From Gulosibacter chungangensis (lineage in GTDB: Bacteria > Actinomycetota > Actinomycetes > Actinomycetales > Microbacteriaceae), in the NCBI RefSeq assembly GCF_008831155.1, contig NZ_WBKB01000010.1:1-64000 (forward strand): DNA of 64,000 nt. The letters are read 5' to 3'. The notes beneath the pieces are model-generated. The model was not told the origin of the DNA. It worked only from the letters and a program-made list of their open reading frames with translations, and searched no databases. The position numbers were made by a program, and so were the translations under genes. Below are positions 1 through 64,000 of the stretch, one piece after another (within the stretch, counting starts at the first letter, position 1; the number at the start of each line of letters is the position of its first letter).

Positions 1-12
1 CTCTCCGTAAAT
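1..12 (-). rRNA. rrs: 16S rRNA, first bases of the 5' end (partial)
   Basis: Read on the minus strand, the edge of the window is TTTACGGAGAG. This is the usual actinobacterial beginning of 16S rRNA, directly before the universal TTTGATCCTGGCTCAG, which would lie just outside the window. The exact mature 5' end cannot be fixed from about ten bases. The long leader and promoter found just upstream support the call. Confidence 0.6.
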
Positions 13-453
13 GAACAACACTGACATGAACACAAAACGCATCCACACCAGCAAAATTCGAAATACACTGACCCCGAAAGATCAGAGTTCAATCAACTGA
101 CAAAACAAACCACACACACCCAAACGGGCATGTACTGGCTCTCTTTATCCAAAATAAGGAACCACAAAAGGGTCCAAAATGGCATTAGACAATAAAAGTG
201 CACACTGTTGAGTTCTCAAGGATCGGATGCACCCCACCATTCACCACACCAGACGACTACTGTCGCGCTAGTTTGTGTGGCTTCCTCGTGGAGGCAACTT
301 CACAATCTTACAACAGGCTTTCCTGCGTGTCAACTCCAACTCCCGTGAGATCTAACCGATCTTTCGAAGCGGCGAACCACTCAATATTCTTGAGTCTGGT
401 TCAGACACTGGCAGGCGTTCCCGCCTTGTTGTGTTGTTGTCGTTTCCGGCAAC
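13..453 (-). other. rRNA operon leader with boxA-like processing element
   Basis: This stretch has no credible gene. It lies between the predicted rrn promoter and the 16S 5' end. At 201-220 the minus strand reads CTTGAGAACTCAACAGTGTG, the TTGAGAACTCAA element typical of leaders and spacers of actinobacterial rRNA operons, linked to antitermination and processing. A small hairpin with arms ACTCAA (379-384) and TTGAGT (390-395) lies further upstream in the transcript. The part next to 16S is AT-rich for this genome, as expected for a pre-rRNA processing stem. Confidence 0.7.
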
Positions 454-459
454 TCCATA

Positions 460-489
460 AGCATAGGACACTCGAAACCCCCACCGCAA
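460..489 (-). promoter_or_regulatory. Predicted sigma-A promoter of the rRNA operon
   Basis: On the minus strand there is a -35 TTGCGG (484-489), an 18-base spacer and a -10 TATGCT (460-465), which puts transcription start near 453. The downstream sequence TTGCCGGAAACGACAAC resembles the initially transcribed region of rrn operons in this group. The 18-base spacer is slightly long. No other promoter in the leader is as good. Confidence 0.6.
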
Positions 490-725
490 ACCCGGGCACC
501 CCAAACCCCCGCCTTCGGCACCAGAACGGGGCACACGACCCAACAACCCGGGCGTGTCACAGGCCCAAAAGGCCTATCTCAACACTCGACACAAAACAAA
601 AGCCGGCCCGCACAAGCAGCCAGAACAGAACCATCCATCCCTAACCACCCATACGGACCGGCATTCACAGCCCCGCGCTTGTCCGGCCTACGACTGCTTG
701 CGACAGCAAACCGGCCGATCGCCCG
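490..725. other. Gene-free stretch upstream of the rrn promoter, with a small hairpin
   Basis: No supported gene lies between the stop codon of the YhgE-like gene and the rrn promoter. A perfect five-base-pair hairpin AGGCC-CAAAA-GGCCT sits at 561-575 and may help end transcription of the upstream gene, although no U-run follows it. Further rrn promoters may lie here, but none matches the consensus well. Confidence 0.4.
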
Positions 726-3002
726 CTAAGCCGCAGCGACCACCCTTCGTTTTCGCTGCAGGGCGACTGCCGTGATGGCCAGCGCCGCGGCTCCGATCAG
801 CACGAGGCCGGAGATCGCGGCGAACACGTCACCGGCGGCACCGCCCGCATAGATTGCTTGCAGACCAGAAACCACCTGGCCCATCGGCATGAAACCGCTC
901 AGGCTCTGTGCCCACCCTGCACTGAACTCGAGCGGAATAATCCCGGGGACGAGGATCAACTGCAAGAGCAGCAACGCGATCGAAATCACGGCGGCCGTTC
1001 GGCGTCGGAAGAGCGTCGCAAAGAGCAGGTGGAGTGCGGCAACGCATCCGGTCGCCAGAATCGCGACCACGAGAGAACCGAGTAAGCCGCTCCAGGGTGC
1101 ACCCAAGAACAGGTGCGGGATGACGGACAGCACCAGCGCAACAACGCCCACCGGGATAGTCAACTTTCGTGCTGCCGCGAGGAAGATCGTCGCGTTCGAG
1201 GCACTTGACTCAAGAATGTCTTCGGTCACTGTCCGGCGACGCAACGCGGTGATAAGCGCCGCAAGCCAAATACCGACCGCGAGGCCGATCGCGCCGAGCA
1301 CACCGCCAAAGGTTGGATCGTGCTTCGCGACAGTCTCGGCGATAACCGGCTCGGCGAGAATATCGGCGAAGGCTTCGGGATCACCAATCGCGTTCTCTGC
1401 CTGATCGGCACCGTCCTGCAAACCCTGGGCCATCGTGCGGGCGCCGTCTTCAAGCTCGCCGATCCCGTCACCGAGTTCTTCACCGCCCTCATTCAGCTCC
1501 TGTTGACCGTCGTGAATCTGGCTCAGCCCATCCGCGAGCGCCGATGCGCCGTCACCAAGCTGCGACGCACCATCTTCCAACTGCGAGCCGCCGTCAACCA
1601 ACTGCGAACCGGCATCAGTGAGCTGTTCGCCACCGTCAATAATCTGGCCCGAACCATCCACGATCTGGCCACCGCCGTCAATCAGCTGCCCGGCTCCATC
1701 CGAAAGCTGACCAGCGCCATCCGCAATCTGGCCGACACCCTCGGTGTACTGAATAATTCCGTCAGCGAGTTGACCGACCCCATCCCCGGCCCCCGCAAGG
1801 GAGCCGAGCTGATCGGCAGCATCCGAAAGCCCCGACTCGAGAGAACCGAGGTCGAGACCGGAAGTGTCGATGGCGCTGAGCAGCTGATCCACCGCATCCC
1901 GGCAGTTCGTGGCCGTTGCCGGATCAACTGCCTCGAGTTCATCGCAATAGGTGCTCAGCGTCGAGGGATCGAGATCCGATAGGCCACCGAGCAGCGGCGC
2001 GAGTTGCTCAAGCTGGTCGGCGAGGCCTGCGATCTGCGGACCGTAGTCGCTAAGTTGATCCGCCATACCCTGCAACTCACCGGCGGCATATTGCAGATCA
2101 TCCGAACCACCGTCGAGCTGATCAAGCCCGGAAGAAAGCTCCTGCACTCCCCCGGCGAACTCATTCACGCCACCGACATAGTCCTCTACACCCGAGGCAT
2201 ACTGCGAGACACCGCCGACGTACTGGTCCACGCCGTCCACGTAGGCCGAGACACCGCCGGAATATTCATCGATCCCGTCCGCGAACGTACCCACGCCATC
2301 CGAGAACTGCACCGCACCGTCATAGGCCTCACCCGTGCCATCGGCCAGCTGCACACTTCCGTCGAGGAATTGCGAGAAACCGTCGTCGAGCTGTCCGATG
2401 CCGTCAGCAAGTTGCGTTGCCCCATCGGCAGCTTCCTGCAGGCCGCCCGCCGATTCATTGAGCCCGTCAACGAGACCGACCGCGATCATGTTCGTCACGG
2501 TCTGCCCGAATTGTGCCGTAAGACCGTCAAACACATCCTGGCTGACCGCACCGGTCAACCAGTCCTTCGACTGGCTGGTCGTGATATCGATCCGCGCAGC
2601 CCGCGGGTCACCACCCGAAAGCGAAACAATCGAGGCCGAGAAATCCTCCGGAATCGTCAGTACGACATACGCCTCCCCCGAAGCGATGGCTTCCTGCGCG
2701 GTGTCCTGACTCGCGAGCTGCCAATCGAAGAGGTCGACATTCTCGGTATTCGTAAACCAGCTCACGAGCAAGCGCCCAGCGACCACTTGGGTTTCGGTGC
2801 CGTCGGCATTCGCTTGCGTTGCCATCTCATCGTTATTGACGATCAGTGCGGGCAGGGTGCCGCTGCGTTCATTTGCGCCACCGAGTGCCGCGAAATAAAG
2901 GCCGACCAGGGCCAGCGGCACGAAAATCGCGACCAGCAGGTTTCGGATGCGCGCATTCTTGAAGCTCGCGGCGCGGCTATCGGGTCGAGTGGTGGCGCTC
3001 AT
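726..3002 (-). CDS. YhgE/Pip-family membrane protein
   Basis: 758 residues. The N-terminus has one membrane segment (about 24-44) followed by the conserved start of the YhgE/Pip periplasmic region. The middle (about 185-300 and 410-530) is built from degenerate heptads of the type DGxxQLxDG. The C-terminus (about 560-750) has five or six membrane segments, as in ABC-2-like permeases. The ATG overlaps the stop of the upstream MmpL-type gene by ATGA, so translation is coupled. YhgE/Pip proteins are known as cell-surface or phage-receptor proteins and as partners of transport or type VII-like machinery, but their substrate is generally unknown. The pairing suggests an envelope transport complex. 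The heptads appear as imperfect DNA repeats at 1540-1740 and 2150-2430. Confidence 0.85.
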   Translation of the reverse strand: MSATTRPDSRAASFKNARIRNLLVAIFVPLALVGLYFAALGGANERSGTLPALIVNNDEMATQANADGTETQVVAGRLLVSWFTNTENVDLFDWQLASQDTAQEAIASGEAYVVLTIPEDFSASIVSLSGGDPRAARIDITTSQSKDWLTGAVSQDVFDGLTAQFGQTVTNMIAVGLVDGLNESAGGLQEAADGATQLADGIGQLDDGFSQFLDGSVQLADGTGEAYDGAVQFSDGVGTFADGIDEYSGGVSAYVDGVDQYVGGVSQYASGVEDYVGGVNEFAGGVQELSSGLDQLDGGSDDLQYAAGELQGMADQLSDYGPQIAGLADQLEQLAPLLGGLSDLDPSTLSTYCDELEAVDPATATNCRDAVDQLLSAIDTSGLDLGSLESGLSDAADQLGSLAGAGDGVGQLADGIIQYTEGVGQIADGAGQLSDGAGQLIDGGGQIVDGSGQIIDGGEQLTDAGSQLVDGGSQLEDGASQLGDGASALADGLSQIHDGQQELNEGGEELGDGIGELEDGARTMAQGLQDGADQAENAIGDPEAFADILAEPVIAETVAKHDPTFGGVLGAIGLAVGIWLAALITALRRRTVTEDILESSASNATIFLAAARKLTIPVGVVALVLSVIPHLFLGAPWSGLLGSLVVAILATGCVAALHLLFATLFRRRTAAVISIALLLLQLILVPGIIPLEFSAGWAQSLSGFMPMGQVVSGLQAIYAGGAAGDVFAAISGLVLIGAAALAITAVALQRKRRVVAAA

Positions 3003-5950
3003 GCGCGCGCATCCTTTCCAAACAGGGAGTGGCCAAGGGGTGAGGTGTCACCGGCATGCTGCGGTAGTGATTCGGTTCGCAGTTCGACGACGGTGATGCG
3101 TCTGCGCAAATCGCTGAGGTCCGATTCGGCAGTGTCCAACACGACCGAGGAGTCGAGACCGACGACCAGCGTGATGTCGCGGTTAATCAGTCGTGAGACG
3201 GCCCGCACCACTGAGGTCACCAATGGGGCCCCTGCCTGCCCGTGGGCGACGGCACCGAAGTCGATCACCAGTAGTTGCGGGATCTCCACGATCGAAACCC
3301 CCGCGAGCGCGACGGACCTCGCCACCGCATCCAGCGCATCCAACCGGCTCGACTCGCGCAGACCACCCGGGTGACCGATCGCGCGCAGAGCCGCGTTGAG
3401 TTCCTCGAGCACAATGCGAATTTCCGCGGGTGGGATTTCTTCCCGAGCGGTGGTGCGACCGTATGCACCGTGGCGGCCGAGGAGCTGGCCGAGGGTCAGC
3501 TCGCGCTCTCGGTCGCTGAGTGAATCGAGATTGCACAGCGCAACCTGCGAGATCAGTGCACCGCCATCGCCCGGCACCGTTCGGCCGAGAATCTGCGCGC
3601 GACCGCTTGCCGGGTCAATCCGTCCCGCAAGGGTTGCTTCGAGCAGCCTGCGGGATGCGAGATCGCCCCGCACGAACAACATGCCGCCAGCAATAACATC
3701 GCAGGTCACTGGGCTCGCCGATCCGTCGCCGACGCGCAGGTCTTCGAGTGCGATCGCCGCGTGATGTTCCTTCGCCCAGGCTGCACGTTCACGGTACTCG
3801 CGCAGCGCCTCGCCCTCGATATCGAGGTCGGGCAGGATGCGGTCAAGCCACTTTGGCAGCGTCCAGGCATGCTCCCCAAAGAGTGCCATCAGCGCGGGTA
3901 CGAGCGTCATGCGAACCAGGAAGGCGTCGAAGGCGATGCCCGCGGCGAGACCCAGTGCAATCACCTTAATCACACCGGCACCTTCCGGAACGAACGCGAT
4001 GAAGACGAAGAACATGATCAGCGCCGCGGCGGTCACCACGCGAGCCGCATTCGCGAATCCATCTTCGATCGCATCCCGAGCCTTTGCCCCGCGAACGTGC
4101 GCTTCGCGCATACCTGACACGAGAAAGACCTCGTAGTCCATCGCGAGCCCGAAGACGATCGCGAGCAGAATGATGGGCAGGAACGCGATAATCGGGCCGG
4201 GCACAATGCCCATAAATTCGCCGAGGATACCGTCCTGGAAGATCAGCACGACGATGCCGAAGGCCGCGAAGGCCGAGAGCAAGAAGCTGAGCGCCGCTTT
4301 GAGTGGCACCAACACCGAGCGGAACACCATCATCAGCAGAATGAAGCTCAACCCCACGACCACGCCCGCGAAGGGCAGCAATGCGTTGTTGAGTCGGTCA
4401 GTGATATCGATTTGTACCGCGGTGGCACCGGTTACCGAGCTGACTGCGCCGTAGTCCGCCTTGATCTGCGGCGCGAGCTCGCGCAGTGCGGTCACGGTGT
4501 CAAGCGTCGCGGGGTCATCGGGCCCGGTGGTGGGCACAACCTGAATGATCGCGGAGTCAACCGTGATGTTCGGGATGGCCGAACCGGCCGACTGCACACC
4601 GGGGGTATCGGCGACCAGATCGCTAATAGCGGCCAGGTCATCCATCATTGTCTCGTTCTCAACCTGGGTGATGTCGAGCATCACGACCATCGGGCCGTTG
4701 GCACCCTCACCGAAGTGATTGGTGATGATGTCATAGGAGTCGCGGGCGGTGGCGCCGACAGCTTCGCTTCGTCCCGAGGGGAGCGAGGTCTCCATGTGGA
4801 GCGCGGGCAGTGCTAGGGCGCCGAGCCCGGCGATCACCAGAATCACAAACACGATCGGTGCCTTCAAAACCGCGCGTACCCAGCGGCGACCCATCGTGGG
4901 TCGTTCATTGCGGCCGGTCTCGCGCTTGAGAGCACGTGATCCCGGTTTCGGACGGAGCCGCTCGCCGGCGAAGGCGAGGAGCGCAGGTAACAGTGTGAGT
5001 GAGGCAAGCAAGGCCATGAACACACCGGCCGCGGCGGCAACGCCCATCACCGAGAGGAAGGGGATACCGACAATCAGCAGTCCCAATAGCGCCACCATCA
5101 CGGTCGCCGCGGCGAAGGTCACCGCGGAACCCGAGGTACCCACCGCAGTCGCGGCGGACTCTTCCACATCCTCACCCCAGGCCAACTGATTTCGGTGTCG
5201 GGAGAGGATGAATAGGGCATAGTCAATCCCCACCGCGATACCGATCATCACCGCAAGGAGTGGACTCGCGCTCGAGACAGTGATGAACCTGGTGACAAAG
5301 AGCAGTGCCCCCATCGTCACACCCACCGCAATAATCGCCGACGCCAGCGGAAGCCCCGCGGCCACGACCGATCCGAACGTCACGATCAGCACGATCGCAG
5401 CAAACAGCACACCGATAGCCTCGGTAATTGTCACGCCGTATTCGATGTCCTGATACAGCTGACCACCGAATTCCACCCGCAAGCCGTCGGCTTCGAGGCT
5501 CTGCGCGATCTGGGCGACCTCTTCTTTGTCGTCCACGAGGTCGCTCATGACGTTGGTGTCGAACTGCACGGAGATAATCGCCGCGCGGCCGTCATCGCTC
5601 AGTGAGCCGGTGGCGTATTCCGAGAACGGATCGAGGGCCTGTGCCACGTGACCGACCTCATTCAGCTGTTCCGAAACATCCGCAATCGCTTGGCGACGGT
5701 CCTCGATCGTGCCGGATTCCGCCTCCAAAACGATCTGCGCACTCGCGCCGGCGACTTCCGGGAACACCTCGCCGAGCCGATCAAGCGCCTCCTGCGATTC
5801 GGTACCTGGAATCTCGAAGTCTTCCTTCATCTCGCCACCGAGCCCAAGGCCGAGCCCGAGCGTGGCGACGAATACTGCCAACCAAGTGATCAGCACCGGC
5901 CATCGGTTGCGAAATGAGAATCTTCCGATGCGGTACAGAAGCAGCGCCAA
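2999..5950 (-). CDS. MmpL/RND-family transporter with C-terminal degenerate ABC-ATPase-like domain
   Basis: 983 residues from a TTG start with AAGGGA just upstream. Residues 1-730 are a normal MMPL protein: two halves, each with one membrane segment, a large extracytoplasmic loop and a five- or six-helix membrane bundle. Conserved features include GIDYALFILSR in the first half and GLAMDYEVFLVSGMRE in the second. Residues 745-983 are extra. They read like an ABC nucleotide-binding domain (AIALEDLRVGDG, LAGRIDPASGRAQILGR, PQLLVIDFG), but the Walker A loop is replaced by VRGDLASRR and the LSGGQ signature is lost, so ATP hydrolysis is unlikely. The gene is translationally coupled to the downstream YhgE-like gene. 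MmpL proteins export lipids or small molecules using the proton gradient; the substrate here is unknown. Confidence 0.85.
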   Translation of the reverse strand: MALLLYRIGRFSFRNRWPVLITWLAVFVATLGLGLGLGGEMKEDFEIPGTESQEALDRLGEVFPEVAGASAQIVLEAESGTIEDRRQAIADVSEQLNEVGHVAQALDPFSEYATGSLSDDGRAAIISVQFDTNVMSDLVDDKEEVAQIAQSLEADGLRVEFGGQLYQDIEYGVTITEAIGVLFAAIVLIVTFGSVVAAGLPLASAIIAVGVTMGALLFVTRFITVSSASPLLAVMIGIAVGIDYALFILSRHRNQLAWGEDVEESAATAVGTSGSAVTFAAATVMVALLGLLIVGIPFLSVMGVAAAAGVFMALLASLTLLPALLAFAGERLRPKPGSRALKRETGRNERPTMGRRWVRAVLKAPIVFVILVIAGLGALALPALHMETSLPSGRSEAVGATARDSYDIITNHFGEGANGPMVVMLDITQVENETMMDDLAAISDLVADTPGVQSAGSAIPNITVDSAIIQVVPTTGPDDPATLDTVTALRELAPQIKADYGAVSSVTGATAVQIDITDRLNNALLPFAGVVVGLSFILLMMVFRSVLVPLKAALSFLLSAFAAFGIVVLIFQDGILGEFMGIVPGPIIAFLPIILLAIVFGLAMDYEVFLVSGMREAHVRGAKARDAIEDGFANAARVVTAAALIMFFVFIAFVPEGAGVIKVIALGLAAGIAFDAFLVRMTLVPALMALFGEHAWTLPKWLDRILPDLDIEGEALREYRERAAWAKEHHAAIALEDLRVGDGSASPVTCDVIAGGMLFVRGDLASRRLLEATLAGRIDPASGRAQILGRTVPGDGGALISQVALCNLDSLSDRERELTLGQLLGRHGAYGRTTAREEIPPAEIRIVLEELNAALRAIGHPGGLRESSRLDALDAVARSVALAGVSIVEIPQLLVIDFGAVAHGQAGAPLVTSVVRAVSRLINRDITLVVGLDSSVVLDTAESDLSDLRRRITVVELRTESLPQHAGDTSPLGHSLFGKDARA

Positions 5951-6227
5951 AATTGTCCCTTATCTGAAACGAAGGATGCGCGACAGCGAGGTCTCGAGGC
6001 AATGAACCGAAAAATTCGCCCGCTTCGCGATGCAACACCACTAAAGCTATCGGTTTTATCGAGCTCTGCGGGAACTCGGCACCATTAATTGGATCTTCGT
6101 TCGCGCCCCGCGAAGCTTTGGATCCAGACAACCGGGCTTGTCGTGAACCGAACCCTCACTCGGCAACGGGTACGCTGATTGCGCTGGCATCTATGCCAGA
6201 TCAACGCTGCAATACGAAGGAGTCCAG

Positions 6228-6425
6228 ATGCGCAAGTACCTCCTCAACGGTGCGCTGCTGTCAGCAATCGCCGGGATCATCCCCACTCTGAAGAAATCTC
6301 AAGAGGCGCGCTCGACCTGGACCACAGTCCTGCAGTGGGTGGTTTGGGGCGCAACCGTCGCCCTCGCTGTCATCGCCATTCGTGAAAACGCGGAAGCAGC
6401 AAGAGAAGAAGAACTCGAAGCCTAG
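6228..6425 (+). CDS. Small single-pass membrane protein, unknown function
   Basis: 65 residues: a basic and hydrophobic N-terminus (MRKYLLNGALLSAIAG), one clear membrane segment (about 32-52) and an acidic tail ending EEELEA. A good ribosome-binding site (AAGGAG) precedes the ATG. A strong hairpin follows the stop, so this looks like a single-gene unit. Short proteins of this form occur in Microbacteriaceae without an assigned role. The 277 bases upstream hold its promoter and that of the divergent MmpL gene. Confidence 0.7.
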   Translation: MRKYLLNGALLSAIAGIIPTLKKSQEARSTWTTVLQWVVWGATVALAVIAIRENAEAAREEELEA

Positions 6426-6428
6426 AAG

Positions 6429-6465
6429 TAAAACGGCAGACTTTCTCTTAAAGTCCGCCGTTTTA
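6429..6465. terminator. Intrinsic terminator hairpin
   Basis: Arms TAAAACGGCAGACTTT (6429-6444) and AAAGTCCGCCGTTTTA (6450-6465) pair over 16 positions with one mismatch and a five-base loop. The TTTT at the end of the stem serves the plus strand. It sits four bases after the small membrane-protein gene. Confidence 0.8.
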
Positions 6466-6534
6466 CCGTGTGGCGACCAGGAAACTCCAGGTCAAGTCCC
6501 TAAGCTTCGGTGAAGCCACGAAAGGGGTCTACGG

Positions 6535-7500
6535 ATGTTTGGCTGGATCCGCAAACTTACCCAGCGGGCGGCGGTCGAAGAATCGACTGACACGTCCTCT
6601 CTTCTTGCACCCGATAATTCGGCTGCAGAAACCCACGCGCAGCAGGCGCCGCTACCGCGCACCGACTCGATTGCTTCTTCACAGGCAATCGAGCCAGCAC
6701 CGCGCATGGTCGATGTCTATACGCCAGAACCGATGCCGGAGCCGCCGACCTCTGAGCTTCCCGAGCCACAGCTCGCGGAGTCTTTCGAGGCACCCGGCAC
6801 GGTAGAAGAGGAAGTGGTCTTCGAGGATGACCACACCTTCACGCCGGTGAATTCAACTGAACGCACGAGTGCCTTTGCTGCACCCGCAACCTCGGTCAAC
6901 ACTGCGACTGTCACAGTTGCAGAGACGGCGGTTGCTGAAGCACCGGTTACTGAGCTCGAGAATGCTGCAGCAGAAGCCGAAGCTATCGATGAACGCATCG
7001 AAGATGCGAGCGAAGCCGCCGCTGCGATCGCGACCGAGACGGCCGAGGCGACCGAAGCATCCACCGAGCTGGAGCCTTCACCGCTGGAAGCCGAGTTCGA
7101 CGGGCTGCTCTCCGCGCCCTCGCCGCGTCCGGCGATGCCGTTGAGCGCTCACCCGAACTTCGCGGGACTCGGTCTGGCGCAGTGGGAGCCCATCGCTCCG
7201 CGCCTGCTCGAACCGGAAGCCGCGCTCACGCCGGCAGCACAGGAAGAGCTGATCAAGCTCTTCGATGACCTCTTTGGCCCCTGCGGCCGTTACCGCCTCG
7301 AGTGGCGCACTGACCGTCGCGCAGGCGACGATGCGATGTTCGCCGAAATCATGACCGCCGATCTCGTACGCCGCGTGCAAAACACCATCGCGGATGTTGC
7401 TGAGCTCGAACGTCCCGAGCCTCCCAAAGCGATCCAAGCGGCATTCGTTGACCTCGAGGAAGACGGCGACGCAGACGAGGCCTTCCGCCAAGCCAGCTAG
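6535..7500 (+). CDS. Hypothetical protein with Ala/Glu-rich region and conserved C-terminal part
   Basis: 321 residues. The start MFGWIRKLTQ follows GAAAGGGG. Residues 15-185 are low complexity, rich in Ala, Glu, Thr and Pro, and probably disordered. Residues about 205-320 look folded, with a mixed helix and strand pattern (AQEELIKLFDDLFGPCGRYR, then AEIMTADLVRRVQNTIADVA). There is no signal peptide or membrane segment. I do not recognise the family. A perfect terminator shared with the convergent VKOR gene follows. It may be a cytoplasmic adaptor or scaffold, but that is only a guess from the composition. Confidence 0.65.
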   Translation: MFGWIRKLTQRAAVEESTDTSSLLAPDNSAAETHAQQAPLPRTDSIASSQAIEPAPRMVDVYTPEPMPEPPTSELPEPQLAESFEAPGTVEEEVVFEDDHTFTPVNSTERTSAFAAPATSVNTATVTVAETAVAEAPVTELENAAAEAEAIDERIEDASEAAAAIATETAEATEASTELEPSPLEAEFDGLLSAPSPRPAMPLSAHPNFAGLGLAQWEPIAPRLLEPEAALTPAAQEELIKLFDDLFGPCGRYRLEWRTDRRAGDDAMFAEIMTADLVRRVQNTIADVAELERPEPPKAIQAAFVDLEEDGDADEAFRQAS

Positions 7501-7550
7501 CTCACGCATTCGCTCGGTCCCGGCCAAGCGAATCCGAGCATCCAGACCCC

Positions 7551-7592
7551 AATAAAGAACCCGACCAGAATCATCTGGTCGGGTTCTTTATT
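7551..7592. terminator. Bidirectional intrinsic terminator
   Basis: Perfect arms of 19 bases (core AAAGAACCCGACCAGA and its complement) surround the loop ATCA at 7570-7573. An A-run on the left and a T-run on the right allow termination in both directions. It separates the plus-strand hypothetical gene from the minus-strand VKOR gene. Confidence 0.9.
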
Positions 7593-7623
7593 GGTTGCGC
7601 GTGAGGCTCTATCCGATCTCCGT

Positions 7624-8286
7624 CTAGATCATCGACAGGCGGATTGCATCCCACATCCCGGCGAGCACGAGGCCGATCACCGCTAGGTACCAAATCACAA
7701 CAATGACCCAGGCCCAGCCGGTCAGGGCTTGGCCTGGCTTGGCCAGGCCCTTCCCGAACCGACCCTGCGCGAGATTCGCCACCGTGGTGAGCGTCATCAA
7801 CGGAATCGTGGCCGCCCAGATGATCATGCACCACAGGCATAGGGCGCGCAGTTGGAAGCCGCTGAACCACTGCAGGTAGGTAATCAGAACCGCGCCACCG
7901 AGCAGCCCGATATTGAAGATCACCAGGTACCAGCTCGGCAGTTTCGCACCGGTGGTCAGCACGACCCCGGTCACCACTGCGATCGTGAAGCAGACCAGGC
8001 CCAGGATGATATTCGGGAACCCGAGCACCGCTCCGGCGCTCGACATCATCGCAGGCTGGCAGGTTACGAAAATGCTGATGTCACACAGCAGTTCGGCGTC
8101 GGGCTCGGTCAGCGCGTGCAGGTATTCCAGCGTCAGCGAGAAGCTCGCGATGAGCCCAATCCCGCCCAGGACGATCAGCACCCAGCCAAGGCCACGGTTG
8201 CGGAATAGCGCTGGCAGCTTCGACTCGGTTACCGCGGTTGTGGATGCACCGGTCGCCTCATCGAGGTCGTGCGCGCGTTCGCTCAT
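7624..8286 (-). CDS. Vitamin K epoxide reductase (VKOR) family protein
   Basis: 220 residues from MSERAHDLDE. An upstream in-frame extension would run into the neighbouring gene and is rejected. Four to five membrane segments follow. The two expected cysteine pairs are present: C68 and C76 in the first loop (CDISIFVTC) and C150-C153 as CLWC. Bacterial VKOR is a quinone-linked thiol oxidase of the plasma membrane that reoxidises DsbA-like proteins, taking the place of DsbB in actinobacteria. The upstream gene is a DsbA-like protein and ends seven bases before this start, so the two form one operon and a donor-acceptor pair for disulfide formation in exported proteins. Confidence 0.88.
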   Translation of the reverse strand: MSERAHDLDEATGASTTAVTESKLPALFRNRGLGWVLIVLGGIGLIASFSLTLEYLHALTEPDAELLCDISIFVTCQPAMMSSAGAVLGFPNIILGLVCFTIAVVTGVVLTTGAKLPSWYLVIFNIGLLGGAVLITYLQWFSGFQLRALCLWCMIIWAATIPLMTLTTVANLAQGRFGKGLAKPGQALTGWAWVIVVIWYLAVIGLVLAGMWDAIRLSMI

Positions 8287-8293
8287 CAGCGGG

Positions 8294-9163
8294 TTACTCC
8301 GCCGGAGTTTCTTCGGTCGCGGCCGACTCGGCGGGCTCAGTTTCCGCTGGCTCAGTCTCGGCAGGCGCCGGAGCTGCTTCACCGGATGCTGCCGCAATTA
8401 CCGCGCGCAGTTCGTCACCCGAGGTGGGCAAGGTCTCCTGGTACTCGCCGTCGATAAAGAGCGAAGGCGTGCCCTGGACACCGTCAGTGCGTGCCTGATT
8501 GGTGCGATCGCTCATCCACCACGAGAAATCGCCGTTCTCGATGGCTTGCAATGCTTCTTGCGAAGTGACTCCGAGCGCGGCGACCTGTGTCGCGTAGTCA
8601 CCGTAGGACATCGTGGCCTGGGTTTCGGCGGGGATCGCGAAGAGACCGTCCATAACGGTGAAGAAGAGTTCCGGCTGGTATTCCACGACTGCCGCGGTGG
8701 CCGCGCCGGCAACGAGACCGTATTCGCTCACGAAGCGGATCATATGGAAGTTCACCTTCGCGCTGCCGTCAGCAATGACCTGTTCGATGTCGCCGCCAAG
8801 CACCTCGTGGTAGTCCTGGCAGTGCGGGCAGGAGAAGTCGAAGTAGTAGTCGACAGTGACCGGTGCGTCCTCGAGCCCGACGACAATGCCGTCGTTCGAC
8901 GCGGCAATCGGCACCTCGACCTCTTGCCCTTCGCTGTTCGTGATCGCCACCGTCCCCGAAGATTCCGGAACCTGCTGATTACCGAACCACTTCGGTCCCA
9001 TCACGACCAGCAGCACAATCGCACCGATCACCACGATCGCGCCGACCACGATGCCGATCTGAGTGAACATCCGGTTGCGGCGCTTGCGAGCCTCTTCCTT
9101 CAGCCGGAGGGCGTTTGCTTCCTCGCGGAGCTTTCGAATGTGTTCGCGGTCTTTACTCGCCAT
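8294..9163 (-). CDS. Membrane-anchored DsbA-like thiol-disulfide oxidoreductase
   Basis: 289 residues. The N-terminus is charged and helical (about 1-30), followed by one membrane anchor (about 34-56). The thioredoxin-fold part carries the active site FDFSCPHCQDYHEVL (C112, C115) and the cis-Pro region VQGTPSLFIDG. The C-terminus is a repetitive Ala/Pro/Glu/Thr tail (about 260-289), probably unstructured. The fold faces outward and would oxidise cysteines of secreted proteins. The VKOR encoded directly downstream is the likely partner that recharges it. It belongs to the thioredoxin_4 type common in Micrococcales. Confidence 0.88.
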   Translation of the reverse strand: MASKDREHIRKLREEANALRLKEEARKRRNRMFTQIGIVVGAIVVIGAIVLLVVMGPKWFGNQQVPESSGTVAITNSEGQEVEVPIAASNDGIVVGLEDAPVTVDYYFDFSCPHCQDYHEVLGGDIEQVIADGSAKVNFHMIRFVSEYGLVAGAATAAVVEYQPELFFTVMDGLFAIPAETQATMSYGDYATQVAALGVTSQEALQAIENGDFSWWMSDRTNQARTDGVQGTPSLFIDGEYQETLPTSGDELRAVIAAASGEAAPAPAETEPAETEPAESAATEETPAE

Positions 9164-9291
9164 GGTGTATTAGAAATCCATTCAGATTGGTCAGGAACGC
9201 ACGGTCCCAGGATTAGTTAAGCCTGCAACTGTCTCGCAGTAGGGTACCCCAGGTCCACAAACTCAGGCTTGGAAATCCTTGTGCCGAACAC

Positions 9292-10674
9292 CTAGTGCTT
9301 CAGCAGTCGGCTCAGGGCTGAATTATCTGTCCGCCCGTGCGGATCAAGGTCGGTGCGAATATGTGCGAAATCACCGTACCGAGGCATTACGTACGCAGCC
9401 TCCGCGCCGTTGAGGGTGTGCCAACCGCCCCAATTCGGCAAACCGCCCAAGTCGATGAAGAGGTTCTCGGCTTGGCGCAGTGCCTGCTCGGCTCCTTCCT
9501 CGAAACGACCCGGCAGTTGCAAGCAGACCGCCACAACATCCTCACCGTAGGCAGGCGACAGCCACACCCCGTCCGCGGCAACCAAAGAAATCCGAACGTT
9601 CGCAGCGGCAAAGGCCTTACCGCTTGAAACCAACCGGCCAAGTTCAGCCACAACCTGCCGCGCCTTGGCAATCGGGAACTGGTATTCCACCTGCAAACCG
9701 TAATCGGCATCCCCCGACACATCGGTGGACTGCCGCACGCTTTCCGCGCCGGTACGGTCGAAAAGGTTCGAGACCCGGTCAATCGCGGGTGCCAGGAAAG
9801 GCAGGAATTTCGCGAGCTTCTCCCGGAAGCGTGCGCGCTTGCGAGGCTTGGTCTGCAGCCTCGGTTCGGCCTGGGCTGCAATAGCCGGATACGCGGCCGC
9901 CTCGAGTGCTTCGGCCTCGTCTTCGAGCCAGCCGACGGTTAGTAGTGCCTGATCGCCATGAGGGCGCCAATCCACTCGATAAAAATCCGTCTTCGCGCGC
10001 GCCTCGAGAATATCGCTCACCAGTCGCTCAATATTGCGACGCTTGCGGTTGATCCGCAGTTTGGCGTAGCGACGAAACTTTACCGTGACCTCGGCGATCA
10101 CCCCGAGTGCCCCCAGGTTGAGTCGGGCCGCCGGTAGATAGTGCATATTCGTGCGCTCGGAAATCTTCAGCAGTCGGCCCTCGCCGGTCACGAGAGTCAC
10201 GCCGTCAATGAGCGCCGAAAAACTTGCCTCGCGGGGTGCGTAGCCGTGTGCGCCAGTGGCAACGGCGCCACCGAGCGTGGCTTTTCCGTCACCCGGCGCG
10301 CCAATCATCGCGGCACCGTACTTTCGCAGTTCAGCGTTCGCCTCGTCGACGGTGGTGCCCGCAAGGAAGGTCGCTGTGCCAAGGGTGTCATCCACGCGCA
10401 CCATGCCGCGCAACTCGGAAGTATCGATCAGCACCCCGGGCGCCGCGGCAATACCGGTCATCGCGAATCCAGCCCCGGTCGCGTGCACCTGCTCACCGTT
10501 GATTGCCGCGTGACGGACTGCATCCACCACCTCATCGACCGTGGTGACCGACACAATGCGCGTCGGCAGACTGCTCGCTGAACCGACCTTGTTTTCCCAG
10601 CGAATGCCAGTTCGCTCGCGAGATACCCCTGTACCACGCGCATCCTTCGTTGCGAGTCCGCTCGTACTGCTCAC
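9292..10674 (-). CDS. FAD-linked oxidase, D-arabinono-1,4-lactone oxidase type
   Basis: 460 residues from GTG at 10674, which has GAGGAAGG in the right place; longer in-frame starts lack a binding site. Residues about 30-205 are a PCMH-type FAD domain (RIVSVTTVDEVVDAVRHA, ATGAHGY). The C-terminal half fits the ALO family, which oxidises sugar lactones or alditols with oxygen. The loop that in several family members holds the covalently bound flavin as GxGHSF reads GAGFAM here, so FAD is probably bound without a covalent link. The lactonase-type end usually has an HWGK-like motif; here NWGGWH takes that place. A LacI-type regulator lies 127 bases upstream on the same strand and may control it. 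Substrate unknown. Confidence 0.75.
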   Translation of the reverse strand: MSSTSGLATKDARGTGVSRERTGIRWENKVGSASSLPTRIVSVTTVDEVVDAVRHAAINGEQVHATGAGFAMTGIAAAPGVLIDTSELRGMVRVDDTLGTATFLAGTTVDEANAELRKYGAAMIGAPGDGKATLGGAVATGAHGYAPREASFSALIDGVTLVTGEGRLLKISERTNMHYLPAARLNLGALGVIAEVTVKFRRYAKLRINRKRRNIERLVSDILEARAKTDFYRVDWRPHGDQALLTVGWLEDEAEALEAAAYPAIAAQAEPRLQTKPRKRARFREKLAKFLPFLAPAIDRVSNLFDRTGAESVRQSTDVSGDADYGLQVEYQFPIAKARQVVAELGRLVSSGKAFAAANVRISLVAADGVWLSPAYGEDVVAVCLQLPGRFEEGAEQALRQAENLFIDLGGLPNWGGWHTLNGAEAAYVMPRYGDFAHIRTDLDPHGRTDNSALSRLLKH

Positions 10675-10801
10675 AGGCTCCGCCTTCCTCAACCATCGCT
10701 CAATGCTATTCTCGCCGATTCCGATCGGCCACCGCACGCCCAGTGTGCAAAGCCGCGCAATCAGGAAAAACGCGCTGATCAAACTCTACTCGGTAGCGCC
10801 G

Positions 10802-11845
10802 CTATGAATCCCCACGGTCAAGCGGCTTGGCGGTGGATGCGCGAACCACCAGGTTGACCGGGCTCACCTCGACGATCGGGTCGGTGGGCTCCTCATGAAT
10901 CACCCGTCGTAATAACCGCACGCAGGCGGCACCAAAGTCGCGTGGTCGCAAATCCAGCGAAGTAATCTGCGGCTCCGTGTACTGCAAGATCGAGGAATCG
11001 GCCGCCCCGGCAATGAGGAGGTCCCGTCCGGGTTCACGGCCGGCAGCCATGGCGGCCGTGAGCACTTCAATCACGGTGCCATCAGTCATCGAAATGATCG
11101 CATCAATAGACCGGTCATCGACCAGCTCCGTGGCCAGGGCGCTCACCTCTTCAGCGGTACCGGGGAAGCTCGTCTCATAAATTCGCGGTTCGAGCCCGCG
11201 CGCTTCGCACCAAGCGAAATAGGCCGCACGCGCAGAACTTGCCCAGTCGGTGGACCCGACCGGCGCAATGAGCGCGGGAATCTTCGCGCCCTGTGTTTCA
11301 AGATGGTCGAGCAACATCGGGAAGGTCTGCTCGTGATTGCCGTGTACGGTGCCTCTCACGGCGGTCGAATACTGCAGTGGCCGCTCACCGGTGACCACGG
11401 GAATACCGGTTTTTTCAGCAGCCTTCAACATCCGGTCGTCGAGCTGCGGGTCGAGCACCAAGAGGCCATCAAAATCAAGCAGCGTGCTCGCGGGGTATTC
11501 CCCCGAGATAATCGCCACGAGCAGGCCCTCCTCGCGCGCCGCATCCACCGCGCCGAAGGCCAAGTCCATGTAGTACTCGCGGATCGTTGACCCTGGCGGG
11601 AGGCACAGGCCAATGACCCCCGTGCGCTGGGTGCGCAAATTGCGGGCGGCACGATTCGGGCGATAGCCGAGCTCGGCGGCTGCGTCTTTGACACGTTGGC
11701 GAGTGGCCTCCGACACGCGCCCGCGATTCGTTAGCGCGAAGGAAGCTGCCGAGCGGGAGACGCCGGCTCGGTCTGCGACGTCCTGCAGTGTCACCGCGGG
11801 ACGACGGGCAGCACCGTTGTTGCCTGAATCTGCGCTGATCACCAT
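10802..11845 (-). CDS. LacI-family transcriptional regulator
   Basis: 347 residues. The N-terminal helix-turn-helix and hinge are textbook (VTLQDVADRAGVSRSAASF, LGYRPNRAARNLRTQRTGVIGL). Residues about 70-335 form the periplasmic-binding-protein-like sugar domain. It probably represses a carbohydrate gene; the oxidase gene just downstream is the nearest candidate. The short region before the start contains AATCGATATT, a weak LacI-like centre that could mediate autoregulation, but this is uncertain. The alternative start a few codons in does not change the domains. Confidence 0.88.
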   Translation of the reverse strand: MVISADSGNNGAARRPAVTLQDVADRAGVSRSAASFALTNRGRVSEATRQRVKDAAAELGYRPNRAARNLRTQRTGVIGLCLPPGSTIREYYMDLAFGAVDAAREEGLLVAIISGEYPASTLLDFDGLLVLDPQLDDRMLKAAEKTGIPVVTGERPLQYSTAVRGTVHGNHEQTFPMLLDHLETQGAKIPALIAPVGSTDWASSARAAYFAWCEARGLEPRIYETSFPGTAEEVSALATELVDDRSIDAIISMTDGTVIEVLTAAMAAGREPGRDLLIAGAADSSILQYTEPQITSLDLRPRDFGAACVRLLRRVIHEEPTDPIVEVSPVNLVVRASTAKPLDRGDS

Positions 11846-12000
11846 GATGTGGAATTTACCACCCCGGGCCAGATTTGCAATATCGATTTAGCTCCGGCCG
11901 GGTAAGGCGTCTTTAACCCCAGCTTGGCGGCGTCTTTTCAAAGTGGGGAGTAAATGAGGAATTCGCGTTTTCGTTGACTCCTCTTGACCTGTCCGGGAAG

Positions 12001-12044
12001 CACAAAAGCCCCGACTGGATTGCTTTCCAGTCGGGGCTTTTGTG
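12001..12044 (-). terminator. Terminator of the tRNA-Lys gene
   Basis: A perfect 19-base-pair stem (12001-12019 with 12026-12044) carries a six-base loop, and its minus-strand side ends in a run of four U residues inside the stem. It starts seven bases beyond the tRNA 3' end. It could also end transcription from the plus strand. Confidence 0.88.
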
Positions 12045-12050
12045 CTCTTG

Positions 12051-12122
12051 TGCGCCCCCCGGGGCTCGAACCCGGAACCCATTGATTAAGAGTCAATTGC
12101 TCTACCATTGAGCTAGAGGCGC
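12051..12122 (-). tRNA. tRNA-Lys (anticodon CTT)
   Basis: The minus strand folds into a cloverleaf. The acceptor is GCGCCTC with GGGGCGC (one U-G pair), the D-stem GCTC/GAGC, the anticodon stem ATTGA/TCAAT with loop CTCTTAA, and the T-arm CCGGG-TTCGAGC-CCCGG. The anticodon CTT reads AAG. The discriminator base is A and the 3' CCA is not encoded. A promoter lies about 25 bases upstream and a perfect terminator directly downstream, so it is a single-tRNA unit. Confidence 0.95.
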
Positions 12123-12147
12123 CTGCCGTCGCGATGACGACTGAGTG

Positions 12148-12177
12148 AGCTTAGCACGGTAATTTTCGCGAATGCAA
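12148..12177 (-). promoter_or_regulatory. Predicted promoter of tRNA-Lys
   Basis: The minus strand shows -35 TTGCAT (12172-12177), an 18-base spacer and -10 TAAGCT (12148-12153). Start would be near 12141, about 19 bases before the tRNA. Confidence 0.6.
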
Positions 12178-12203
12178 ATCCGCTTTTCTGCGCGGCGTGT
12201 TTC

Positions 12204-12224
12204 CCAAGTTTTCGCCAAACTTGG
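12204..12224. promoter_or_regulatory. Inverted repeat in the peroxiredoxin promoter region
   Basis: CCAAGTTT (12204-12211) and AAACTTGG (12217-12224) form a perfect inverted repeat with a five-base gap. ACTTGG overlaps a possible -35, with CACAAT 16 bases further on as a weak -10. It could be an operator for a redox regulator; no regulator is identified. Confidence 0.35.
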
Positions 12225-12288
12225 CCCCGACCCGATCGGGCACAATGGGCCTAGAACCTATCCGCGAGAACCTACGAGGAACCACACA

Positions 12289-12771
12289 TTGTCTGAAACC
12301 GCTGCCACCATCCGTCTCGAAACCGGCGATACCGCCCCCGCGTTTACCCTGACCGATCAAAGTGGCAAGGAAGTTTCGCTTGCCGATTTTGCCGGCCAAA
12401 AGGTGGTGCTCTACACCTACCCCAAGGCCTTCACCCCCGGGTGCACGAAGGAAGCCTGTGACTTCCGCGATAGCGAAGCGCGCATTACTGCCGCGGGGTA
12501 CGTCGTCCTCGCCGTCTCCTCGGACCCGGTTGAAAAGCTCTCCCGATTCAAGGAAGAAGAGCAGCTGCCATTCACGCTCTTGAGCGATCCAGACCACAGC
12601 GTGCAGACGGCCTACGGCGCCTACGGCGAAAAGAAGAACTACGGCCGCACCTACATTGGCTCGATTCGTTCAACCTTCCTGATCGATGAGGAAGGCAAAA
12701 TCATCGAGGCACTGTACAACGTCAAGGCCACCGGCCACGTTGACCGCATCCTCAAGAAGCTTGCGGCGTAG
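12289..12771 (+). CDS. bcp: Thioredoxin-dependent peroxiredoxin, BCP/PrxQ type
   Basis: 160 residues from a TTG start that has GAGGA nine bases before it; this length equals that of the family. Positions 46-60 carry the peroxidatic site FTPGCTKEACDFRD with C52 and, five residues on, the resolving C57, which marks the atypical two-cysteine BCP class. It reduces hydrogen peroxide and organic peroxides in the cytoplasm using thioredoxin. The gene is transcribed away from tRNA-Lys, and an inverted repeat lies in its promoter region. It converges on a small membrane-protein gene six bases after its stop. Confidence 0.9.
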   Translation: MSETAATIRLETGDTAPAFTLTDQSGKEVSLADFAGQKVVLYTYPKAFTPGCTKEACDFRDSEARITAAGYVVLAVSSDPVEKLSRFKEEEQLPFTLLSDPDHSVQTAYGAYGEKKNYGRTYIGSIRSTFLIDEEGKIIEALYNVKATGHVDRILKKLAA

Positions 12772-12777
12772 CGAACG

Positions 12778-13173
12778 CTAGCGACGGCGCAGCTGTTCGG
12801 TAACTGCCGGGTGGAAGATCAGGATCAATACCGCTAACGCGAGGATCGCAATCACCCAACCGAGTAGCTGCGCCATATCGCCCTGCAAAATCACCACAGC
12901 CGCAGCTGTCTGCAAGACCTGCCACGTAATGGCTGCGCTTCGGGTCCAGGTCTGCCCTTGGCGGATCCCAACAAAAATGGCCGCGAGAAACGCTGCGCCG
13001 ATGAAGGCAAGCACGATCAGGGCGATCGAGGTGGCAACCGAGAGGGCGGGTTGTGTGAGCAGGTCATAAATGAGCAGCACCGCAACCGCCAGCATACCAA
13101 CGGCTTCGACCCCGATGAGAGTGCGCAGCACCCGAACGGGCCACTCCGGCGCCGATTTGACCTGTTCGCTCAC
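12778..13173 (-). CDS. Conserved small membrane protein, unknown function
   Basis: 131 residues from GTG with CGGAGG six bases upstream; the longer ATG form lacks a binding site. Four membrane segments follow each other closely (about 17-37, 45-68, 76-98, 101-121) and the protein ends EQLRRR. I do not know a function. Proteins of this kind are common in Micrococcales next to housekeeping genes. It is divergent from the whiB gene, with about 185 bases between the starts. Confidence 0.7.
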   Translation of the reverse strand: MSEQVKSAPEWPVRVLRTLIGVEAVGMLAVAVLLIYDLLTQPALSVATSIALIVLAFIGAAFLAAIFVGIRQGQTWTRSAAITWQVLQTAAAVVILQGDMAQLLGWVIAILALAVLILIFHPAVTEQLRRR

Positions 13174-13358
13174 GGCGCCTCCGAATAATTTTCCTTGATC
13201 AGCATGCAAGGGCGTGGCAAGATAATACTCCAGATCATGACATCAACCGCTGAGTTCCGCACTTTTCGAATTTCAGCGACGGTAAATGTCTCGCAGCTCC
13301 CCTTTCTGGAGCGTTTTCATTCGTGCGCGGATTTCGCGTAGACAAGGAGCCCCATTCC

Positions 13359-13607
13359 ATGGATTGGCGTGACAGTGCAGCATGCCTCGAGTACGACCCC
13401 GAGCTGTTCTTCCCCGTGGGGAACACCGGACCGGCACTCGAGCAGATTGACAACGCGAAAGCGGTCTGCGCGCGATGCCGAGTAACGGAGCAGTGCCTGC
13501 AGTACGCACTGGACACGAATCAGGATTCCGGTGTTTGGGGTGGCCTCTCGGAAGACGAGCGCCGCGCACTCCGTCGTCGTGCCGCCCGCGCACGCCGCGC
13601 TTCCTAA
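13359..13607 (+). CDS. WhiB-family iron-sulfur transcriptional regulator
   Basis: 82 residues from MDWRDSAACL; AAGGAG precedes this ATG, whereas the upstream in-frame ATG has no binding site. Four cysteines at C9, C37, C40 and C46 ligate the 4Fe-4S cluster, followed by the GVWGG turn and a basic C-terminus (RRRAARARRAS) for DNA contact. Size and context next to a PdtaS-like kinase match WhiB1, which binds sigma-A and responds to nitric oxide in mycobacteria. The WhiB1 identity is inferred from the neighbour. A strong terminator follows. Confidence 0.92.
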   Translation: MDWRDSAACLEYDPELFFPVGNTGPALEQIDNAKAVCARCRVTEQCLQYALDTNQDSGVWGGLSEDERRALRRRAARARRAS

Positions 13608-13626
13608 GAAACGCAAACTTCTTTTT

Positions 13627-13662
13627 CGTGAGGACGAGCTCTTGCTCGTCCTCACGTTTTTT
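13627..13662 (+). terminator. Intrinsic terminator after whiB
   Basis: A perfect 12-base-pair stem CGTGAGGACGAG/CTCGTCCTCACG has a six-base loop and is followed by six T residues. It lies twenty bases after the whiB stop and before the convergent kinase gene. Confidence 0.93.
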
Positions 13663-13702
13663 ATGCGTCGATTTCTAGGCGGCGACGAATACCGGAACGC
13701 CG

Positions 13703-15238
13703 CTAAATCGTGTCGATAGCTTCGGTGTTCGAGGTCACACCCCAGCGCTTCGGGATGCGGATTTCCACGCACGTCCCCTCACCCTGGGTGGAAGTCCAGT
13801 CAATGGTGCCCGCGAGTTCACCTTCAACGAGGGTTCGCACAATCTGTGTGCCGAGGCCGGTACCGTCGTGGCCGCCGACCATCCCCCTACCGTTGTCTTT
13901 CACCTGGACATTGAGAAAGTCTTCATCCCGGTTGACTTCGACCACCACGTGACCGTCCGCGACATCATCGGCAAAACCGTGCTCCACGGCGTTGGTCACG
14001 AGCTCCGTCAGTGCGAGCGCCATTGGGGTGGCATATTCACTCGGCACCGCGCCAAAGGATCCACGCAGTTCCGGGCGGATGCGTGCGGTACCGGTACCAC
14101 CAGCGACCTCGGTGGCCAACCGCATCACGCGCAAGAAAACTTCATCAAACTCTACCGACTGCGAGAATCCACCGGACAGGGTATCGTGCACCACCGCGAT
14201 CGAGGACACCCGGCGCATCGCCTGCAATAGTGCCTCGCGTGCCTCATCCGAACGGGCACGGCGGGCTTGGATGCGCAAGAGTGCCGCAACAGTTTGCAGG
14301 TTGTTCTTCACCCGGTGGTGAATCTCGCGAATCGTCGCGTCCTTGGTAATAAGTTCCTGCTGCTGGTGCCGCACCTCGGTGGTGTCACGGCACAACAGCA
14401 GGGCACCAAGTCGCGTGCCCTGTCGATGCAGTGGAATGGCCCGCATCGTCACGTTGACGCCACGCGCGTCAATATCGGTCATCCACGGTGCACGCCCGGT
14501 CACGACCAGTGGAAGTGCCTCATCCACCGTGACGTGCCGCTTGTCATCCACGAGCGTGGAAGCAACATCGGCAAACACTTCGCCTTCAAGTTCGCCACCA
14601 AAGCCGAGCTTGTTCATCGCTGAAAGTGCGTTCGCGCTCGCAAAGGTCACGACCCCATCCGGGTCGAGTCGAATCACCCCGTCGGATGCGCGAGGCGCGC
14701 CCTGACGGTTGAAGTCGGGGGCATCCGGATCGGGGAATTCGGCGGCCTCGATCATCGTGAAGAGATCTTCCGAGATCTCTCGGAAGGTGAGTTCCTGCCG
14801 CGTGAGGTGGCGAGGACCCGAGAGATTGGTGTGGCGGGTAATAATCGCAATCGACTTTTCCGACCGTGTCGCTTTGCCCTCATCGAGTCGCATCGAGTGC
14901 ACCGGGGTAATCGTCAATTGCGCAGGAATCTCATCGAACCAGTCGGGGGCCGAGGAACGAATGGTTTCGCCGGTCTGATAGGCACGCTCGACTTCGTCCG
15001 CCCACTGTTCACGGATTTCCTGGCCGATGAGATCGCGATAGAACAGCGTCGGCGCACCGGATGGCCGCACCTGGCCAACGGCTACAAACGTCTCCGCTTC
15101 GGTGCGGACCCAGAGGACCAGGTCCGCCGTGGCTAAGTCAGCAAGTAGTTGCCAATCACTGATGAGCCACCCCAGCCATTCGCGGTCTGCAGGGCCCAGC
15201 GTGCTAAAGCGCTGAATAAGGTTGGTGATGCTCGACAC
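13703..15238 (-). CDS. pdtaS: Cytoplasmic sensor histidine kinase, PdtaS-like
   Basis: 511 residues, no membrane segment. Order: N-terminal GAF-like domain (about 1-140), PAS-like domain (about 180-290), HisKA_2 dimerisation and phosphoacceptor segment (REIHHRVKNNLQTV, H307/H308), then a HATPase domain with N-box ELVTNAVEHG and G-boxes KDNGRGM and GTGLGTQIV. This fits PdtaS, whose partner PdtaR is an ANTAR-type antiterminator; no pdtaR is in the window. The start is GTG at 15238, 35 bases inside the upstream CpaE-like gene, so the two are co-translated. Adjacency to a whiB gene is as in mycobacteria. Confidence 0.88.
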   Translation of the reverse strand: MSSITNLIQRFSTLGPADREWLGWLISDWQLLADLATADLVLWVRTEAETFVAVGQVRPSGAPTLFYRDLIGQEIREQWADEVERAYQTGETIRSSAPDWFDEIPAQLTITPVHSMRLDEGKATRSEKSIAIITRHTNLSGPRHLTRQELTFREISEDLFTMIEAAEFPDPDAPDFNRQGAPRASDGVIRLDPDGVVTFASANALSAMNKLGFGGELEGEVFADVASTLVDDKRHVTVDEALPLVVTGRAPWMTDIDARGVNVTMRAIPLHRQGTRLGALLLCRDTTEVRHQQQELITKDATIREIHHRVKNNLQTVAALLRIQARRARSDEAREALLQAMRRVSSIAVVHDTLSGGFSQSVEFDEVFLRVMRLATEVAGGTGTARIRPELRGSFGAVPSEYATPMALALTELVTNAVEHGFADDVADGHVVVEVNRDEDFLNVQVKDNGRGMVGGHDGTGLGTQIVRTLVEGELAGTIDWTSTQGEGTCVEIRIPKRWGVTSNTEAIDTI

Positions 15239-16835
15239 GCGATAAGCCTACGAGACTCTGGCTGTCAGTGTGTTCCGGGCGTGCCGAAATGCGATCCGCG
15301 AGCGCACCGATCTGGCGGCTGAGCTGGGAACGCGGCGAGGCATCCACGATCGAAAGCGCCCCACCAATCGCCCGGTCACAAGCCTTCGGATCGTTCGGCA
15401 AGAGTGTCACCTGCTCAATGCCACCGAACCGCCGCAGCACCTGCCGAATCTGTGCCCCAGCATCCACCCCACTGACGCTCCCGCGCACTTTATTGGCGAC
15501 CGCTTCAATGTGGCACTTCGCACCGACGCTTTCGAGCAGGTGCAGCCTTGCGCGCAGATATCGTTGAATCCCGAGCGGAGTGGCTTCCGCGAGCGCAATT
15601 ACCGTGTCGCTGTACTCCAACACCGTGTGCGTGGCGGCATTGCGACGCGGGGCGGCCACGTCGCTCACAAGCTCTTCATCTCGCTCGAGATTGAACCCGA
15701 CGTCGACGATGACAATATCCGCTTGCAGTGTTGCCTGCTCAAGGACTCCACGCATTCGTGAGCGACTCAATTCCGGCCAGCGTTCCGGATTCACGATGCC
15801 GCCGAGCACGAGGAATGAGTTCGAGAGTGTCTTCACCTGCGAAGCGATTCGCTCAAATTCCAAGCTGTTCAATGCTCCGGCTCCGGCAAGCCGACAGGCG
15901 GCGGCAAGCCCCGGTGATTCATCGGTGATCCCAAGCAGTTGCGCGACCGCACCGCCATAGGGATCGGCGTCGATGAGCACCACGCGCGCTTGGCGGTTGG
16001 CGAAGGATGCGGCCAGCGCGATGGCGAGGCTGGTGCGGCCGGGTGCCCCGTAGGGTCCCCATACGGCAATTACCTCGCCCTTCCGCGACGTTGCGGGCGG
16101 CTCACCGTGCGTTGCACTGCCGGTGGCCCGGTCGGCGGTTGCGGATGCTGTGCCCATAGGTTGCGCGCCACCGGTTTGTGGGACATTCGCGTCGGCTTGT
16201 TCGATATCGCGGTCGGAACTCTTTTTTCGCCAGGCGCCAATGCCGGTCTTTTCCTTGCCTGTGCTTTTTCTGCGCTTGCCCTCTTTGCGCTTGCTCTCGT
16301 TGCGTTCTTGGAGTTTGCGCTCGCGCCGGGAGAGTATCGGTTCGGTGCCGTTATTCGGTTCGGGGTGGGACGTGACCCGCGACGCAGTGATATCCGTCGA
16401 GTGCGCGCCTAAATGCGGTTGCCCCGTCGAAAGCCTGCCGGTGCCTGCCGAGCTGTCGTCATGCCCCGAATCTCTTTCTCGCTCATGACGAGCGGGGTTG
16501 GATGCGTTCAGCAGGGACTCGAGTTCCGGCCACTCCAGTTGCGCATCCAAGCGATCAACCACCCCGAGCGCCAGCGCATTCTTGCGCTCAACTTCGTCAG
16601 CCATCAGCACGAAGATGCGCGAACCCGCTGCGTCACAGGCGGCCAGGCTACGCGCGGTGAGAGTTTCGGGACCACCCTGAGCGAGCACAATATCCGGCCG
16701 ATTACGGGTGACCGACTCAATGAGCGAATCCCCACCGGTTACGCGGTCCACGACCTCGTGGCCGGAGACCAGAATCCCCTCCAAGAGGCGAGCTTCGATA
16801 TCAAAATCAACAGCGAGCAAGATCCGCACGGCCAC
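15204..16835 (-). CDS. CpaE-like MinD-type ATPase
   Basis: 543 residues. The N-terminus (about 1-110) resembles a receiver-like domain, as in CpaE. A Ser/Arg/Glu-rich linker spans about 110-250. Residues 255-510 are a ParA/MinD ATPase. The nucleotide loop is GPYGAPGRTS (260-269): the usual GKT lysine is replaced by Arg, a variant known from actinobacterial CpaE-like proteins. VVLIDADPYGG and IVIVDVGFNL give the switch regions. CpaE positions type IVc (Tad) pilus assembly in other bacteria, but no cpaF or pilin gene is visible here. The GTG start overlaps the stop of the CpaB-like gene by one base, and the 3' end overlaps the kinase gene. Confidence 0.82.
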   Translation of the reverse strand: MAVRILLAVDFDIEARLLEGILVSGHEVVDRVTGGDSLIESVTRNRPDIVLAQGGPETLTARSLAACDAAGSRIFVLMADEVERKNALALGVVDRLDAQLEWPELESLLNASNPARHERERDSGHDDSSAGTGRLSTGQPHLGAHSTDITASRVTSHPEPNNGTEPILSRRERKLQERNESKRKEGKRRKSTGKEKTGIGAWRKKSSDRDIEQADANVPQTGGAQPMGTASATADRATGSATHGEPPATSRKGEVIAVWGPYGAPGRTSLAIALAASFANRQARVVLIDADPYGGAVAQLLGITDESPGLAAACRLAGAGALNSLEFERIASQVKTLSNSFLVLGGIVNPERWPELSRSRMRGVLEQATLQADIVIVDVGFNLERDEELVSDVAAPRRNAATHTVLEYSDTVIALAEATPLGIQRYLRARLHLLESVGAKCHIEAVANKVRGSVSGVDAGAQIRQVLRRFGGIEQVTLLPNDPKACDRAIGGALSIVDASPRSQLSRQIGALADRISARPEHTDSQSLVGLSRVEHHQPYSAL

Positions 16836-17452
16836 TACTCCCCTACCGGTTGAAACACGGGCACGAGGTGCATGCGTGAGCCGTTGGTCAGTGCCGTCAG
16901 CACTTCGGCGAGATCAGCATCCGGCAGCCGCAACTCAACCTCAACCTGGCCGTTATTGACGAGTTGTTGCGATTCGAGCACCCGCACAACCTGCGCTTGT
17001 TGGACGAGCACCACGGGCGGCTCATACGTCCCCGGCCGCTCACCCGGCGCCGCTGCCCACAGCTCCACGGCCACACCGGTACTGACGTTTTCGGGCAGTG
17101 CCCCGCTGATTGCAACCACCACGGGAGCCGAAGCATCGTCTCCCGCACCGAGGGCACTCAGCGGGATAAACTCGCCCGCACCGATTGGCCTGGTGGTGAT
17201 GATCGCAGCGTCGCTCAGGCTTTCCGGCGAGAGGTAGAGTTCATTGCTACCGGCAACGGGTACTTCCACAAGCGAGAGTGACTGCTCGGAGATGGTGTCT
17301 CCCTGCGCAATTGCAACGGCTGCCACGTACACCGGCACCGTTTGTTTCGCCGCCGAAACGACCCAGACAACGCCCAGCACCGAGGCGATCACCAGGACGC
17401 TGCCAATCAGCAGTCTCGGGTCGAGGCGAATACGTTGTCGAAGAATGGACAT
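16835..17452 (-). CDS. SAF-domain protein, CpaB/RcpC-like
   Basis: 205 residues. A single membrane segment (about 14-34) is followed by an SAF domain (about 38-100: VYVAAVAIAQGDTI, RPIGAGEFIPLSAL) and a C-terminal beta-rich part. CpaB proteins sit in the envelope and line the Tad secretin channel, but in actinobacteria SAF proteins also occur without a pilus. A good binding site (GGAG) precedes the ATG. It is the first gene of a three-gene unit with the CpaE-like ATPase and the histidine kinase. Confidence 0.8.
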   Translation of the reverse strand: MSILRQRIRLDPRLLIGSVLVIASVLGVVWVVSAAKQTVPVYVAAVAIAQGDTISEQSLSLVEVPVAGSNELYLSPESLSDAAIITTRPIGAGEFIPLSALGAGDDASAPVVVAISGALPENVSTGVAVELWAAAPGERPGTYEPPVVLVQQAQVVRVLESQQLVNNGQVEVELRLPDADLAEVLTALTNGSRMHLVPVFQPVGE

Positions 17453-17520
17453 GACAGCTCCGATGGCTCGGTGGATTCAACGTCAGCCATATTGCCCGAT
17501 CTCCAGATTCGGTTAGAGAG

Positions 17521-17529
17521 TTATCCACA
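17521..17529 (+). promoter_or_regulatory. Perfect DnaA box
   Basis: TTATCCACA matches the high-affinity DnaA binding consensus without mismatch. It lies between the divergent CpaB-like and HTH genes. Two more perfect copies are in this window. Confidence 0.5.
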
Positions 17530-17568
17530 GGTGCATTATTTGTCGGTGGCGCGTTGAATAATGAATCT

Positions 17569-17847
17569 ATGCCTCAATCCCCCGCGCACCGCTTTGAGCG
17601 TTTCCTCACGCTGGCCGACGTTGCTGAGATTCTCAACGTCGAGCTCGCCATCGCGCGCGAACTCGTCGAATCGGGCGAACTCGCCGCGATCCGCATCGGG
17701 CAAGTAGGCCAATGGCGAGTCGAACAGCGCGCGCTCGAGGACTATGTGCAAGACCAGTACGAGCGTCAACGCCGCGAGGCGCGGTTCGCCGAGTCGGAGT
17801 TCGATGACATCGCGGAACTCACCTTCCCGCGGGAGGACTACTCCTAG
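17569..17847 (+). CDS. Small helix-turn-helix (excisionase/BldC-type) DNA-binding protein
   Basis: 92 residues from ATG at 17569; a TTG fifteen bases earlier is possible. The MerR-like winged helix is clear: FLTLADVAEILNVELAIAREL, then ELAAIRIGQVGQWRVEQ and a helix ALEDYVQDQYERQRREARF. The C-terminus is acidic. Such HTH_17 proteins bind DNA with one wing, as BldC does. No ribosome-binding site precedes the ATG, while AATAAT ends seven bases before it, so the mRNA may be leaderless. The gene is divergent from the CpaB-CpaE-PdtaS operon and could regulate it. Confidence 0.75.
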   Translation: MPQSPAHRFERFLTLADVAEILNVELAIARELVESGELAAIRIGQVGQWRVEQRALEDYVQDQYERQRREARFAESEFDDIAELTFPREDYS

Positions 17848-17888
17848 CCGGGGGCTGTCGACACGGCAGCGCGGAATACTGCGCCGGA

Positions 17889-18488
17889 CTAGTCGGTCTG
17901 GACGCGGATCAGCGTGAGGTCAGCCAGCGGTACGAGCCTGAACGTGCCGATCTGAGATTGCCTTCGCGGCGTCTCAATGTCGTGCATCGCAATATCAATG
18001 TGATCTCGTCCAACGCGATCGATCGTGCCGTAGTAAGTCCCGTTCAGGGTAGTAATCTCGCAGTGTGATCGACGCCGGGCGAGATCCCGAAGCGGGATGC
18101 TCAACCCGAGTTTTCCAGTTACCGCACCGGGGCGCTCAGGAAGCGGTTCTAGCGAGCGCGCGATTTGGTCACCTGTCAGCAGCACCGAGCCAATCCCAGC
18201 GATCGGCACGATACAGGCCCCGTACCTGCGGACGACTCCGACAAGGTCAGCCCCGAACCAATCGGCGCCAAATTCAATCGGTCGTATCTCGACTCGTTCG
18301 CCCGTATGCAGCTCCAGCGTAATGCGCTCATCCGGCTTCAGGAATTGATCGAGCGCCCCGAGTCGATCGCGCAGCGTGAGTCGATTTACCCGCAGGCGTT
18401 CTTCGTCAATAGCCGCTCGGCGACGTTCCTCTTCGAGGCCAGCATCAAATTGGCTCGCGAGGTCATCAAAGAGTTCGTCCCAACGCAC
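17889..18488 (-). CDS. Conserved hypothetical protein, possibly nucleic-acid-related
   Basis: About 199 residues if the GTG at 18488 (VRWDELFDDLASQFDAGL) is the start; the frame stays open further upstream, but that part is arginine-rich and without coding character. The first 45 residues form a charged helix (LEEERRRAAIDEERL), followed by a beta-rich body with repeated short strands (RITLELHTGERVEIRPIEFG, TLNGTYYGTIDRVGRDHIDI) resembling an SH3- or LSm-like barrel. No membrane segment. I do not recognise a named family. The ribosome-binding site is weak, so the start is uncertain. It is divergent from the Rv3235-like gene. Confidence 0.6.
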   Translation of the reverse strand: MRWDELFDDLASQFDAGLEEERRRAAIDEERLRVNRLTLRDRLGALDQFLKPDERITLELHTGERVEIRPIEFGADWFGADLVGVVRRYGACIVPIAGIGSVLLTGDQIARSLEPLPERPGAVTGKLGLSIPLRDLARRRSHCEITTLNGTYYGTIDRVGRDHIDIAMHDIETPRRQSQIGTFRLVPLADLTLIRVQTD

Positions 18489-18526
18489 CCCGCTATTGTG
18501 CGCTACTCGGCTCCGCCTCGAGAAAG

Positions 18527-18535
18527 TTATCCACA
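18527..18535 (+). promoter_or_regulatory. Perfect DnaA box
   Basis: TTATCCACA without mismatch lies in the divergent region upstream of the hypothetical gene at 17889-18488 and the Rv3235-like gene. A one-mismatch copy, TTCTCCACA, follows about 26 bases later. Confidence 0.5.
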
Positions 18536-18672
18536 ATGACGCTATGTGTCGAAGCGAAGTTCTCCACAGTTTGAAATCAATTAACCTGGACCCTGACCAA
18601 TATGTGTTTAATGGTCGCGAATTGGTACGACACCGACCAACGTAGGTTCGGCTTGAAAGGCACCCACCTGAG

Positions 18673-19197
18673 ATGTCCAGTCCCGCACGCTCCATCCACG
18701 ATTCCCGATCCACACTCGCAGTACCTGCGACGCCCGGATCGTCAATGCCGGCGTCGGCGATGCCGGCACCGCTGCGGGTCGTGGAAAAAACTCACAATGA
18801 GCCATGCACGGAGACCTTCGGTGCCGGTGTCTTGACGAGCGATGAGCTCCTCCACGAACTGCCCAACCCTGAGCCGTTGCTGCGAAATCTCGGCCGCAGC
18901 GTATTTGAAGCCATGGCCGGTGTGCGCGAAGTTGAACAGATGGCGCGCTGGATCGCACCCGACGTGTTCTCTGGATTGCTCGCTCGTGTTCAGCACGCCG
19001 CACGTGCCCGGCGCATTCGCGGCAGGAGCGCGCGTCGCCCGATGATCGAAACAAAGACCTGCCTGTGGCAGTCACCCCGCGCGGGCGTCGTGGAGGCGAC
19101 TGTGCTGGTCGACCTCGGTCTTCGGGTTCGAGCGGTTGTCATCCGGCTCGAGGCGTTCCGCGGTCGTTGGCGGGCCGAAAAGCTCCACGTACTCTAA
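18673..19197 (+). CDS. Rv3235-family protein (DUF6459-like)
   Basis: 174 residues. The first 60 are low complexity. From about 70 on it has the Rv3235 pattern: a helical segment (NLGRSVFEAMAGVREVEQMA then RWIAPDVFSGLLARV), an arginine-rich turn, then a beta sheet (GVVEATVLVDLGLRVRAVVI) and the final RLEAFRGRWRAEKLHVL. The family is nearly universal in actinobacteria, close to secA, and has no proven function; the fold suggests a small NTF2-like or binding domain. The start after AAGGCACCCACCTGAG is weakly supported and could be further downstream. Confidence 0.75.
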   Translation: MSSPARSIHDSRSTLAVPATPGSSMPASAMPAPLRVVEKTHNEPCTETFGAGVLTSDELLHELPNPEPLLRNLGRSVFEAMAGVREVEQMARWIAPDVFSGLLARVQHAARARRIRGRSARRPMIETKTCLWQSPRAGVVEATVLVDLGLRVRAVVIRLEAFRGRWRAEKLHVL

Positions 19198-19225
19198 GCC
19201 CGCGGCGCTACTAAGAAACGCGCTG

Positions 19226-20017
19226 CTACGAAAGCACGAGCCATTCCCTAGCCTCCGCAACAGCGCGCTCCGACACACCTTGCTCGGTGAGGAACGACTG
19301 CGCATTGAATGCCGCAACGAATTTTTCGAGTGCCTGCCGCCGAGAAGCGACCATCTCATCCACTATCTCGGGCGGTTGCCAGGACTCATAAGGGTGCGTC
19401 AGTCCCCGATGCCGTTCATTGATGACCCGCACTGCCAGTTCATCCTGCTGCTGAAGGTGGGCGGTATCCGCCCCCAGCGCGAGCAAAATCACCGAGGTGA
19501 GCAGCCCCGTCCGGTCACGGCCAGCAGAACAACAGATGAGCGTCCCGGGTCCCGCGTCTAGGACCGTGCCAACCGTCCTCGCCACCCGATCTCCGAACAT
19601 CCCGAGGAAATCAAGGTAACCGGAAGTGTGGTTCATATAGGGCTGAAATCGGGACTTGAACGCGGGACTTTGCGGATCCTCAATCGGCGAAAAGTAATAA
19701 TCGATCCCAGAGCCCTCCGACAATTCCGGTACGCCTCCGGGTTCCGCCGGATCGCGCAAGTCGATGATCCGGTGCACCCCGGCTGCCGCAGCCTGTGCGA
19801 AGCCCGCGGCCTCCCAAGCTTCGGGCTTACCCGAGCGAAACAATACGTTCGGCCGCACCACGCCACCCGCGACCTGAATGCCTCCCAGATCGCGGGCGTT
19901 GAACGAGCCGGCCCAGGTGAACTCGCGCTCCGTCGGGCCTACAACGGCATCTCGCTCAGCGCGATCCGTCGCGGCTTCAGTGGCTTCCGCGGCTTGCGCA
20001 CCCCAAAACATCTCCAC
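19226..20017 (-). CDS. Tyrosine-protein phosphatase (PTP-like, PF13350 type)
   Basis: 263 residues from GTG at 20017, nine bases after GGGAGG; TTG at 20026 is too close to that site. Family landmarks are the N-terminal NARDLGGI and RPNVLFRSG, the general-acid region IIDLRDPAE, and the P-loop ICCSAGRDRTG with catalytic C163. The residue before the catalytic cysteine, normally His, is Cys here. Such enzymes dephosphorylate tyrosine or phosphoinositides; mycobacterial PtpB is the best-known relative. The gene starts 35 bases after secA on the same strand and may be read with it. It is convergent with the Rv3235-like gene. Confidence 0.82.
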   Translation of the reverse strand: MEMFWGAQAAEATEAATDRAERDAVVGPTEREFTWAGSFNARDLGGIQVAGGVVRPNVLFRSGKPEAWEAAGFAQAAAAGVHRIIDLRDPAEPGGVPELSEGSGIDYYFSPIEDPQSPAFKSRFQPYMNHTSGYLDFLGMFGDRVARTVGTVLDAGPGTLICCSAGRDRTGLLTSVILLALGADTAHLQQQDELAVRVINERHRGLTHPYESWQPPEIVDEMVASRRQALEKFVAAFNAQSFLTEQGVSERAVAEAREWLVLS

Positions 20018-20052
20018 GGGCTTCAACCTCCCACCTTCGTAGGCCGCGAGGG

Positions 20053-23000
20053 CTACTTCGAGTTGCCCGAAGGCTTGGAGGGGGCCGGCTTTGAGTTCTT
20101 GGGCTTTGTCGTTTCTCGCTTCGGATTAGTTGCCCCGGAAGCACTCGTCTTCTGTCCGAACGCCCCGATCTGCGTCTTCTTCTGTTGCGCCGCACGCGAC
20201 TGCTCACGAGCCAGATCCGCGGCAGAACGGCCCTGCGGTGCAGCCTGCTTTGCGGGGTTCCCCGATTTGGCTTTGCCCTTCTTCGGCGCAGACTTGCTTG
20301 TGCCGCCGCTTGTTACGCGCGTGCCGACAGCGCCCTGCGGTGCCGCACCGGCGGTGCCGCGTGCTTCGTTCAATGCAGACGCGGTGCCCTGCGACATCTC
20401 CTTGCGGATGGCCGCACGGGTCGCATTAGCGTTGACGTGCCCGGCGCCGTCGGTGACTTGCACATTGCCCTGGTCGTCAGCAGCCGAGTAGTTGAGCTTC
20501 TGCGGCTGCTGCTGGTCGAGGCCCTTCGCCTGGATGCGTACCTGACGCTGAGTGGAGCCATCCTCGGCTTCGACTTCCGTCACCTGCACGTCGAGGTTCA
20601 TGAGGAAGCCGACCGACTCCTCACGAATTCCGCCGAGCATCTGCTGATACATCTCGTAGCCTTCGCGCTGGTACTCAACCAGCGGGTTACGCTGGGCCAT
20701 CGCACGCAGGCCAATACCGTCCTTGAGGCTGTCCATCTCATATAGGTGGTCACGCCACTTGCGGTCGATCACCTGCAGCACGACTCGGCGCTCGAGCTCG
20801 CGCATGGCCTTCTCACCGAGAAGTTCCTCGCGCTTGTCATAAGCGATCTTTGCGTCCGAGAGCACCTCTGCGATGACTTCTTCAGAGGTCACATTCGACT
20901 CGCCGTGCTCCTCGATAATCTCCTCAACGCTGACGGTGACCGGGTAGAGCTGCTTGAGATCGCTTTCGAGGGTTGCGGTATCCCACTCCTCCGGGTTTGC
21001 CGCAGCAGTGTGCTCATTAACGATGTCGGCAATCGCGCCCTCAATGAAGCCCTGCACCTTGTCGGCCAGGTCATCACCCTCGAGGATCGCGCGCCGGTCG
21101 GTGTAGATCGAGTGACGCTGCTCATTGAGCACGTCATCGTATTTCTTCACGTTCTTACGAATCTCGGCGTTACGGGACTCCACCTGCTGCTGCGCCTTGC
21201 GGATCGCGCCCGAGACGATGCGCGATTCGAGCGCCATATCGTCCGGGGTGTTGTCATTGTCCATGATCGCGCGAGCGGCTCCCGTGTTGAACAGGCGCAT
21301 CAGGTCATCCGTCATTGACAGATAGAACCGGCTTTCACCCGGGTCACCCTGACGTCCGGAACGACCGCGCAGCTGGTTATCGATTCGGCGCGACTCGTGG
21401 CGCTCGGTACCGAGCACGTAGAGGCCACCGAGATCGGCAACTTCTTCTGCTTCTTCCTCGACTTCCGCTTTCACGCGCTTGAGGATTTCCGGCCACTTCT
21501 TCTCGTACTCTTCCGCGTTCTCTTCGGGATCGAGACCGAGCGCAGTCATTTCTGCCACGGCGATGAATTCGGCGTTACCACCGAGCATGATGTCGGTACC
21601 GCGACCGGCCATATTGGTGGCCACGGTGATGGCTCCCTTACGACCAGCCTGCGCAACGATCGCGGCTTCCCGTGCGTGGTTCTTCGCGTTGAGCACCTCG
21701 TGCTTTACTCCGCGTCGAGCCAGCAGCTTCGAGAGGTATTCGCTCTTTTCCACCGAGGTGGTGCCGACCAACACCGGCTGCCCGGTGTCATAGCGTTCGA
21801 CAATGTCCTCAACGACCTGGTCGAACTTCACCTTCTCGTTCTTATAGACAAGGTCCGGCTGATCGATACGCGCGAGCGAACGGTTCGTCGGGATCGGAAC
21901 CACGCCCAGCTGGTACGTCGACTGGAATTCGGCCGCCTCAGTCTCGGCGGTACCGGTCATGCCCGAGAGCTTGTCGTACATGAGGAAGTAGTTCTGCAGA
22001 GTCACAGTCGCGAGCGTTTGGTTCTCGGCCTTAATCTGCACACCTTCTTTGGCTTCAATCGCCTGGTGCAGACCCTCGCTATAGCGACGACCAGCCAGGA
22101 TGCGCCCGGTGTGCTCGTCGACGATATTCACTTCCCCGTTCTGCACAACATACTGCTTGTCGCGAGCGAAGAGGGCCTTGGCCTTGATGGCGTTATTGAG
22201 GAAGGAAATAAGCGGAGTATTGGCCTGCTCATAGAGGTTGTCGATACCCAGTGCATCCTCAACCCGGTCGATACCGGGCTCAAGAATACCGATGGTGCGC
22301 TTTTTCTCGTCGACCTCGTAGTCGCGATCTTCTTTGAGTCCCTTCGCGAGCTTCGCGAATTCCACATACCAACGATTGACATCGCCGGACGCCGGGCCCG
22401 AGATAATCAGCGGGGTACGGGCCTCGTCGATCAGAATCGAGTCAACCTCATCGACGATCGCAAAGTAGTGGCCGCGCTGCACACAGGCGTCCACCGAAGC
22501 AGCCATATTGTCACGGAGGTAGTCGAAGCCGAACTCGTTGTTCGTGCCGTAGGTGATGTCAGCTGCGTACTGCTCGCGTCGCTGAGCCGGGGTTAGGCCC
22601 GAGACGATGCAGCCGGTGGTCATCCCGAGCGCGCGGAAGACACGACCCATGAGGTCGGACTGATACGAGGCGAGGAAGTCGTTCACGGTGATCACGTGCA
22701 CGCCCTTGCCTGGGATTGCGTTCAAGTACGCCGCGAGCGTAGCGACGAGCGTCTTACCTTCACCGGTCTTCATTTCGGCGATATTGCCGTCGTGCAGGGC
22801 GCCACCACCCATGAGCTGCACGTCATAGTGGCGCTGGCCAAGCGTGCGTCGAGCAGCCTCACGGACGGCAGCGAAAGCTTCCGTCAGCATCCCGTCAAGG
22901 ATGTCCTTATCGGCTTTACCCGCTTCCGACTCTGCTTCGTAACGCTCACGGAAGTCCGCGGTCAAATCCCGCAGTTCTTCGTCGCTCAGCTCCTTAAAGC

Positions 23001-23097
23001 CATCTTCGAGGTGCCCCACCTGCTTCGCCATACGCTCGAGACGGCGCAATTGCCGCCCCTCGCCGAAACGCAGCATCTTCTCGAGGATTGAAGCCAA
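20053..23097 (-). CDS. secA: Preprotein translocase ATPase SecA
   Basis: 1014 residues from the TTG at 23097, preceded by CAGGAGAT with ideal spacing; the protein then begins [15 protein letters not shown] as in other actinobacteria. Walker A is [10 protein letters not shown], Walker B region [20 protein letters not shown], motif NMAGRGTDI, and the C-terminal helical scaffold and wing follow. The last 150 residues are Gln/Ala/Lys-rich and lack the Cys-His zinc motif of proteobacterial SecA, which is normal here. SecA drives post-translational export through SecYEG. A perfect terminator between hpf and secA makes it an independent unit. The mycobacterial essential homologue is SecA1. Confidence 0.97.
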
Positions 23098-23287
23098 ACC
23101 GATCTCCTGATAAATCTCTTCTGGGCCGTGCACAATCGGGGTGAAAGTGCCGTGAGCAGCGAAAAACCGCGCGACACACCCCGGGCCATCGTGACATCGT
23201 ACTTTGCCACTATGAATGCCAACACCAGGTTTTCGCTATTTTCGGCCTCAGCCTCACAACCGACGCATGGCGGATGCTGTATGTACA

Positions 23288-23335
23288 ACTGAAAACGATG
23301 CCCCACCGGGTGGCCGGTGGGGCATCGTTTTCAGT
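23288..23335 (-). terminator. Intrinsic terminator after hpf
   Basis: A perfect stem of about 20 base pairs with an eight-base loop (23308-23315). The core is AAAACGATGCCCCACC and its complement, and the T-run lies in the second arm in either direction. It lies 25 bases after the hpf stop. Confidence 0.9.
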
Positions 23336-23360
23336 CTAGAGAGAACGCAACTGATGTCGA

Positions 23361-24029
23361 CTAGGCGACGGTCGCTTCTTGCGCTGCTTTTTCATCGCCG
23401 AGCGAGATCACACCGTAATCCCAACCGCGGCGACGGTAGACCACCGAAGGACGGTCGGTGTCTGCCTCGATAAACAGGAAGAAGTCGTGGCCGAGGAGCT
23501 CCATGTGGTCGACCGCCTCGTTGGCAGTCATGGTCTTAGGAGCAAAAACCTTCTCGCGGATCACGATCGGGTTGTAGACCTCGTAGTCGTCTTCGTTGGA
23601 CTCGGCGCCGGCAACCGGTGCTGCCTTGCCAGAGACGACATCGATGATGCCGGTGTCTGCGGGAACGATGTCGAGGTCGGCAAAATCCCCTGCCGCAGCC
23701 TCGGCGAGGCTCTGCCCGCGGTGAGCCTTCTTCTTGTCTTTTGCGCGACGCAGACGTTCAACGAGCTTGTCCAGCGCGATGTCGAATGCGGCGTACTTGT
23801 CACCAGCCTCTGCCTCAGCACGGATCGTCGGGAAGGGACCGAAAATCGTGATTTCTACCTTGCCTCGATCAAGGTCATTACCGGCACGGTCAGTACGCTT
23901 CTTGACCTTGACTTCGACAGACTGGGCGCGACCGGAGAGCTGCTGCACCTTCGCAGTGACCTTTTCATCCGCATACTCACGGAAACGGTCCGGGATTTCA
24001 GTGTTGCGGCCGCTGATGGTGACGTCCAT
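23361..24029 (-). CDS. hpf: Ribosome hibernation-promoting factor, long form
   Basis: 222 residues from MDVTISGRNTEIPDRFREYA, with AAGGAGG five bases before; an open extension upstream has no start support. Residues 1-105 are the S30AE domain that binds the decoding centre. A linker (about 110-160) leads to the C-terminal dimerisation domain (GHDFFLFIEADTDRPSVVYR, WDYGVISL) that makes 100S ribosome dimers. The order comF-hpf-secA is the actinobacterial standard. About 134 bases upstream separate it from comF and would hold its own stress-responsive promoter. Confidence 0.95.
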   Translation of the reverse strand: MDVTISGRNTEIPDRFREYADEKVTAKVQQLSGRAQSVEVKVKKRTDRAGNDLDRGKVEITIFGPFPTIRAEAEAGDKYAAFDIALDKLVERLRRAKDKKKAHRGQSLAEAAAGDFADLDIVPADTGIIDVVSGKAAPVAGAESNEDDYEVYNPIVIREKVFAPKTMTANEAVDHMELLGHDFFLFIEADTDRPSVVYRRRGWDYGVISLGDEKAAQEATVA

Positions 24030-24163
24030 CTCACCCTCCTTTGTAGAAACTCGGGAGTAAGAGTTTCCGCCTACATCCCGAGCTGGAATGTGTTGTGTCC
24101 CAACATCATAGGCAAACCTTTCCTGGGCGTCCTTGAGAGTTCTCCGGGATGACATTTATAGAA

Positions 24164-24907
24164 TTAATCCGTGTGGTATTTACGCTCCACGCGCGCAACT
24201 ACCGCAGCTCCTATGACGATCGCACCGGCCGCTCGCAGTGCCCGCGTCGCTTCCGCGAGGGTCGCACCGGTGGTGAGCAGGTCATCCACCACCACGCAGC
24301 GTCGACCGCGCACCATCGGACTGGCCGCGAATGCGCCGTGCAGATTCTGCACTCGCGCCTGTCGATCGAGGCGGGATTGATCGGCGACCTTCCGCGCATG
24401 TCGAAGTGCCGCGACCGGTCGGGATTTCGGCACCGCTCGTTCGAGCAGCAATTGGATGTGGTCATAGCCGCGCCGCGCGCGAGCCAGTTTTGTTGAGGGC
24501 ACCGGGATAAGTAACAGGGGCTCATCGCTTCGCGCAGTCGAAGCTACACCCGAGCCGTCCTCGGTGCGCACGAGTGTCCCGATTCGCCGCAGCGAGATGC
24601 GTAATAGTGAGGACAGTTCTTTGGCGAGGTCCGCCCGCCCACGTTCCTTAAACGAATCGAGCACGGTCTGCAGCTCCGGTACATAGGGCATCGCCGAGAT
24701 CACTCGCAGCTCTAAGTCCGGAAACTCATCGAGGCCCGGGTCAACCGCGCAACCCAGGGCATCCAGACACTCGCGGCACAGCCGCGTATCCGAGGCTCCG
24801 CAACCGCCGCAGCTGACCGGGAAAAGGGTCGCCAGCGCGTCGCGAAGTGGCTGGAGTTTCGGGAGCACCCCACCAGTGTGCGCGAAATGATCGCAGCCGG
24901 GCCTCAA
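24164..24907 (-). CDS. ComF-family phosphoribosyltransferase-like protein
   Basis: 247 residues from TTG at 24907; GTG at 24868 is an alternative start. A zinc-ribbon-like segment (SCGGCGASDTRLCRECL) is followed by a type I phosphoribosyltransferase fold with LLIPVPSTKLARARRGYDH and the PRPP loop CVVVDDLLTTGATLAEA. ComF takes part in DNA uptake in naturally competent bacteria; in actinobacteria its role is not established. The gene lies 48 bases after lpqB, with a perfect DnaA box in the gap. Confidence 0.87.
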   Translation of the reverse strand: MRPGCDHFAHTGGVLPKLQPLRDALATLFPVSCGGCGASDTRLCRECLDALGCAVDPGLDEFPDLELRVISAMPYVPELQTVLDSFKERGRADLAKELSSLLRISLRRIGTLVRTEDGSGVASTARSDEPLLLIPVPSTKLARARRGYDHIQLLLERAVPKSRPVAALRHARKVADQSRLDRQARVQNLHGAFAASPMVRGRRCVVVDDLLTTGATLAEATRALRAAGAIVIGAAVVARVERKYHTD

Positions 24908-24940
24908 GCGTCCACAGGCCCAAGCCGTGGGCAGCGGGCC

Positions 24941-24949
24941 TGTGGATAA
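24941..24949 (-). promoter_or_regulatory. Perfect DnaA box
   Basis: TGTGGATAA is TTATCCACA on the minus strand. It fills most of the short gap between lpqB and comF, a few bases after the lpqB stop codon and about 34 bases before the comF start. Confidence 0.45.
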
Positions 24950-24955
24950 CGACGA

Positions 24956-26650
24956 CTACACCTGCGCGTACAGGAAGGTGACCACCACGTCTGAGGCCTG
25001 CCAACGCGTCCCCCGCGGCGCGTAGAGCGTGCCTTGACGGTCAATCACACGCATCCCGGCGAGGGTGTTCGAGCCCGCCGTCTGCATCGCCGAGGGAATA
25101 CTGCCGAGTGTCGTGAAGTTGCCACCGACCTGGTAGAGACGCACATCGGTGGTGCCCTCACCGCTTGAAATCAACATTGCTACCGAGGTCGAATCAACCC
25201 AGGCCACATCGTTTGGTTCTTCCCCGGGAAGGTCCATGATCAGCGGATCACCAAGCAGGATGGGGGTACCCGATTCGTCGCGAACAATCGGTGCGATGGC
25301 CAATTCCACACCGTCGCTCGTTTCGTAGAGAAACGCGATGCGGGTGCCGTCTCGGGAGACTTGATGGGAGACGAACTCTGGTGAAATACCCTGCGGCAAG
25401 CGAATCTCGAAGGTGTGATAGTCACCAATTTTCGTGAGATACAAGCCGGTATCTGTGGTGGATTGCGTCCACACCCAGTCCCAATTATCGAGCGCGGGTT
25501 CCACCTGGCCGCCACGTCCGTCAATGAACGTGGCCTGCGCATCCCCAAAGCTCATCGCATAGGTGCCGTTATCGGTGAGCAGCGCCACCGTTTGGCGCGA
25601 GGCCGAGAGGGCGCCGCGAATCGGCTCAAGACGCTCAACTTCGGCAAGCACATTTTCGGAGCCGTCCGGCGGCGTGATTGCGCCGCCGCTGAGGTACCCA
25701 AGGGTGTTGCCCTGTTGTACCAGTGGTGAGGAATTCACCTGCGGCGACGTAATTACGGTATCCGCCGAGGGCAGGGATACGTCAAGCCTGGCGCCGTTGA
25801 CCTGCATCTCAATCGAGGACACTTCCGGGAACGCGGTAAGCGTCTGTTCCAACTGCAACCGCATGAGCGACAGCGCGCTCGCTGAGGTATTCGAGACGGC
25901 CTCAGAAAAATTGACCACGGCGGTCGTGCCGTTGAGCCGCACCGAAGACATCAGCGCCGCGCCCTCGGGGAACGCCGAAGTGACCGCATCGCCGGGAAGC
26001 ATCCACTCCGCGGGGCCTGCGAGGAGCTCTTCCACCGCACGAGTCAGATTGCGGGTGTCATCTGGGAACCAGCGCAAGTCCGGCGAAGTGAACCGCTGCT
26101 GACCGTCAAAGAAGACCAGCGTGTGGGATTCAAAGAGGTCCGCAAAAGCTTGCTGGATCAGCACGATCCCATCTGGCAGCTCAGAAATTCGCCATTCGCC
26201 GTCCACTTGGACGAGTGAAAATTCAAGGGTCGCGGCGCTCGATTCCACCGACTCTCGATACACCCCGTGCCGGTCCACCTCACCGTATGTCGGCACCGAC
26301 ACCGTAATCTCGTCGCTCGTGCCAGCCTTCATCGAAGCCTGCCCGTCGCTGACGAGCACGCGCTGTTCTGGTGTCCAGGATTGCGCTGCGCTGTCAGTGA
26401 GGAATTCTCGGGCGATCGCGTAGTCATCTTGCGAACCGGTGCCGGCGTCGATGAACCCCTGCACGATCTCTTCCCGACTCGCTCCCGTCTCGGGTCCGGC
26501 CGGATAGTACCGAATGTCCTGAACCGTATCGTCTTCCTGCTGGTTCCCCTCCTGCACCGGCCCGGAGAGCGGAATCTGCGCGCAGGCCACCAGCACAATC
26601 ACCAAGAATGCGCCGAGCCCGGCGACGAGGGATGCACGCAGCCGCTTCAC
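24956..26650 (-). CDS. lpqB: Lipoprotein LpqB, MtrAB-associated
   Basis: 564 residues. A signal peptide ends in the lipobox LVAC (C23), so the mature protein is lipid-anchored outside. Residues about 45-190 form the N-terminal domain, a GerMN domain follows (about 200-300: SALSLMRLQLEQTLTAFPEV), then a beta-propeller-like C-terminal half. In mycobacteria LpqB interacts with the sensor kinase MtrB and influences cell division and wall behaviour. Its ATG overlaps the mtrB stop (ATGA), so it is the third gene of the mtrA-mtrB-lpqB operon. Confidence 0.93.
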   Translation of the reverse strand: MKRLRASLVAGLGAFLVIVLVACAQIPLSGPVQEGNQQEDDTVQDIRYYPAGPETGASREEIVQGFIDAGTGSQDDYAIAREFLTDSAAQSWTPEQRVLVSDGQASMKAGTSDEITVSVPTYGEVDRHGVYRESVESSAATLEFSLVQVDGEWRISELPDGIVLIQQAFADLFESHTLVFFDGQQRFTSPDLRWFPDDTRNLTRAVEELLAGPAEWMLPGDAVTSAFPEGAALMSSVRLNGTTAVVNFSEAVSNTSASALSLMRLQLEQTLTAFPEVSSIEMQVNGARLDVSLPSADTVITSPQVNSSPLVQQGNTLGYLSGGAITPPDGSENVLAEVERLEPIRGALSASRQTVALLTDNGTYAMSFGDAQATFIDGRGGQVEPALDNWDWVWTQSTTDTGLYLTKIGDYHTFEIRLPQGISPEFVSHQVSRDGTRIAFLYETSDGVELAIAPIVRDESGTPILLGDPLIMDLPGEEPNDVAWVDSTSVAMLISSGEGTTDVRLYQVGGNFTTLGSIPSAMQTAGSNTLAGMRVIDRQGTLYAPRGTRWQASDVVVTFLYAQV

Positions 26651-28554
26651 TTTTCTTCTCCCTTCGCGGGTTTAGCACCGGAAGAATCGATCGGGAAGCC
26701 ACCGGTATCAGGGTCGGTTTCAGCGCGATATTCCCAGCGGCCCTCCCCCAAATCACCGAGCATTGGCAGATCAATCGGCTGGGTCTCCATCCCCTGATCG
26801 TCGAAGGGGTTGACCAAACCCTCGCTCGCATCCGCGGTGTAAGTGTGCGCCCCGGCATCTTCCGGAACCAGAGGCAGCGGCGAAGAAACGATCTGTTCAT
26901 CCACGTGGCGAGGCAGCGTGAGTCGGAAGTTGGAACCGAGCTCCGGCACCGACCACAACTCGAGTCGACCGTTGTGCAGTTGTGCGTCTTCTTGCGAGAT
27001 TGCCAGCCCCAGACCCGAGCCACCCATGGTGCGCTTTCGTGAGGGATCCGCGCGCCAGAACCGTGAAAACACCTGAGATTGCTGTTCGTCCGTCATTCCC
27101 ACGCCGTAGTCACGCACCGAAATCGCCACGGCGGTCGCATTCGCATCGACCGACACGACAATGGGTTTACCTTCACCGTGCTCGATCGCATTGGCGACCA
27201 GGTTTCGGACTACTCGGTTCACGCGTCGCTCATCGAACTCGGCCTCGATGCTCGCCGAGGTGGCGCGCAGGATGAGTGCTTCGCCCTGCTCCGCCGCCAC
27301 CTGGGTCATGGTTTCAATGACGTCTTCAGCGAGGTGCGTAAGGTCATTTGGCTTGCGCAATAGCTGCACCGCACCGGCGTCATAGCGGGAAATTTCCAGC
27401 AGGTCCGCAAGCAGCAGTTCGAAGCGCGCGATCTGGTCTTGCAGCAGTTCCGCCGAGCGAGCCACGGTCGGGTCGAGGTCGTCTTTACGCGTGTACACGA
27501 TGCCGGCCGCGAGTCGAATAGTGGTTAGTGGCGTACGCAGTTCGTGCGACACATCCGATACGAATCGCTGCTGCACCTTCGAGAGATCCTCCAGCTGCTC
27601 AATTTGCCGCTGCAGGTTATCGGCCATGTCATTGAAGGAACGTGCCAGGGTCCCGATATCGTCATTGCCGCGTTCGGGGATGCGCTCCTCCAGATGCCCG
27701 GAGGCGAGGCGCCGCGAGGTGCGAGCGGCCACACGAATCGGTCGAATCACGGCGCGCATGATGCCGCCGACGATTGCACCAACCATCAACACGAGGATGG
27801 CCATGGAGATTGTCAGCGTGCGCTGCACGAAGTCGAGTGTGTCTTGCGATGGCTGCATCGAATACACGAGGTAGAGCTCGTACGTGCCCGCGGAAGGCAC
27901 ACTCACCGTCGAGCCGACCACGAGCCCGGGTTCCACCCGGCCATCCTCACGTTCGAGTGCCACCGACTGATAGACCACGGTGCCGGGGTCCTCTTGGAGG
28001 GCTGTCCGCATTGCGTCGCTGACGAGCCCGGGTGGCACATCCGCCGAAGCAATGTCCTGCAGTGCGGCGCTACCCGCGCTGGAACTCTCGGCACGGTAGA
28101 AGGCGTAGCCGCTCGCGTTTGGGGCCCGCGCAATGGCCGCATCCAGGGCTTCTTTTCGAAGCGCAGTGATAGCGAGCTCGTCGGTTTCCAGACCCTGGTC
28201 AAATGTTGCCTGGGCGCTGCTGACCGCATGATCAGCCTCTTGCAGCGCCTGATTCGTGCGACTCGCATCCAGGTCGCGCGCGATGGTATTCCCCATCACA
28301 ATCGCGACGATCACTACCGTCGCGGTGGTCAGCACCACGGCGATTAGGGTCGTACGAAATGGCAGCGAGGTGCTCCACATATAGCGGATGTTGGCGATGA
28401 GACCACTCGGGCGCCACCATTTTCCGGGCAGGGCTTCGCCTCGCCCAAAATCATCTTCATCGCTTGTGAAACTCGGGGAGAGGGTGATCGACTCCACCTC
28501 GTTATCCGGCTCCCGCCGGGAGTCTCGAAATCGCTGCAGCCAGGATTGCGGCAT
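26647..28554 (-). CDS. mtrB: Sensor histidine kinase MtrB
   Basis: 635 residues. There are membrane segments at about 70-92 and 247-268 with an extracellular sensor of about 150 residues between them, then HAMP (about 268-320), HisKA with the phosphoacceptor VSDVSHELRTPLTTIR (H about 337), and a HATPase domain with N-box NLVANAIEHG and G-box DYGVGM. The C-terminal tail of about 90 residues is acidic and Pro-rich. MtrB phosphorylates MtrA to control cell-wall metabolism, division and osmotic response. It starts three bases after the mtrA stop and overlaps lpqB. Confidence 0.95.
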   Translation of the reverse strand: MPQSWLQRFRDSRREPDNEVESITLSPSFTSDEDDFGRGEALPGKWWRPSGLIANIRYMWSTSLPFRTTLIAVVLTTATVVIVAIVMGNTIARDLDASRTNQALQEADHAVSSAQATFDQGLETDELAITALRKEALDAAIARAPNASGYAFYRAESSSAGSAALQDIASADVPPGLVSDAMRTALQEDPGTVVYQSVALEREDGRVEPGLVVGSTVSVPSAGTYELYLVYSMQPSQDTLDFVQRTLTISMAILVLMVGAIVGGIMRAVIRPIRVAARTSRRLASGHLEERIPERGNDDIGTLARSFNDMADNLQRQIEQLEDLSKVQQRFVSDVSHELRTPLTTIRLAAGIVYTRKDDLDPTVARSAELLQDQIARFELLLADLLEISRYDAGAVQLLRKPNDLTHLAEDVIETMTQVAAEQGEALILRATSASIEAEFDERRVNRVVRNLVANAIEHGEGKPIVVSVDANATAVAISVRDYGVGMTDEQQSQVFSRFWRADPSRKRTMGGSGLGLAISQEDAQLHNGRLELWSVPELGSNFRLTLPRHVDEQIVSSPLPLVPEDAGAHTYTADASEGLVNPFDDQGMETQPIDLPMLGDLGEGRWEYRAETDPDTGGFPIDSSGAKPAKGEEK

Positions 28555-28557
28555 ACG

Positions 28558-29241
28558 CTACGCGGGGGTGTGCCCGGCGCGGTAGCCGACGCCCCGCACC
28601 GTGGCCACGATCTTCGGCTGGTCCGGGTCGATCTCGACCTTCGCGCGTAACCGCTGCACGTGCACGTTCACCAGGCGAGTGTCGGCCTTGTACTGGTAGC
28701 CCCAGACCTGCTCAAGCAGCTCTTCGCGGCTAAAGACTTTGTTCGGGGTGGATGCGAGCGTCAGCAGCAGATCGAATTCCAGCGGCGTGAGGTTGATGGA
28801 TTCATCGCCTCGCAACACTTCGTGCGCCGCGACGTTAATGGTGAGGTCACCGACGCGAATCATTTCGGTGTTCTCCGTCGGCGTTGAGCGCAGACGGGTC
28901 TTGATGCGTGCGATCAGCTCTTTCGGGTTGAAGGGCTTCACGATGTAGTCATCGGCACCTGCTTCAAGCCCTCGTACGACATCGGTCGTGTCAGACTTCG
29001 CGGTCAACATAATGATGGGAACGCCTGACTCGGCTCGGATACGGCCACAGATTTCGATGCCGTCCATGCCGGGCAACATCACATCGAGTAGCACGAGGTC
29101 CGGGTCGACTTCGCGAAACCGGTCCACAGCTTTGGCACCGTCGGCGCAGAATTCCGGCTCATACCCTTCGGCACCCAGAACGATGCCGATCATTTCAGCG
29201 AGAGCGGTGTCGTCGTCAACTACCAGAATCTTCTCGGACAA
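28558..29241 (-). CDS. mtrA: Response regulator MtrA
   Basis: 227 residues from the TTG at 29241 (GGGAG six bases upstream), which gives MSEKILVVDDD and matches MtrA length; the longer ATG form is less likely. Receiver domain residues 1-115 with acidic pocket DDD (9-11), phosphoacceptor D53 (LVLLDVMLPG) and K about 102. The C-terminal winged helix is of OmpR type (LTPLEFDLLLTLASTPNKVF, RLRAKVEIDPDQPKIVATVR). It is the first gene of mtrA-mtrB-lpqB and divergent from the membrane protein gene at 29396. Confidence 0.97.
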   Translation of the reverse strand: MSEKILVVDDDTALAEMIGIVLGAEGYEPEFCADGAKAVDRFREVDPDLVLLDVMLPGMDGIEICGRIRAESGVPIIMLTAKSDTTDVVRGLEAGADDYIVKPFNPKELIARIKTRLRSTPTENTEMIRVGDLTINVAAHEVLRGDESINLTPLEFDLLLTLASTPNKVFSREELLEQVWGYQYKADTRLVNVHVQRLRAKVEIDPDQPKIVATVRGVGYRAGHTPA

Positions 29242-29395
29242 GCCGGCTCCCTTTCGTCTAAGCACACTTCGAATGGTGCGCGGTAACGATATTGCCGTAT
29301 CGAAACCCGCCCTACCTCATGCCAGAGTACCCTGTTGCTCCCTCCGAACGTGTGAGCTTGGCGCCGTGTACAGAGGTGTATGCAACGATGAACTG

Positions 29396-30874
29396 GTGAC
29401 AGATCAGTACCCAGGCCAGCCCGGACCCCAGCCGTACCCGCAGCAGCAACCTTTCCCAGGTGGCGCCGCATCTTGGGACTACGAGTCCACTGGCTCGCAG
29501 GGCCCCACCCAACCGTCAAATGGTTGGACCCCTGCCCCGAAAGCCGGACTGATCCCACTGCGCCCCCTATCGTTTGGGGAAATCTTCGGCTCTACCTTCA
29601 AGCTGTTGCGTGTGAATGCTGGCATTTCCATCGGCTCCGCGCTCGTTGTGCAGGGTATTACCGCACTCCTTGCCGCCGGGCTGCCGATCCTCGTGGGGGT
29701 GTGGGCGTCGAACCGCATCATCATGGCCGGTTCGGAGGATGCCGCGCTATTGAACTCGGCCCTGCCCGGCTGGCTCTTGCTGTCGATTCTGCCGGGAATC
29801 ATCGTGTCCCTCATTGGCTCGGCACTGCTACAAGTCGTGATCGTGCAGGTTGTGGCCAAGGGCATCCTGAGTCAGAAAGCCAAATTGGGCGAGACGCTCA
29901 ATTTTGGCTGGTCCCGCTTTTGGCCCATCCTCGGATTCTTCGGGCTCTACTTCGCGGTGATCCTGGTGGCCTCGGTCATACTCGGATTGCTGATTGCGCT
30001 CGCCGTCTGGCTTGGCACAAGTGACAGTGGTGTCGGGATGCTGCTGGTGATCCTGCTGACCATTCTGCTCGGGCTTGGATTCTTCGTGGCCGCTGTGTGG
30101 ATCGGCACCAAACTCACCTTTGCGATGCCCGCGATCGTGCTGGAGAAGCTCGGTCCAATCCAGTCGATTCGTCGCTCCTGGAAGCTTTCGAACGGCTATT
30201 TCTGGCGTACCTTCGGCATTCTGCTGCTGCTGCAGGTCATCATCCAAACGATGTCGCAAGTGGTGGGCGGCGCGATCAGCCTCGTGATGAGCATTATCCC
30301 GGCGTTCATCACCCCAACGGGTGACATCGCGGAAGGACAAGAGGGTGGCTTCATTGCGATCATGATCGTGCTGCTGGGGATTTCCTTGCTGCTGTCAGTC
30401 CTGATCGCTGCGGTCGGGCAGGTACTCGTGACCGGTAACGCGGCCATTATGTACACCGACCTGCGGATGCGTAAGGAAGGTCTAAACATCCACCTGCAAG
30501 GTGCTGCCGAAGCGTATGCGGAAGGTCGCGAACCGGAGCAGAACCCGTGGCTCGCGCCCGACCTCGGTCCCCTGCCAAAGCCCGAACCCTATGGCGCTCC
30601 CGCCTACCCAATGGGATATCAGGCGCCAGTCCAAGGGACGCCAGGATACGGGGCGCCCGGCTATGGGGCGCCTGGTTATGGCGGTCCGAGCTACCCGGCT
30701 CAGCCCGGTTACGGCTCCGGGCAAGGCGGTTACGGGCAGTCTGACCTCAGCCAGGGTGGCTACGAGCAGAGTGGCTACGGTCAGGATGCTCCTGAGCAGA
30801 GCCCTTATGGCCAGGGTGGCTATGGACAGGGCGGCAATACTGACAACCCGTCGACCGGTGGCACGCGCGAGTGA
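29396..30874 (+). CDS. Multi-pass membrane protein, glycerophosphodiester-phosphodiesterase-membrane-domain type
   Basis: 492 residues from GTG at 29396 (VTDQYPGQPGPQPYP). The first 45 residues are Pro/Gln-rich. Residues about 55-350 hold six to seven membrane segments; the pattern (RPLSFGEIFGSTFKLLRVNA, FAMPAIVLEKLGPIQSIRRS) matches the domain named after GDPD membrane regions, where no catalytic site is present. Residues about 385-492 are Gly/Tyr/Gln/Pro-rich with YGQGGYG-like repeats. It corresponds in order to Rv3689. No clear binding site precedes the GTG, so the start is uncertain. The stop overlaps the next ATG (TGATG). Confidence 0.8.
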   Translation: MTDQYPGQPGPQPYPQQQPFPGGAASWDYESTGSQGPTQPSNGWTPAPKAGLIPLRPLSFGEIFGSTFKLLRVNAGISIGSALVVQGITALLAAGLPILVGVWASNRIIMAGSEDAALLNSALPGWLLLSILPGIIVSLIGSALLQVVIVQVVAKGILSQKAKLGETLNFGWSRFWPILGFFGLYFAVILVASVILGLLIALAVWLGTSDSGVGMLLVILLTILLGLGFFVAAVWIGTKLTFAMPAIVLEKLGPIQSIRRSWKLSNGYFWRTFGILLLLQVIIQTMSQVVGGAISLVMSIIPAFITPTGDIAEGQEGGFIAIMIVLLGISLLLSVLIAAVGQVLVTGNAAIMYTDLRMRKEGLNIHLQGAAEAYAEGREPEQNPWLAPDLGPLPKPEPYGAPAYPMGYQAPVQGTPGYGAPGYGAPGYGGPSYPAQPGYGSGQGGYGQSDLSQGGYEQSGYGQDAPEQSPYGQGGYGQGGNTDNPSTGGTRE

Positions 30875-31581
30875 TGTCGCTGCAGCTTGTGATATTTGGG
30901 AGACTCGGCCAGGGCATCCCTGTTTTGCGCGCGAACGAACCTCCGCTCGAACCCGATGAGGACACCGCGCGAAACTGGCTAATCGAGGAACTCGCGAAGC
31001 CGGAATACCAGAACGCGAAGCCCAACCCGATTGACGTCTTTTTCAACAAGCTCTGGGACTGGATCGCTTCCCTATTTACCGTGGACGGTTCGGGTGCCTT
31101 CGGCATTAACCCGGTGTGGATATTCGTCATTCTCGGTATCGTTGCGGTGGTTATTGTGGTGGCCATATTCGGCCGCCCCAAGGCAATCGCCCGTCGCCGA
31201 GCCGCAAACCAGTCGGTATTCCTTGAGGACGACAACCGCTCGGTGACAGAACTTCGTGCGGCCGCGGACGCCGCCGCGCGTGCGGAAGACTGGGCACTGG
31301 CCACCACCGAACGATTCCGTGCGATCAGCCGTTCACTCAGCGACCGCACGCTCATCTCGATGCGTCCTGGAACGACCGCGCAGGGGGTCGCGCAGGCTGC
31401 TGCCACGCCATTCCCGGATGAATTGCGAGCGCTCCGACAGGCAGCCAACGCCTTCGATGCGGTGCGCTATCTCGAGCGCGGTGCCAATGCCGACACCTAC
31501 GCCTCCGTGCGAGATCTTGATCTCCGGATCGAAACGGCACGGCCCGCGACACTCATCCCCGTCGAAACGGTGGTGCGATGA
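30874..31581 (+). CDS. DUF4129 domain membrane protein
   Basis: 235 residues from ATG at 30874, overlapping the previous stop by one base; GTG three bases earlier is possible. The N-terminal cytosolic or extracytosolic part (about 20-65) carries the DUF4129 mark AKPEYQNAKPNPIDVFFNKL, then one membrane segment (about 85-107) and a helical C-terminal part (SVTELRAAADAAARAEDWAL). Family function unknown; it is always next to MoxR, DUF58 and DUF4350 genes, so a role in the same envelope-associated complex is inferred. Confidence 0.85.
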   Translation: MSLQLVIFGRLGQGIPVLRANEPPLEPDEDTARNWLIEELAKPEYQNAKPNPIDVFFNKLWDWIASLFTVDGSGAFGINPVWIFVILGIVAVVIVVAIFGRPKAIARRRAANQSVFLEDDNRSVTELRAAADAAARAEDWALATTERFRAISRSLSDRTLISMRPGTTAQGVAQAAATPFPDELRALRQAANAFDAVRYLERGANADTYASVRDLDLRIETARPATLIPVETVVR

Positions 31582-32972
31582 CCACGACCAATATCCAGCC
31601 GAAACCGGGGGCCGCGTCCGGGCCGATTGACTCTTCCGAGGCACAGCCGGAAGTCCGCGAAGCAATGAACGCCGCAGAGTCGCTCACTCCGGATGCGCGC
31701 CAGTGGTGGCAACGCAACCAGCGTTGGTTCTGGGGCACACTCATTCTGATCCTTGTCGGGCTCGTTACGATTGCAACGTTTGGCGGGCTCGCGCTGAATT
31801 CGAACCGCTTCCTTGACCCGACCTCCCCCGCGCCGAACGGCGCAAAAGGACTCGTCACCGTCATCGATAAGCACGGAGTGGATTTCTTCCACGCCGAAAA
31901 TGTCGCAGACCTCGATTCCGCTCTCGCCGCATCCGGCACAAAAACACTCGTGGTCGAAGACCCGTATTACACGCTGCAGGATCAGGACTGGGCAGACCTG
32001 CTCGAGGTCGGGGCTGACCGGATCGTGGTGCTGACAAGCTCCTTCCCTTCGCAGGCGCTTAGCGGTGAGATTGCAGAATTCGAGGGCAATTACTCGCCCC
32101 GTACTGACGCCGACGGTGAAGTGATCAACGAGTCAATGCCGGACACCTTCGAGGCAACAGGTTGCCCGGGGAGCTTCGGCGAGAATGCCCCGAGCATCAC
32201 CAATCTCGGCGGTCGCGAATTCGAACCGGCTCCGGATGCGCAGGGCTGCTATCAAGTCCGAGACGGCTATGCGCTCGTAATCGGTTCGGTCGAGACCTCG
32301 ACCGGCAGCACAGAAATCGCGGTGCTCGGAGCGCAGCAGAACCTCACGAATGAATCGATCGTCAAGGACGCGAACGCCGCGATGGCGATCCAGCTCCTCG
32401 GATCGAATGAGCACCTGATCTGGTACACCGCTAATCCGGCCGACAACGCGGCAGACGGTGGCCCGACCTTCGGCTCTTATATTCCACAGTGGCTGCTGCC
32501 GGTGCTGCTGCTCATCTACCTCGCGGGCTTTGCCACGATCATCTGGCGCGGCCGCCGATTTGGGCCGCTGGTGACCGAACGCCTCCCGGTGACGGTCCCC
32601 GCGAACGAGACCCTCGAGGGCCGCGCCCGACTCTATGATGCGAGCAATTCGCGGCTACGCGCGCTCGACTCGATCCGCGTCGGTACCATCTCGAGACTTG
32701 CCGATCTGAGCGGCGTGGGCCCCGGTGCATCCACCGAAGAGGTCATCGCCGCCACCGCCGGCCTCGCTGGCGTACCGCGCGAACACGCGCACCGGGTGCT
32801 GCTCACGGGTGAACCGCAATCAGACCGGGAACTCGTCGACCTCGCCAATGCGGTAGCCGAGCTCGAACGACGCGTGCGCGCCACCACCGGCCGTTCAAAA
32901 CCCACCAAACCTCACGTCCACAAGACCTCCGACCACACGAAACGAAAGCAGGGAAGCCAGCATGACGAATGA
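31578..32972 (+). CDS. DUF4350 domain membrane protein
   Basis: 464 residues. Membrane segments at about 49-72 and 298-318 flank the DUF4350 domain (about 80-290), which resembles a GATase-like fold (NGAKGLVTVIDKHGVDFFHA, TLVVEDPYYTL). A cytoplasmic helical region follows, ending in a Lys/His-rich tail. The start overlaps the DUF4129 stop by ATGA and the 3' end runs 11 bases into the MoxR gene, so four to five genes are co-translated. The position matches Rv3691. The two cysteines in the domain (GCPGSFG, GCYQVRDG) may form a disulfide. Confidence 0.85.
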   Translation: MTTTNIQPKPGAASGPIDSSEAQPEVREAMNAAESLTPDARQWWQRNQRWFWGTLILILVGLVTIATFGGLALNSNRFLDPTSPAPNGAKGLVTVIDKHGVDFFHAENVADLDSALAASGTKTLVVEDPYYTLQDQDWADLLEVGADRIVVLTSSFPSQALSGEIAEFEGNYSPRTDADGEVINESMPDTFEATGCPGSFGENAPSITNLGGREFEPAPDAQGCYQVRDGYALVIGSVETSTGSTEIAVLGAQQNLTNESIVKDANAAMAIQLLGSNEHLIWYTANPADNAADGGPTFGSYIPQWLLPVLLLIYLAGFATIIWRGRRFGPLVTERLPVTVPANETLEGRARLYDASNSRLRALDSIRVGTISRLADLSGVGPGASTEEVIAATAGLAGVPREHAHRVLLTGEPQSDRELVDLANAVAELERRVRATTGRSKPTKPHVHKTSDHTKRKQGSQHDE

Positions 32973-33915
32973 GATCCGCGCCAAACTCGGGCAGGTTCGC
33001 GCCGAGGTCGCGAAATCCGTCGTCGGTCAAGACCTCGCCGTTGAGGGGCTCGTGATCGCGCTGCTCTCGGGCGGCCACGTACTGCTCGAAGGTGTCCCCG
33101 GCACCGCAAAAACCCTGCTCGTGCGCACCCTCAGCCAGGTGCTCGAGCTTGACACCAAGCGGGTGCAGTTCACGCCGGACATGATGCCGGGAGACGTGAC
33201 CGGATCACTCGTCTTCAACAACAAGATCGGTGATTTTGAGTTCCGCGACGGCCCGGTATTCACGAACCTTCTGCTTGCCGATGAAATCAACCGCACCCCG
33301 CCAAAAACCCAGTCTTCCCTGCTCGAAGCGATGGAAGAGCGGCAAGTTTCCGCCGACGGTGTCACCCGCCCGCTGCCAGCCCCGTTCATGGTCGCTGCGA
33401 CCATGAACCCCATCGAATATGAGGGTACGTACACCCTGCCCGAGGCGCAGTTGGACCGATTCCTGCTCAAGCTGGTGCTCGATTTGCCGCCGCGTGACGC
33501 CGAGATCGAGGTGTTGCGTCGCCACGCGGGCGGGTTCAACCCGCGCGATCTGCAGGCGGCGGGGGTCCACAAGGTGCTCAGTGCGGAGGAGCTGCGCCAG
33601 GCGCAGACGGAGTCCCATGCCACGCGGGTGAGCGGCGATATTCTCGCGTACCTCGTCGATCTCGCCCGTGCGACTCGACAGTCACCCTCGGTACGCATGG
33701 GGGTCTCGCCGCGTGGTGCAACTGCACTGCTGAATACCGCCAAGGCCAGCGCGTATCTCTATGGCTATGACGCGGTCACGCCCGACCACGTGCAGCGCAT
33801 GGTGATCCCCACCTGGCGCCACCGCCTCGCCCTCGAACCGGAAGCCGAAATCGAGGGCGTCTCGAGCGACTCGATTCTGCGCTCGATCATGCAACAGGTG
33901 CAGGTGCCAATCTAA
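32962..33915 (+). CDS. MoxR-family AAA+ ATPase
   Basis: 317 residues. Walker A GVPGTAKT (44-51), Walker B LLLADEINRTPPKTQ, sensor 1 in VAATMNPIEYEGTYTLPEAQ and the C-terminal lid with the sensor 2 arginine in VRMGVSPRGATALL. MoxR proteins act as chaperones that insert cofactors or mature VWA-domain proteins. The partner is probably the DUF58 protein encoded two bases downstream. It matches moxR2 (Rv3692) in order. Confidence 0.93.
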   Translation: MTNEIRAKLGQVRAEVAKSVVGQDLAVEGLVIALLSGGHVLLEGVPGTAKTLLVRTLSQVLELDTKRVQFTPDMMPGDVTGSLVFNNKIGDFEFRDGPVFTNLLLADEINRTPPKTQSSLLEAMEERQVSADGVTRPLPAPFMVAATMNPIEYEGTYTLPEAQLDRFLLKLVLDLPPRDAEIEVLRRHAGGFNPRDLQAAGVHKVLSAEELRQAQTESHATRVSGDILAYLVDLARATRQSPSVRMGVSPRGATALLNTAKASAYLYGYDAVTPDHVQRMVIPTWRHRLALEPEAEIEGVSSDSILRSIMQQVQVPI

Positions 33916-33917
33916 TA

Positions 33918-35225
33918 ATGGCGATCAGCGGAATCTACGTCGGATTGCTGCTGGTGGGGATGCTGCCGATCATGCTTTTCGGCACTTCCCCCAGCAGTGC
34001 CTTCGGCATGCTCGGCCTGGTGGTCGGAATCTGGCTGCTGCTGGGCGCGGTCGACTGGCTGCTCGCGGCACCCGCACGGAAGGTTGCGCTCGAACGCGAC
34101 TTGCCGGCACGCAGTCGCCTCGGTGAAGCGGTAACATCCACGCTGTATGTGACGAACCTCGGACCGCGGCACCTGCGCGCAGTCGTCCGCGACGGGTGGG
34201 AGCCCTCCGCCGGTGCACCGCGGATGCGCGAAAAGCTCAGTATTCCCGTCAGGGAACGCCGGTCGATTCACACGGTGTTACAGCCCTGGCGCCGCGGCGA
34301 TCGTCGCAGCGAATTTGCGGTAGTCCGTTCCTGGGGTCCGATGCACCTGACCGCCCGCCAAGCCGTGCTGCGCGCACCCGGACGCGTGCGCATCCTGCCG
34401 CCGTTTAATGCGCGGAAGCACCTGCCCTCACGAATTGCCCGACTGCGCGAATTGGATGGTCAAACCACCCTGCAGGTGCGCGGCCAGGGTACCGAGTTTG
34501 ACTCGCTGCGCGACTACGTGCGCGGTGACGATGTGCGCTCGATCGACTGGCGCGCGACCGCCCGCAAGCAGGAACTTGTCGTGCGCACCTGGCGCCCCGA
34601 ACGAGATCGCCGGGTCATTATTGTGATCGACTCGGGCCGTACCGCTGCCGCCCGCATCGAAGATGAAACCCGGCTCGACACCGCAATCGAATCGGCGTTA
34701 CTCCTCGCCGCCCTCGCCACCCGCGCGGGCGATCGAGTGGATTTGATCGCCTTCGACCAGCGCGTGCGAGCCCGCGTGCAGGGGTTCACCGGATCGGTGC
34801 TGCTTTCGCAAATTACCAATGCCATGGCGAACGTCGAACCCGAGCTGATTGAAATGAATTGGCAGGAGGTGCCCCGGCTCGTGCGCGAGGTCACTACGCA
34901 CCGAGCTCTCGTCGTGCTCCTGTCCACCGCCGACAACTTCGGTACCTCGCGCGGGTTGCTCGAGATGCTGCCATCGATCACTCACCAACACCTGGTGATG
35001 GTGGCGTCCATCACTGACCCCGAAACTGCCGAACTTGCCGAGCAGCTCTCCGACCGGGACGAAGTGATGCGTGCAGCCGCGGCGGAACGAGCCATGTTCG
35101 ACGCCGCGCAGGTGCGTCGCACCATGACTCGACTCGGCGCAGATGCGATCACCGCGACCCCCTACGAGCTGCCGCCGCGCGTGGCGGACCGGTACCTGGA
35201 GCTGAAAAAGGCCGGTCGGCTCTAG
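33918..35225 (+). CDS. DUF58 (VWA-like) membrane protein
   Basis: 435 residues. Two membrane segments at the N-terminus (about 5-50), an extracytoplasmic beta domain (about 60-180) and the DUF58 signature GTEFDSLRDYVRGDDVRSIDW, leading into a von Willebrand factor A-like fold with RRVIIVIDSGRTAAAR as a degenerate MIDAS (DSG in place of DxSxS). DUF58 proteins pair with MoxR ATPases. Spacing to moxR is two bases. It is convergent with the SpoIIM-like gene. Confidence 0.9.
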   Translation: MAISGIYVGLLLVGMLPIMLFGTSPSSAFGMLGLVVGIWLLLGAVDWLLAAPARKVALERDLPARSRLGEAVTSTLYVTNLGPRHLRAVVRDGWEPSAGAPRMREKLSIPVRERRSIHTVLQPWRRGDRRSEFAVVRSWGPMHLTARQAVLRAPGRVRILPPFNARKHLPSRIARLRELDGQTTLQVRGQGTEFDSLRDYVRGDDVRSIDWRATARKQELVVRTWRPERDRRVIIVIDSGRTAAARIEDETRLDTAIESALLLAALATRAGDRVDLIAFDQRVRARVQGFTGSVLLSQITNAMANVEPELIEMNWQEVPRLVREVTTHRALVVLLSTADNFGTSRGLLEMLPSITHQHLVMVASITDPETAELAEQLSDRDEVMRAAAAERAMFDAAQVRRTMTRLGADAITATPYELPPRVADRYLELKKAGRL

Positions 35226-35253
35226 GCGTCCTGCGCACGCGAGAACCACTGCG

Positions 35254-36249
35254 TTAGTCCGCGTGGACACGCTGGTACCCGGCTTCTGACTCGCGCAGGT
35301 CGCCGTCGTGACCGGCGCGGTGCGCGCGCCTACCGAGGATGAGGGCGTACGCCAAATAGCTGCCCAGGGCGAGCGCGCCAATCCCGATCTTCACGGCCCA
35401 TGGCCAGTCCTGTCGGGTCACGAAACCCTCGATGAGCCCGGAAATAAACAGGAAGATTGTGGTTCCGACCGCCACGATAATGAGCGTCCGTCCGGCACGC
35501 CCAACTGCTTCCATACGGGTGCGGTTGCCGGGCACCACGAACGACCAGAACACCGCAAACCCTGCCCCCGCGGCCACAAACACCATCGTGAGCTCGAGTA
35601 GACCGTGCGGGGCGATCCACAGGAAGAACACGTCGAGGTGCCCGAAGGAAGCCAGCAGCGCTGCCGAGGTGCCGAGGCTCACGGCGTTCTGAATAATCAC
35701 CATGATCGGCCACACCCCCGTGATGCCGAAGGCAATACATTGCAAGGCGATATAGGCATTATTCGTGAATACCCGGGCAGCGAATGCCGACTCGGAATAC
35801 TCCGAGTAGTAGTTGATGAAGTCTTCCTCCGCGAACTGCTTGAGCCCGGCCTCGGTGCCATAGAAGGACAGCAATTCGGGATTCGCCGCGTGCCACAGGT
35901 ACGACAGCGCCGCAATGCCCACGGTGAGCACCGCGGCTGCGAGCGTCCACCAGCGCACTCGGTACAGCGAGGCGGGCAATTGCTCCACGAAAAACTCACG
36001 CAACACGAGCAGCGGATTGCGGCGAACGCGAGTGAAGCGCATCCGTGCCTGCGAAAGCGTGACCGACAGCGCGGTCGTCTCCGCGGTCTCTCCGTAGGTA
36101 GTTCGCAGTGCCGAGAGGTCGGTTGCCGCCGACTGATATCCCGCAATGAGTTCGTCGGATTCTGCACCATCAAGACTGCGTTTGCGCGCGAGATCGCGCA
36201 AACGCTCCCATTTGCCGCGGTGCGCTGTCGAGTACGCGTCGATATCCAT
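35254..36249 (-). CDS. Stage II sporulation protein M (SpoIIM)-like membrane protein
   Basis: 331 residues from MDIDAYSTAHRGKWERL; a start nine bases earlier is also in frame. A cytosolic helical head (about 1-95) is followed by five to six membrane segments typical of the SpoIIM family. It corresponds to Rv3694c, also reversed relative to its neighbours. TAATCA lies nine bases before the ATG and no ribosome-binding site is seen, so the mRNA may be leaderless. Its start codon is only 17 bases from that of the divergent RDD gene. Confidence 0.88.
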   Translation of the reverse strand: MDIDAYSTAHRGKWERLRDLARKRSLDGAESDELIAGYQSAATDLSALRTTYGETAETTALSVTLSQARMRFTRVRRNPLLVLREFFVEQLPASLYRVRWWTLAAAVLTVGIAALSYLWHAANPELLSFYGTEAGLKQFAEEDFINYYSEYSESAFAARVFTNNAYIALQCIAFGITGVWPIMVIIQNAVSLGTSAALLASFGHLDVFFLWIAPHGLLELTMVFVAAGAGFAVFWSFVVPGNRTRMEAVGRAGRTLIIVAVGTTIFLFISGLIEGFVTRQDWPWAVKIGIGALALGSYLAYALILGRRAHRAGHDGDLRESEAGYQRVHAD

Positions 36250-36265
36250 GTGATGCAATGATTAC

Positions 36266-37135
36266 ATGATGACCTCCACGCCAGCGGCCAGCACCACGCA
36301 CGAGGACGACGACATTGTCATTGGTGAGGGTGTTGCGCTGGGTGTCCCTGCCGCGGGGTTCGTGAGCCGCGCCGGATCCGCGATCATCGACGTCATTGTG
36401 GTCATGGGCGCATACATCGTGTCCGTCCTGGCATTGGGCTGGGTGCTCGAGACGTATATCGTCAGCACCGGAATTCGGCTCGAAGACGCGTGGTTCTTTG
36501 CCATTCAAATCACGTGGCTCGTGCTGTGGTTCATTTTTGTGCCGGTCGTTGTTGAGACACTCAGCCACGGTCGCTCGCTGGGGAAGCTTATTTTTGGCTT
36601 GCGGGTCGTGCGTGATGACGGTGGCGCGATCGGTTTTCGTCATGCGCTGATTCGCGGGCTGCTGGGGCTGCTGGAGATCTATGTCTCCTTCGGCGCGGTC
36701 GCGCTACTGACGGGACTCTTCAATGCTCGAGCGAAGCGTCTCGGCGACATGCTCGCGGGTACCTACGCGCAGCTCGAACGGGTAAAGCGTCCCCTCCCCC
36801 AAAACCTGCCATTGCCACCGGTATTGCAGGGTTGGGCGATGGTCGCTGATGTCTCCAAGCTCCCCGATCGGGTGGCTCGACGGATGCACGACTTCTTCAT
36901 GCAGGCCGCTCGCCTTGATCCGCGGGCTCGGAAGCACCTTGCCGGAGTAGTGGCGCGACAGGTGCGGCCGTTCGTGCATCCAATCCCGGATGTGGATGCC
37001 GAGACCTTCCTACTCGGCGTCGCTGTGCTGCGACGTGATCGAGAATTGCAGGGCATCGTCGGCCGGCAGGCTCGCGTGGAGCGGCTCACCGCATCGCTCG
37101 ACCAGTTGCCACACGCGTTTCCGTATCGCGGCTAG
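36266..37135 (+). CDS. RDD-family membrane protein
   Basis: 289 residues. The RDD domain occupies about 25-165 with membrane segments at about 38-58, 78-98 and 125-145: GFVSRAGSAIIDVIVVMGAY opens it and LGDMLAGTYAQ closes it. A soluble C-terminal part of about 120 residues is helical and basic, ending in FPYRG. RDD proteins are assumed to be membrane transporters or scaffolds; some act in ion antiport. It corresponds to Rv3695 and closes the conserved block. Convergent with the MFS gene. Confidence 0.85.
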   Translation: MMTSTPAASTTHEDDDIVIGEGVALGVPAAGFVSRAGSAIIDVIVVMGAYIVSVLALGWVLETYIVSTGIRLEDAWFFAIQITWLVLWFIFVPVVVETLSHGRSLGKLIFGLRVVRDDGGAIGFRHALIRGLLGLLEIYVSFGAVALLTGLFNARAKRLGDMLAGTYAQLERVKRPLPQNLPLPPVLQGWAMVADVSKLPDRVARRMHDFFMQAARLDPRARKHLAGVVARQVRPFVHPIPDVDAETFLLGVAVLRRDRELQGIVGRQARVERLTASLDQLPHAFPYRG

Positions 37136-37199
37136 CTCGGCCCCACCGCGGACGTTTGCGCTTCTGGTCACGGCTTGCTGCGAACCGCCAAACAATCTC

Positions 37200-38426
37200 C
37201 TAGTTCGAAGGCTGTCGCTGTACCCGCAACAGCACGAGCGCCACAGCAAAGCAGCCGATGTAGGTGATCGCCACCGCGACCCATCCCATCGTGAACGTGC
37301 CGGTGAGATCCACGATCGTGCCGACGATGGCCGGGCCGAGTGAGAACCCGAGGTACATCCCCGCGGCCACAAGCCCCGAGGCGACGCCGATTCTCCCCTT
37401 GGGCGCCGCATCCACAATGCCCGAATTAATCACCACATTCGCGGCCAAGGGCAACACGGCATGGAACACCACGCCTAGCCACATCAAGGCGTCGATCTGT
37501 GTGCGCTCCGCGGCAACCAAGAATCCGAGCCCGACCACACCGCCGAGGCTCATCACGATAATCAGCGGCGCTGGCTTACCGAGCTTCCCGCTCACGCGCC
37601 CCCAACCGATACGGCTCAGGATGCCAAAGACACCAATCACCCCGAGCATCAACCCGGCAATGGTGATCGAATAGCCCATCGCATTTACCGCGAAGAGGGA
37701 GGCGAAGCCATTCACGCCCTGCGTACCCACCGCGTTCAGGAACGACACCACGGCAAAGAGCCACACCGCCAAGGGCATCTTCTTTGACTGCTTGGGTAAC
37801 TCGATACTCGTGGTGATCGGCTGGGTATGCCCGGGCTTCGGCAGCCGTAGTCGGGAGATCACCACCCAGGACAGCACCAGCGCTGGCACAAGCACGGCGG
37901 CACCAACGAGTGCCGCGCCCCGCCAACCAGCTACCGCCGCAATGACTGGAAAGAGCAGCCCGGAAATCAGCATGCCCATCTGCACACCCGACTGTTTCCA
38001 GCCCATCCACGTGGAGCGCTGCTTGGTCGGCACCCGCGCGCCAATAATGCGGTTCGTGAGCGGGTTTGATAGTGACTGCGCGGGACCGGCAAGGAGTGCC
38101 GCAATAACCAAGACCCAATAGGCGTGGTAGCTCGCGCTCACGAGCATTGCGATCAGCGTGCCACCGATGATGATGGTGATTTGGATGCGCGCATCAATCC
38201 GATCGGCCAGGCGGCCGATAAACGCTGAGGTGATTCCCGCGCTCACAAAAATCAGCGTCAGTAAGAAGCCGTATTGACTCTCGGAGATCTCAAACTCTTC
38301 GAGGACGGTGGCGCTCAACGCGCTCAACGCAAAGTTGAAGACGGGACCAGCTGCCATCGCGATCATCAGGACGATGAGCAAAATTGCCGGTGCACGACGA
38401 GGCGCCTCGGGCGCGGGTACTGACAT
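37200..38426 (-). CDS. MFS transporter
   Basis: 408 residues with twelve predicted membrane segments. The family loop between helices 2 and 3 is FIGRLADRIDARIQI, and the sequence type fits the CynX/NimT-like or oxalate/formate groups of sugar or organic-acid permeases. I chose the second ATG (MSVPAPEAPRR) because TATGCT ends seven bases before it, consistent with a leaderless mRNA; the first ATG at 38438 overlaps that -10. The start codon lies in the loop of a perfect 16-base inverted repeat. Substrate unknown; the aldehyde dehydrogenase gene upstream on the same strand may be related. Confidence 0.8.
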   Translation of the reverse strand: MSVPAPEAPRRAPAILLIVLMIAMAAGPVFNFALSALSATVLEEFEISESQYGFLLTLIFVSAGITSAFIGRLADRIDARIQITIIIGGTLIAMLVSASYHAYWVLVIAALLAGPAQSLSNPLTNRIIGARVPTKQRSTWMGWKQSGVQMGMLISGLLFPVIAAVAGWRGAALVGAAVLVPALVLSWVVISRLRLPKPGHTQPITTSIELPKQSKKMPLAVWLFAVVSFLNAVGTQGVNGFASLFAVNAMGYSITIAGLMLGVIGVFGILSRIGWGRVSGKLGKPAPLIIVMSLGGVVGLGFLVAAERTQIDALMWLGVVFHAVLPLAANVVINSGIVDAAPKGRIGVASGLVAAGMYLGFSLGPAIVGTIVDLTGTFTMGWVAVAITYIGCFAVALVLLRVQRQPSN

Positions 38427-38461
38427 GAAGTTCAGCATATGCCCACGCGCCCGAGGCGCCT
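38400..38461. repeat. Perfect 16-base inverted repeat around the MFS start codon
   Basis: AGGCGCCTCGGGCGCG (38400-38415) and CGCGCCCGAGGCGCCT (38446-38461) are exact complements with 30 bases between them, which contain the MFS start codons and the putative -10. The left arm lies inside the MFS coding sequence and the right arm in the gap to the dehydrogenase gene. It could act as an operator, or as an RNA hairpin in read-through transcripts. Confidence 0.85.
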
Positions 38462-38502
38462 ATCTGATGGCCTACCGGTTGAGACTTTCGGCCTTCAAAT
38501 CC

Positions 38503-39978
38503 TTACTGACCGGCGTAGGGATCCGGCACAGCGGTGTACTTGGTGTAGAGGTACTCTTCGATACCTTCGAAGGAGCCTTCCTTACCCACACCCGACATCT
38601 TCACGCCACCGAACGGTGCCGCTGCGTTCGAGAGCACGCCGATGTTGAGCCCCATCATGCCCGACTCGATCGCGTCGATCATGCGCTGGCCGCGGTTGAA
38701 GTCCTCGGTGAAGACGTAGGACATCAGGCCGTACTCCGAAGAGTTCGCGAGCTTGACAGCTTCGGCTTCATCCTCGAACTGCACGATCGGCAGCACCGGA
38801 CCAAAGATCTCGTCGGTCACAACCTGCGAGTCAAGGCTGACGTTGTTGAGCACGGTGGCCTCAAAGAAGAAGCCCTCACCGGTGCCACGGTTACCACCGA
38901 TGACAACCTCGGCGCCCTTCGACTTGGCGTCCTCAACCATCTCGGCGACCTTGTTGACGGCCTTTTCTTCCACGAGTGGGCCGATGATGACGCCGTCTTC
39001 GGTACCGCGGCCCATCTTGAAGGAACCGACGCGCTCAGCAACCCGCTTGCTGAACTCGTCAGCAATCGACTTCTGCACGTAGATGCGGTTCGCCGCGGTG
39101 CAGGCCTGACCGATGTTGCGGAACTTCGCAGCGATGACGCCGTCCACAGCCTTGTCGAGGTCGGCATCTTCGAAGACAACGAACGGAGCGTTGCCGCCGA
39201 GTTCCATCGAGGTACGCAGAACCTTTTCGGCAGCCTGCTTCATGAGGTTCACACCAACCGGGGTCGAACCGGTGAAGGAGACCTTGCGCAGACGGTCGTC
39301 TTCCATGATCACGTTCGAGACACCGGCGGTGTCGCGAGTGGTGATGACGTTAATGACACCCTTGGGCAGGCCCACCTCTTCGAAGACCTTCACGAGATAC
39401 AGGGTGGTCAGCGGGGTGAGGGATGCGGGCTTGACAACCACGGTGTTACCGGCGGCAAGTGCCGGACCGATCTTGCGGGTTGCCATCGCGAGCGGGAAGT
39501 TCCAAGGAGTAATCAGGAAGCAAGGGCCAACCGGGTGCTTCGACACGAGCATCCGTGCATTGCCCTCGGGAGTGGCGCCATAGCGACCAATCACGCGGGG
39601 ACCCTCTTCGGCAAACCAGCGGAGGAACTCGGCACCGTAGTTCACTTCACCCTGAGCTTCCGGCAGCGGCTTACCCATTTCGATGGTCATCAGCAGTGCG
39701 AACTCATCACGCAGTTCGATGACACGCTCGAATGCTTTGCGGAGGATCTCCGAACGCTCGCGAGCCGGCGTACGTGCCCACGATTCTTTGACTGCCACTG
39801 CGGCGTCGAGTGCCGCAGTACCCTGCGCGGGAGTCGCGTTTGCAACGTGCGTCAACACCTTGCCAGTCGAGGGGTCAAGGACTGCGAACGGTTCGTTCTC
39901 ACCGTCTACCCATTCGCCGCCAATGAACAGCTGCGTGGGGATCTTGGCAATGAGGTCGGCCTCATTTGGGAAGGTCAT
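38503..39978 (-). CDS. gabD: NAD(P)-dependent succinate-semialdehyde dehydrogenase-type aldehyde dehydrogenase
   Basis: 491 residues from MTFPNEADLI, with GAGGAG seven bases before the ATG. It is an ordinary ALDH: coenzyme site LITPWNFPLAMATRKIGPAL, glycine pair FTGSTPVG, general base in MELGGNAPF and catalytic cysteine in NIGQACTAANR. The sequence type matches the succinate-semialdehyde or glutarate-semialdehyde group, so it could feed 4-aminobutyrate or polyamine carbon into the citric acid cycle. Exact substrate cannot be read. No aminotransferase gene is adjacent. An 18-base palindrome and a TTTC element lie in the region upstream. Confidence 0.85.
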   Translation of the reverse strand: MTFPNEADLIAKIPTQLFIGGEWVDGENEPFAVLDPSTGKVLTHVANATPAQGTAALDAAVAVKESWARTPARERSEILRKAFERVIELRDEFALLMTIEMGKPLPEAQGEVNYGAEFLRWFAEEGPRVIGRYGATPEGNARMLVSKHPVGPCFLITPWNFPLAMATRKIGPALAAGNTVVVKPASLTPLTTLYLVKVFEEVGLPKGVINVITTRDTAGVSNVIMEDDRLRKVSFTGSTPVGVNLMKQAAEKVLRTSMELGGNAPFVVFEDADLDKAVDGVIAAKFRNIGQACTAANRIYVQKSIADEFSKRVAERVGSFKMGRGTEDGVIIGPLVEEKAVNKVAEMVEDAKSKGAEVVIGGNRGTGEGFFFEATVLNNVSLDSQVVTDEIFGPVLPIVQFEDEAEAVKLANSSEYGLMSYVFTEDFNRGQRMIDAIESGMMGLNIGVLSNAAAPFGGVKMSGVGKEGSFEGIEEYLYTKYTAVPDPYAGQ

Positions 39979-40386
39979 AACTGTGCTCCTCATGAATGAT
40001 TCGTGTACGCGCGCTTCACGCGCCGTCGCGACTTCGCGCAACTTCGCACGATATAGAACGCTACACCCATCTCCCGGACAACTGTTTCATACAGTGGCAC
40101 GAGATTCGGATGAATAATTGTGCATAGCGACTAGGAACGCGGGTACGAGTACCCGCAGTAACTGAACGTCGCCTAGGGGGGAACACGGCATCCCCCGAGG
40201 CAACAAGTGTATGTTGCCACATCGCGCTGTGGTCGCGCAGCAATAGTTCTGTCGAACTACAGAAGTCCGCCATTTTCTCCCTTGTCCGGATGACGCATTG
40301 GCGGCTCAATAGCAATAGTCTCTTGGGTATTACCCGGCGAAGTTTCCTTCCCGAATCCCTATCCCCTTCCCAACCAAAGGACTTCC
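39979..40386. other. Divergent intergenic region with an 18-base palindrome
   Basis: No gene in 408 bases. It holds the promoters of the dehydrogenase (minus) and of the lipoprotein gene (plus). GCGGGTAC-GA-GTACCCGC at 40139-40156 is a perfect palindrome and a candidate operator. A weak minus-strand promoter, TTGTCC (40076-40081) with TATATC (40050-40055), has a 20-base spacer. ACTGTTTCATACAGT, itself a short inverted repeat, lies at about 40081-40096. Confidence 0.5.
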
Positions 40387-40977
40387 ATGACTTCGAAACT
40401 GCGCATCCCCGCATCCATTGCAGCCTTCGCTGCCGCGAGCCTGATGCTCGCAGGCTGTTCTCTGTTAGGAATCGGCGGCGGTGACGAGCCGGAGGAGACT
40501 CGCGGCGAACGAGGCGACAAGGTCGAGACGACCACCGAAGAGACGACCACCACCGAGACCGAGGAAGAGGAAGAGACCACCTTCCAGGAGCCCGATGACT
40601 CGGATGTCTTCGCACTCTCCGTAGGTGACTGCATCACCGACACCGATATGGAAAACACCGAGCTACAGACGGTCCCCACCGTCCCCTGCTCGCAGCCGCA
40701 CACTTTTGAGGTTTACCACGACTTCGAGATCACCACGAGCGACTTCCCCGGTCAGGGCTCGGATGAACTGCTCGAGATCGTCTCCGACGGCTGCCTCGGC
40801 GATGCCTTTACTGACTTTGTTGGCAACGACTACAGCAGCTCCACCCTCGGCGTGATGTACCTCTCGCCGACTCAGGGCAGCTGGGACAACGGCGACCGGC
40901 TCGTGTCCTGCATGCTCTACGAAGGTGAAGGTTCGGGGAACGTCAGCACCGGCACCCTCGAAGGCTCCGGGCTCTAA
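40387..40977 (+). CDS. Lipoprotein with septum-formation domain
   Basis: 196 residues. The signal peptide ends with the lipobox LAGC (C24). A Thr/Glu linker (about 36-65) leads to the domain FALSVGDCITD... TVPCSQPHTFEVYHDFEI with paired cysteines, which is the septum-formation type repeat found in actinobacterial lipoproteins. The name comes from a weak link to division; the true role is unknown. Start preceded by AAAGGAC. It is transcribed divergently from the dehydrogenase. Confidence 0.8.
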   Translation: MTSKLRIPASIAAFAAASLMLAGCSLLGIGGGDEPEETRGERGDKVETTTEETTTTETEEEEETTFQEPDDSDVFALSVGDCITDTDMENTELQTVPTVPCSQPHTFEVYHDFEITTSDFPGQGSDELLEIVSDGCLGDAFTDFVGNDYSSSTLGVMYLSPTQGSWDNGDRLVSCMLYEGEGSGNVSTGTLEGSGL

Positions 40978-41122
40978 GCAATTAGCCCTCTAGAACCCCA
41001 AGCGGGTCGAAGTCCGCGGAATCAACACGGCATTCCACGGTTCCTCGGCCTGCTTGTTGTTTCCCGCGCGTAACCAGGATGAGCCGAGTGTCGAGGTAGG
41101 CGGAGTGTGGTGAACTTACTGG

Positions 41123-42016
41123 GTGGCACAATTCACTCTTCGACAGCTCGAGTACCTCTCAGCAGTAGCCGAACACAGCAGTATTGCGGCAGCCGCGACG
41201 GCCCTGCACATCTCTGAGTCTGCCGTGGCCACCGCGCTCACCCAGCTCGAGAAGGCTGTTGACGCGACCCTACTCCTGCGCCGTCGGGCACACGGAGTGG
41301 CACTCACGATCGAGGGTGAACGTGCGGTGCGACTGGCTCGCAGTTTGCTTGCCTCGGCCGATGACCTCGTCGCCGAACTCTCCCCCGGCACCCTCACCGG
41401 CACAGTGCGGTTGGGATGCTATCCAACCCTCGCGCCTTCTGAGATGCCGCGGCTCGTGCGCATTCTCGAGGAAACCTATCCGGGACTACGGGTCGAAGTG
41501 GGCACGGCGCTGGCCGAAGGGCTCCACGATGGTGTCCGCAACGGGCACCTCGACCTGGCGATCGGCTATGGGCATCTCCTCGACGAAGACTTGCATCACG
41601 AAGTCCTGCACAGCCTGCAGCCCTATGTCGCGTTGCATCCGGATCACCGGCTCGCGGGGGAGGATGCGGTCCAGCTGCGCGATCTCGCGAACGAACCGTT
41701 TGTTCGCTACGACCGCTCGCCGAGTTGGGAGAATACCCAGGCGATTCTGGACGAAGCTGGCGTGAGTGTGGAAACCCGTTTCAAGACCGACGACTTCGAG
41801 CTCGCACGCTCCTTCGTCGGTGCCGGGCTCGGCTGGAGCCTGCTCGTAGTGCGTTCCTTCAGCGATAAGACGCGCGATGGCGCCACCATTGTGGAAAAGA
41901 AGATCACCCCGCCAGCATCCGCAGCCAATGTTGTCGCCTTCTGGAATTCCAGCCGTCCGCGCAGTCGAGTGGAGCCATTCCTCACGGCATTGCGGAAGTT
42001 GCATCCGCTGCCGTAG
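41123..42016 (+). CDS. LysR-family transcriptional regulator
   Basis: 297 residues from GTG at 41123. The N-terminal winged helix is typical (FTLRQLEYLSAVAEHSSIAA, SESAVATALTQLEKAVDATL). The effector-binding domain follows from residue 90 (GTVRLGCYPTLAPSEMPRL). It ends at a strong hairpin shared with the convergent MHS transporter gene, so a link to that gene is possible but not shown. LysR proteins usually act on a divergent neighbour, and there is none here. Effector unknown. Confidence 0.88.
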   Translation: MAQFTLRQLEYLSAVAEHSSIAAAATALHISESAVATALTQLEKAVDATLLLRRRAHGVALTIEGERAVRLARSLLASADDLVAELSPGTLTGTVRLGCYPTLAPSEMPRLVRILEETYPGLRVEVGTALAEGLHDGVRNGHLDLAIGYGHLLDEDLHHEVLHSLQPYVALHPDHRLAGEDAVQLRDLANEPFVRYDRSPSWENTQAILDEAGVSVETRFKTDDFELARSFVGAGLGWSLLVVRSFSDKTRDGATIVEKKITPPASAANVVAFWNSSRPRSRVEPFLTALRKLHPLP

Positions 42017-42067
42017 CACCTCACGCAACAGGGTTGATCGCAGCCCGCTGAGCACAACCCTGCTTAA

Positions 42068-42108
42068 CGCAACACTGCCCTGGAAACCAGTTCCAGGGCA
42101 GTGTTGCG
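42068..42108. terminator. Hairpin terminator between convergent genes
   Basis: A perfect 17-base-pair stem (42068-42084 with 42092-42108) with a seven-base loop. The flanks are only mildly T-rich, so termination may be partial. It serves the LysR gene (plus) and the MHS gene (minus). Confidence 0.75.
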
Positions 42109-42118
42109 ATTGCGTGCG

Positions 42119-43552
42119 CTACTTGATGTGACGGGTACCGGGAGCGTCCTCGGTACCGTGGTATTCGAGCATGATCGCTCGCGTCTCGGTGGGACGACGG
42201 TCGGGGTCGAAGAGCTCGTAGCGGCCAGATTCCTCGAACTCGATGTCGAGCGGAATCCCGCGACGGTCACGCAGCACGAGCGTGGCCGATAAGCCAAGTA
42301 CGATCACCACGAGCAGGTAGAAGGAGACAGCCAGAGTCGTGTGGAATGCACCCACGAGTGCGGCCGCAATCGTCGGGGCGAATGCGCCACCAACGATGGC
42401 ACCCAGCGCATAGGAAATCGATACGCCGGAGGTACGCACCGAAGCGGGGAAGGTCTCCGCATACCACGCCGCTTGCGGGCCGTAAGTGAGCCCCAAGCCG
42501 ACGGAGAAGATGCACATACCGGCCGTCAGCCACAGCACGCTGCCGGTATCGACCAGCCAGAACAGCGGGAAGACCGTCAAAATCATCCACAACCAGCCGA
42601 ACACGTAGGTGTTCTTGCGTCCGATCCAGTCGGACAAATAACCCGCAAACAGGGTTGCCAGCAACCAAATCACCGACGCGATAGTCACCGAATTCAGCAC
42701 CGCGGTTCGGTCCATCGCGAGGGAGCCTGCGGGGTCCGTCGAGTAGTTCAGCAGGAAGCCACCGGTGATCATGTACCCCGAAGCGTTATTGCCCGCGAAT
42801 ACGAGCGCCAGCAGGACGACGAGCTTCCAGTGCTTCTTGAACAGCTCCAGCATCGGCATTTTCGTCTGCTTGCCCGCAGCCTGGATTTCCTGGAAGACCG
42901 GAGATTCATCCACCGACTGACGCACAACAAAGCCGACCACCACGAGGACGATCGACAGCAGGAACGGCACTCGCCAGCCCCACTCGTTGAACGCATCACC
43001 CGGCGAGATCACGCCAGACATGAGTGCGAGTACCGCCGTGGCGAGCAGCATACCCAGCGGCACACCGAGCTGCGGGTACATTCCGTAGCGGCCACGATTG
43101 TTCACTGGGGCATATTCCACCGCCATCAGTACCGCGCCGCCCCATTCACCACCGGCAGAAATACCCTGCAGGACGCGCAGCAGAATCAGCAGGATCGGTG
43201 CCCAAACGCCAATCGAGTCGTAGGTGGGCAGCAAACCAATGAGCGTCGTCGCGGCACCCATGAGCACGAGCGTGATCACCAGCATGAGCTTGCGGCCAAG
43301 TTTGTCACCGTAGTGCCCAACCAGCGCCGCACCGAGCGGTCGGAAGAGGAAGGAGATACCAACCGTAAGGAACGTGATGATCTGGCCCAGCGTGCCACCA
43401 ACCGGCTCAAAGAAGAGCTGGCTGAACACAAGACCGGCTGCGTTCGCGTAAATAAAGAAGTCGTACCACTCGACGGTGGTGCCGATGATGGTTGCTCCTG
43501 CCACTCGCCGACGCTGGGCGGCGGTCAATTGTGGTTTGGCTTCAGTAGTCAT
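42119..43552 (-). CDS. MHS-family (metabolite:proton symporter) MFS transporter
   Basis: 477 residues from MTTEAKPQLTAAQRRR. The signature GTTVEWYDFFIYANAAGLVF near residue 25 and FLFRPLGAALVGHYGDKLGR are diagnostic of the MHS group, which includes shikimate, proline/betaine and alpha-ketoglutarate symporters. Twelve membrane segments. The promoter region carries a palindromic TATA-type element also found before the FAH-family gene at 63.4 kb, which suggests an organic acid, possibly aromatic, as substrate; that is inference. Confidence 0.87.
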   Translation of the reverse strand: MTTEAKPQLTAAQRRRVAGATIIGTTVEWYDFFIYANAAGLVFSQLFFEPVGGTLGQIITFLTVGISFLFRPLGAALVGHYGDKLGRKLMLVITLVLMGAATTLIGLLPTYDSIGVWAPILLILLRVLQGISAGGEWGGAVLMAVEYAPVNNRGRYGMYPQLGVPLGMLLATAVLALMSGVISPGDAFNEWGWRVPFLLSIVLVVVGFVVRQSVDESPVFQEIQAAGKQTKMPMLELFKKHWKLVVLLALVFAGNNASGYMITGGFLLNYSTDPAGSLAMDRTAVLNSVTIASVIWLLATLFAGYLSDWIGRKNTYVFGWLWMILTVFPLFWLVDTGSVLWLTAGMCIFSVGLGLTYGPQAAWYAETFPASVRTSGVSISYALGAIVGGAFAPTIAAALVGAFHTTLAVSFYLLVVIVLGLSATLVLRDRRGIPLDIEFEESGRYELFDPDRRPTETRAIMLEYHGTEDAPGTRHIK

Positions 43553-43588
43553 TACCCCTATGTCTCTCTCAACAACGAGAATGCGCTC

Positions 43589-43689
43589 GACTGCGAGCGC
43601 GCTCGTTAACTCTACAAGCAATTCCCGACTAGATATACAGTTTCATATATCTTCTCAGATTGCTCACCCAAACGAGTGCGCTCGCAGTC
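43589..43689. repeat. 12-base inverted repeat around the MHS operator
   Basis: GACTGCGAGCGC (43589-43600) and GCGCTCGCAGTC (43678-43689) are exact complements 77 bases apart and enclose the TATA-type operator. They may be paired auxiliary sites for a looping repressor. Confidence 0.45.
43632..43652. promoter_or_regulatory. Putative operator over the MHS promoter
   Basis: TATACAGTTTCATATAT (43634-43650), extended to GATATA...TATATC, forms an imperfect palindrome and overlaps the likely -10 (TATATC on the minus strand). Thirteen of 17 bases match the element at 63350-63366. Confidence 0.5.
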
Positions 43690-43728
43690 AGGCACCGATA
43701 GGGGTCACACGGTGCCTCAGCGCGTTAA

Positions 43729-45246
43729 TTAGTCCGCGAGCAAGAAGTCCGCTCCCCGCTCGCCGATCATCACTGAGGGCGCGTTCGTGTTACCGGAAGG
43801 AACCGAGGGCATCACCGAAGCGTCGATCACCCGCACTCCCTCGAGCCCGCGCACCTTCAGCGTGCTCGGGTCAACCACGGCGAGTTCGTCCGTACCCATC
43901 CGCGCAGTGCCGACCTGATGGTGATACGTCACGCAGTTGTCCCTCACGTACTGGGCGATTTCCTCGTCGGTTTGCACTTCATTACCGGGGTAGACCTCGA
44001 CGCTGCCCCATGCATCCACGATTGCAGGCTGCTTCGCAATCTCACGACATTGTTTGACCGAGGCGACCATGCTCGCAACGTCCTCGGGCGTCGACAGCAG
44101 CTGCGGGTCGAACAGCGCCGGCTCGGCAGGGTCGGCGCTGGCCAGTCGCAGGGTACCGCGCGAGGTCGGCTGCACCAGCCCAGCGTGGATGGTGAAGCTA
44201 CTTTCCGGAGCTTCCATCCCCTCACTGAGCATGGGCACCATGAAGTAGATCGGCTGGGTGTCGGGCACATCGCTACCTTCGCGGAAGGTCGTGAAGTGGT
44301 GCAATTGGCTGATCGGTTCGCCGGGTTTCGGGGCCGGGACCTGCTGCTTATCGGCGTGCACAATGACCGGCGCGAGAATGTGGTCGTGGAGGTTCTCGCC
44401 GACGCCCGGCGCATCTAGCACGACATCGATCCCTATCTCTTCGAGGTGCTCTTTGGGGCCAACGCCCGAAAGCAGCAGGATGCGCGGGGTGTCGAGTGCG
44501 CCAGCCGAGAGGACGACCTCGTCACCGCGGAACTCTCGCGTCTCACCGTCAACAACCGCCTGGACTCCGACCACACGGTTCCCTTCAAAGAGGAGCCTGG
44601 TCACCCAGACACCGGTGTAGGCGTGCAGATTCGGATTCTCCAGTTCCGGGTAGACATAGGCACGGAAGGTGGATAGGCGCTTGCCGTCGCGAAGGTTGAG
44701 CTGCTCGTAGCCCACGCCCTCGCTGTCGGCACCGTTGTAGTCAGGGTTCGCTGGCACACCCGCCTGCACCGCCGCCTCGTGCAGCGACTCAAAGAGCGGA
44801 TTTTTCTCGTAGTCGGAGACGATATCGAGCAGCCCATCCCGCCCGCGTAGGGCATCGTCACCGTGGTTCGTGTGCTCAATCTTCTTGAAATAGGGAGCAA
44901 CATCCTGCCATGACCACCCCTGGGCACCTTCCTTTTCCCAGCGGTCGTAGTCAGCGTGAGCACCGCGCACCCAGATCACCGCGTTCAGCGAGTGCGAGCC
45001 ACCCTGCACCTTGCCGCGGGGCCAGTGCAGTTTGCGGCCGGATGCGTGTTCCTGCGCGGTGGTGTAGTAGTCCCAGTCATCCTCACTGTGCCAAAGCTCC
45101 CCCATCCGACTCATGTCGTGAATCGCAGGGTTTTCGTCGGTGCGACCCGCTTCGAGCAGGGTGACCTCGTGCCCGGCGTCGAGAAGTCGGCGGGTGACCA
45201 CCGAGCCTGCAGAGCCTGCTCCGACGACGATGTAGTGACGCGACAT
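43729..45246 (-). CDS. GMC-family oxidoreductase, choline dehydrogenase-like
   Basis: 505 residues from MSRHYIVVGAGSAG, with AAGGAG ahead of the ATG. The FAD motif is GAGSAGSVVTRRLLDAGHEV; GMC signatures include WPRGKVQGGSHSLNAVIWVR and, near the C-terminus, NCVTYHHQVGTARMG with the catalytic His pair, then NTNAPSVMIGERGADFLL. It oxidises an alcohol to an aldehyde; BetA-like enzymes act on choline, others on polyethylene glycol or sugars. It follows an APC amine/amino-acid permease, 114 bases downstream on the same strand, so the substrate is probably imported by that permease. Confidence 0.87.
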   Translation of the reverse strand: MSRHYIVVGAGSAGSVVTRRLLDAGHEVTLLEAGRTDENPAIHDMSRMGELWHSEDDWDYYTTAQEHASGRKLHWPRGKVQGGSHSLNAVIWVRGAHADYDRWEKEGAQGWSWQDVAPYFKKIEHTNHGDDALRGRDGLLDIVSDYEKNPLFESLHEAAVQAGVPANPDYNGADSEGVGYEQLNLRDGKRLSTFRAYVYPELENPNLHAYTGVWVTRLLFEGNRVVGVQAVVDGETREFRGDEVVLSAGALDTPRILLLSGVGPKEHLEEIGIDVVLDAPGVGENLHDHILAPVIVHADKQQVPAPKPGEPISQLHHFTTFREGSDVPDTQPIYFMVPMLSEGMEAPESSFTIHAGLVQPTSRGTLRLASADPAEPALFDPQLLSTPEDVASMVASVKQCREIAKQPAIVDAWGSVEVYPGNEVQTDEEIAQYVRDNCVTYHHQVGTARMGTDELAVVDPSTLKVRGLEGVRVIDASVMPSVPSGNTNAPSVMIGERGADFLLAD

Positions 45247-45360
45247 GCGGTTTCTCCTTTGAACGTGCTGTGTCCGTGCTGCCATTCTTTGCGAGTTCGC
45301 TCACTAAGGTTTGACAGTCGGTGCACAGAATCACGTCAGGAGCGCAGGATGCGCGGTGCG

Positions 45361-46839
45361 CTAAATGTGCGCATCCTCACCGGTTTCGACGGCGTGGCCG
45401 ATGCCGCGGTACTTCTCCGGGTCCGTCCGGCGCACGACCTCACCCACGATGATCCCGATGACGCCACCGAGGATTACCAAAATCGGGAGCAGGTAGGTCA
45501 GGAAGCTATCTGCCGGGGCATCCATCAGCACCGGGAAGTTGATGATCACGAGGATGAACACGATCGTCAAGGCAATCCCGGAGACAAGCGGGGCGATCAG
45601 TCGCGTGAAGATCCCGATACCGCGCTTGTCTTTGGCGAAGAAGACGATGACGGCGAGCGCAACCAGGGCCATGAGCATGATGAGTCCGAATGCTCCGGTG
45701 TTGGTGAGCCAGGTGAACATGGTCAATACCGGGAAGAGGGGGTCGCCCGTATCGGCAACCGCGAAGCCGATCGTGACCAGCAGCGCCAGCGCCGTCTGGG
45801 TGACCGAACCCGCGTAGGGTGCACCCGAGTTCGAGCGACGGCCAAACCAGTGCGGGATCATGCCTTCATTCCCAAGTTCGGCAAAGTAGCGCGCGATGGT
45901 GTTGTGGAAGGCCTGCAGTGCGGCGAAGAGGCTCGTAATGAACAGCAGGTTTGCAATATCCGTAAACCACTGACCTGAGTGCTGCGAGAGGAAGACGAAC
46001 AGCAGATCGGGCCCGAATTCTTGGCTTTCGGCAACCACCTGCGACTGCCCCACACCGACGGTCATTGCCCAAGCGCTAAACGCATAGAACAGGCCCACCA
46101 CGATCACCGCGAGGAAGGTTGCGCGTCCTACCGTCCGCTTGGGGTCCTTGGCTTCACGAGCGTAAATCGCCGCAGATTCAAAGCCCATAAAAGCTGCCAC
46201 ACCGAACGCGAGCACGGCACCGATCCCGGGCACAAAGAGGTTGACCGGGTTCAGCGGCGCCACCGAGTACCCCTCGGGGGCAACGATGAGTGCGATGACG
46301 TCGAAGACGATGACCACCGCAAACTCGAGGGCAACGAGCACCCCGATAATCTTTGCCGAGAAGTCAATGCGGTTGATGCCGAGGATGCCGACCACGACGA
46401 TTCCGACGATCACCCACACCCACCAGGGTGACTCAAAGCCGAAGCGGCCGACGAGCCAGCTCGAGACCGTGAACCCGAACATCGCGACAATGCCGATTTG
46501 CATCATGTTGTAGGCCACCACTGCGGCGTAGGCGCTACCAACGCTGATGGTGCGGTTCAGGCCCTGAGCAATATAGGGATAGAAGGCGCCGGGCCGATCA
46601 ATGAATCGAGCCATGGCCGCATAGCCGAAGGCGAAGAGCGCCAGGATCGCGGATAGGACGATATAGCCGGCCGGCACCGTGGTCAGTTCCGTGACCGCGA
46701 AGCTGGTCGGAGCACCACCGGCGACGGCCGTGAGCGGTGCGGATGCGGCAACAATCATGAACGCGATCGAGAGCACACCTAATCGGCGTTCGGGTTGATG
46801 TTCGATCCGCTGTGTTGCGGGTTTCGTGGTTGAAGACAT
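45361..46839 (-). CDS. APC-family amino acid or amine permease
   Basis: 492 residues with twelve membrane segments. The first conserved motif is ASAPLTAVAGGAPTSFAV, and the helix 6 region AAFMGFESAAIYAREAKDPKRT is typical of APC permeases that carry amino acids or polyamines. It starts seven bases after GAGG. It is the first gene of a two-gene unit with the GMC oxidoreductase and is divergent from the AraC regulator, with a palindromic operator in between. Confidence 0.88.
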   Translation of the reverse strand: MSSTTKPATQRIEHQPERRLGVLSIAFMIVAASAPLTAVAGGAPTSFAVTELTTVPAGYIVLSAILALFAFGYAAMARFIDRPGAFYPYIAQGLNRTISVGSAYAAVVAYNMMQIGIVAMFGFTVSSWLVGRFGFESPWWVWVIVGIVVVGILGINRIDFSAKIIGVLVALEFAVVIVFDVIALIVAPEGYSVAPLNPVNLFVPGIGAVLAFGVAAFMGFESAAIYAREAKDPKRTVGRATFLAVIVVGLFYAFSAWAMTVGVGQSQVVAESQEFGPDLLFVFLSQHSGQWFTDIANLLFITSLFAALQAFHNTIARYFAELGNEGMIPHWFGRRSNSGAPYAGSVTQTALALLVTIGFAVADTGDPLFPVLTMFTWLTNTGAFGLIMLMALVALAVIVFFAKDKRGIGIFTRLIAPLVSGIALTIVFILVIINFPVLMDAPADSFLTYLLPILVILGGVIGIIVGEVVRRTDPEKYRGIGHAVETGEDAHI

Positions 46840-46974
46840 GGTCTACCTCATCGTGACTTGTCGAAGGGGACGCAACTGTGGCTGCGTCGATATGCCCTCA
46901 AGCATGAGACGTTTTCTACGGGTTTGGCGCGATTCCCGGCGACCATGCACAAAAAGTCAACGAGTGAGCATCCA

Positions 46975-46988
46975 TCTACAAGCGTAGA
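46975..46988. promoter_or_regulatory. Palindromic operator in the permease/AraC divergent promoter
   Basis: TCTAC-AAGC-GTAGA is a perfect palindrome with a four-base centre. It ends ten bases before TATTTA (46999-47004), the likely -10 of the AraC gene, so it lies over the -35. A half-site TTTCTAC is at 46913-46919. A longer match occurs at 48169-48188. Confidence 0.6.
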
Positions 46989-47020
46989 AGCCCAAACCTA
47001 TTTATGAAAAGGGACCTAAG

Positions 47021-47041
47021 ATGACACAGATAGAACCATGA
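47021..47041 (+). CDS. Six-codon leader ORF overlapping the AraC start
   Basis: ATG at 47021 encodes MTQIEP and its TGA overlaps the ATG of the AraC gene (ATGA). The only good ribosome-binding site in the region, AAAAGGGACC, is placed for this ORF and not for the regulator. Translation of the regulator is probably by coupling from this minigene. Coding is supported only by this arrangement. Confidence 0.45.
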   Translation: MTQIEP

Positions 47042-48030
47042 CGTCTCATCAAGATCCTTCGACAGTCGACTCGGCGCCGCTTGCGGAATATCCGGCCCGA
47101 GACATTCCCGTGCTTACGATTTCAGAATTCCAAGTCGCGGTGTCGAACTCGTTCGTCCCCCTGAAAGTCTCGACCCACCTCCCCGAAACCGAGTTCAAGG
47201 CGCAGCTGCAGCAGGCCAATGTGCACGGGGTTTCCTTTACCGATGTGCGCGCCAAGGCCCACGTGGTTGAGCGCACTACAGAGCTGATCGAGCAGTCACC
47301 GCGGGACTTCTACAAGATCAGCCTGCAGCTGGAGGGTACGGGGCTGCTGCGCCAGGGTGGCCGCGAGGTGCAACTCACTCCCGGTGACATCGCGGTGTAC
47401 GACACCTCGCAGCCCTATGTACTCACGTTTGACAAGCGTTTCCGCACCCTGGTCATCCAGTTGCCGCACGATCGCCTGCATATTCCGCACGAGTTTGCCG
47501 CGCAGATGACGGCGGTTCGCCTCGACGGTTCCGAGGGACTGGGGCGGGTAGTTTCGCCTTTCCTCGCGACCATCGGCACCAACCTCACGGAACTGCAGGG
47601 GCCGGCGGGTGCGAAGCTCGCGCAGAACGCGGTAGATCTCCTCGAAACGCTCTTCGCCACCGAATTTGACCTGCGGCGCTACGCGGCCGACCCGCGACGG
47701 GCACTGCTGCAACGCATCCGCGACAATATCGACGAGCACCTGTCCGACCCGGATCTCTCCCCCAATACGATTGCCGCGGCCGCATTCATCTCGGTGCGGC
47801 ACCTTCATAATCTCTTCCAAGATCAGGGACAGACGGTTGCCTCTTATGTGCGCACTCGTCGCCTCGAGCGCTGCTACCTCGACCTCACGAATCCGGAGAA
47901 TTTCGACGTCCCGGTGGCCGCAATTGGCGCTCGCTGGGGGTTTAAGGATGCGGCCCACTTCAGTCGCGCGTTCAAGGGCGCTTACGGCGAGAGCCCGAGC
48001 TCGGTGCGCCGTCAGGCCGGCGGCCACTAG
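47038..48030 (+). CDS. AraC-family transcriptional regulator
   Basis: 330 residues. Residues about 35-210 are the AraC-binding-like effector domain (FQVAVSNSFVPLKVS, VQLTPGDIAVYDTSQPYVLT). Residues about 225-325 hold two helix-turn-helices (SPNTIAAAAFISVRHLHNLF, then RWGFKDAAHFSRAFKGAYGE). This subtype, represented by FeaR and similar regulators, often controls aromatic-amine or amine catabolism. Its divergent partner is the permease/GMC operon and its own promoter carries the TCTAC palindrome, so it is the first candidate to bind it. Confidence 0.88.
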   Translation: MTSHQDPSTVDSAPLAEYPARDIPVLTISEFQVAVSNSFVPLKVSTHLPETEFKAQLQQANVHGVSFTDVRAKAHVVERTTELIEQSPRDFYKISLQLEGTGLLRQGGREVQLTPGDIAVYDTSQPYVLTFDKRFRTLVIQLPHDRLHIPHEFAAQMTAVRLDGSEGLGRVVSPFLATIGTNLTELQGPAGAKLAQNAVDLLETLFATEFDLRRYAADPRRALLQRIRDNIDEHLSDPDLSPNTIAAAAFISVRHLHNLFQDQGQTVASYVRTRRLERCYLDLTNPENFDVPVAAIGARWGFKDAAHFSRAFKGAYGESPSSVRRQAGGH

Positions 48031-48102
48031 CTCAAACCATCACGGCGCTGCGTGCTGCGTGCTTTCACGCACATGCACCCGAACATTGCCTTCGCACTTG
48101 AC

Positions 48103-48117
48103 TTTGCGTACCGCAAA
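48103..48117. promoter_or_regulatory. Perfect palindrome TTTGCG-TAC-CGCAAA
   Basis: Six-base arms with a three-base centre lie 70 bases after the AraC stop and upstream of the TCTAC palindrome. It overlaps a TTGACT that could be a -35. A separate operator is possible. Confidence 0.35.
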
Positions 48118-48168
48118 TTAGCCCCGTGGTGCACGGAACCGTAATCCCCTGTACATTCATCAGGAGCT

Positions 48169-48188
48169 ATTTCTACACTCGTAGAAAT
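48169..48188. promoter_or_regulatory. Palindromic operator upstream of the OCD-like gene
   Basis: ATTTCTAC-ACTC-GTAGAAAT is a perfect palindrome with eight-base arms and a four-base centre, 64 bases before the TTG start of the next gene. It shares TCTAC-A-N2-C-GTAGA with the site at 46975-46988. Confidence 0.65.
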
Positions 48189-48252
48189 TACGGATTCGCT
48201 GAAGAATCACAGCGACCCGCCCGCAACGCAGCGGCACCCGAAAGGACGCACC

Positions 48253-49449
48253 TTGACTGAACAGAGCATCGCGCTAGAGCAGAACAGCACCGCGCAAGAC
48301 AGCACCGCACAAAACAGCACGGCACCGAACACTCGCATCGACTTCATTTACCTGAACGAACAGGACATGATTGCCGCCGGCGTCAAAGAAATGGCCGCTT
48401 GTGTCGACGCGATGGAAGAGACCCTGAGGCTGGTTGGCGAGGGTGACTACCGGATGGGCGGCCCCCTCGGGAACTCGCACGGCTCGATGATGACCTTCCC
48501 CGAAGAGCCGAAGTTCGAAGGCATGCCGCATGACGCCCCGCACCGCCGCTTCATGGCAATGCCCGCTTACCTCGGTGGCTCCTTCCAAACCACCGGTTGC
48601 AAGTGGTACGGCTCCAACCCAGAAAATCGTGACGCGGGTCTTCCCCGCTCCATCCTGATGTTCACGCTCAGCGACAAGGACACCGGCGCACCCCTCGCAT
48701 TCATGTCGGCGAACCTCCTCAGCGCATACCGCACCGGTGCCATTCCCGGTGTAGGCCAGCGCTATCTCGCCCGCAAGGATGCACGCACGATTGGCGTTGT
48801 GGCGCCGGGCGTGATGAACAAGACCTCACTCGAGGCGTTCATGGCTGTGAATCCCGAGCTGAACCACCTGAAGATACAGGGCCGCACCCGCTCGCGCGCC
48901 GAGGACTTCGCAGTGTGGGCGAAGGAACAGTTCCCTCAGTTGACGACCGAGGTCGTCGACACGGTTGAGGATGCGGTGCGCGGCTCCGACATCGTGACCA
49001 TCGCCCCGACGACGCCGGCAGGTTCAGAGAACTACCTCAAGATCGAACGCGACTGGGTCAAGCCCGGTGCCTTCATCAGCCTGCCCGCCGACATCATGAT
49101 CGATGAGGACCTCCTACGCGAGGCCCGTCACGTGGCCGATAATCGCGACCTGTACGAGGCATGGCACGAGGAAGTTCCCTTCCCCGGCCACGAGCACATC
49201 GGCTTGCACGGCATGTACCTGATGGACCGCATCCAGGAAGGGAAGATTGCGGCCGCGACCCTCGAAGATCTCCCCGCCATCATGGCTGGCAAGAGCCCCG
49301 GCCGCCAGCACGAGGACGAAATCTTCCTCTTCTCCGTCGGCGGCATGCCCGTGGAGGACGTGGCCTGGGGCACCGTCGTCTACCGCAATGCGATCGAACG
49401 AGGTGTGGGCACCAAGCTGAACCTTTGGGAAACCCCGGAGCTTCGCTAG
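48253..49449 (+). CDS. Ornithine cyclodeaminase/mu-crystallin-family protein (tyramine oxidase subunit B-like)
   Basis: 398 residues from TTG, with GAAAGGA seven bases upstream. The first 25 residues are a Ser/Thr/Ala/Gln/Asn-rich stretch with three copies of xSTAx. The rest is the OCD fold: substrate loop with MPAYLGGSFQTTGCKWYGSN, Rossmann-type segment TIGVVAPGVMNKTSLEAF and SADxx-like GAFISLPADIMIDEDLL. Proteins of this branch are annotated in databases as tyramine oxidase subunit B; I know of no strong biochemical proof. It is followed 50 bases on by a sarcosine-oxidase-like flavoenzyme, so the two may oxidise one amine together. A palindrome upstream ties it to the AraC regulator. Confidence 0.75.
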   Translation: MTEQSIALEQNSTAQDSTAQNSTAPNTRIDFIYLNEQDMIAAGVKEMAACVDAMEETLRLVGEGDYRMGGPLGNSHGSMMTFPEEPKFEGMPHDAPHRRFMAMPAYLGGSFQTTGCKWYGSNPENRDAGLPRSILMFTLSDKDTGAPLAFMSANLLSAYRTGAIPGVGQRYLARKDARTIGVVAPGVMNKTSLEAFMAVNPELNHLKIQGRTRSRAEDFAVWAKEQFPQLTTEVVDTVEDAVRGSDIVTIAPTTPAGSENYLKIERDWVKPGAFISLPADIMIDEDLLREARHVADNRDLYEAWHEEVPFPGHEHIGLHGMYLMDRIQEGKIAAATLEDLPAIMAGKSPGRQHEDEIFLFSVGGMPVEDVAWGTVVYRNAIERGVGTKLNLWETPELR

Positions 49450-49499
49450 GTCCGCGCTGCTACAACTCTTGAACACGTATAGGAAGTAGGAATCTCGAC

Positions 49500-50678
49500 A
49501 TGGCCAAGAAACAACTCACTATTGCGGTAATCGGACTCGGCTCGGTTGGCTCGATGGCCGCTTGGCAGCTGTCCAAGCGCGAGAACGTGCGGGTAATCGG
49601 GCTCGAACAGTACGGACGTGTGCACTCGCATGGTTCCTACGCAGGTGAGTCTCGAGTGTTCCGCACTGCCTACCACGAGGGTGGGTTGTACGTGCCGATG
49701 CTGCTTGAGTCGCGCAAGATGTGGCGCGAGCTCGAGCAGGAATCCGGGCGGGATGTGTACTACGAGGTTGGCACCCTCTCGATTGCTGAGGAGAACCACC
49801 CCGAATACCAAACCACCCTCGGCACCGTGCGGGACTACGATCTGCCGCACGAACTATTCGACGCCGATCAGCTGCGCGAACGCTTCCCCCAGCACCACAT
49901 CCATGACACCGACAGAGGCATCCTCGACCTGCAAGGTGGCGGCCTGCGTCCCGAGGTCAGCGTCATGTCTGCCCTGGAAATCGCCGAACGCAACGGTGCA
50001 GATCTCCGCTTCAATACCCCGGTGCTCGGTATCGAAGAGTACTCGGACAGCATCAAGCTCCGCACCCCGCGCGAGACCTTCACGGTTGACAAAATTGTCG
50101 TCGCAACCGGGTCCTGGTCGGCGCGCATCCATCCGGAATTGCACGACCTGCTGCGCCTGCAAATCCTCGGCCTGACCTGGTTCATGCCACGCACCGATGT
50201 GGCGCCTTTCCTGCCGGAAAACTTCCCCGCGTTCCTGCGCGATTCGGGCCCCGTGCACGTGTTCGGTGCGCCGAGCTTCGACGGCTACTCGGTCAAGGTC
50301 TGCTCCAACCCGACCTGGGATGTCGTCCGCGATGTCGACGAAGTCCCCCTCTCCTACACCCGCGACGAGCTCGCCCGAATCGGCCAGCAAATCCAGGAGC
50401 TGATCCCCGACATGAACCCGGAACCGGTTCGCCAAAGCGTGCACCACTGCGCCTACACCCCGAACCGCCTGCCGGTCGTGGACCTGAGCGAGTCGGAGCG
50501 CGTCATCACGGTCGCAGGGCTCTCCGGCCACGGCTTCAAGTTCATCCCTGCCCTCGGTAAGCACGCCGCCGCGCTCGCCGTGGACGGTGATACGGACGCA
50601 GTCCCGGCCGAGTTCGGTCTCGACTCCCACATGCAGGTGCTCCGTGAGCGCGGCCCATACCAGGGTGGCGGCCACTAG
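49500..50678 (+). CDS. FAD-dependent amine oxidase, N-methyltryptophan/sarcosine oxidase type
   Basis: 392 residues. The dinucleotide motif is IAVIGLGSVGSMAAWQLSKR; the family-specific SHGSYAGESRVFRTAY follows. The residue that binds FAD covalently in monomeric sarcosine oxidase has a fitting counterpart at C317 (SVHHCAYTPNRLPVVD), and GLSGHGFKFIPALG closes the fold. Such enzymes oxidise secondary or N-methyl amines to imines with oxygen and release peroxide. A ribosome-binding site (GGAAGTAGG) precedes the ATG. A strong terminator follows, so it ends the unit that starts with the OCD-like gene. Confidence 0.87.
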   Translation: MAKKQLTIAVIGLGSVGSMAAWQLSKRENVRVIGLEQYGRVHSHGSYAGESRVFRTAYHEGGLYVPMLLESRKMWRELEQESGRDVYYEVGTLSIAEENHPEYQTTLGTVRDYDLPHELFDADQLRERFPQHHIHDTDRGILDLQGGGLRPEVSVMSALEIAERNGADLRFNTPVLGIEEYSDSIKLRTPRETFTVDKIVVATGSWSARIHPELHDLLRLQILGLTWFMPRTDVAPFLPENFPAFLRDSGPVHVFGAPSFDGYSVKVCSNPTWDVVRDVDEVPLSYTRDELARIGQQIQELIPDMNPEPVRQSVHHCAYTPNRLPVVDLSESERVITVAGLSGHGFKFIPALGKHAAALAVDGDTDAVPAEFGLDSHMQVLRERGPYQGGGH

Positions 50679-50704
50679 ATAGTTTTCTTCTTCCGCACCA
50701 AAAT

Positions 50705-50746
50705 CGCACCCAATTGCACCGCCAAGCAATTGGGTGCGCTGGTTTT
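50705..50746 (+). terminator. Intrinsic terminator after the amine oxidase
   Basis: A perfect 13-base-pair stem CGCACCCAATTGC/GCAATTGGGTGCG (50705-50717 with 50726-50738) and an eight-base loop are followed by CTGGTTTT. It separates the OCD-like/amine oxidase unit from the second AraC gene. Confidence 0.85.
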
Positions 50747-50787
50747 CCACTAACATCGGCATCCAGCCACTCGATGAGGAGGACAGG

Positions 50788-51759
50788 TTGATTCTTTCCC
50801 ACCCGCTTACCGAATATTCCACTGCCCCGGAGATAGGTACGCCAACCGGCTGGATCAACCGAGTCAATGGCGAATTCCCCACGCTGCGCATCAGCGCCGA
50901 GCAGCCTGATTTCACCGCCAGCTACCGTGGAGCTGCGACGACCCAGTTGCAAATCAGCGACATCGCGACGAGCTCACATCTGATTGAGCGCCCTGCGAAG
51001 CGCACCGACGACGGCCTGGACCTATTCAAGATTTCCTTTCAAATCAGCGGCAATGGCACACTGCGACAGCATCAACACGACCTGCAGCTGCGCCCCGGCA
51101 CCATCACCCTCTACGACGCCGCGCGGCCCTACCAAATTCATTTCGAAAACGACATGCGGTTTATCGTCGCAATGTTCCCCAAGTCCGCGCTGCAACTTCC
51201 TCCGGGGGTGGCCGGTGAGCTCAGCGCCCACCAGTTGGATGCGGATGACGCCACCAGCCGCAGTTTCGGAGTCCTGTTACAACAGCTTGCCGATAACCTG
51301 CCGCTGCTCGCGACCCCTGCCGGTGAGCAACTCAGCAGGGTTGCTCTCGACATCGCTAATTCGCTGCTGAGTGAACGCCTCGAGGTCAGCCAAGACTGCA
51401 CCCTCAGCGAAATTCGACGACGCACGCTGGATTTCATTGACCGCCAGCTGAGCAACCCAGAACTCTCACCCAGGCTGATCTCCGACAGCCTCTTCATTTC
51501 GGTTCGTAGCCTCCACAACGCGTTCGAAGACTCGGGCACCACGGTAACCAAGTGGATCCGCGAGCGCCGCCTCACCGAATGCCGGCATGCCCTTCTCGAA
51601 CCAATCAACGCATCCGAGCCCATTCGCGATATCGCGAGCCAGTTCGGCTTTGGCGACATGAGCCTCTTCAGCCGTCGCTTCCGAGAACGCTTCGGCCTCA
51701 CACCCTCGGACTTCCGTGAGGAACACCTTCGGCACGAAGTTCGCATCCCTCTGCACTAG
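50788..51759 (+). CDS. AraC-family transcriptional regulator
   Basis: 323 residues from TTG at 50788, five bases after GAGGAGG; open codons upstream lie within the terminator region and are not used. It has the same architecture as the regulator at 47038: effector domain (about 20-200, LQLRPGTITLYDAARPYQIH) and two helix-turn-helices (SPRLISDSLFISVRSLHNAF, ASQFGFGDMSLFSRRFRERF). The two proteins are clearly related but far from identical, suggesting an old duplication with different effectors. The next gene, the esterase-monooxygenase fusion, starts 78 bases downstream on the same strand and is its probable target. Confidence 0.88.
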   Translation: MILSHPLTEYSTAPEIGTPTGWINRVNGEFPTLRISAEQPDFTASYRGAATTQLQISDIATSSHLIERPAKRTDDGLDLFKISFQISGNGTLRQHQHDLQLRPGTITLYDAARPYQIHFENDMRFIVAMFPKSALQLPPGVAGELSAHQLDADDATSRSFGVLLQQLADNLPLLATPAGEQLSRVALDIANSLLSERLEVSQDCTLSEIRRRTLDFIDRQLSNPELSPRLISDSLFISVRSLHNAFEDSGTTVTKWIRERRLTECRHALLEPINASEPIRDIASQFGFGDMSLFSRRFRERFGLTPSDFREEHLRHEVRIPLH

Positions 51760-51837
51760 CGCGCATCCGCGGCGGTCCACACTCCCGCAAGCTAGTGACC
51801 AATCAAGTGAGCCGCGCAACGATGCGCAGCAAAGGGA

Positions 51838-54345
51838 GTGAAAATGACTTCGCAAGAACTCAACCAACTGCAGGAAATCCTCAAGGCAGGTGGCCCGGAC
51901 TTTTCGGCCCCAACGGCTGAAGTCCGCCCTATGTTCGAAGGACTCACTCAGTCCTTCCCCGTCAACGAGGATTTCGAATTCACTGAGCGCAAGCTCGGCG
52001 GGGTGCCGGTGCTTTGGATGGATGGGCCAAGCAAGAACGCACCCGTGCTGTTTTATATTCACGGCGGTGCATATATCGTCGGTTCGGCCAGCGGCTACCG
52101 CAGCCTGAGCGGTAATCTCGCCGAGGCCAGCGGAGCCGCAATGTGCAGCGTCGACTACCGGCTTGCGGAAGAACACCCGTATCCAGCTGCATACGACGAT
52201 GCTTACAACGCCTATCTTGCGCTCCTTGAGAGTGGGGTTGACGCTGCGAGTGTGATCGTCGCGGGTGACTCTGCCGGTGGTGGTCTCGCAATCGCGCTGC
52301 TGCAGCGTCTGCGTGATGAAGGTAAGCCCCAGCCCGCTTGTGCGTTCACACTTTCAGCTTGGGCGGATCTCAGCCACAGCGGCTCCTCCCACGTGACCAA
52401 CCGAGAAGCCGATATTTCTCTCACAACTGCTGGCCTCGCATCCGCAGCCGAACGATACCTCGGTGAGACTGGTGCCGATCACCCCTCGGTTTCGCCGGTG
52501 TTCGGTGACTTCGAGGGCCTATGCCCGCTCTACCTCACGGTCGGTAGCGAGGAAATCGTGCTCTCGGACAGTGTTCGCATCGCCGAAGCTGCTGCGAACG
52601 CCAATGTCGACGTGACCCTGCGTGTGCTGCCGCACCTGCCCCACGACTGGCCGCTGTTCTCCTTCATGCTCAGCGAAGGTCGCGAGACCATTGCCGAGAT
52701 TGGAGAGTACACGAAGCAGCACACGCAGCAAGGTGCTCAGCACGGCACTCAACCGCTTGACGTGGTGATTGTCGGCGCGGGCTGGTCGGGCATGATGTCG
52801 CTCGTGCGGATGCGGGAGCAAGGTCGCAGCGCCATGGTCCTTGAAGCCGCGCCCGAGGTGGGAGGAACCTGGTACTGGAACCGCTACCCGGGGCTGCGCT
52901 GCGATATTGAAAGCACGCAGTACTGCTATTCCTTCGATGACAAGCTCGTGGACGAATGGAATTGGTCCGAGCGCTTCCCCACCCAGGCAGAGCTACTTGA
53001 ATACGCGAAACACGTGGCCGACCGCCATGAGCTTCGCCGCGATATTGAATTCAACACGCGCGTGGCCAGTATGACCTTCGACGAAGCGCGCGATCTCTGG
53101 ACGCTCACCGCCGAAGATGGCCGCCGCTGGAGCGCTCGCCACGTGATCATGGCGACGGGACCGCTCTCAACACCAAAGCCGCTTGATATTGCCGGCACCG
53201 AGGATTTCCAGGGGCAGCTGCTGTCCACGACCGACTGGCCACACGAACCAGTTGATTTCACCGGGAAGCGGGTCGCCGTGATCGGCACCGGTTCCTCCGG
53301 CATCCAGGTGTCCACCGAACTCGCGAAAAGTGCCGCGAAGCTGTTCGTCTGCCAACGTACTCCGAGCCTGTCACTCCCAGCCTTCAACCGCCCGCTCAGC
53401 GATGCGGACCGCAGCAAGGCTAAGCAAGATTTCGCCGAACACCGCGAGCGCGCCCGCGACTCAATCGACGGACTCGGTCTTGCCACGAGCGGCAAGTCCG
53501 CACTCGAGGTTTCGGATGAGGAACTTCGCGCGGATTATGACGCGATCTATGAGAGCGGGATTCCGTTCGCCTATCTCAGTCACTACACCGACACCCTCTT
53601 CGATATGGATGCGAATACCAAGCTGCGCGACTACCTCGGTGATCGAATCAGTCAGATTGTGAAAGACCCCGACACCGCCGCGGCGCTCGTACCTACCAGC
53701 TATCCCGCCGGTACCCGACGGCTCTGCCTCGATACGGGGTTCTACGAGATCTTCAATCAGGACAATGTCGCGCTCGTTGATCTGAAACGCAACCCCATCG
53801 ACCGTATCGTCGACAGTGGTATTCGACTCGAGGACGGCAGCGTGGTTGACGTTGATGTGATCGTGCTCGCCACCGGCTACGACGCCCTCACCGGCGCGCT
53901 CAAAGCGATCAATATCCAGGGTGTGGGTGGTCGCCAGCTCCGCGAAGAGTGGGAATCCGGCCCACAGACCTACCTCGGCCTTGCCGTACACGGGTTCCCA
54001 AACTTCTACACGATCGTTGGCCCGCAGAGCCCTTCGGTGCTCAGCAATATGTTTGTCTCGATCGAGCAGCACGTGGACTGGGTCGCAGCACTCATCGATG
54101 ACTCCGAGGCTGCGGGATTCACTCGCGTGGAAGCTTCCGCACGGGCGCAGCAAGAATGGGTCACCCATGCCCGCGACCTTGGTGAACTCTTCCTGCACTC
54201 AAAGGGTGATTCCTGGTACGTGGGCAGCAATGTCGAGGGTAAACCTCGCAGCGTGCTTCCCTACCTTGGCGGTGTCGGTCCATACCGGGCTAAGTGCGAC
54301 GAAGTGGCCGCGGCAGGCTACGAAGGGTTCGTTCGCACCCGGTAG
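51838..54345 (+). CDS. Bifunctional alpha/beta-hydrolase (HSL-type esterase) fused to Baeyer-Villiger-type flavin monooxygenase
   Basis: 835 residues in one uninterrupted frame; GGGAG precedes the ATG. Residues 1-290 are a hormone-sensitive-lipase-type hydrolase: oxyanion HGGAY (73-77), nucleophile S143 in GDSAGGG, acid D242, base H267. A short Gln/His linker (291-304) leads to a class B flavin monooxygenase: first dinucleotide fold GAGWSG (311-316), GGTWYWNRYPGLRCD (340-354) as in Baeyer-Villiger enzymes, second fold GTGSSG (481-486) for NADPH. The fingerprint FxGxxxHxxxWP reads FQGQLLSTTDWP, so the His is Ser. Inferred job: oxygenate a ketone to an ester or lactone with NADPH, then hydrolyse it in the same protein. 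Esterases next to such monooxygenases are known; fusion is rarer. No signal peptide. Confidence 0.85.
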   Translation: MKMTSQELNQLQEILKAGGPDFSAPTAEVRPMFEGLTQSFPVNEDFEFTERKLGGVPVLWMDGPSKNAPVLFYIHGGAYIVGSASGYRSLSGNLAEASGAAMCSVDYRLAEEHPYPAAYDDAYNAYLALLESGVDAASVIVAGDSAGGGLAIALLQRLRDEGKPQPACAFTLSAWADLSHSGSSHVTNREADISLTTAGLASAAERYLGETGADHPSVSPVFGDFEGLCPLYLTVGSEEIVLSDSVRIAEAAANANVDVTLRVLPHLPHDWPLFSFMLSEGRETIAEIGEYTKQHTQQGAQHGTQPLDVVIVGAGWSGMMSLVRMREQGRSAMVLEAAPEVGGTWYWNRYPGLRCDIESTQYCYSFDDKLVDEWNWSERFPTQAELLEYAKHVADRHELRRDIEFNTRVASMTFDEARDLWTLTAEDGRRWSARHVIMATGPLSTPKPLDIAGTEDFQGQLLSTTDWPHEPVDFTGKRVAVIGTGSSGIQVSTELAKSAAKLFVCQRTPSLSLPAFNRPLSDADRSKAKQDFAEHRERARDSIDGLGLATSGKSALEVSDEELRADYDAIYESGIPFAYLSHYTDTLFDMDANTKLRDYLGDRISQIVKDPDTAAALVPTSYPAGTRRLCLDTGFYEIFNQDNVALVDLKRNPIDRIVDSGIRLEDGSVVDVDVIVLATGYDALTGALKAINIQGVGGRQLREEWESGPQTYLGLAVHGFPNFYTIVGPQSPSVLSNMFVSIEQHVDWVAALIDDSEAAGFTRVEASARAQQEWVTHARDLGELFLHSKGDSWYVGSNVEGKPRSVLPYLGGVGPYRAKCDEVAAAGYEGFVRTR

Positions 54346-54510
54346 CCCTGCTGCGGAATCGACCGGCATCATTCCTGAGGTCCGCAATCGTGTACGTCGC
54401 GCGAGGGATATGGGCTGCGAATTGGTGGAGAAAGCAACCACCGGCAAAGTCTTGCCCATAGCATCCCTGGTAGCGGTGTCACGACGGCGCCCGCACCGAA
54501 AGGACTCAAG

Positions 54511-55089
54511 ATGAAACGCAAGCACCTCGCAGCGCTCGGCACCTCGCTCGCACTCATTGCGGCACTGACCGCATGCTCGAGCGGTGACGCCGAAGAGCCC
54601 ACCACCGAGAACGAAGACACCACGAGCAGCGACACCGCGGCCGAAGAAGGTGGCCTCTCGAACGAGGCTGGCGACAGCGCCGAAGAGGAAAGCCCCGCTG
54701 AGGAAGGCTCGGACGGCGCATCGGCCGGGTCAAGCGAGGTTGAGATCGTCGTGGACGGAGAAAACGTAGTCCTCGAGAACCCGCAGGTGCAGTGTGGCGA
54801 AAATAACGGCACCTTCGCGATCGCCGTCACCGCGGACAACCTCGACGCTGAGTCGGGTGACGCATTCGGTGCGCTGCTGACCACCGACGAAAACCCCACC
54901 GTCAACTCGGTTGCACTCTCGCGCAGCGAGGGCGTCAGCGTCGCCTACACCGAGGGCCTTGACGGCTCGGCAGACGTCACGGTGGACGGCAAGACGTACA
55001 CCATCTCCGGTTCCGCGCTCGGCCTCGACCTCAATGACCCGACGAGCACCGACAACGTGGACTTCTCGTTCACGGTTACCTGCCCCTAA
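54511..55089 (+). CDS. Lipoprotein, possibly LpqH (19 kDa antigen)-like
   Basis: 192 residues. Signal peptide with lipobox LTAC (C22), then a Glu/Ser/Thr-rich acidic linker (about 25-75), then a beta-rich domain with two cysteines (about 95 and the penultimate residue) that likely form a disulfide. The pattern EIVVDGENVVLENPQVQC...TVTC resembles the mycobacterial 19 kDa lipoprotein family; the match is moderate. The start follows GAAAGGA. A terminator follows. Confidence 0.7.
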   Translation: MKRKHLAALGTSLALIAALTACSSGDAEEPTTENEDTTSSDTAAEEGGLSNEAGDSAEEESPAEEGSDGASAGSSEVEIVVDGENVVLENPQVQCGENNGTFAIAVTADNLDAESGDAFGALLTTDENPTVNSVALSRSEGVSVAYTEGLDGSADVTVDGKTYTISGSALGLDLNDPTSTDNVDFSFTVTCP

Positions 55090-55122
55090 TGCAGTAGCCC
55101 CCTGAGCACGGCTCCATAGACT

Positions 55123-55157
55123 GAGGCGGTCCCGGAATACCGGGGCCGCCTCTATTT
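55123..55157 (+). terminator. Intrinsic terminator after the lipoprotein gene
   Basis: A stem of 13 pairs GAGGCGGTCCCGG with CCGGGGCCGCCTC (one G-U) and loop AATA, followed by TATTT. Confidence 0.8.
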
Positions 55158-55274
55158 ATGCTTCCCCGATCTCATGCGCCGCCTGCGCACCGCGGGCTTC
55201 AAGGCTCAGGTTCTAGCGTGGAATCAGCACAGCTCGCATCAACACAGCTGGATGCGCAGTGAGGGGAAGGCATC

Positions 55275-55631
55275 ATGGTCGACATACGAGTGGCCCGGGT
55301 TTACGAGGAAGCGGAACCTAAGAGTCGATATCGAGTGCTGGTTGACCGGCTCTGGCCGCGCGGTGTGAAAAAGGAGTCGCTCGAATACGACGACTGGAAT
55401 AAGGATGTCGCGCCCTCCCCCGATCTGCGCACCTGGTTTGGGCACAAGCCTGAACGTTTCGAGGAGTTCGCGAATCGCTATCGGGAAGAGCTCGACTCGA
55501 GCGATGCCCCGCAGGAACTCCTGAAGGCCGCCGGCTCACGGGACGTGTCGCTGCTGATCGCGGCGAAGGATGCGCAGCACAATCACGGCATCGTCTTACG
55601 CGACTACCTGGCCGAGATCGCGAAGGAATAA
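55275..55631 (+). CDS. DUF488-family protein
   Basis: 118 residues, standard for the short DUF488 type. It begins MVDIRVARVYEEAEPKSRYR and holds the signature VLVDRLWPRGVKKESL and FGHKPERFEEFANRYREEL, ending in the LLIAAKDAQHNHGIVLRDYL segment. The family is widespread and of unknown function; one idea is a nucleotide or DNA-related enzyme. AGGGGAAGG precedes the ATG. The next gene starts 24 bases downstream, so the two are probably co-transcribed. Confidence 0.88.
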   Translation: MVDIRVARVYEEAEPKSRYRVLVDRLWPRGVKKESLEYDDWNKDVAPSPDLRTWFGHKPERFEEFANRYREELDSSDAPQELLKAAGSRDVSLLIAAKDAQHNHGIVLRDYLAEIAKE

Positions 55632-55655
55632 CCACCAGCGTGGCACACTCGGAGC

Positions 55656-56342
55656 ATGCCAGCCCGTACGCCAGCGATTAACCGGAACCGAGCGAGCAAT
55701 CGAGCCCTGCATCCAGACCGAGCTTGGGTACGCATCCTGCGGCTCCTGCTCGGCGCACTCACGGTGGTGGCCGTCTTCCGCAATTTCTATCGTTCCGCGC
55801 TCGGAGAGACCGACAACACGCTGCCGGAATCCCTCTCCCAATTCACCAACGAGGCCTGCCTGGTGTTTGGACTCTGCCTGCTGATCGGCACCTTCATCTC
55901 CCGCGATCGGCTGCCGCGATGGTGGGATCATCTCCGCGGTGGGCTCGCGTTCTATATGGTCATCACCGGGCTCATCTACGCGCTGCTCGTTGCCGAACCC
56001 GGCGAGATGATGCGCTGGGATCTGGAATGGACGAACCTCGCACTGCACCGGCTTGCTCCCGTCGCGGGGCTTATCGAATGGCTGCTGGTCACCATGACGG
56101 TGCGCGGCACCTGGGGAAGGCCGCTCGCTTGGTTGATCTACCCCATCCTGTATCTCAGCTACACGTGGATTCGCGGGGCGATTGTGCACTGGTACCCATA
56201 CGGGTTCCTGGACCCGACCCAGGAGGGCGGCTGGCCGGAAGTGCTGCAAACCACTGCCACGGTGCTAATCGCGTTCCTCGCGATCTCGATCATCGTGCAC
56301 GTACTCGGCAACCTGCGCGTGCGTCTCGCGCACCGCGGCTGA
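55656..56342 (+). CDS. Pr6Pr-family six-helix membrane protein
   Basis: 228 residues. Six membrane segments (about 28-45, 66-84, 96-113, 130-150, 158-175, 195-215) with the conserved FTNEACLVFGLCLLIGTFIS and IRGAIVHWYPYGFLDP, which identify the Pr6Pr group. Function unknown; distantly related to FAR-17a/AIG1-type proteins. Convergent with the epimerase gene, ten bases between the stops. Confidence 0.85.
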   Translation: MPARTPAINRNRASNRALHPDRAWVRILRLLLGALTVVAVFRNFYRSALGETDNTLPESLSQFTNEACLVFGLCLLIGTFISRDRLPRWWDHLRGGLAFYMVITGLIYALLVAEPGEMMRWDLEWTNLALHRLAPVAGLIEWLLVTMTVRGTWGRPLAWLIYPILYLSYTWIRGAIVHWYPYGFLDPTQEGGWPEVLQTTATVLIAFLAISIIVHVLGNLRVRLAHRG

Positions 56343-56352
56343 CGGGAGTGGG

Positions 56353-57321
56353 TTAGCCGTTCACCACCTGCTGAATCGCTGGGCGAAGCTCGGGATAGGC
56401 GAATTCGAAGCCCGCGTCGACGAGTCGCTCCGGGGCAACCCAGCGGCTCTTGAGCACGAGTTCGGGTTCGGTGCGCAGCAGCCACATCGCGGGTTCCAGA
56501 ATGGCCCGCGGTGCGGGTAGCCCAAATGGCATCCCGACTGCCGCGCGCAATTCGCGCATCAGGGTGCGGTTATCGGATGGGTTCGGGGTGCTGAGGTTCA
56601 CCGGGCCCTCGATTTCTTCGTGGTCGCGGATGAACTCGATCGCGTGAACCACATCCGCCACGTGAATCCAGCTGAACATCTGCCGCCCCGCCGAGTTGTG
56701 CGCAGGTGCCGCACCGCTGCCGGAAGCATGCTCACCGATACCGCGATAGCGTCGGTGCCCAAACCAGCCGTGATCGAGCTGCGGGCCACCGAGACCGAAG
56801 CGAGCGAGGTTCACGAGCATCCCGGTGGCCGGGCCATCCCCCAGCACGATGGCCATGCGCAGCGCCACCCGCCGGGTGTCCGGAAGCTCGGGGCCGAAAA
56901 ATTCACGCTCCCACGCCTTCGCGATATCCACCGAGAACCCCTCCCCGAGCTGCCCCGAGGACTCGGTTTGCGGACCGTCCATCGCATAGCGATAGATCGT
57001 CGCGGTGCTCGCGTTAAGCCACAGTTTGGGTGGATGCGCGGCTTCCGCGATCGCCTCGGCAAGCTCCCGCGTGGTCTCGGTTCGGGAACGCAGGAGCTCC
57101 TGCCGGTTCGTATCGGTGTACCGACAGTTCACCGATTTCCCGGCGAGGTTCACCACGAGTTCGGCGCCGTCCACCGCATCCCGAATCGCCGCCGCATCAC
57201 CCCAGCGCACATCCGGCCCGTTCCTGCCGATGCGGATCAGGTCATAGCCGTCTTCACGCAAGCGATCCGCGAGAATTCCACCAATAAACCCTGATCCACC
57301 AGCAAGTACCGCACGCGTCAT
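56353..57321 (-). CDS. TIGR01777-type NAD-dependent epimerase/dehydratase-like protein
   Basis: 322 residues. The N-terminal motif AVLAGGSGFIGGILADRLRE is the SDR glycine loop and VVNLAGKSVNCRYT the next conserved block; the C-terminal DUF1731 region (PAPRAILEPAMWLLRTEPEL, LKSRWVAPERLVDAGFEFAY) defines the SDR39U1/YfcH group. Reaction not known. It lies 18 bases downstream of putA on the same minus strand... it is transcribed after the gene at 57340, so it may be in that transcript. Confidence 0.88.
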   Translation of the reverse strand: MTRAVLAGGSGFIGGILADRLREDGYDLIRIGRNGPDVRWGDAAAIRDAVDGAELVVNLAGKSVNCRYTDTNRQELLRSRTETTRELAEAIAEAAHPPKLWLNASTATIYRYAMDGPQTESSGQLGEGFSVDIAKAWEREFFGPELPDTRRVALRMAIVLGDGPATGMLVNLARFGLGGPQLDHGWFGHRRYRGIGEHASGSGAAPAHNSAGRQMFSWIHVADVVHAIEFIRDHEEIEGPVNLSTPNPSDNRTLMRELRAAVGMPFGLPAPRAILEPAMWLLRTEPELVLKSRWVAPERLVDAGFEFAYPELRPAIQQVVNG

Positions 57322-57339
57322 ACTTCGACAGTAGCCGCG

Positions 57340-60300
57340 CTAGGGGTTATTTCGCGAGGGTGCGTCGGTGAGTAAACCCGCGGTGAGCCTCGACGGTGTG
57401 CCGAACCGATGGGCGGTAATCGAGACCGCCTGTTCGCGCAGGAACGGCAGCAGTTCGAGCCGCCCCGCCTCAGTGACGGGATTGCGCCAGATGGCGAGTT
57501 CGCAGCCGACCCCTTCCCGAGCTATCTCGCGATACTCGGTTTCGGTGCCGATGAAGCGCAGTCGACCGCGCAGTTTCGGCACGATCCGACGGAAGTGGGC
57601 GTCCGTTTCGATACGCACCGGGATGCCGAGGTCGGCAAAGAGCTTCATCACCCGATCCGGGAGCTGCTCGCCGCTGGAGATCTCAATATCTGCATTCGCC
57701 CGAAGCCCTGCTGCCGCAACTCGCAACAGTCGCGTGACGAGTTGGTCTTCAGCAAGCCGGATGACGGCTCGGTCCGGGAAATAGCGGACGACATTGCGTT
57801 CTGCCGCGAGTTCCTGCACATCCCGTGCGAGGCCGAAAACCTCCTGCCAGGCAAGTTCATCGCTGCGCGCCGCGCGCACGAGCCGTTCCCGCTTTGCCAT
57901 CTGCAGCTCTTCGGCAGCCTGCAGCAGCAGTCGAACGCGCGGCTCGAGCGGCGCGGTACCCGCTGCCGCGAGCCCGAGTCGCCAGTTCGCGAGCGAGGCG
58001 ACATAGTGTTCACCGCCCGCCTTCACGGTCGGGCCGACGGTCGATTTCTTCCACCCGCCGAAGGGCTGACGTGCCACGATCGCGCCGGTGATTCCCCGAT
58101 TGACGTAAAGGTTCCCGGCCTCAACCCCGCCGAGCCACTGGGCAATTTCCGCCCGGTCGAGGGAGTGCAAGCCGGAAGTGAGCCCGTAGTCCACCTCATT
58201 GACGATCTCGATGGCTTCCTCGAGCGTCTCCACCCGCATCACCCCGAGCACCGGGCCAAAGTACTCCACACGGTGGAATTCGCTGCCGCGTTTCACTCCC
58301 GCGCGGATCCCCGGGGACCATAGCCGCGCATCCTCCCCGAGCTGCCGCGGCCGGACCACCCAGTTCTCCCCCGGCCCAAGGGTCGTAAGTCCCCGCAGGA
58401 GTTTTTCGCCCGGCGGCGAGGTCAGCGGCCCCATCCGAGCGGATGCATTGGTCGGCAACCCGAGGCGAAGCGACATGGTGGCATCCACGAGTTGATTGCG
58501 AAGCCGCCGCGAGCGCCCCGCCTGCCCAACGAGAATGAGCAGCGAGGCCGCGGAGCACTTCTGCCCGGCGTGGCCGAACGCGGAGTTCACCACATCCGCC
58601 ACCGCAAGATCGTAGTCGGCACTCGGTGTGACGATGATGGCGTTTTTGCCGCTGGTTTCGGCGTGCAGGTCGAGGTCGGGGCGCAACTTTTTGAAGGCTT
58701 CGGCGGTGTCGTAACCCCCGGTGAGGATGACCCGCTGGATGCCTTCGTGCTGCACCAGCGCAGTGGCAAGTTCCCGATCGTCGAATTGCACGTACTGCAG
58801 GGCATCTTTGGGCACACCCGCTTCCCACAGGGCTTCGACCACCACCGCCCCGGTACGAGCGGCGCTGGCTGCAGGTTTCGCGATCACGGGTGAGCCGGCC
58901 GCGAGCGCCGCGAGCATCCCACCTGCCGGAATGGCGATGGGAAAGTTCCACGGCGGGATCACGGCGATGGGGCCGGCCGATTGCCATTCGGCGCCGTCGA
59001 CCGCGTCGAGTTCGCGGGCACGTTCGGCATAGAAGTGCGCGAAGTCGACTGCCTCACTCACCTCGGGATCGGTCTGGTCGAGGGTTTTGCCGCACTCGAA
59101 CGCGGCGATCTCCATGAGTTCGGCGCGGCGCCGGTTCAGGTTTTCTCCCGCGCGGTGCAGGGTTTCTGCGCGCTGGGCGCCGGTTTGTTCCCGCCAGGTC
59201 GAGTCGCTGGCGGTCTGGATGCGCCGGTCGAGTTCCCCGCGCGAGACCACCATGTTCGCCTGCAGGGTCGCAAGCCCCAGTGCCGAGGTACTCGCACGCT
59301 GCCGGATGCCCTCGGCCCAGGTCTGGTTGGCGAGTAGTGATGGGTCGGAATCGGGAGTGTTCGTGAATTCCGGGCTCGCGGCGCCTGCCTCTGTCCCGGT
59401 GACTGTTTCTGCGTCGGCCCCAGACCCGGTCCCAGTGCCAGTCCCGGTCCCAGTCTCAGAATGTAGCGACCGGTTCTGCATCCGATTCGGCCCGGGCACT
59501 TCGCCGGTCAGCGCATCCAGCGAGGCGATAAAGCGTTCACGCTCCCGCTCAAAGAGCGACTCTCGGGAGGCGAGATCGAATACCGCGGAGAGGAAGTTAT
59601 CGTTCGAGGAACCTTCTTCAAGCCTGCGCACGAGGTAGGCGATGGCAACATCGAACTCTTCCGGATGCACGATCGGCGTGTAGAGCCGCAGTCCCCCGGT
59701 GTGCCGACGAACGACCTCGGCCTGCGCGCCGGCCATCCCGAGCAGCATCTCCACTTCGAGCGCGTCGGTCACCCCGCGTTCCTTCGCGAGCGACCAGGCC
59801 AGCGCGATATCGAAGAGATTGTGACCGGCCACGCCGATCCGCACGTTTCGAGTGCGGTCTGGATCGAGTGCCCAGTTGAGGATCTCGAGGTAGTTCGTGT
59901 CGGTCTCGCGTTTGGTTCCGAAAGTCGCGAGTGGCCAACCGTGGATTTCCGCGGCCACGTGTTCCATAGGGAGATTTGCGCCCTTCACCACCCGAACCTT
60001 GATGGGTGCACCGCCCGAGGCTACTCGCTCGGCAGCCCATTCCTGCAGCTCGATCATCGCGGCAAAGGAGTCTGGCAGATAGGCCTGCAGCACGATGCCA
60101 GCCGATAGCTGCAGGAATTCTTCGCGGTCAAGGATGCGCTTGAATACCGCGAGGGTGAGTTCGAGGTCGCGGTATTCCTCCATATCGAGATTGATGAATT
60201 TCGGTTTCGGTGCCCGGGCTGCGATTCGATATAGCGGGATGAGTCGCTCGGCTGCCTCCGCAACTGCCGCGTCGATTCCCCAGGGCTGGTGCGGAGCCAT

Positions 60301-60858
60301 GGTCGCCGAGACCTTGAGCGAGACGTAGTCCACGTCGTTCCGTCGCAGGAGCGCCGCGGTGCCCTCGATGCGCCGGTCGGCTTCGCGGGAACCGAGCACC
60401 GCTTCACCGAGCAGGTTCAGGTTGAGATCGGCCCCGGTTTCGCGAAGCCTGCGGATCGCGGCACCGAGTTGTCGGTCGCTCGCATCAATCAACAGGTGTC
60501 CCACGAGTTGCCGCAGCGCGCGCCGCGCGATCGGCACTACGATGCGCGGCAGCGTCGGGGCGGTTTTGCCGCCCAACTGCACCGCTCGACTCAATAGCGG
60601 CGGCAAAAAGCTTGGCAGGTTGTGGCTGAGGCGACGTAAGTTCCGGGCCGCGACCTGCGCATCCTCGGGCCGAATCACACCGTCGACGAACCCGACGATG
60701 AAGGCGAGCCCGTTTGGGTCACGAAGTGCCGCCGCGAGCTGAGCGCTGGCCGGGTCGCTGGGCACGGATTTCGACTCCCGCAACCACTCGCGCACGAGCG
60801 CTACTGTCGCGGGCGCGAGCCTGCGGAGTTCTTCGGTTGCTGCTGCGGAATTGCCCAT
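57340..60858 (-). CDS. putA: Bifunctional proline dehydrogenase/L-glutamate-gamma-semialdehyde dehydrogenase
   Basis: 1172 residues. GGGGA precedes the ATG at proper spacing. Residues about 100-440 are the FAD-dependent proline dehydrogenase barrel (YVSLKVSATM, VRVVKGANLPME, EVEMLLGMAGAQ, RLYTPIVHPEEF). A Gly/Thr-rich linker (about 465-490) follows. Residues about 500-960 are the aldehyde dehydrogenase (AVIPPWNFPIAIP, HAETSGKNAI, FGHAGQKCSAASL with the catalytic Cys). The last 200 residues form a C-terminal domain. It oxidises proline to glutamate, passing the intermediate internally. Actinobacterial PutA lacks the DNA-binding N-terminus, as here. Confidence 0.93.
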   Translation of the reverse strand: MGNSAAATEELRRLAPATVALVREWLRESKSVPSDPASAQLAAALRDPNGLAFIVGFVDGVIRPEDAQVAARNLRRLSHNLPSFLPPLLSRAVQLGGKTAPTLPRIVVPIARRALRQLVGHLLIDASDRQLGAAIRRLRETGADLNLNLLGEAVLGSREADRRIEGTAALLRRNDVDYVSLKVSATMAPHQPWGIDAAVAEAAERLIPLYRIAARAPKPKFINLDMEEYRDLELTLAVFKRILDREEFLQLSAGIVLQAYLPDSFAAMIELQEWAAERVASGGAPIKVRVVKGANLPMEHVAAEIHGWPLATFGTKRETDTNYLEILNWALDPDRTRNVRIGVAGHNLFDIALAWSLAKERGVTDALEVEMLLGMAGAQAEVVRRHTGGLRLYTPIVHPEEFDVAIAYLVRRLEEGSSNDNFLSAVFDLASRESLFERERERFIASLDALTGEVPGPNRMQNRSLHSETGTGTGTGTGSGADAETVTGTEAGAASPEFTNTPDSDPSLLANQTWAEGIRQRASTSALGLATLQANMVVSRGELDRRIQTASDSTWREQTGAQRAETLHRAGENLNRRRAELMEIAAFECGKTLDQTDPEVSEAVDFAHFYAERARELDAVDGAEWQSAGPIAVIPPWNFPIAIPAGGMLAALAAGSPVIAKPAASAARTGAVVVEALWEAGVPKDALQYVQFDDRELATALVQHEGIQRVILTGGYDTAEAFKKLRPDLDLHAETSGKNAIIVTPSADYDLAVADVVNSAFGHAGQKCSAASLLILVGQAGRSRRLRNQLVDATMSLRLGLPTNASARMGPLTSPPGEKLLRGLTTLGPGENWVVRPRQLGEDARLWSPGIRAGVKRGSEFHRVEYFGPVLGVMRVETLEEAIEIVNEVDYGLTSGLHSLDRAEIAQWLGGVEAGNLYVNRGITGAIVARQPFGGWKKSTVGPTVKAGGEHYVASLANWRLGLAAAGTAPLEPRVRLLLQAAEELQMAKRERLVRAARSDELAWQEVFGLARDVQELAAERNVVRYFPDRAVIRLAEDQLVTRLLRVAAAGLRANADIEISSGEQLPDRVMKLFADLGIPVRIETDAHFRRIVPKLRGRLRFIGTETEYREIAREGVGCELAIWRNPVTEAGRLELLPFLREQAVSITAHRFGTPSRLTAGLLTDAPSRNNP
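59395..59462. repeat. Short tandem repeat coding for the PutA linker
   Basis: Imperfect CCCGGT/CCCAGT hexamers alternate and encode Gly-Thr repeats on the minus strand (GTGTGTGTGSG). The unit length is a multiple of three, so copy number changes keep the frame. Confidence 0.7.
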
Positions 60859-60883
60859 GGAGTGTCCCCATTTAGCCGGTGAA

Positions 60884-61000
60884 TTAGCCGATACGTCGCC
60901 AAGTGCGAAAAGCGTAGCCGAGGAGCAGTGCCAGCGCGAGGGTTGCGGCGGAGGGCCACAATTGCGGCTCGGGTGGGCGAATTCCTTGTGGTGTGTTGGG
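60884..61000 (-). other. In-frame hydrophobic extension after the luciferase-like gene
   Basis: Directly after the TAG of the gene at 61001, the same frame stays open for 38 codons and ends with TAA. It reads PNTPQGIRPPEPQLW, then a hydrophobic helix SAATLALALLLGYAF and RTWRRIG. This looks like a membrane segment with a positive tail, either a separate small protein started at an internal TTG or a read-through extension. Proof of expression is lacking. Confidence 0.2.
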
Positions 61001-62065
61001 CTAGCTTGCCATCAGCTCCCGCACGAGCGGAATAACCTTGTTGCCGTAAAGCTCGATGGACGCCATCATCAGCTCGTGCGGCATCGGACCGTTCGCGTAC
61101 TTGAGGTCGAAGCGCTCCGCACCGAGGGCTTTCATCCCATCGGCAATGCGGCGAGCGACTGTCTCGGGAGAACCCACCAGCAGCGCGCCGTGATCCGCTT
61201 CTTGCTCAAACTGCTCACGGGTCATCGACGGCCAGCCGCGACCGCGACCGACCCGGTCGTGGCCCACCTTGTAGTGGGGCCAGAGCTGTTCGCGAGCCTC
61301 CGCATCCGTCTGCGCCACGTGCCCCGGCGAGTGGAAACCAATGTGCGCGCCTGTGTGCCCGAAGTGTTCCTGCGCCTCACGGTACACGCGGGCAAAGGGG
61401 GCGAAGCGCGCCGCCGGGCCACCGATAATCGCGAGCATCAGGGGGAAGTCGTATTTCGCGGCGCGCACCACCGACTGCGGGGAGCCGCCCACCGCGACCC
61501 AGGTTGGGAAAGGGCGAGGCTGGTCAGTTGCGGATTCCAGCGGCGGGTAGAGGTCTTGGTCGGAAAGCGCCGCGCGGGTTGTGCCCTGCCAAGTGACCGG
61601 GCCGCCCTTCGCAATCTCAGACCACAACTGCAGTTTTTCTTCGAAGAGGACCTCATAGTCGGACATCGAAAGGCCGTACAGCGGGAAGGATTCGGTAAAG
61701 GAGCCGCGACCGACGATGATTTCTGCGCGCCCGCTTGAGATCGCATCCACCGTCGAAAAGCGTTCAAAGACGCGTACCGGGTCGTCGGAGCTCAGCACCG
61801 TGACTGCGGAACCGAGCTTGATGCGTTCGGTGGTGGATGCGATGGCCGCCAATACCGTTTCGGGGGACGAGACCGCGTAGTCGCTGCGATGGTGTTCCCC
61901 GATGCCGATGAAATCAATCCCTACCTGATCGGCAAGCTGCCCCTGAGCCACCAGATTGCGAATGGTCTGGGCATGGGAGATCTCCTTGCCCTCGAGGTCA
62001 ACGGAGACATCACCAAAGGTGTCCAAGCCGAGGACGAGGTCCTCCGCACGAAGCTGTTCGCTCAT
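61001..62065 (-). CDS. LLM-class (luciferase-like) flavin-dependent oxidoreductase
   Basis: 354 residues from MSEQLRAEDLVLGLDTFGDV, with GGAAG before the ATG; an upstream in-frame ATG has no good site. It has the TIM-barrel monooxygenase pattern: GIDFIGIGEHHRSDYAVSSP, EIIVGRGSFTESFPLYG, FPTWVAVGGSPQSVV and a C-terminal segment LVGSPETVARRI. These enzymes use reduced FMN or F420 to oxygenate aldehydes, sulfonates or chelators; substrate unknown. It ends 142 bases before putA on the same strand. Confidence 0.88.
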   Translation of the reverse strand: MSEQLRAEDLVLGLDTFGDVSVDLEGKEISHAQTIRNLVAQGQLADQVGIDFIGIGEHHRSDYAVSSPETVLAAIASTTERIKLGSAVTVLSSDDPVRVFERFSTVDAISSGRAEIIVGRGSFTESFPLYGLSMSDYEVLFEEKLQLWSEIAKGGPVTWQGTTRAALSDQDLYPPLESATDQPRPFPTWVAVGGSPQSVVRAAKYDFPLMLAIIGGPAARFAPFARVYREAQEHFGHTGAHIGFHSPGHVAQTDAEAREQLWPHYKVGHDRVGRGRGWPSMTREQFEQEADHGALLVGSPETVARRIADGMKALGAERFDLKYANGPMPHELMMASIELYGNKVIPLVRELMAS

Positions 62066-62236
62066 TTCTTCACTTCCTACATTTCCTTGCGTTTGCATAC
62101 AAATACACCAACCTCGGTAGCCATCAAACTATTCCCGCGCGTATTGATTACAAGTTCAGACAAATCCGCAGTTTTGAACTGGATGATCTGGCTAAGCTGT
62201 CCCGAGTTGCTTCTCTCGGCCAAAAAGGAGTGCCCC

Positions 62237-62497
62237 ATGCGCGTACTTGTGACCAGCTCTCGAAATACCTTTACCCTCGACATCATCCGAAAGCTCGGCA
62301 GCGCGGGCCACACCGTCGTCACCGCTGACACCTACGAGGGCGCAATCGGCAGCCACTCGCGGTTCATCAAGGCGCACGTAAAGACAGCCTCGCCCACCTT
62401 TCCGACACGGGCGCCAATGACTCGGGCCCGTGTGACACGGACCCAGCGGCACTGCGCCGTTTTGCGCCCTAGCGGAGTAGTGCGGTTTCGAGTTTGA
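62237..62497 (+). pseudogene. Truncated ATP-grasp-family gene (N-terminal remnant)
   Basis: From an ATG with a good site (AAGGAG, six bases) the frame reads MRVLVTSSRNTFTLDIIRKL, continues with GSAGHTVVTADTYEGAIGSH and reaches ASPTFPT near residue 55. This is the N-terminus of carbamoyl-phosphate-synthase-like ATP-grasp enzymes, which normally have 370-420 residues. After about 62400 the sequence loses similarity to the family and soon stops. The catalytic grasp domain is missing, so this is a 3'-truncated remnant. Confidence 0.65.
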
Positions 62498-63299
62498 GCA
62501 GGGCTGCGAGCAGTCGGGGCAGCCAAACCGCGGCACCGCCGCGCTTCGGCAGGGCGCTCAGCCGAGCACCCTGCCCCGACAGCTTGGCGTGCTGCCCGCG
62601 CACCAGCTGCCGCAGCGCGTTCAGGAACGCCATCGGGTGGAAGTCGAGCGCGCTGTGGCCGTTGGTGATCTCGACGAGCACCGCGTCCGGAGCCGCCTGC
62701 TCGACGCGACGCGCAATCTCGATCGGTGTGCGCAAATCACGATCACCCGCCAGCAGCAGGACGGGCCAGTCAAAGCGAGCGGCCGCAGCCGTCAAGTCAT
62801 AGGGCTCTGCGGCGAAACCCGGGTACTGATCGGCAAGCGGTGCGTAGGTCAGGGCCGGGTCAAGCGGAAGCCCGTCCAGTGTTCCCCCGCAACCGAGCTC
62901 CCGAAAACCAATTGTGCCGACCAGATCGAATTCATAGATCCCCCGGCACCGCGCGATCGACACGCCACGGGTCGCATACAACTCCAACACTTGCCACGCG
63001 AGGCTCCGCCGATGCCGAAGTCGCTCCCGGATAAGCGGACCGGTGCGGACATAGGCGAGGTTGAAGGCCGGGGAATTGGCTGTGGCGGGCCGGAGCACTT
63101 CACGCGAGTGCCGCATCCCGCGCCCGATCGACGCCACTCGCCTCAGTAAACGGAACGGCAACGAGATCGAGGGCATGCATCCAGTATCTGCCCTCGCGTA
63201 CCGCGGCACCTGAACGCGATCAGCCAATTCATCAGCCTCCCGGGCGATATCAAGCAAGAGTGGGCAGACTTTTCGAGGGCCGAACAATGTGTATTGCAT
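62469..63299 (-). pseudogene. Alpha/beta-hydrolase remnant lacking the N-terminal catalytic part
   Basis: An open frame of 276 codons. From about residue 100 on it matches the second half of proline-iminopeptidase/TAP-type hydrolases: the acid region WPVLLLAGDRDLRTPIEIAR and the His region VEITNGHSALDFHP. The expected HGGPG and GxSxG nucleophile motifs are absent, and the first 60 residues have no hydrolase character. The frame has no convincing start. It converges on the truncated ATP-grasp gene, overlapping by 29 bases. Most likely a 5'-truncated gene; a divergent short functional protein is less likely. Confidence 0.55.
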
Positions 63300-63349
63300 G
63301 TGAGTTTCTCAGCGCCGAGAAACTCCCTCTTGCAACGTCCCGACAATCG

Positions 63350-63366
63350 TATATCATTTCGTATAT
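63350..63366. promoter_or_regulatory. Putative operator over the FAH-family promoter
   Basis: TATATCATTTCGTATAT matches the element before the MHS gene in 13 of 17 positions. It covers the spacer and -10 of a possible promoter, CCGACA (63340-63345), 16 bases, TATATA (63362-63367), so binding would block transcription. Confidence 0.5.
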
Positions 63367-63414
63367 AGGGCCGGACTCACCGGCATACACACTGCAACGA
63401 CGCGAAGGGAAGCC

Positions 63415-64000
63415 ATGTCGATCGACTTCACCGACCGTGCTAATCGCCCGGGCAAAATCATTGCCCTCCACCTCAACTACCCCTCACGCATCGAGCAGCG
63501 TGGGCGCTCCCCCAAGTTCCCCGGCTACTTCATCAAGGCCGGCACCTCAATCGCCAACACCGGCGACACCCTCGAACGCCCCAAGGGTACGGAACTGCTC
63601 GCCTACGAGGGCGAGATCGCGCTCATCATCGGCGAGACTTGCCGCCGCGTTAGCCCCGAAGAGGGCTGGTCGAAGGTTTCGGGCATCACCGCAGCCAACG
63701 ACTGGGGCCTCTACGACCTCCGTCACGCCGACAAGGGCTCGAATATCAAGAACAAGTCGGGCGACGGCTTCACCCCGCTCGGCCCCGAGGTCATCCCGGC
63801 CGAGGGTCTGGATCCCAAGGCACTGCGCGTGCGCACCTGGGTCAACGGCACGATCGTGCAGGACGATGACACCTCCGGTCTCGTCTTCCCCTTCGGTCAG
63901 CTCGTGGCCGATCTCTCGCAGCTGATGACCCTCGAAGAAGGCGACATCATCCTCACCGGCACCCCGGCCGGTTCCTCGGTTGCCCAGCCCGGCGACGTTG
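63415..64000 (+). CDS. Fumarylacetoacetate hydrolase-family protein (partial, cut by the window end)
   Basis: 195 codons are visible without a stop. From MSIDFTDRANRPGKIIALHL the frame carries the FAH core: YEGEIALIIGETCRRV with the metal-binding Glu pair, SGITAANDWGLYDLRH, KNKSGDGFTPLGP and ITLTGTPAGSS-like EEGDIILTGTPAGSS. It resembles HpaG-type isomerase/decarboxylases of 4-hydroxyphenylacetate breakdown and other 2-oxo-acid hydrolases. GAAGGGA precedes the ATG. The operator-like element upstream is shared with the MHS transporter, which fits a common aromatic or oxo-acid route; not proven. Confidence 0.85.
   Translation, partial: MSIDFTDRANRPGKIIALHLNYPSRIEQRGRSPKFPGYFIKAGTSIANTGDTLERPKGTELLAYEGEIALIIGETCRRVSPEEGWSKVSGITAANDWGLYDLRHADKGSNIKNKSGDGFTPLGPEVIPAEGLDPKALRVRTWVNGTIVQDDDTSGLVFPFGQLVADLSQLMTLEEGDIILTGTPAGSSVAQPGDV

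Follow-up and report, generated by a model that had tools for sequence, protein, structure and literature searches.

A probably bifunctional fusion of a family-IV esterase and a Baeyer-Villiger monooxygenase homologue in Gulosibacter chungangensis

Introduction

Among the closest described counterparts of the protein reported here are pairs of enzymes acting in series. For AcpA/AcpB, the route from acetophenone via phenyl acetate to phenol and acetate was inferred from transcriptomics (PMC9618137), and for BpfC/BpfD a Baeyer-Villiger monooxygenase (BVMO) and a hydrolase acting one after the other were assayed (PMC12724174), as described in the available portions of the two papers. On the side of the hydrolases, the accessible text of PMC10385968 describes EstD04, an esterase nearest to EstD11, with Glu as the triad acid within an ExL motif. 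On the side of the BVMOs, all sequences are said to carry both fingerprints in the available part of PMC4498894, and the survey in PMC3762062 allows, in the portion at hand, Gln at the His position. The same portion reports a fungal BVMO with a C-terminal extra domain of approximately 360 residues, called a putative polynucleotide synthase.

No natural BVMO-esterase fusion was found in the literature titles and beginnings of abstracts that were searched; since subscription journals and supplements lay outside this search, such absence is unproven. A Dietzia BVMO considered as a possible fusion of this kind was discarded, as its paper does not mention a hydrolase, an esterase or a fusion. Here we analyzed a stretch of 64,000 nt from G. 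chungangensis (the window; contig NZ_WBKB01000010.1, family Microbacteriaceae), which contains a single gene corresponding to both enzymes.

Results and Discussion

A single frame for two enzymes

The fused gene is located on the plus strand at positions 51838..54345 of the window, where the ORF translation runs through 835 codons to the stop without interruption. The true start is probably the ATG at 51844 (codon 3), resulting in a protein of 833 amino acids. This start is favoured because a Shine-Dalgarno-like sequence, AAAGGGAG (51831..51838, plus strand, read by eye), is found 5 nt ahead of it. Residues are numbered here from the codon at 51838; counting from the ATG at 51844 gives numbers lower by 2 (S145 corresponds to S143 and E239 to Glu237). 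The residue numbers of the first-pass annotation, which was made from the sequence alone, match the count from the ATG, and its S143 and H267 are S145 and H269 in our numbering.

Three parts can be distinguished on the plus strand. An HSL/family-IV alpha/beta hydrolase domain (residues about 3-297, 51844..52728) with HGGA at 75-78, S145, E239 and H269 is followed by the junction (codons 279-304, 52672..52749), which comprises a predicted helix (279-301) and a short link, and by a domain similar to phenylacetone monooxygenase (PAMO; residues about 305-835, 52750..54342) with the fingerprint FQGQLLSTTDWP, in which Ser463 occupies the His position. Pfam assigned Abhydrolase_3 to residues 71-271 (E 4.6e-50, 170.7 bits at a cut-off of 25) and FMO-like to residues 309-510 (E 3.2e-18). 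In the phmmer search against PDB chains, residues 29-300 matched the esterase Est8 (6y9k, 216 bits) and residues 300-834 matched PAMO (1w4x, 582 bits), while none of the 60 matches listed out of 181 had a best stretch spanning both domains. Thus the initial description of one frame joining an HSL-type hydrolase to a class B flavin monooxygenase is borne out by the frame, by Pfam, by phmmer and by the motifs: HGGAY (position 75), GDSAGGG (143), GAGWSG, GGTWYWNRYPG and GTGSSG, on which that description was based, were all found, together with FQGQLLSTTDWP, PHDW (268) and LSTTDW (462).

The structure of the whole protein was predicted with AlphaFold2 from a 72-row alignment (mean pLDDT 90.5, pTM 0.70). 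In the model, the final helix of the hydrolase (279-301) continues to the first strand of the BVMO domain (304-312), with block pLDDT values of 83 at residues 291-300 and 80 at 301-310. What had been called a linker is therefore predicted to be mostly helix and not a loose tether. The pTM of 0.70 leaves the relative placing of the two domains uncertain. In a Foldseek comparison against the PDB, the BVMO part superimposed on PAMO 2ylt with an rmsd of 1.7 Å and a target TM of 0.96, and BVMO chains only were found among the 50 matches listed.

The junction is very probably genuine

A fused frame could also be the product of an assembly or sequencing error merging two separate genes, and two observations may be seen as pointing in this direction: the fused form was seen in a single genome, and in one relative (L093) the hydrolase and the BVMO share a frame with only one TAG between them. 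Inspection of the junction argues against such an error. Between the ATG at codon 277, which lies within the hydrolase, and the GTG codons 309/310, which lie within the first BVMO strand, no in-frame ATG, GTG or TTG exists (codons 278-308), and by eye no Shine-Dalgarno-like run is present in the 20 bases ahead of GTG 309. If a single base error had created the fusion, the BVMO gene would have been left without a start codon, which makes a sequencing error unlikely. Further, the third-position GC content stays at 0.78, 0.73 and 0.80 in three 45-codon blocks around the junction; a drop to 0.56-0.62 is found at codons 91-225, inside the hydrolase. The first-pass annotation had itself pointed to a stop or frameshift near codons 290-305 as a possible sign of merged genes. 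After this analysis we regard a merging error as highly improbable, and the fusion is very probably genuine.

The fused junction was detected in one of 11 genomes of the genus, that of the host itself. At the thresholds used, no other stop-free match over both domains was among the rows listed for the genus, family, order, phylum and class draws; in G179 and G103 from the same draws, a stop interrupts the match between the two domains. A local origin of the fusion is very probable.

The nearest relatives are separate gene pairs

Altogether 398 genomes of the family, including the host's own, were searched, and 51 of them gave a match with an E value of 1e-60 or better. The nearest relatives found, ten in number (L093-L102), belong to the same family and match at 51-56% per domain. 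In these relatives the hydrolase gene precedes the BVMO gene, and the two are separate: counted from the stop to the next ATG or GTG, the gap measures 2 to 17 bases. In L100, the fetched stretch ends within the hydrolase. In L093 an ATG is located just past the single TAG that divides the two genes.

In the 155-row tree the fused protein and the ten separate pairs form sister lineages (SH-like 100), and in the 35-row IQ-TREE phylogeny it groups with the five separate pairs included there at 99/97. It is sister to the separate pairs and not nested inside them. Fission of an older fusion was considered as well. The rows that branch off next outside this group carry separate pairs or lone BVMOs, so that fusion is the simpler explanation. 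Three further loci (L122, L123 and L126) adjoin this clade in the 155-row tree (support 91) and are placed elsewhere in the 35-row tree.

Separate pairs are also common beyond the family genomes. Among 1184 plasmid records with a match, 119 contain a single locus at which 80% or more of the query is covered, and in the 30 plasmid matches listed the match spans at least two annotated genes, with the exception of one unannotated record. All three plasmid loci that were inspected are hydrolase-BVMO pairs, and the genes of the Arthrobacter sulfonylureivorans pair are 12 bases apart. The first-pass statement that the two enzymes are usually encoded by separate neighbours thus applies to the nearest relatives and to many other bacteria. 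A second hydrolase-BVMO pair, 35% identical and with one frame broken by a single TAA, was found in a family relative (G103:C13:1744-4233).

Fusions in other bacteria

We classified 159 loci with a BVMO match, which include duplicates of the host's own and in which the hydrolase was sought with that of the fused protein. One frame in the order hydrolase-BVMO was found in 27 loci (26 besides the host's) and one frame in the order BVMO-hydrolase in 23. The genes were separate in 41 loci with the hydrolase upstream and in 16 with the hydrolase downstream, and 52 loci had no hydrolase match in the fetched stretch. Separate pairs are undercounted here, because the flank was often only 1.5 kb long and a single hydrolase query was used. 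Pfam detected a hydrolase beside the BVMO in all four fused loci tested (L010, L054, L060 and L121) and added L133, while the long N-terminal stretch of L161 gave no hydrolase in Pfam. With L133 and with L176 from the class draw, the number of BVMO-hydrolase frames rises to 25. Of the 26 other esterase-first fusions, 25 bear the label Pseudomonadota; the remaining one (L012) lies on a contig labelled Nitrospira. The L012 fusion groups with copies from Rhodobiaceae and Tepidicaulis, which would be in line with either a mis-binned contig or a transfer.

A single origin of the esterase-first fusions was tried and rejected. Forcing the fused protein together with six other esterase-first fusions made the 35-row IQ-TREE phylogeny worse by 56.8 log units (AU p 0.0004); this test took in six of the 26 other loci, and the group was defined once the first tree was known, against which the test's own note cautions. 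Four fusion changes were counted on the 155-row tree, in which L086 was entered as fused on the basis of kinship only. Together, the AU rejection and the tree placements indicate that fusion arose several times and in both orders.

Genomic setting

The gene directly upstream (50734..51759, plus strand) encodes an AraC-type regulator, which is FeaR-like, scores under the NCBIfam cut-off and ends 84 nt upstream of the ATG at 51844. Six of the ten relatives were examined for this regulator. A homologue is located directly upstream of the separate pair in all five that could be evaluated (L162-L165 and L167); in the sixth, L166, the contig ends at the hydrolase. Because the separate pairs show the same gene order and have a homologous regulator upstream, the fused gene most likely arose from two neighbouring genes of an operon. 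In L164, the one relative that was annotated in detail, the cassette is flanked upstream by tatD and genes for a KsgA-type methylase, a GHMP kinase and an ABC-F protein, and downstream by glmU and prs. Given such housekeeping flanks, the functional unit appears to consist of the regulator and the two enzymes.

The host genome contains two further cassettes for the oxidation of ketones (L168:5768-11292 and L169:5063-8864). On contig C1, ADH, BVMO, hydrolase and a divergent aldehyde dehydrogenase are encoded by separate genes, and the same holds true for ADH, a BVMO-like protein and a hydrolase on contig C4. These cassettes bear on the question whether the two domains of the fused protein could act on different substrates and be merely co-expressed. 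The neighbours, which resemble tyramine oxidase subunit B and N-methyltryptophan oxidase, name no substrate and thus leave room for such an explanation. However, the two enzymes are paired repeatedly, in either gene order and in several fusions of independent origin, and the host carries two additional ADH-BVMO-hydrolase cassettes. We therefore consider non-sequential action unlikely and prefer action in series.

The surroundings of the fused gene have several other features. At 47038-51759, two FeaR-like AraC regulators, which are 33% identical to each other, flank two further proteins: one exceeds the threshold set for 'tyramine oxidase subunit B', and the other is an N-methyltryptophan-oxidase-like flavoenzyme. 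The FeaR-like regulators and the protein resembling tyramine oxidase brought up a link to phenylacetone or amphetamine. It is not proposed here, since literature titles and beginnings of abstracts contained nothing direct. Past the fused gene, the region 54511-55089 (plus strand) matches the Mycobacterium 19 kDa lipoprotein antigen family in Pfam. On the minus strand, a frame of 1172 amino acids (57340-60858), which we presume to be a PutA-like protein, contains a simple residue repeat of the GTGTGTG type near its middle.

The catalytic residues of the hydrolase domain

The sequence pattern of the HSL/family-IV hydrolases, HGG[G/A] and GxSxG, is present as HGGA at 75-78 and GDSAG at 143-147. 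An acid (Asp or Glu) and a His can be assigned by alignment to E239 and H269, with the ExL motif relaxed to E-I-V. The NCBIfam model GESAG_HSLs gave 255.8 bits, which is under its cut-off of 430.

In the alignment, Ser145 is conserved in 48 of 48 hydrolase rows and His269 in all 44 rows with a letter at this position. Position 239, a Glu in the fused protein, is Asp in 26 and Glu in 22 of the 48 rows. The residue originally proposed as the catalytic acid, D242 in the count from the ATG, corresponds to position 244, which is occupied by E in 26, D in 18 and N in 4 of the 48 rows. Since this position can be E, D or N, Glu239 is the better candidate for the triad acid, and the earlier choice of D242 was probably a misassignment. 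The triad is thus probably S145-E239-H269 (the acid being Glu237 in the count from the ATG). Inactive catalytic residues in close homologues had been mentioned as a possible argument against a functional enzyme; the three positions are kept (S145 in 48/48, D/E239 in 48/48 and H269 in 44/44 rows), although conservation by itself is no proof of activity.

The BVMO domain and the Ser in its fingerprint

The positions corresponding to D66 and R337 of PAMO, the catalytic Asp and Arg, are kept in all 155 aligned rows. The position of PAMO K336 is Arg in 20 of the 155 rows, the fused protein included. The motif [A/G]GxWxxxx[F/Y]P[G/M]xxxD is present as GGTWYWNRYPGLRCD. In FQGQLLSTTDWP, the fingerprint FxGxxxHxxxW[P/D] deviates solely at the His, which is replaced by Ser; all other positions agree, and the W-P end is kept. 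The alignment with PAMO confirmed this replacement, which the first-pass annotation had already pointed out.

It had also been suggested that the Ser might indicate an altered reaction or a different handling of NADPH. According to the available text of PMC3762062, mutation of the fingerprint His lowers the activity of CHMO and renders HAPMO inactive, and on this basis the domain might lack Baeyer-Villiger chemistry altogether, acting for example as an uncoupled NADPH oxidase or a sulfoxidase, so that only the esterase would matter. Against this stand the conserved equivalents of D66 and R337 and the W-P end of the fingerprint. The His is absent in 79 of the 155 aligned rows, the fused protein included, with 12 different residues in its place, and the wild-type BVMOAf1, which naturally has Gln at this position, is active (PMC3762062, same portion). 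Since so many rows are devoid of the His and a natural Gln BVMO is active, an altered reaction is not indicated, and the loss of Baeyer-Villiger chemistry appears very unlikely. The domain is best described as a PAMO homologue that would work like a type I BVMO, while strict membership by fingerprint fails at the His position.

All 52 rows counted as fused lack the His, compared with 27 of the 103 others; the 52 comprise the loci classed as fused, L133 and L086, the latter being cut at a contig end and counted by kinship alone. Only 3-4 independent fusions exist, and a sign test of His loss against fusion gave a median p of 0.5, so that the link between the two remains a correlation. Loss of the His as a consequence of the fusion was considered, but the separate relatives L093-L102 are also without it. 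As all ten sisters lack the His, its loss probably preceded the fusion in this clade. Given the 52 of 52 rows, surveys demanding the full fingerprint would omit the fused proteins. It is tempting to speculate that fusion evolved at least three to four times, in both orders and always on His-less BVMOs, handing the ester straight to hydrolysis, and that a whole class is missed by strict-fingerprint surveys, but we consider this broader view rather doubtful.

Proposed function and comparison with known systems

We consider it likely that the gene encodes a naturally fused, bifunctional catabolic enzyme that originated by the joining of two operon genes. The stop and start between the two adjoining genes would have been lost. 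Expression could be induced via the adjacent AraC-type regulator. With FAD, NADPH and O2, the C-terminal PAMO-like BVMO would convert a ketone to an ester. Cleavage of this ester to acid and alcohol would then fall to the N-terminal family-IV esterase (S145-E239-H269). The substrate may be a methyl or aryl-alkyl ketone, a guess based on the kinship to PAMO. The benefit of the fusion most likely is that both enzymes are made in equal amounts and close to each other; true channelling, as implied by the first-pass idea that no reactive intermediate is released, would go beyond this.

If the protein is bifunctional, it would be a useful one-gene biocatalyst for the conversion of ketones to acids and alcohols. 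Further, the locus offers a clean natural test of fusion versus operon, as the same two parts are encoded by separate genes in near relatives.

Compared to the described systems, the BVMO domain resembles PAMO (1w4x), with approximately 50% identity over the whole domain. It shares with PAMO both Rossmann motifs, GGxWxxxxYPGxxxD and the residues at the D66 and R337 positions. Differences are the Ser instead of His173 and the Arg instead of Lys336, and the solved PAMO chain corresponds to the BVMO part alone. The hydrolase domain resembles the family-IV esterases EstD11 and Est8 over its whole length, and the HGGA, GDSAGG, Glu acid and His of EstD04, as far as given in the available text on this enzyme, have counterparts in the fused protein. 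In contrast to the fused protein, in which the final helix runs on into the BVMO and ExL is replaced by E-I-V, EstD11, Est8 and EstD04 stand alone.

The acpA/acpB and BpfC/BpfD systems combine a PAMO-like or type I BVMO with an esterase or hydrolase in series, in the same manner as proposed here. The idea of chemistry in series, already contained in the first-pass annotation, has precedents in these systems. Its extension to a single chain has no counterpart in them, since according to the portions of the papers available they are separate proteins, with substrates that were proposed (acp) or assayed (Bpf). The same domain order in one frame is found in the 26 esterase-BVMO fusions (among L010-L035, L058 and L067) from Rhodobiaceae, Henriciella, Halieaceae and other groups. 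They form a separate clade, and their hydrolase is only about 25-40% identical to that of the G. chungangensis fusion over the matched stretch. In Bradyrhizobium, Reyranella, Ilumatobacter and other bacteria, BVMO-esterase fusions (23 loci plus L133 and L176) have the same domains in one frame with the hydrolase at the C-terminus. Thus, the esterase-BVMO pair and its chemistry are well known and parallel fusions exist in other bacteria, while the single-chain form in G. chungangensis, judged by its sequence relationships, appears to have arisen on its own.
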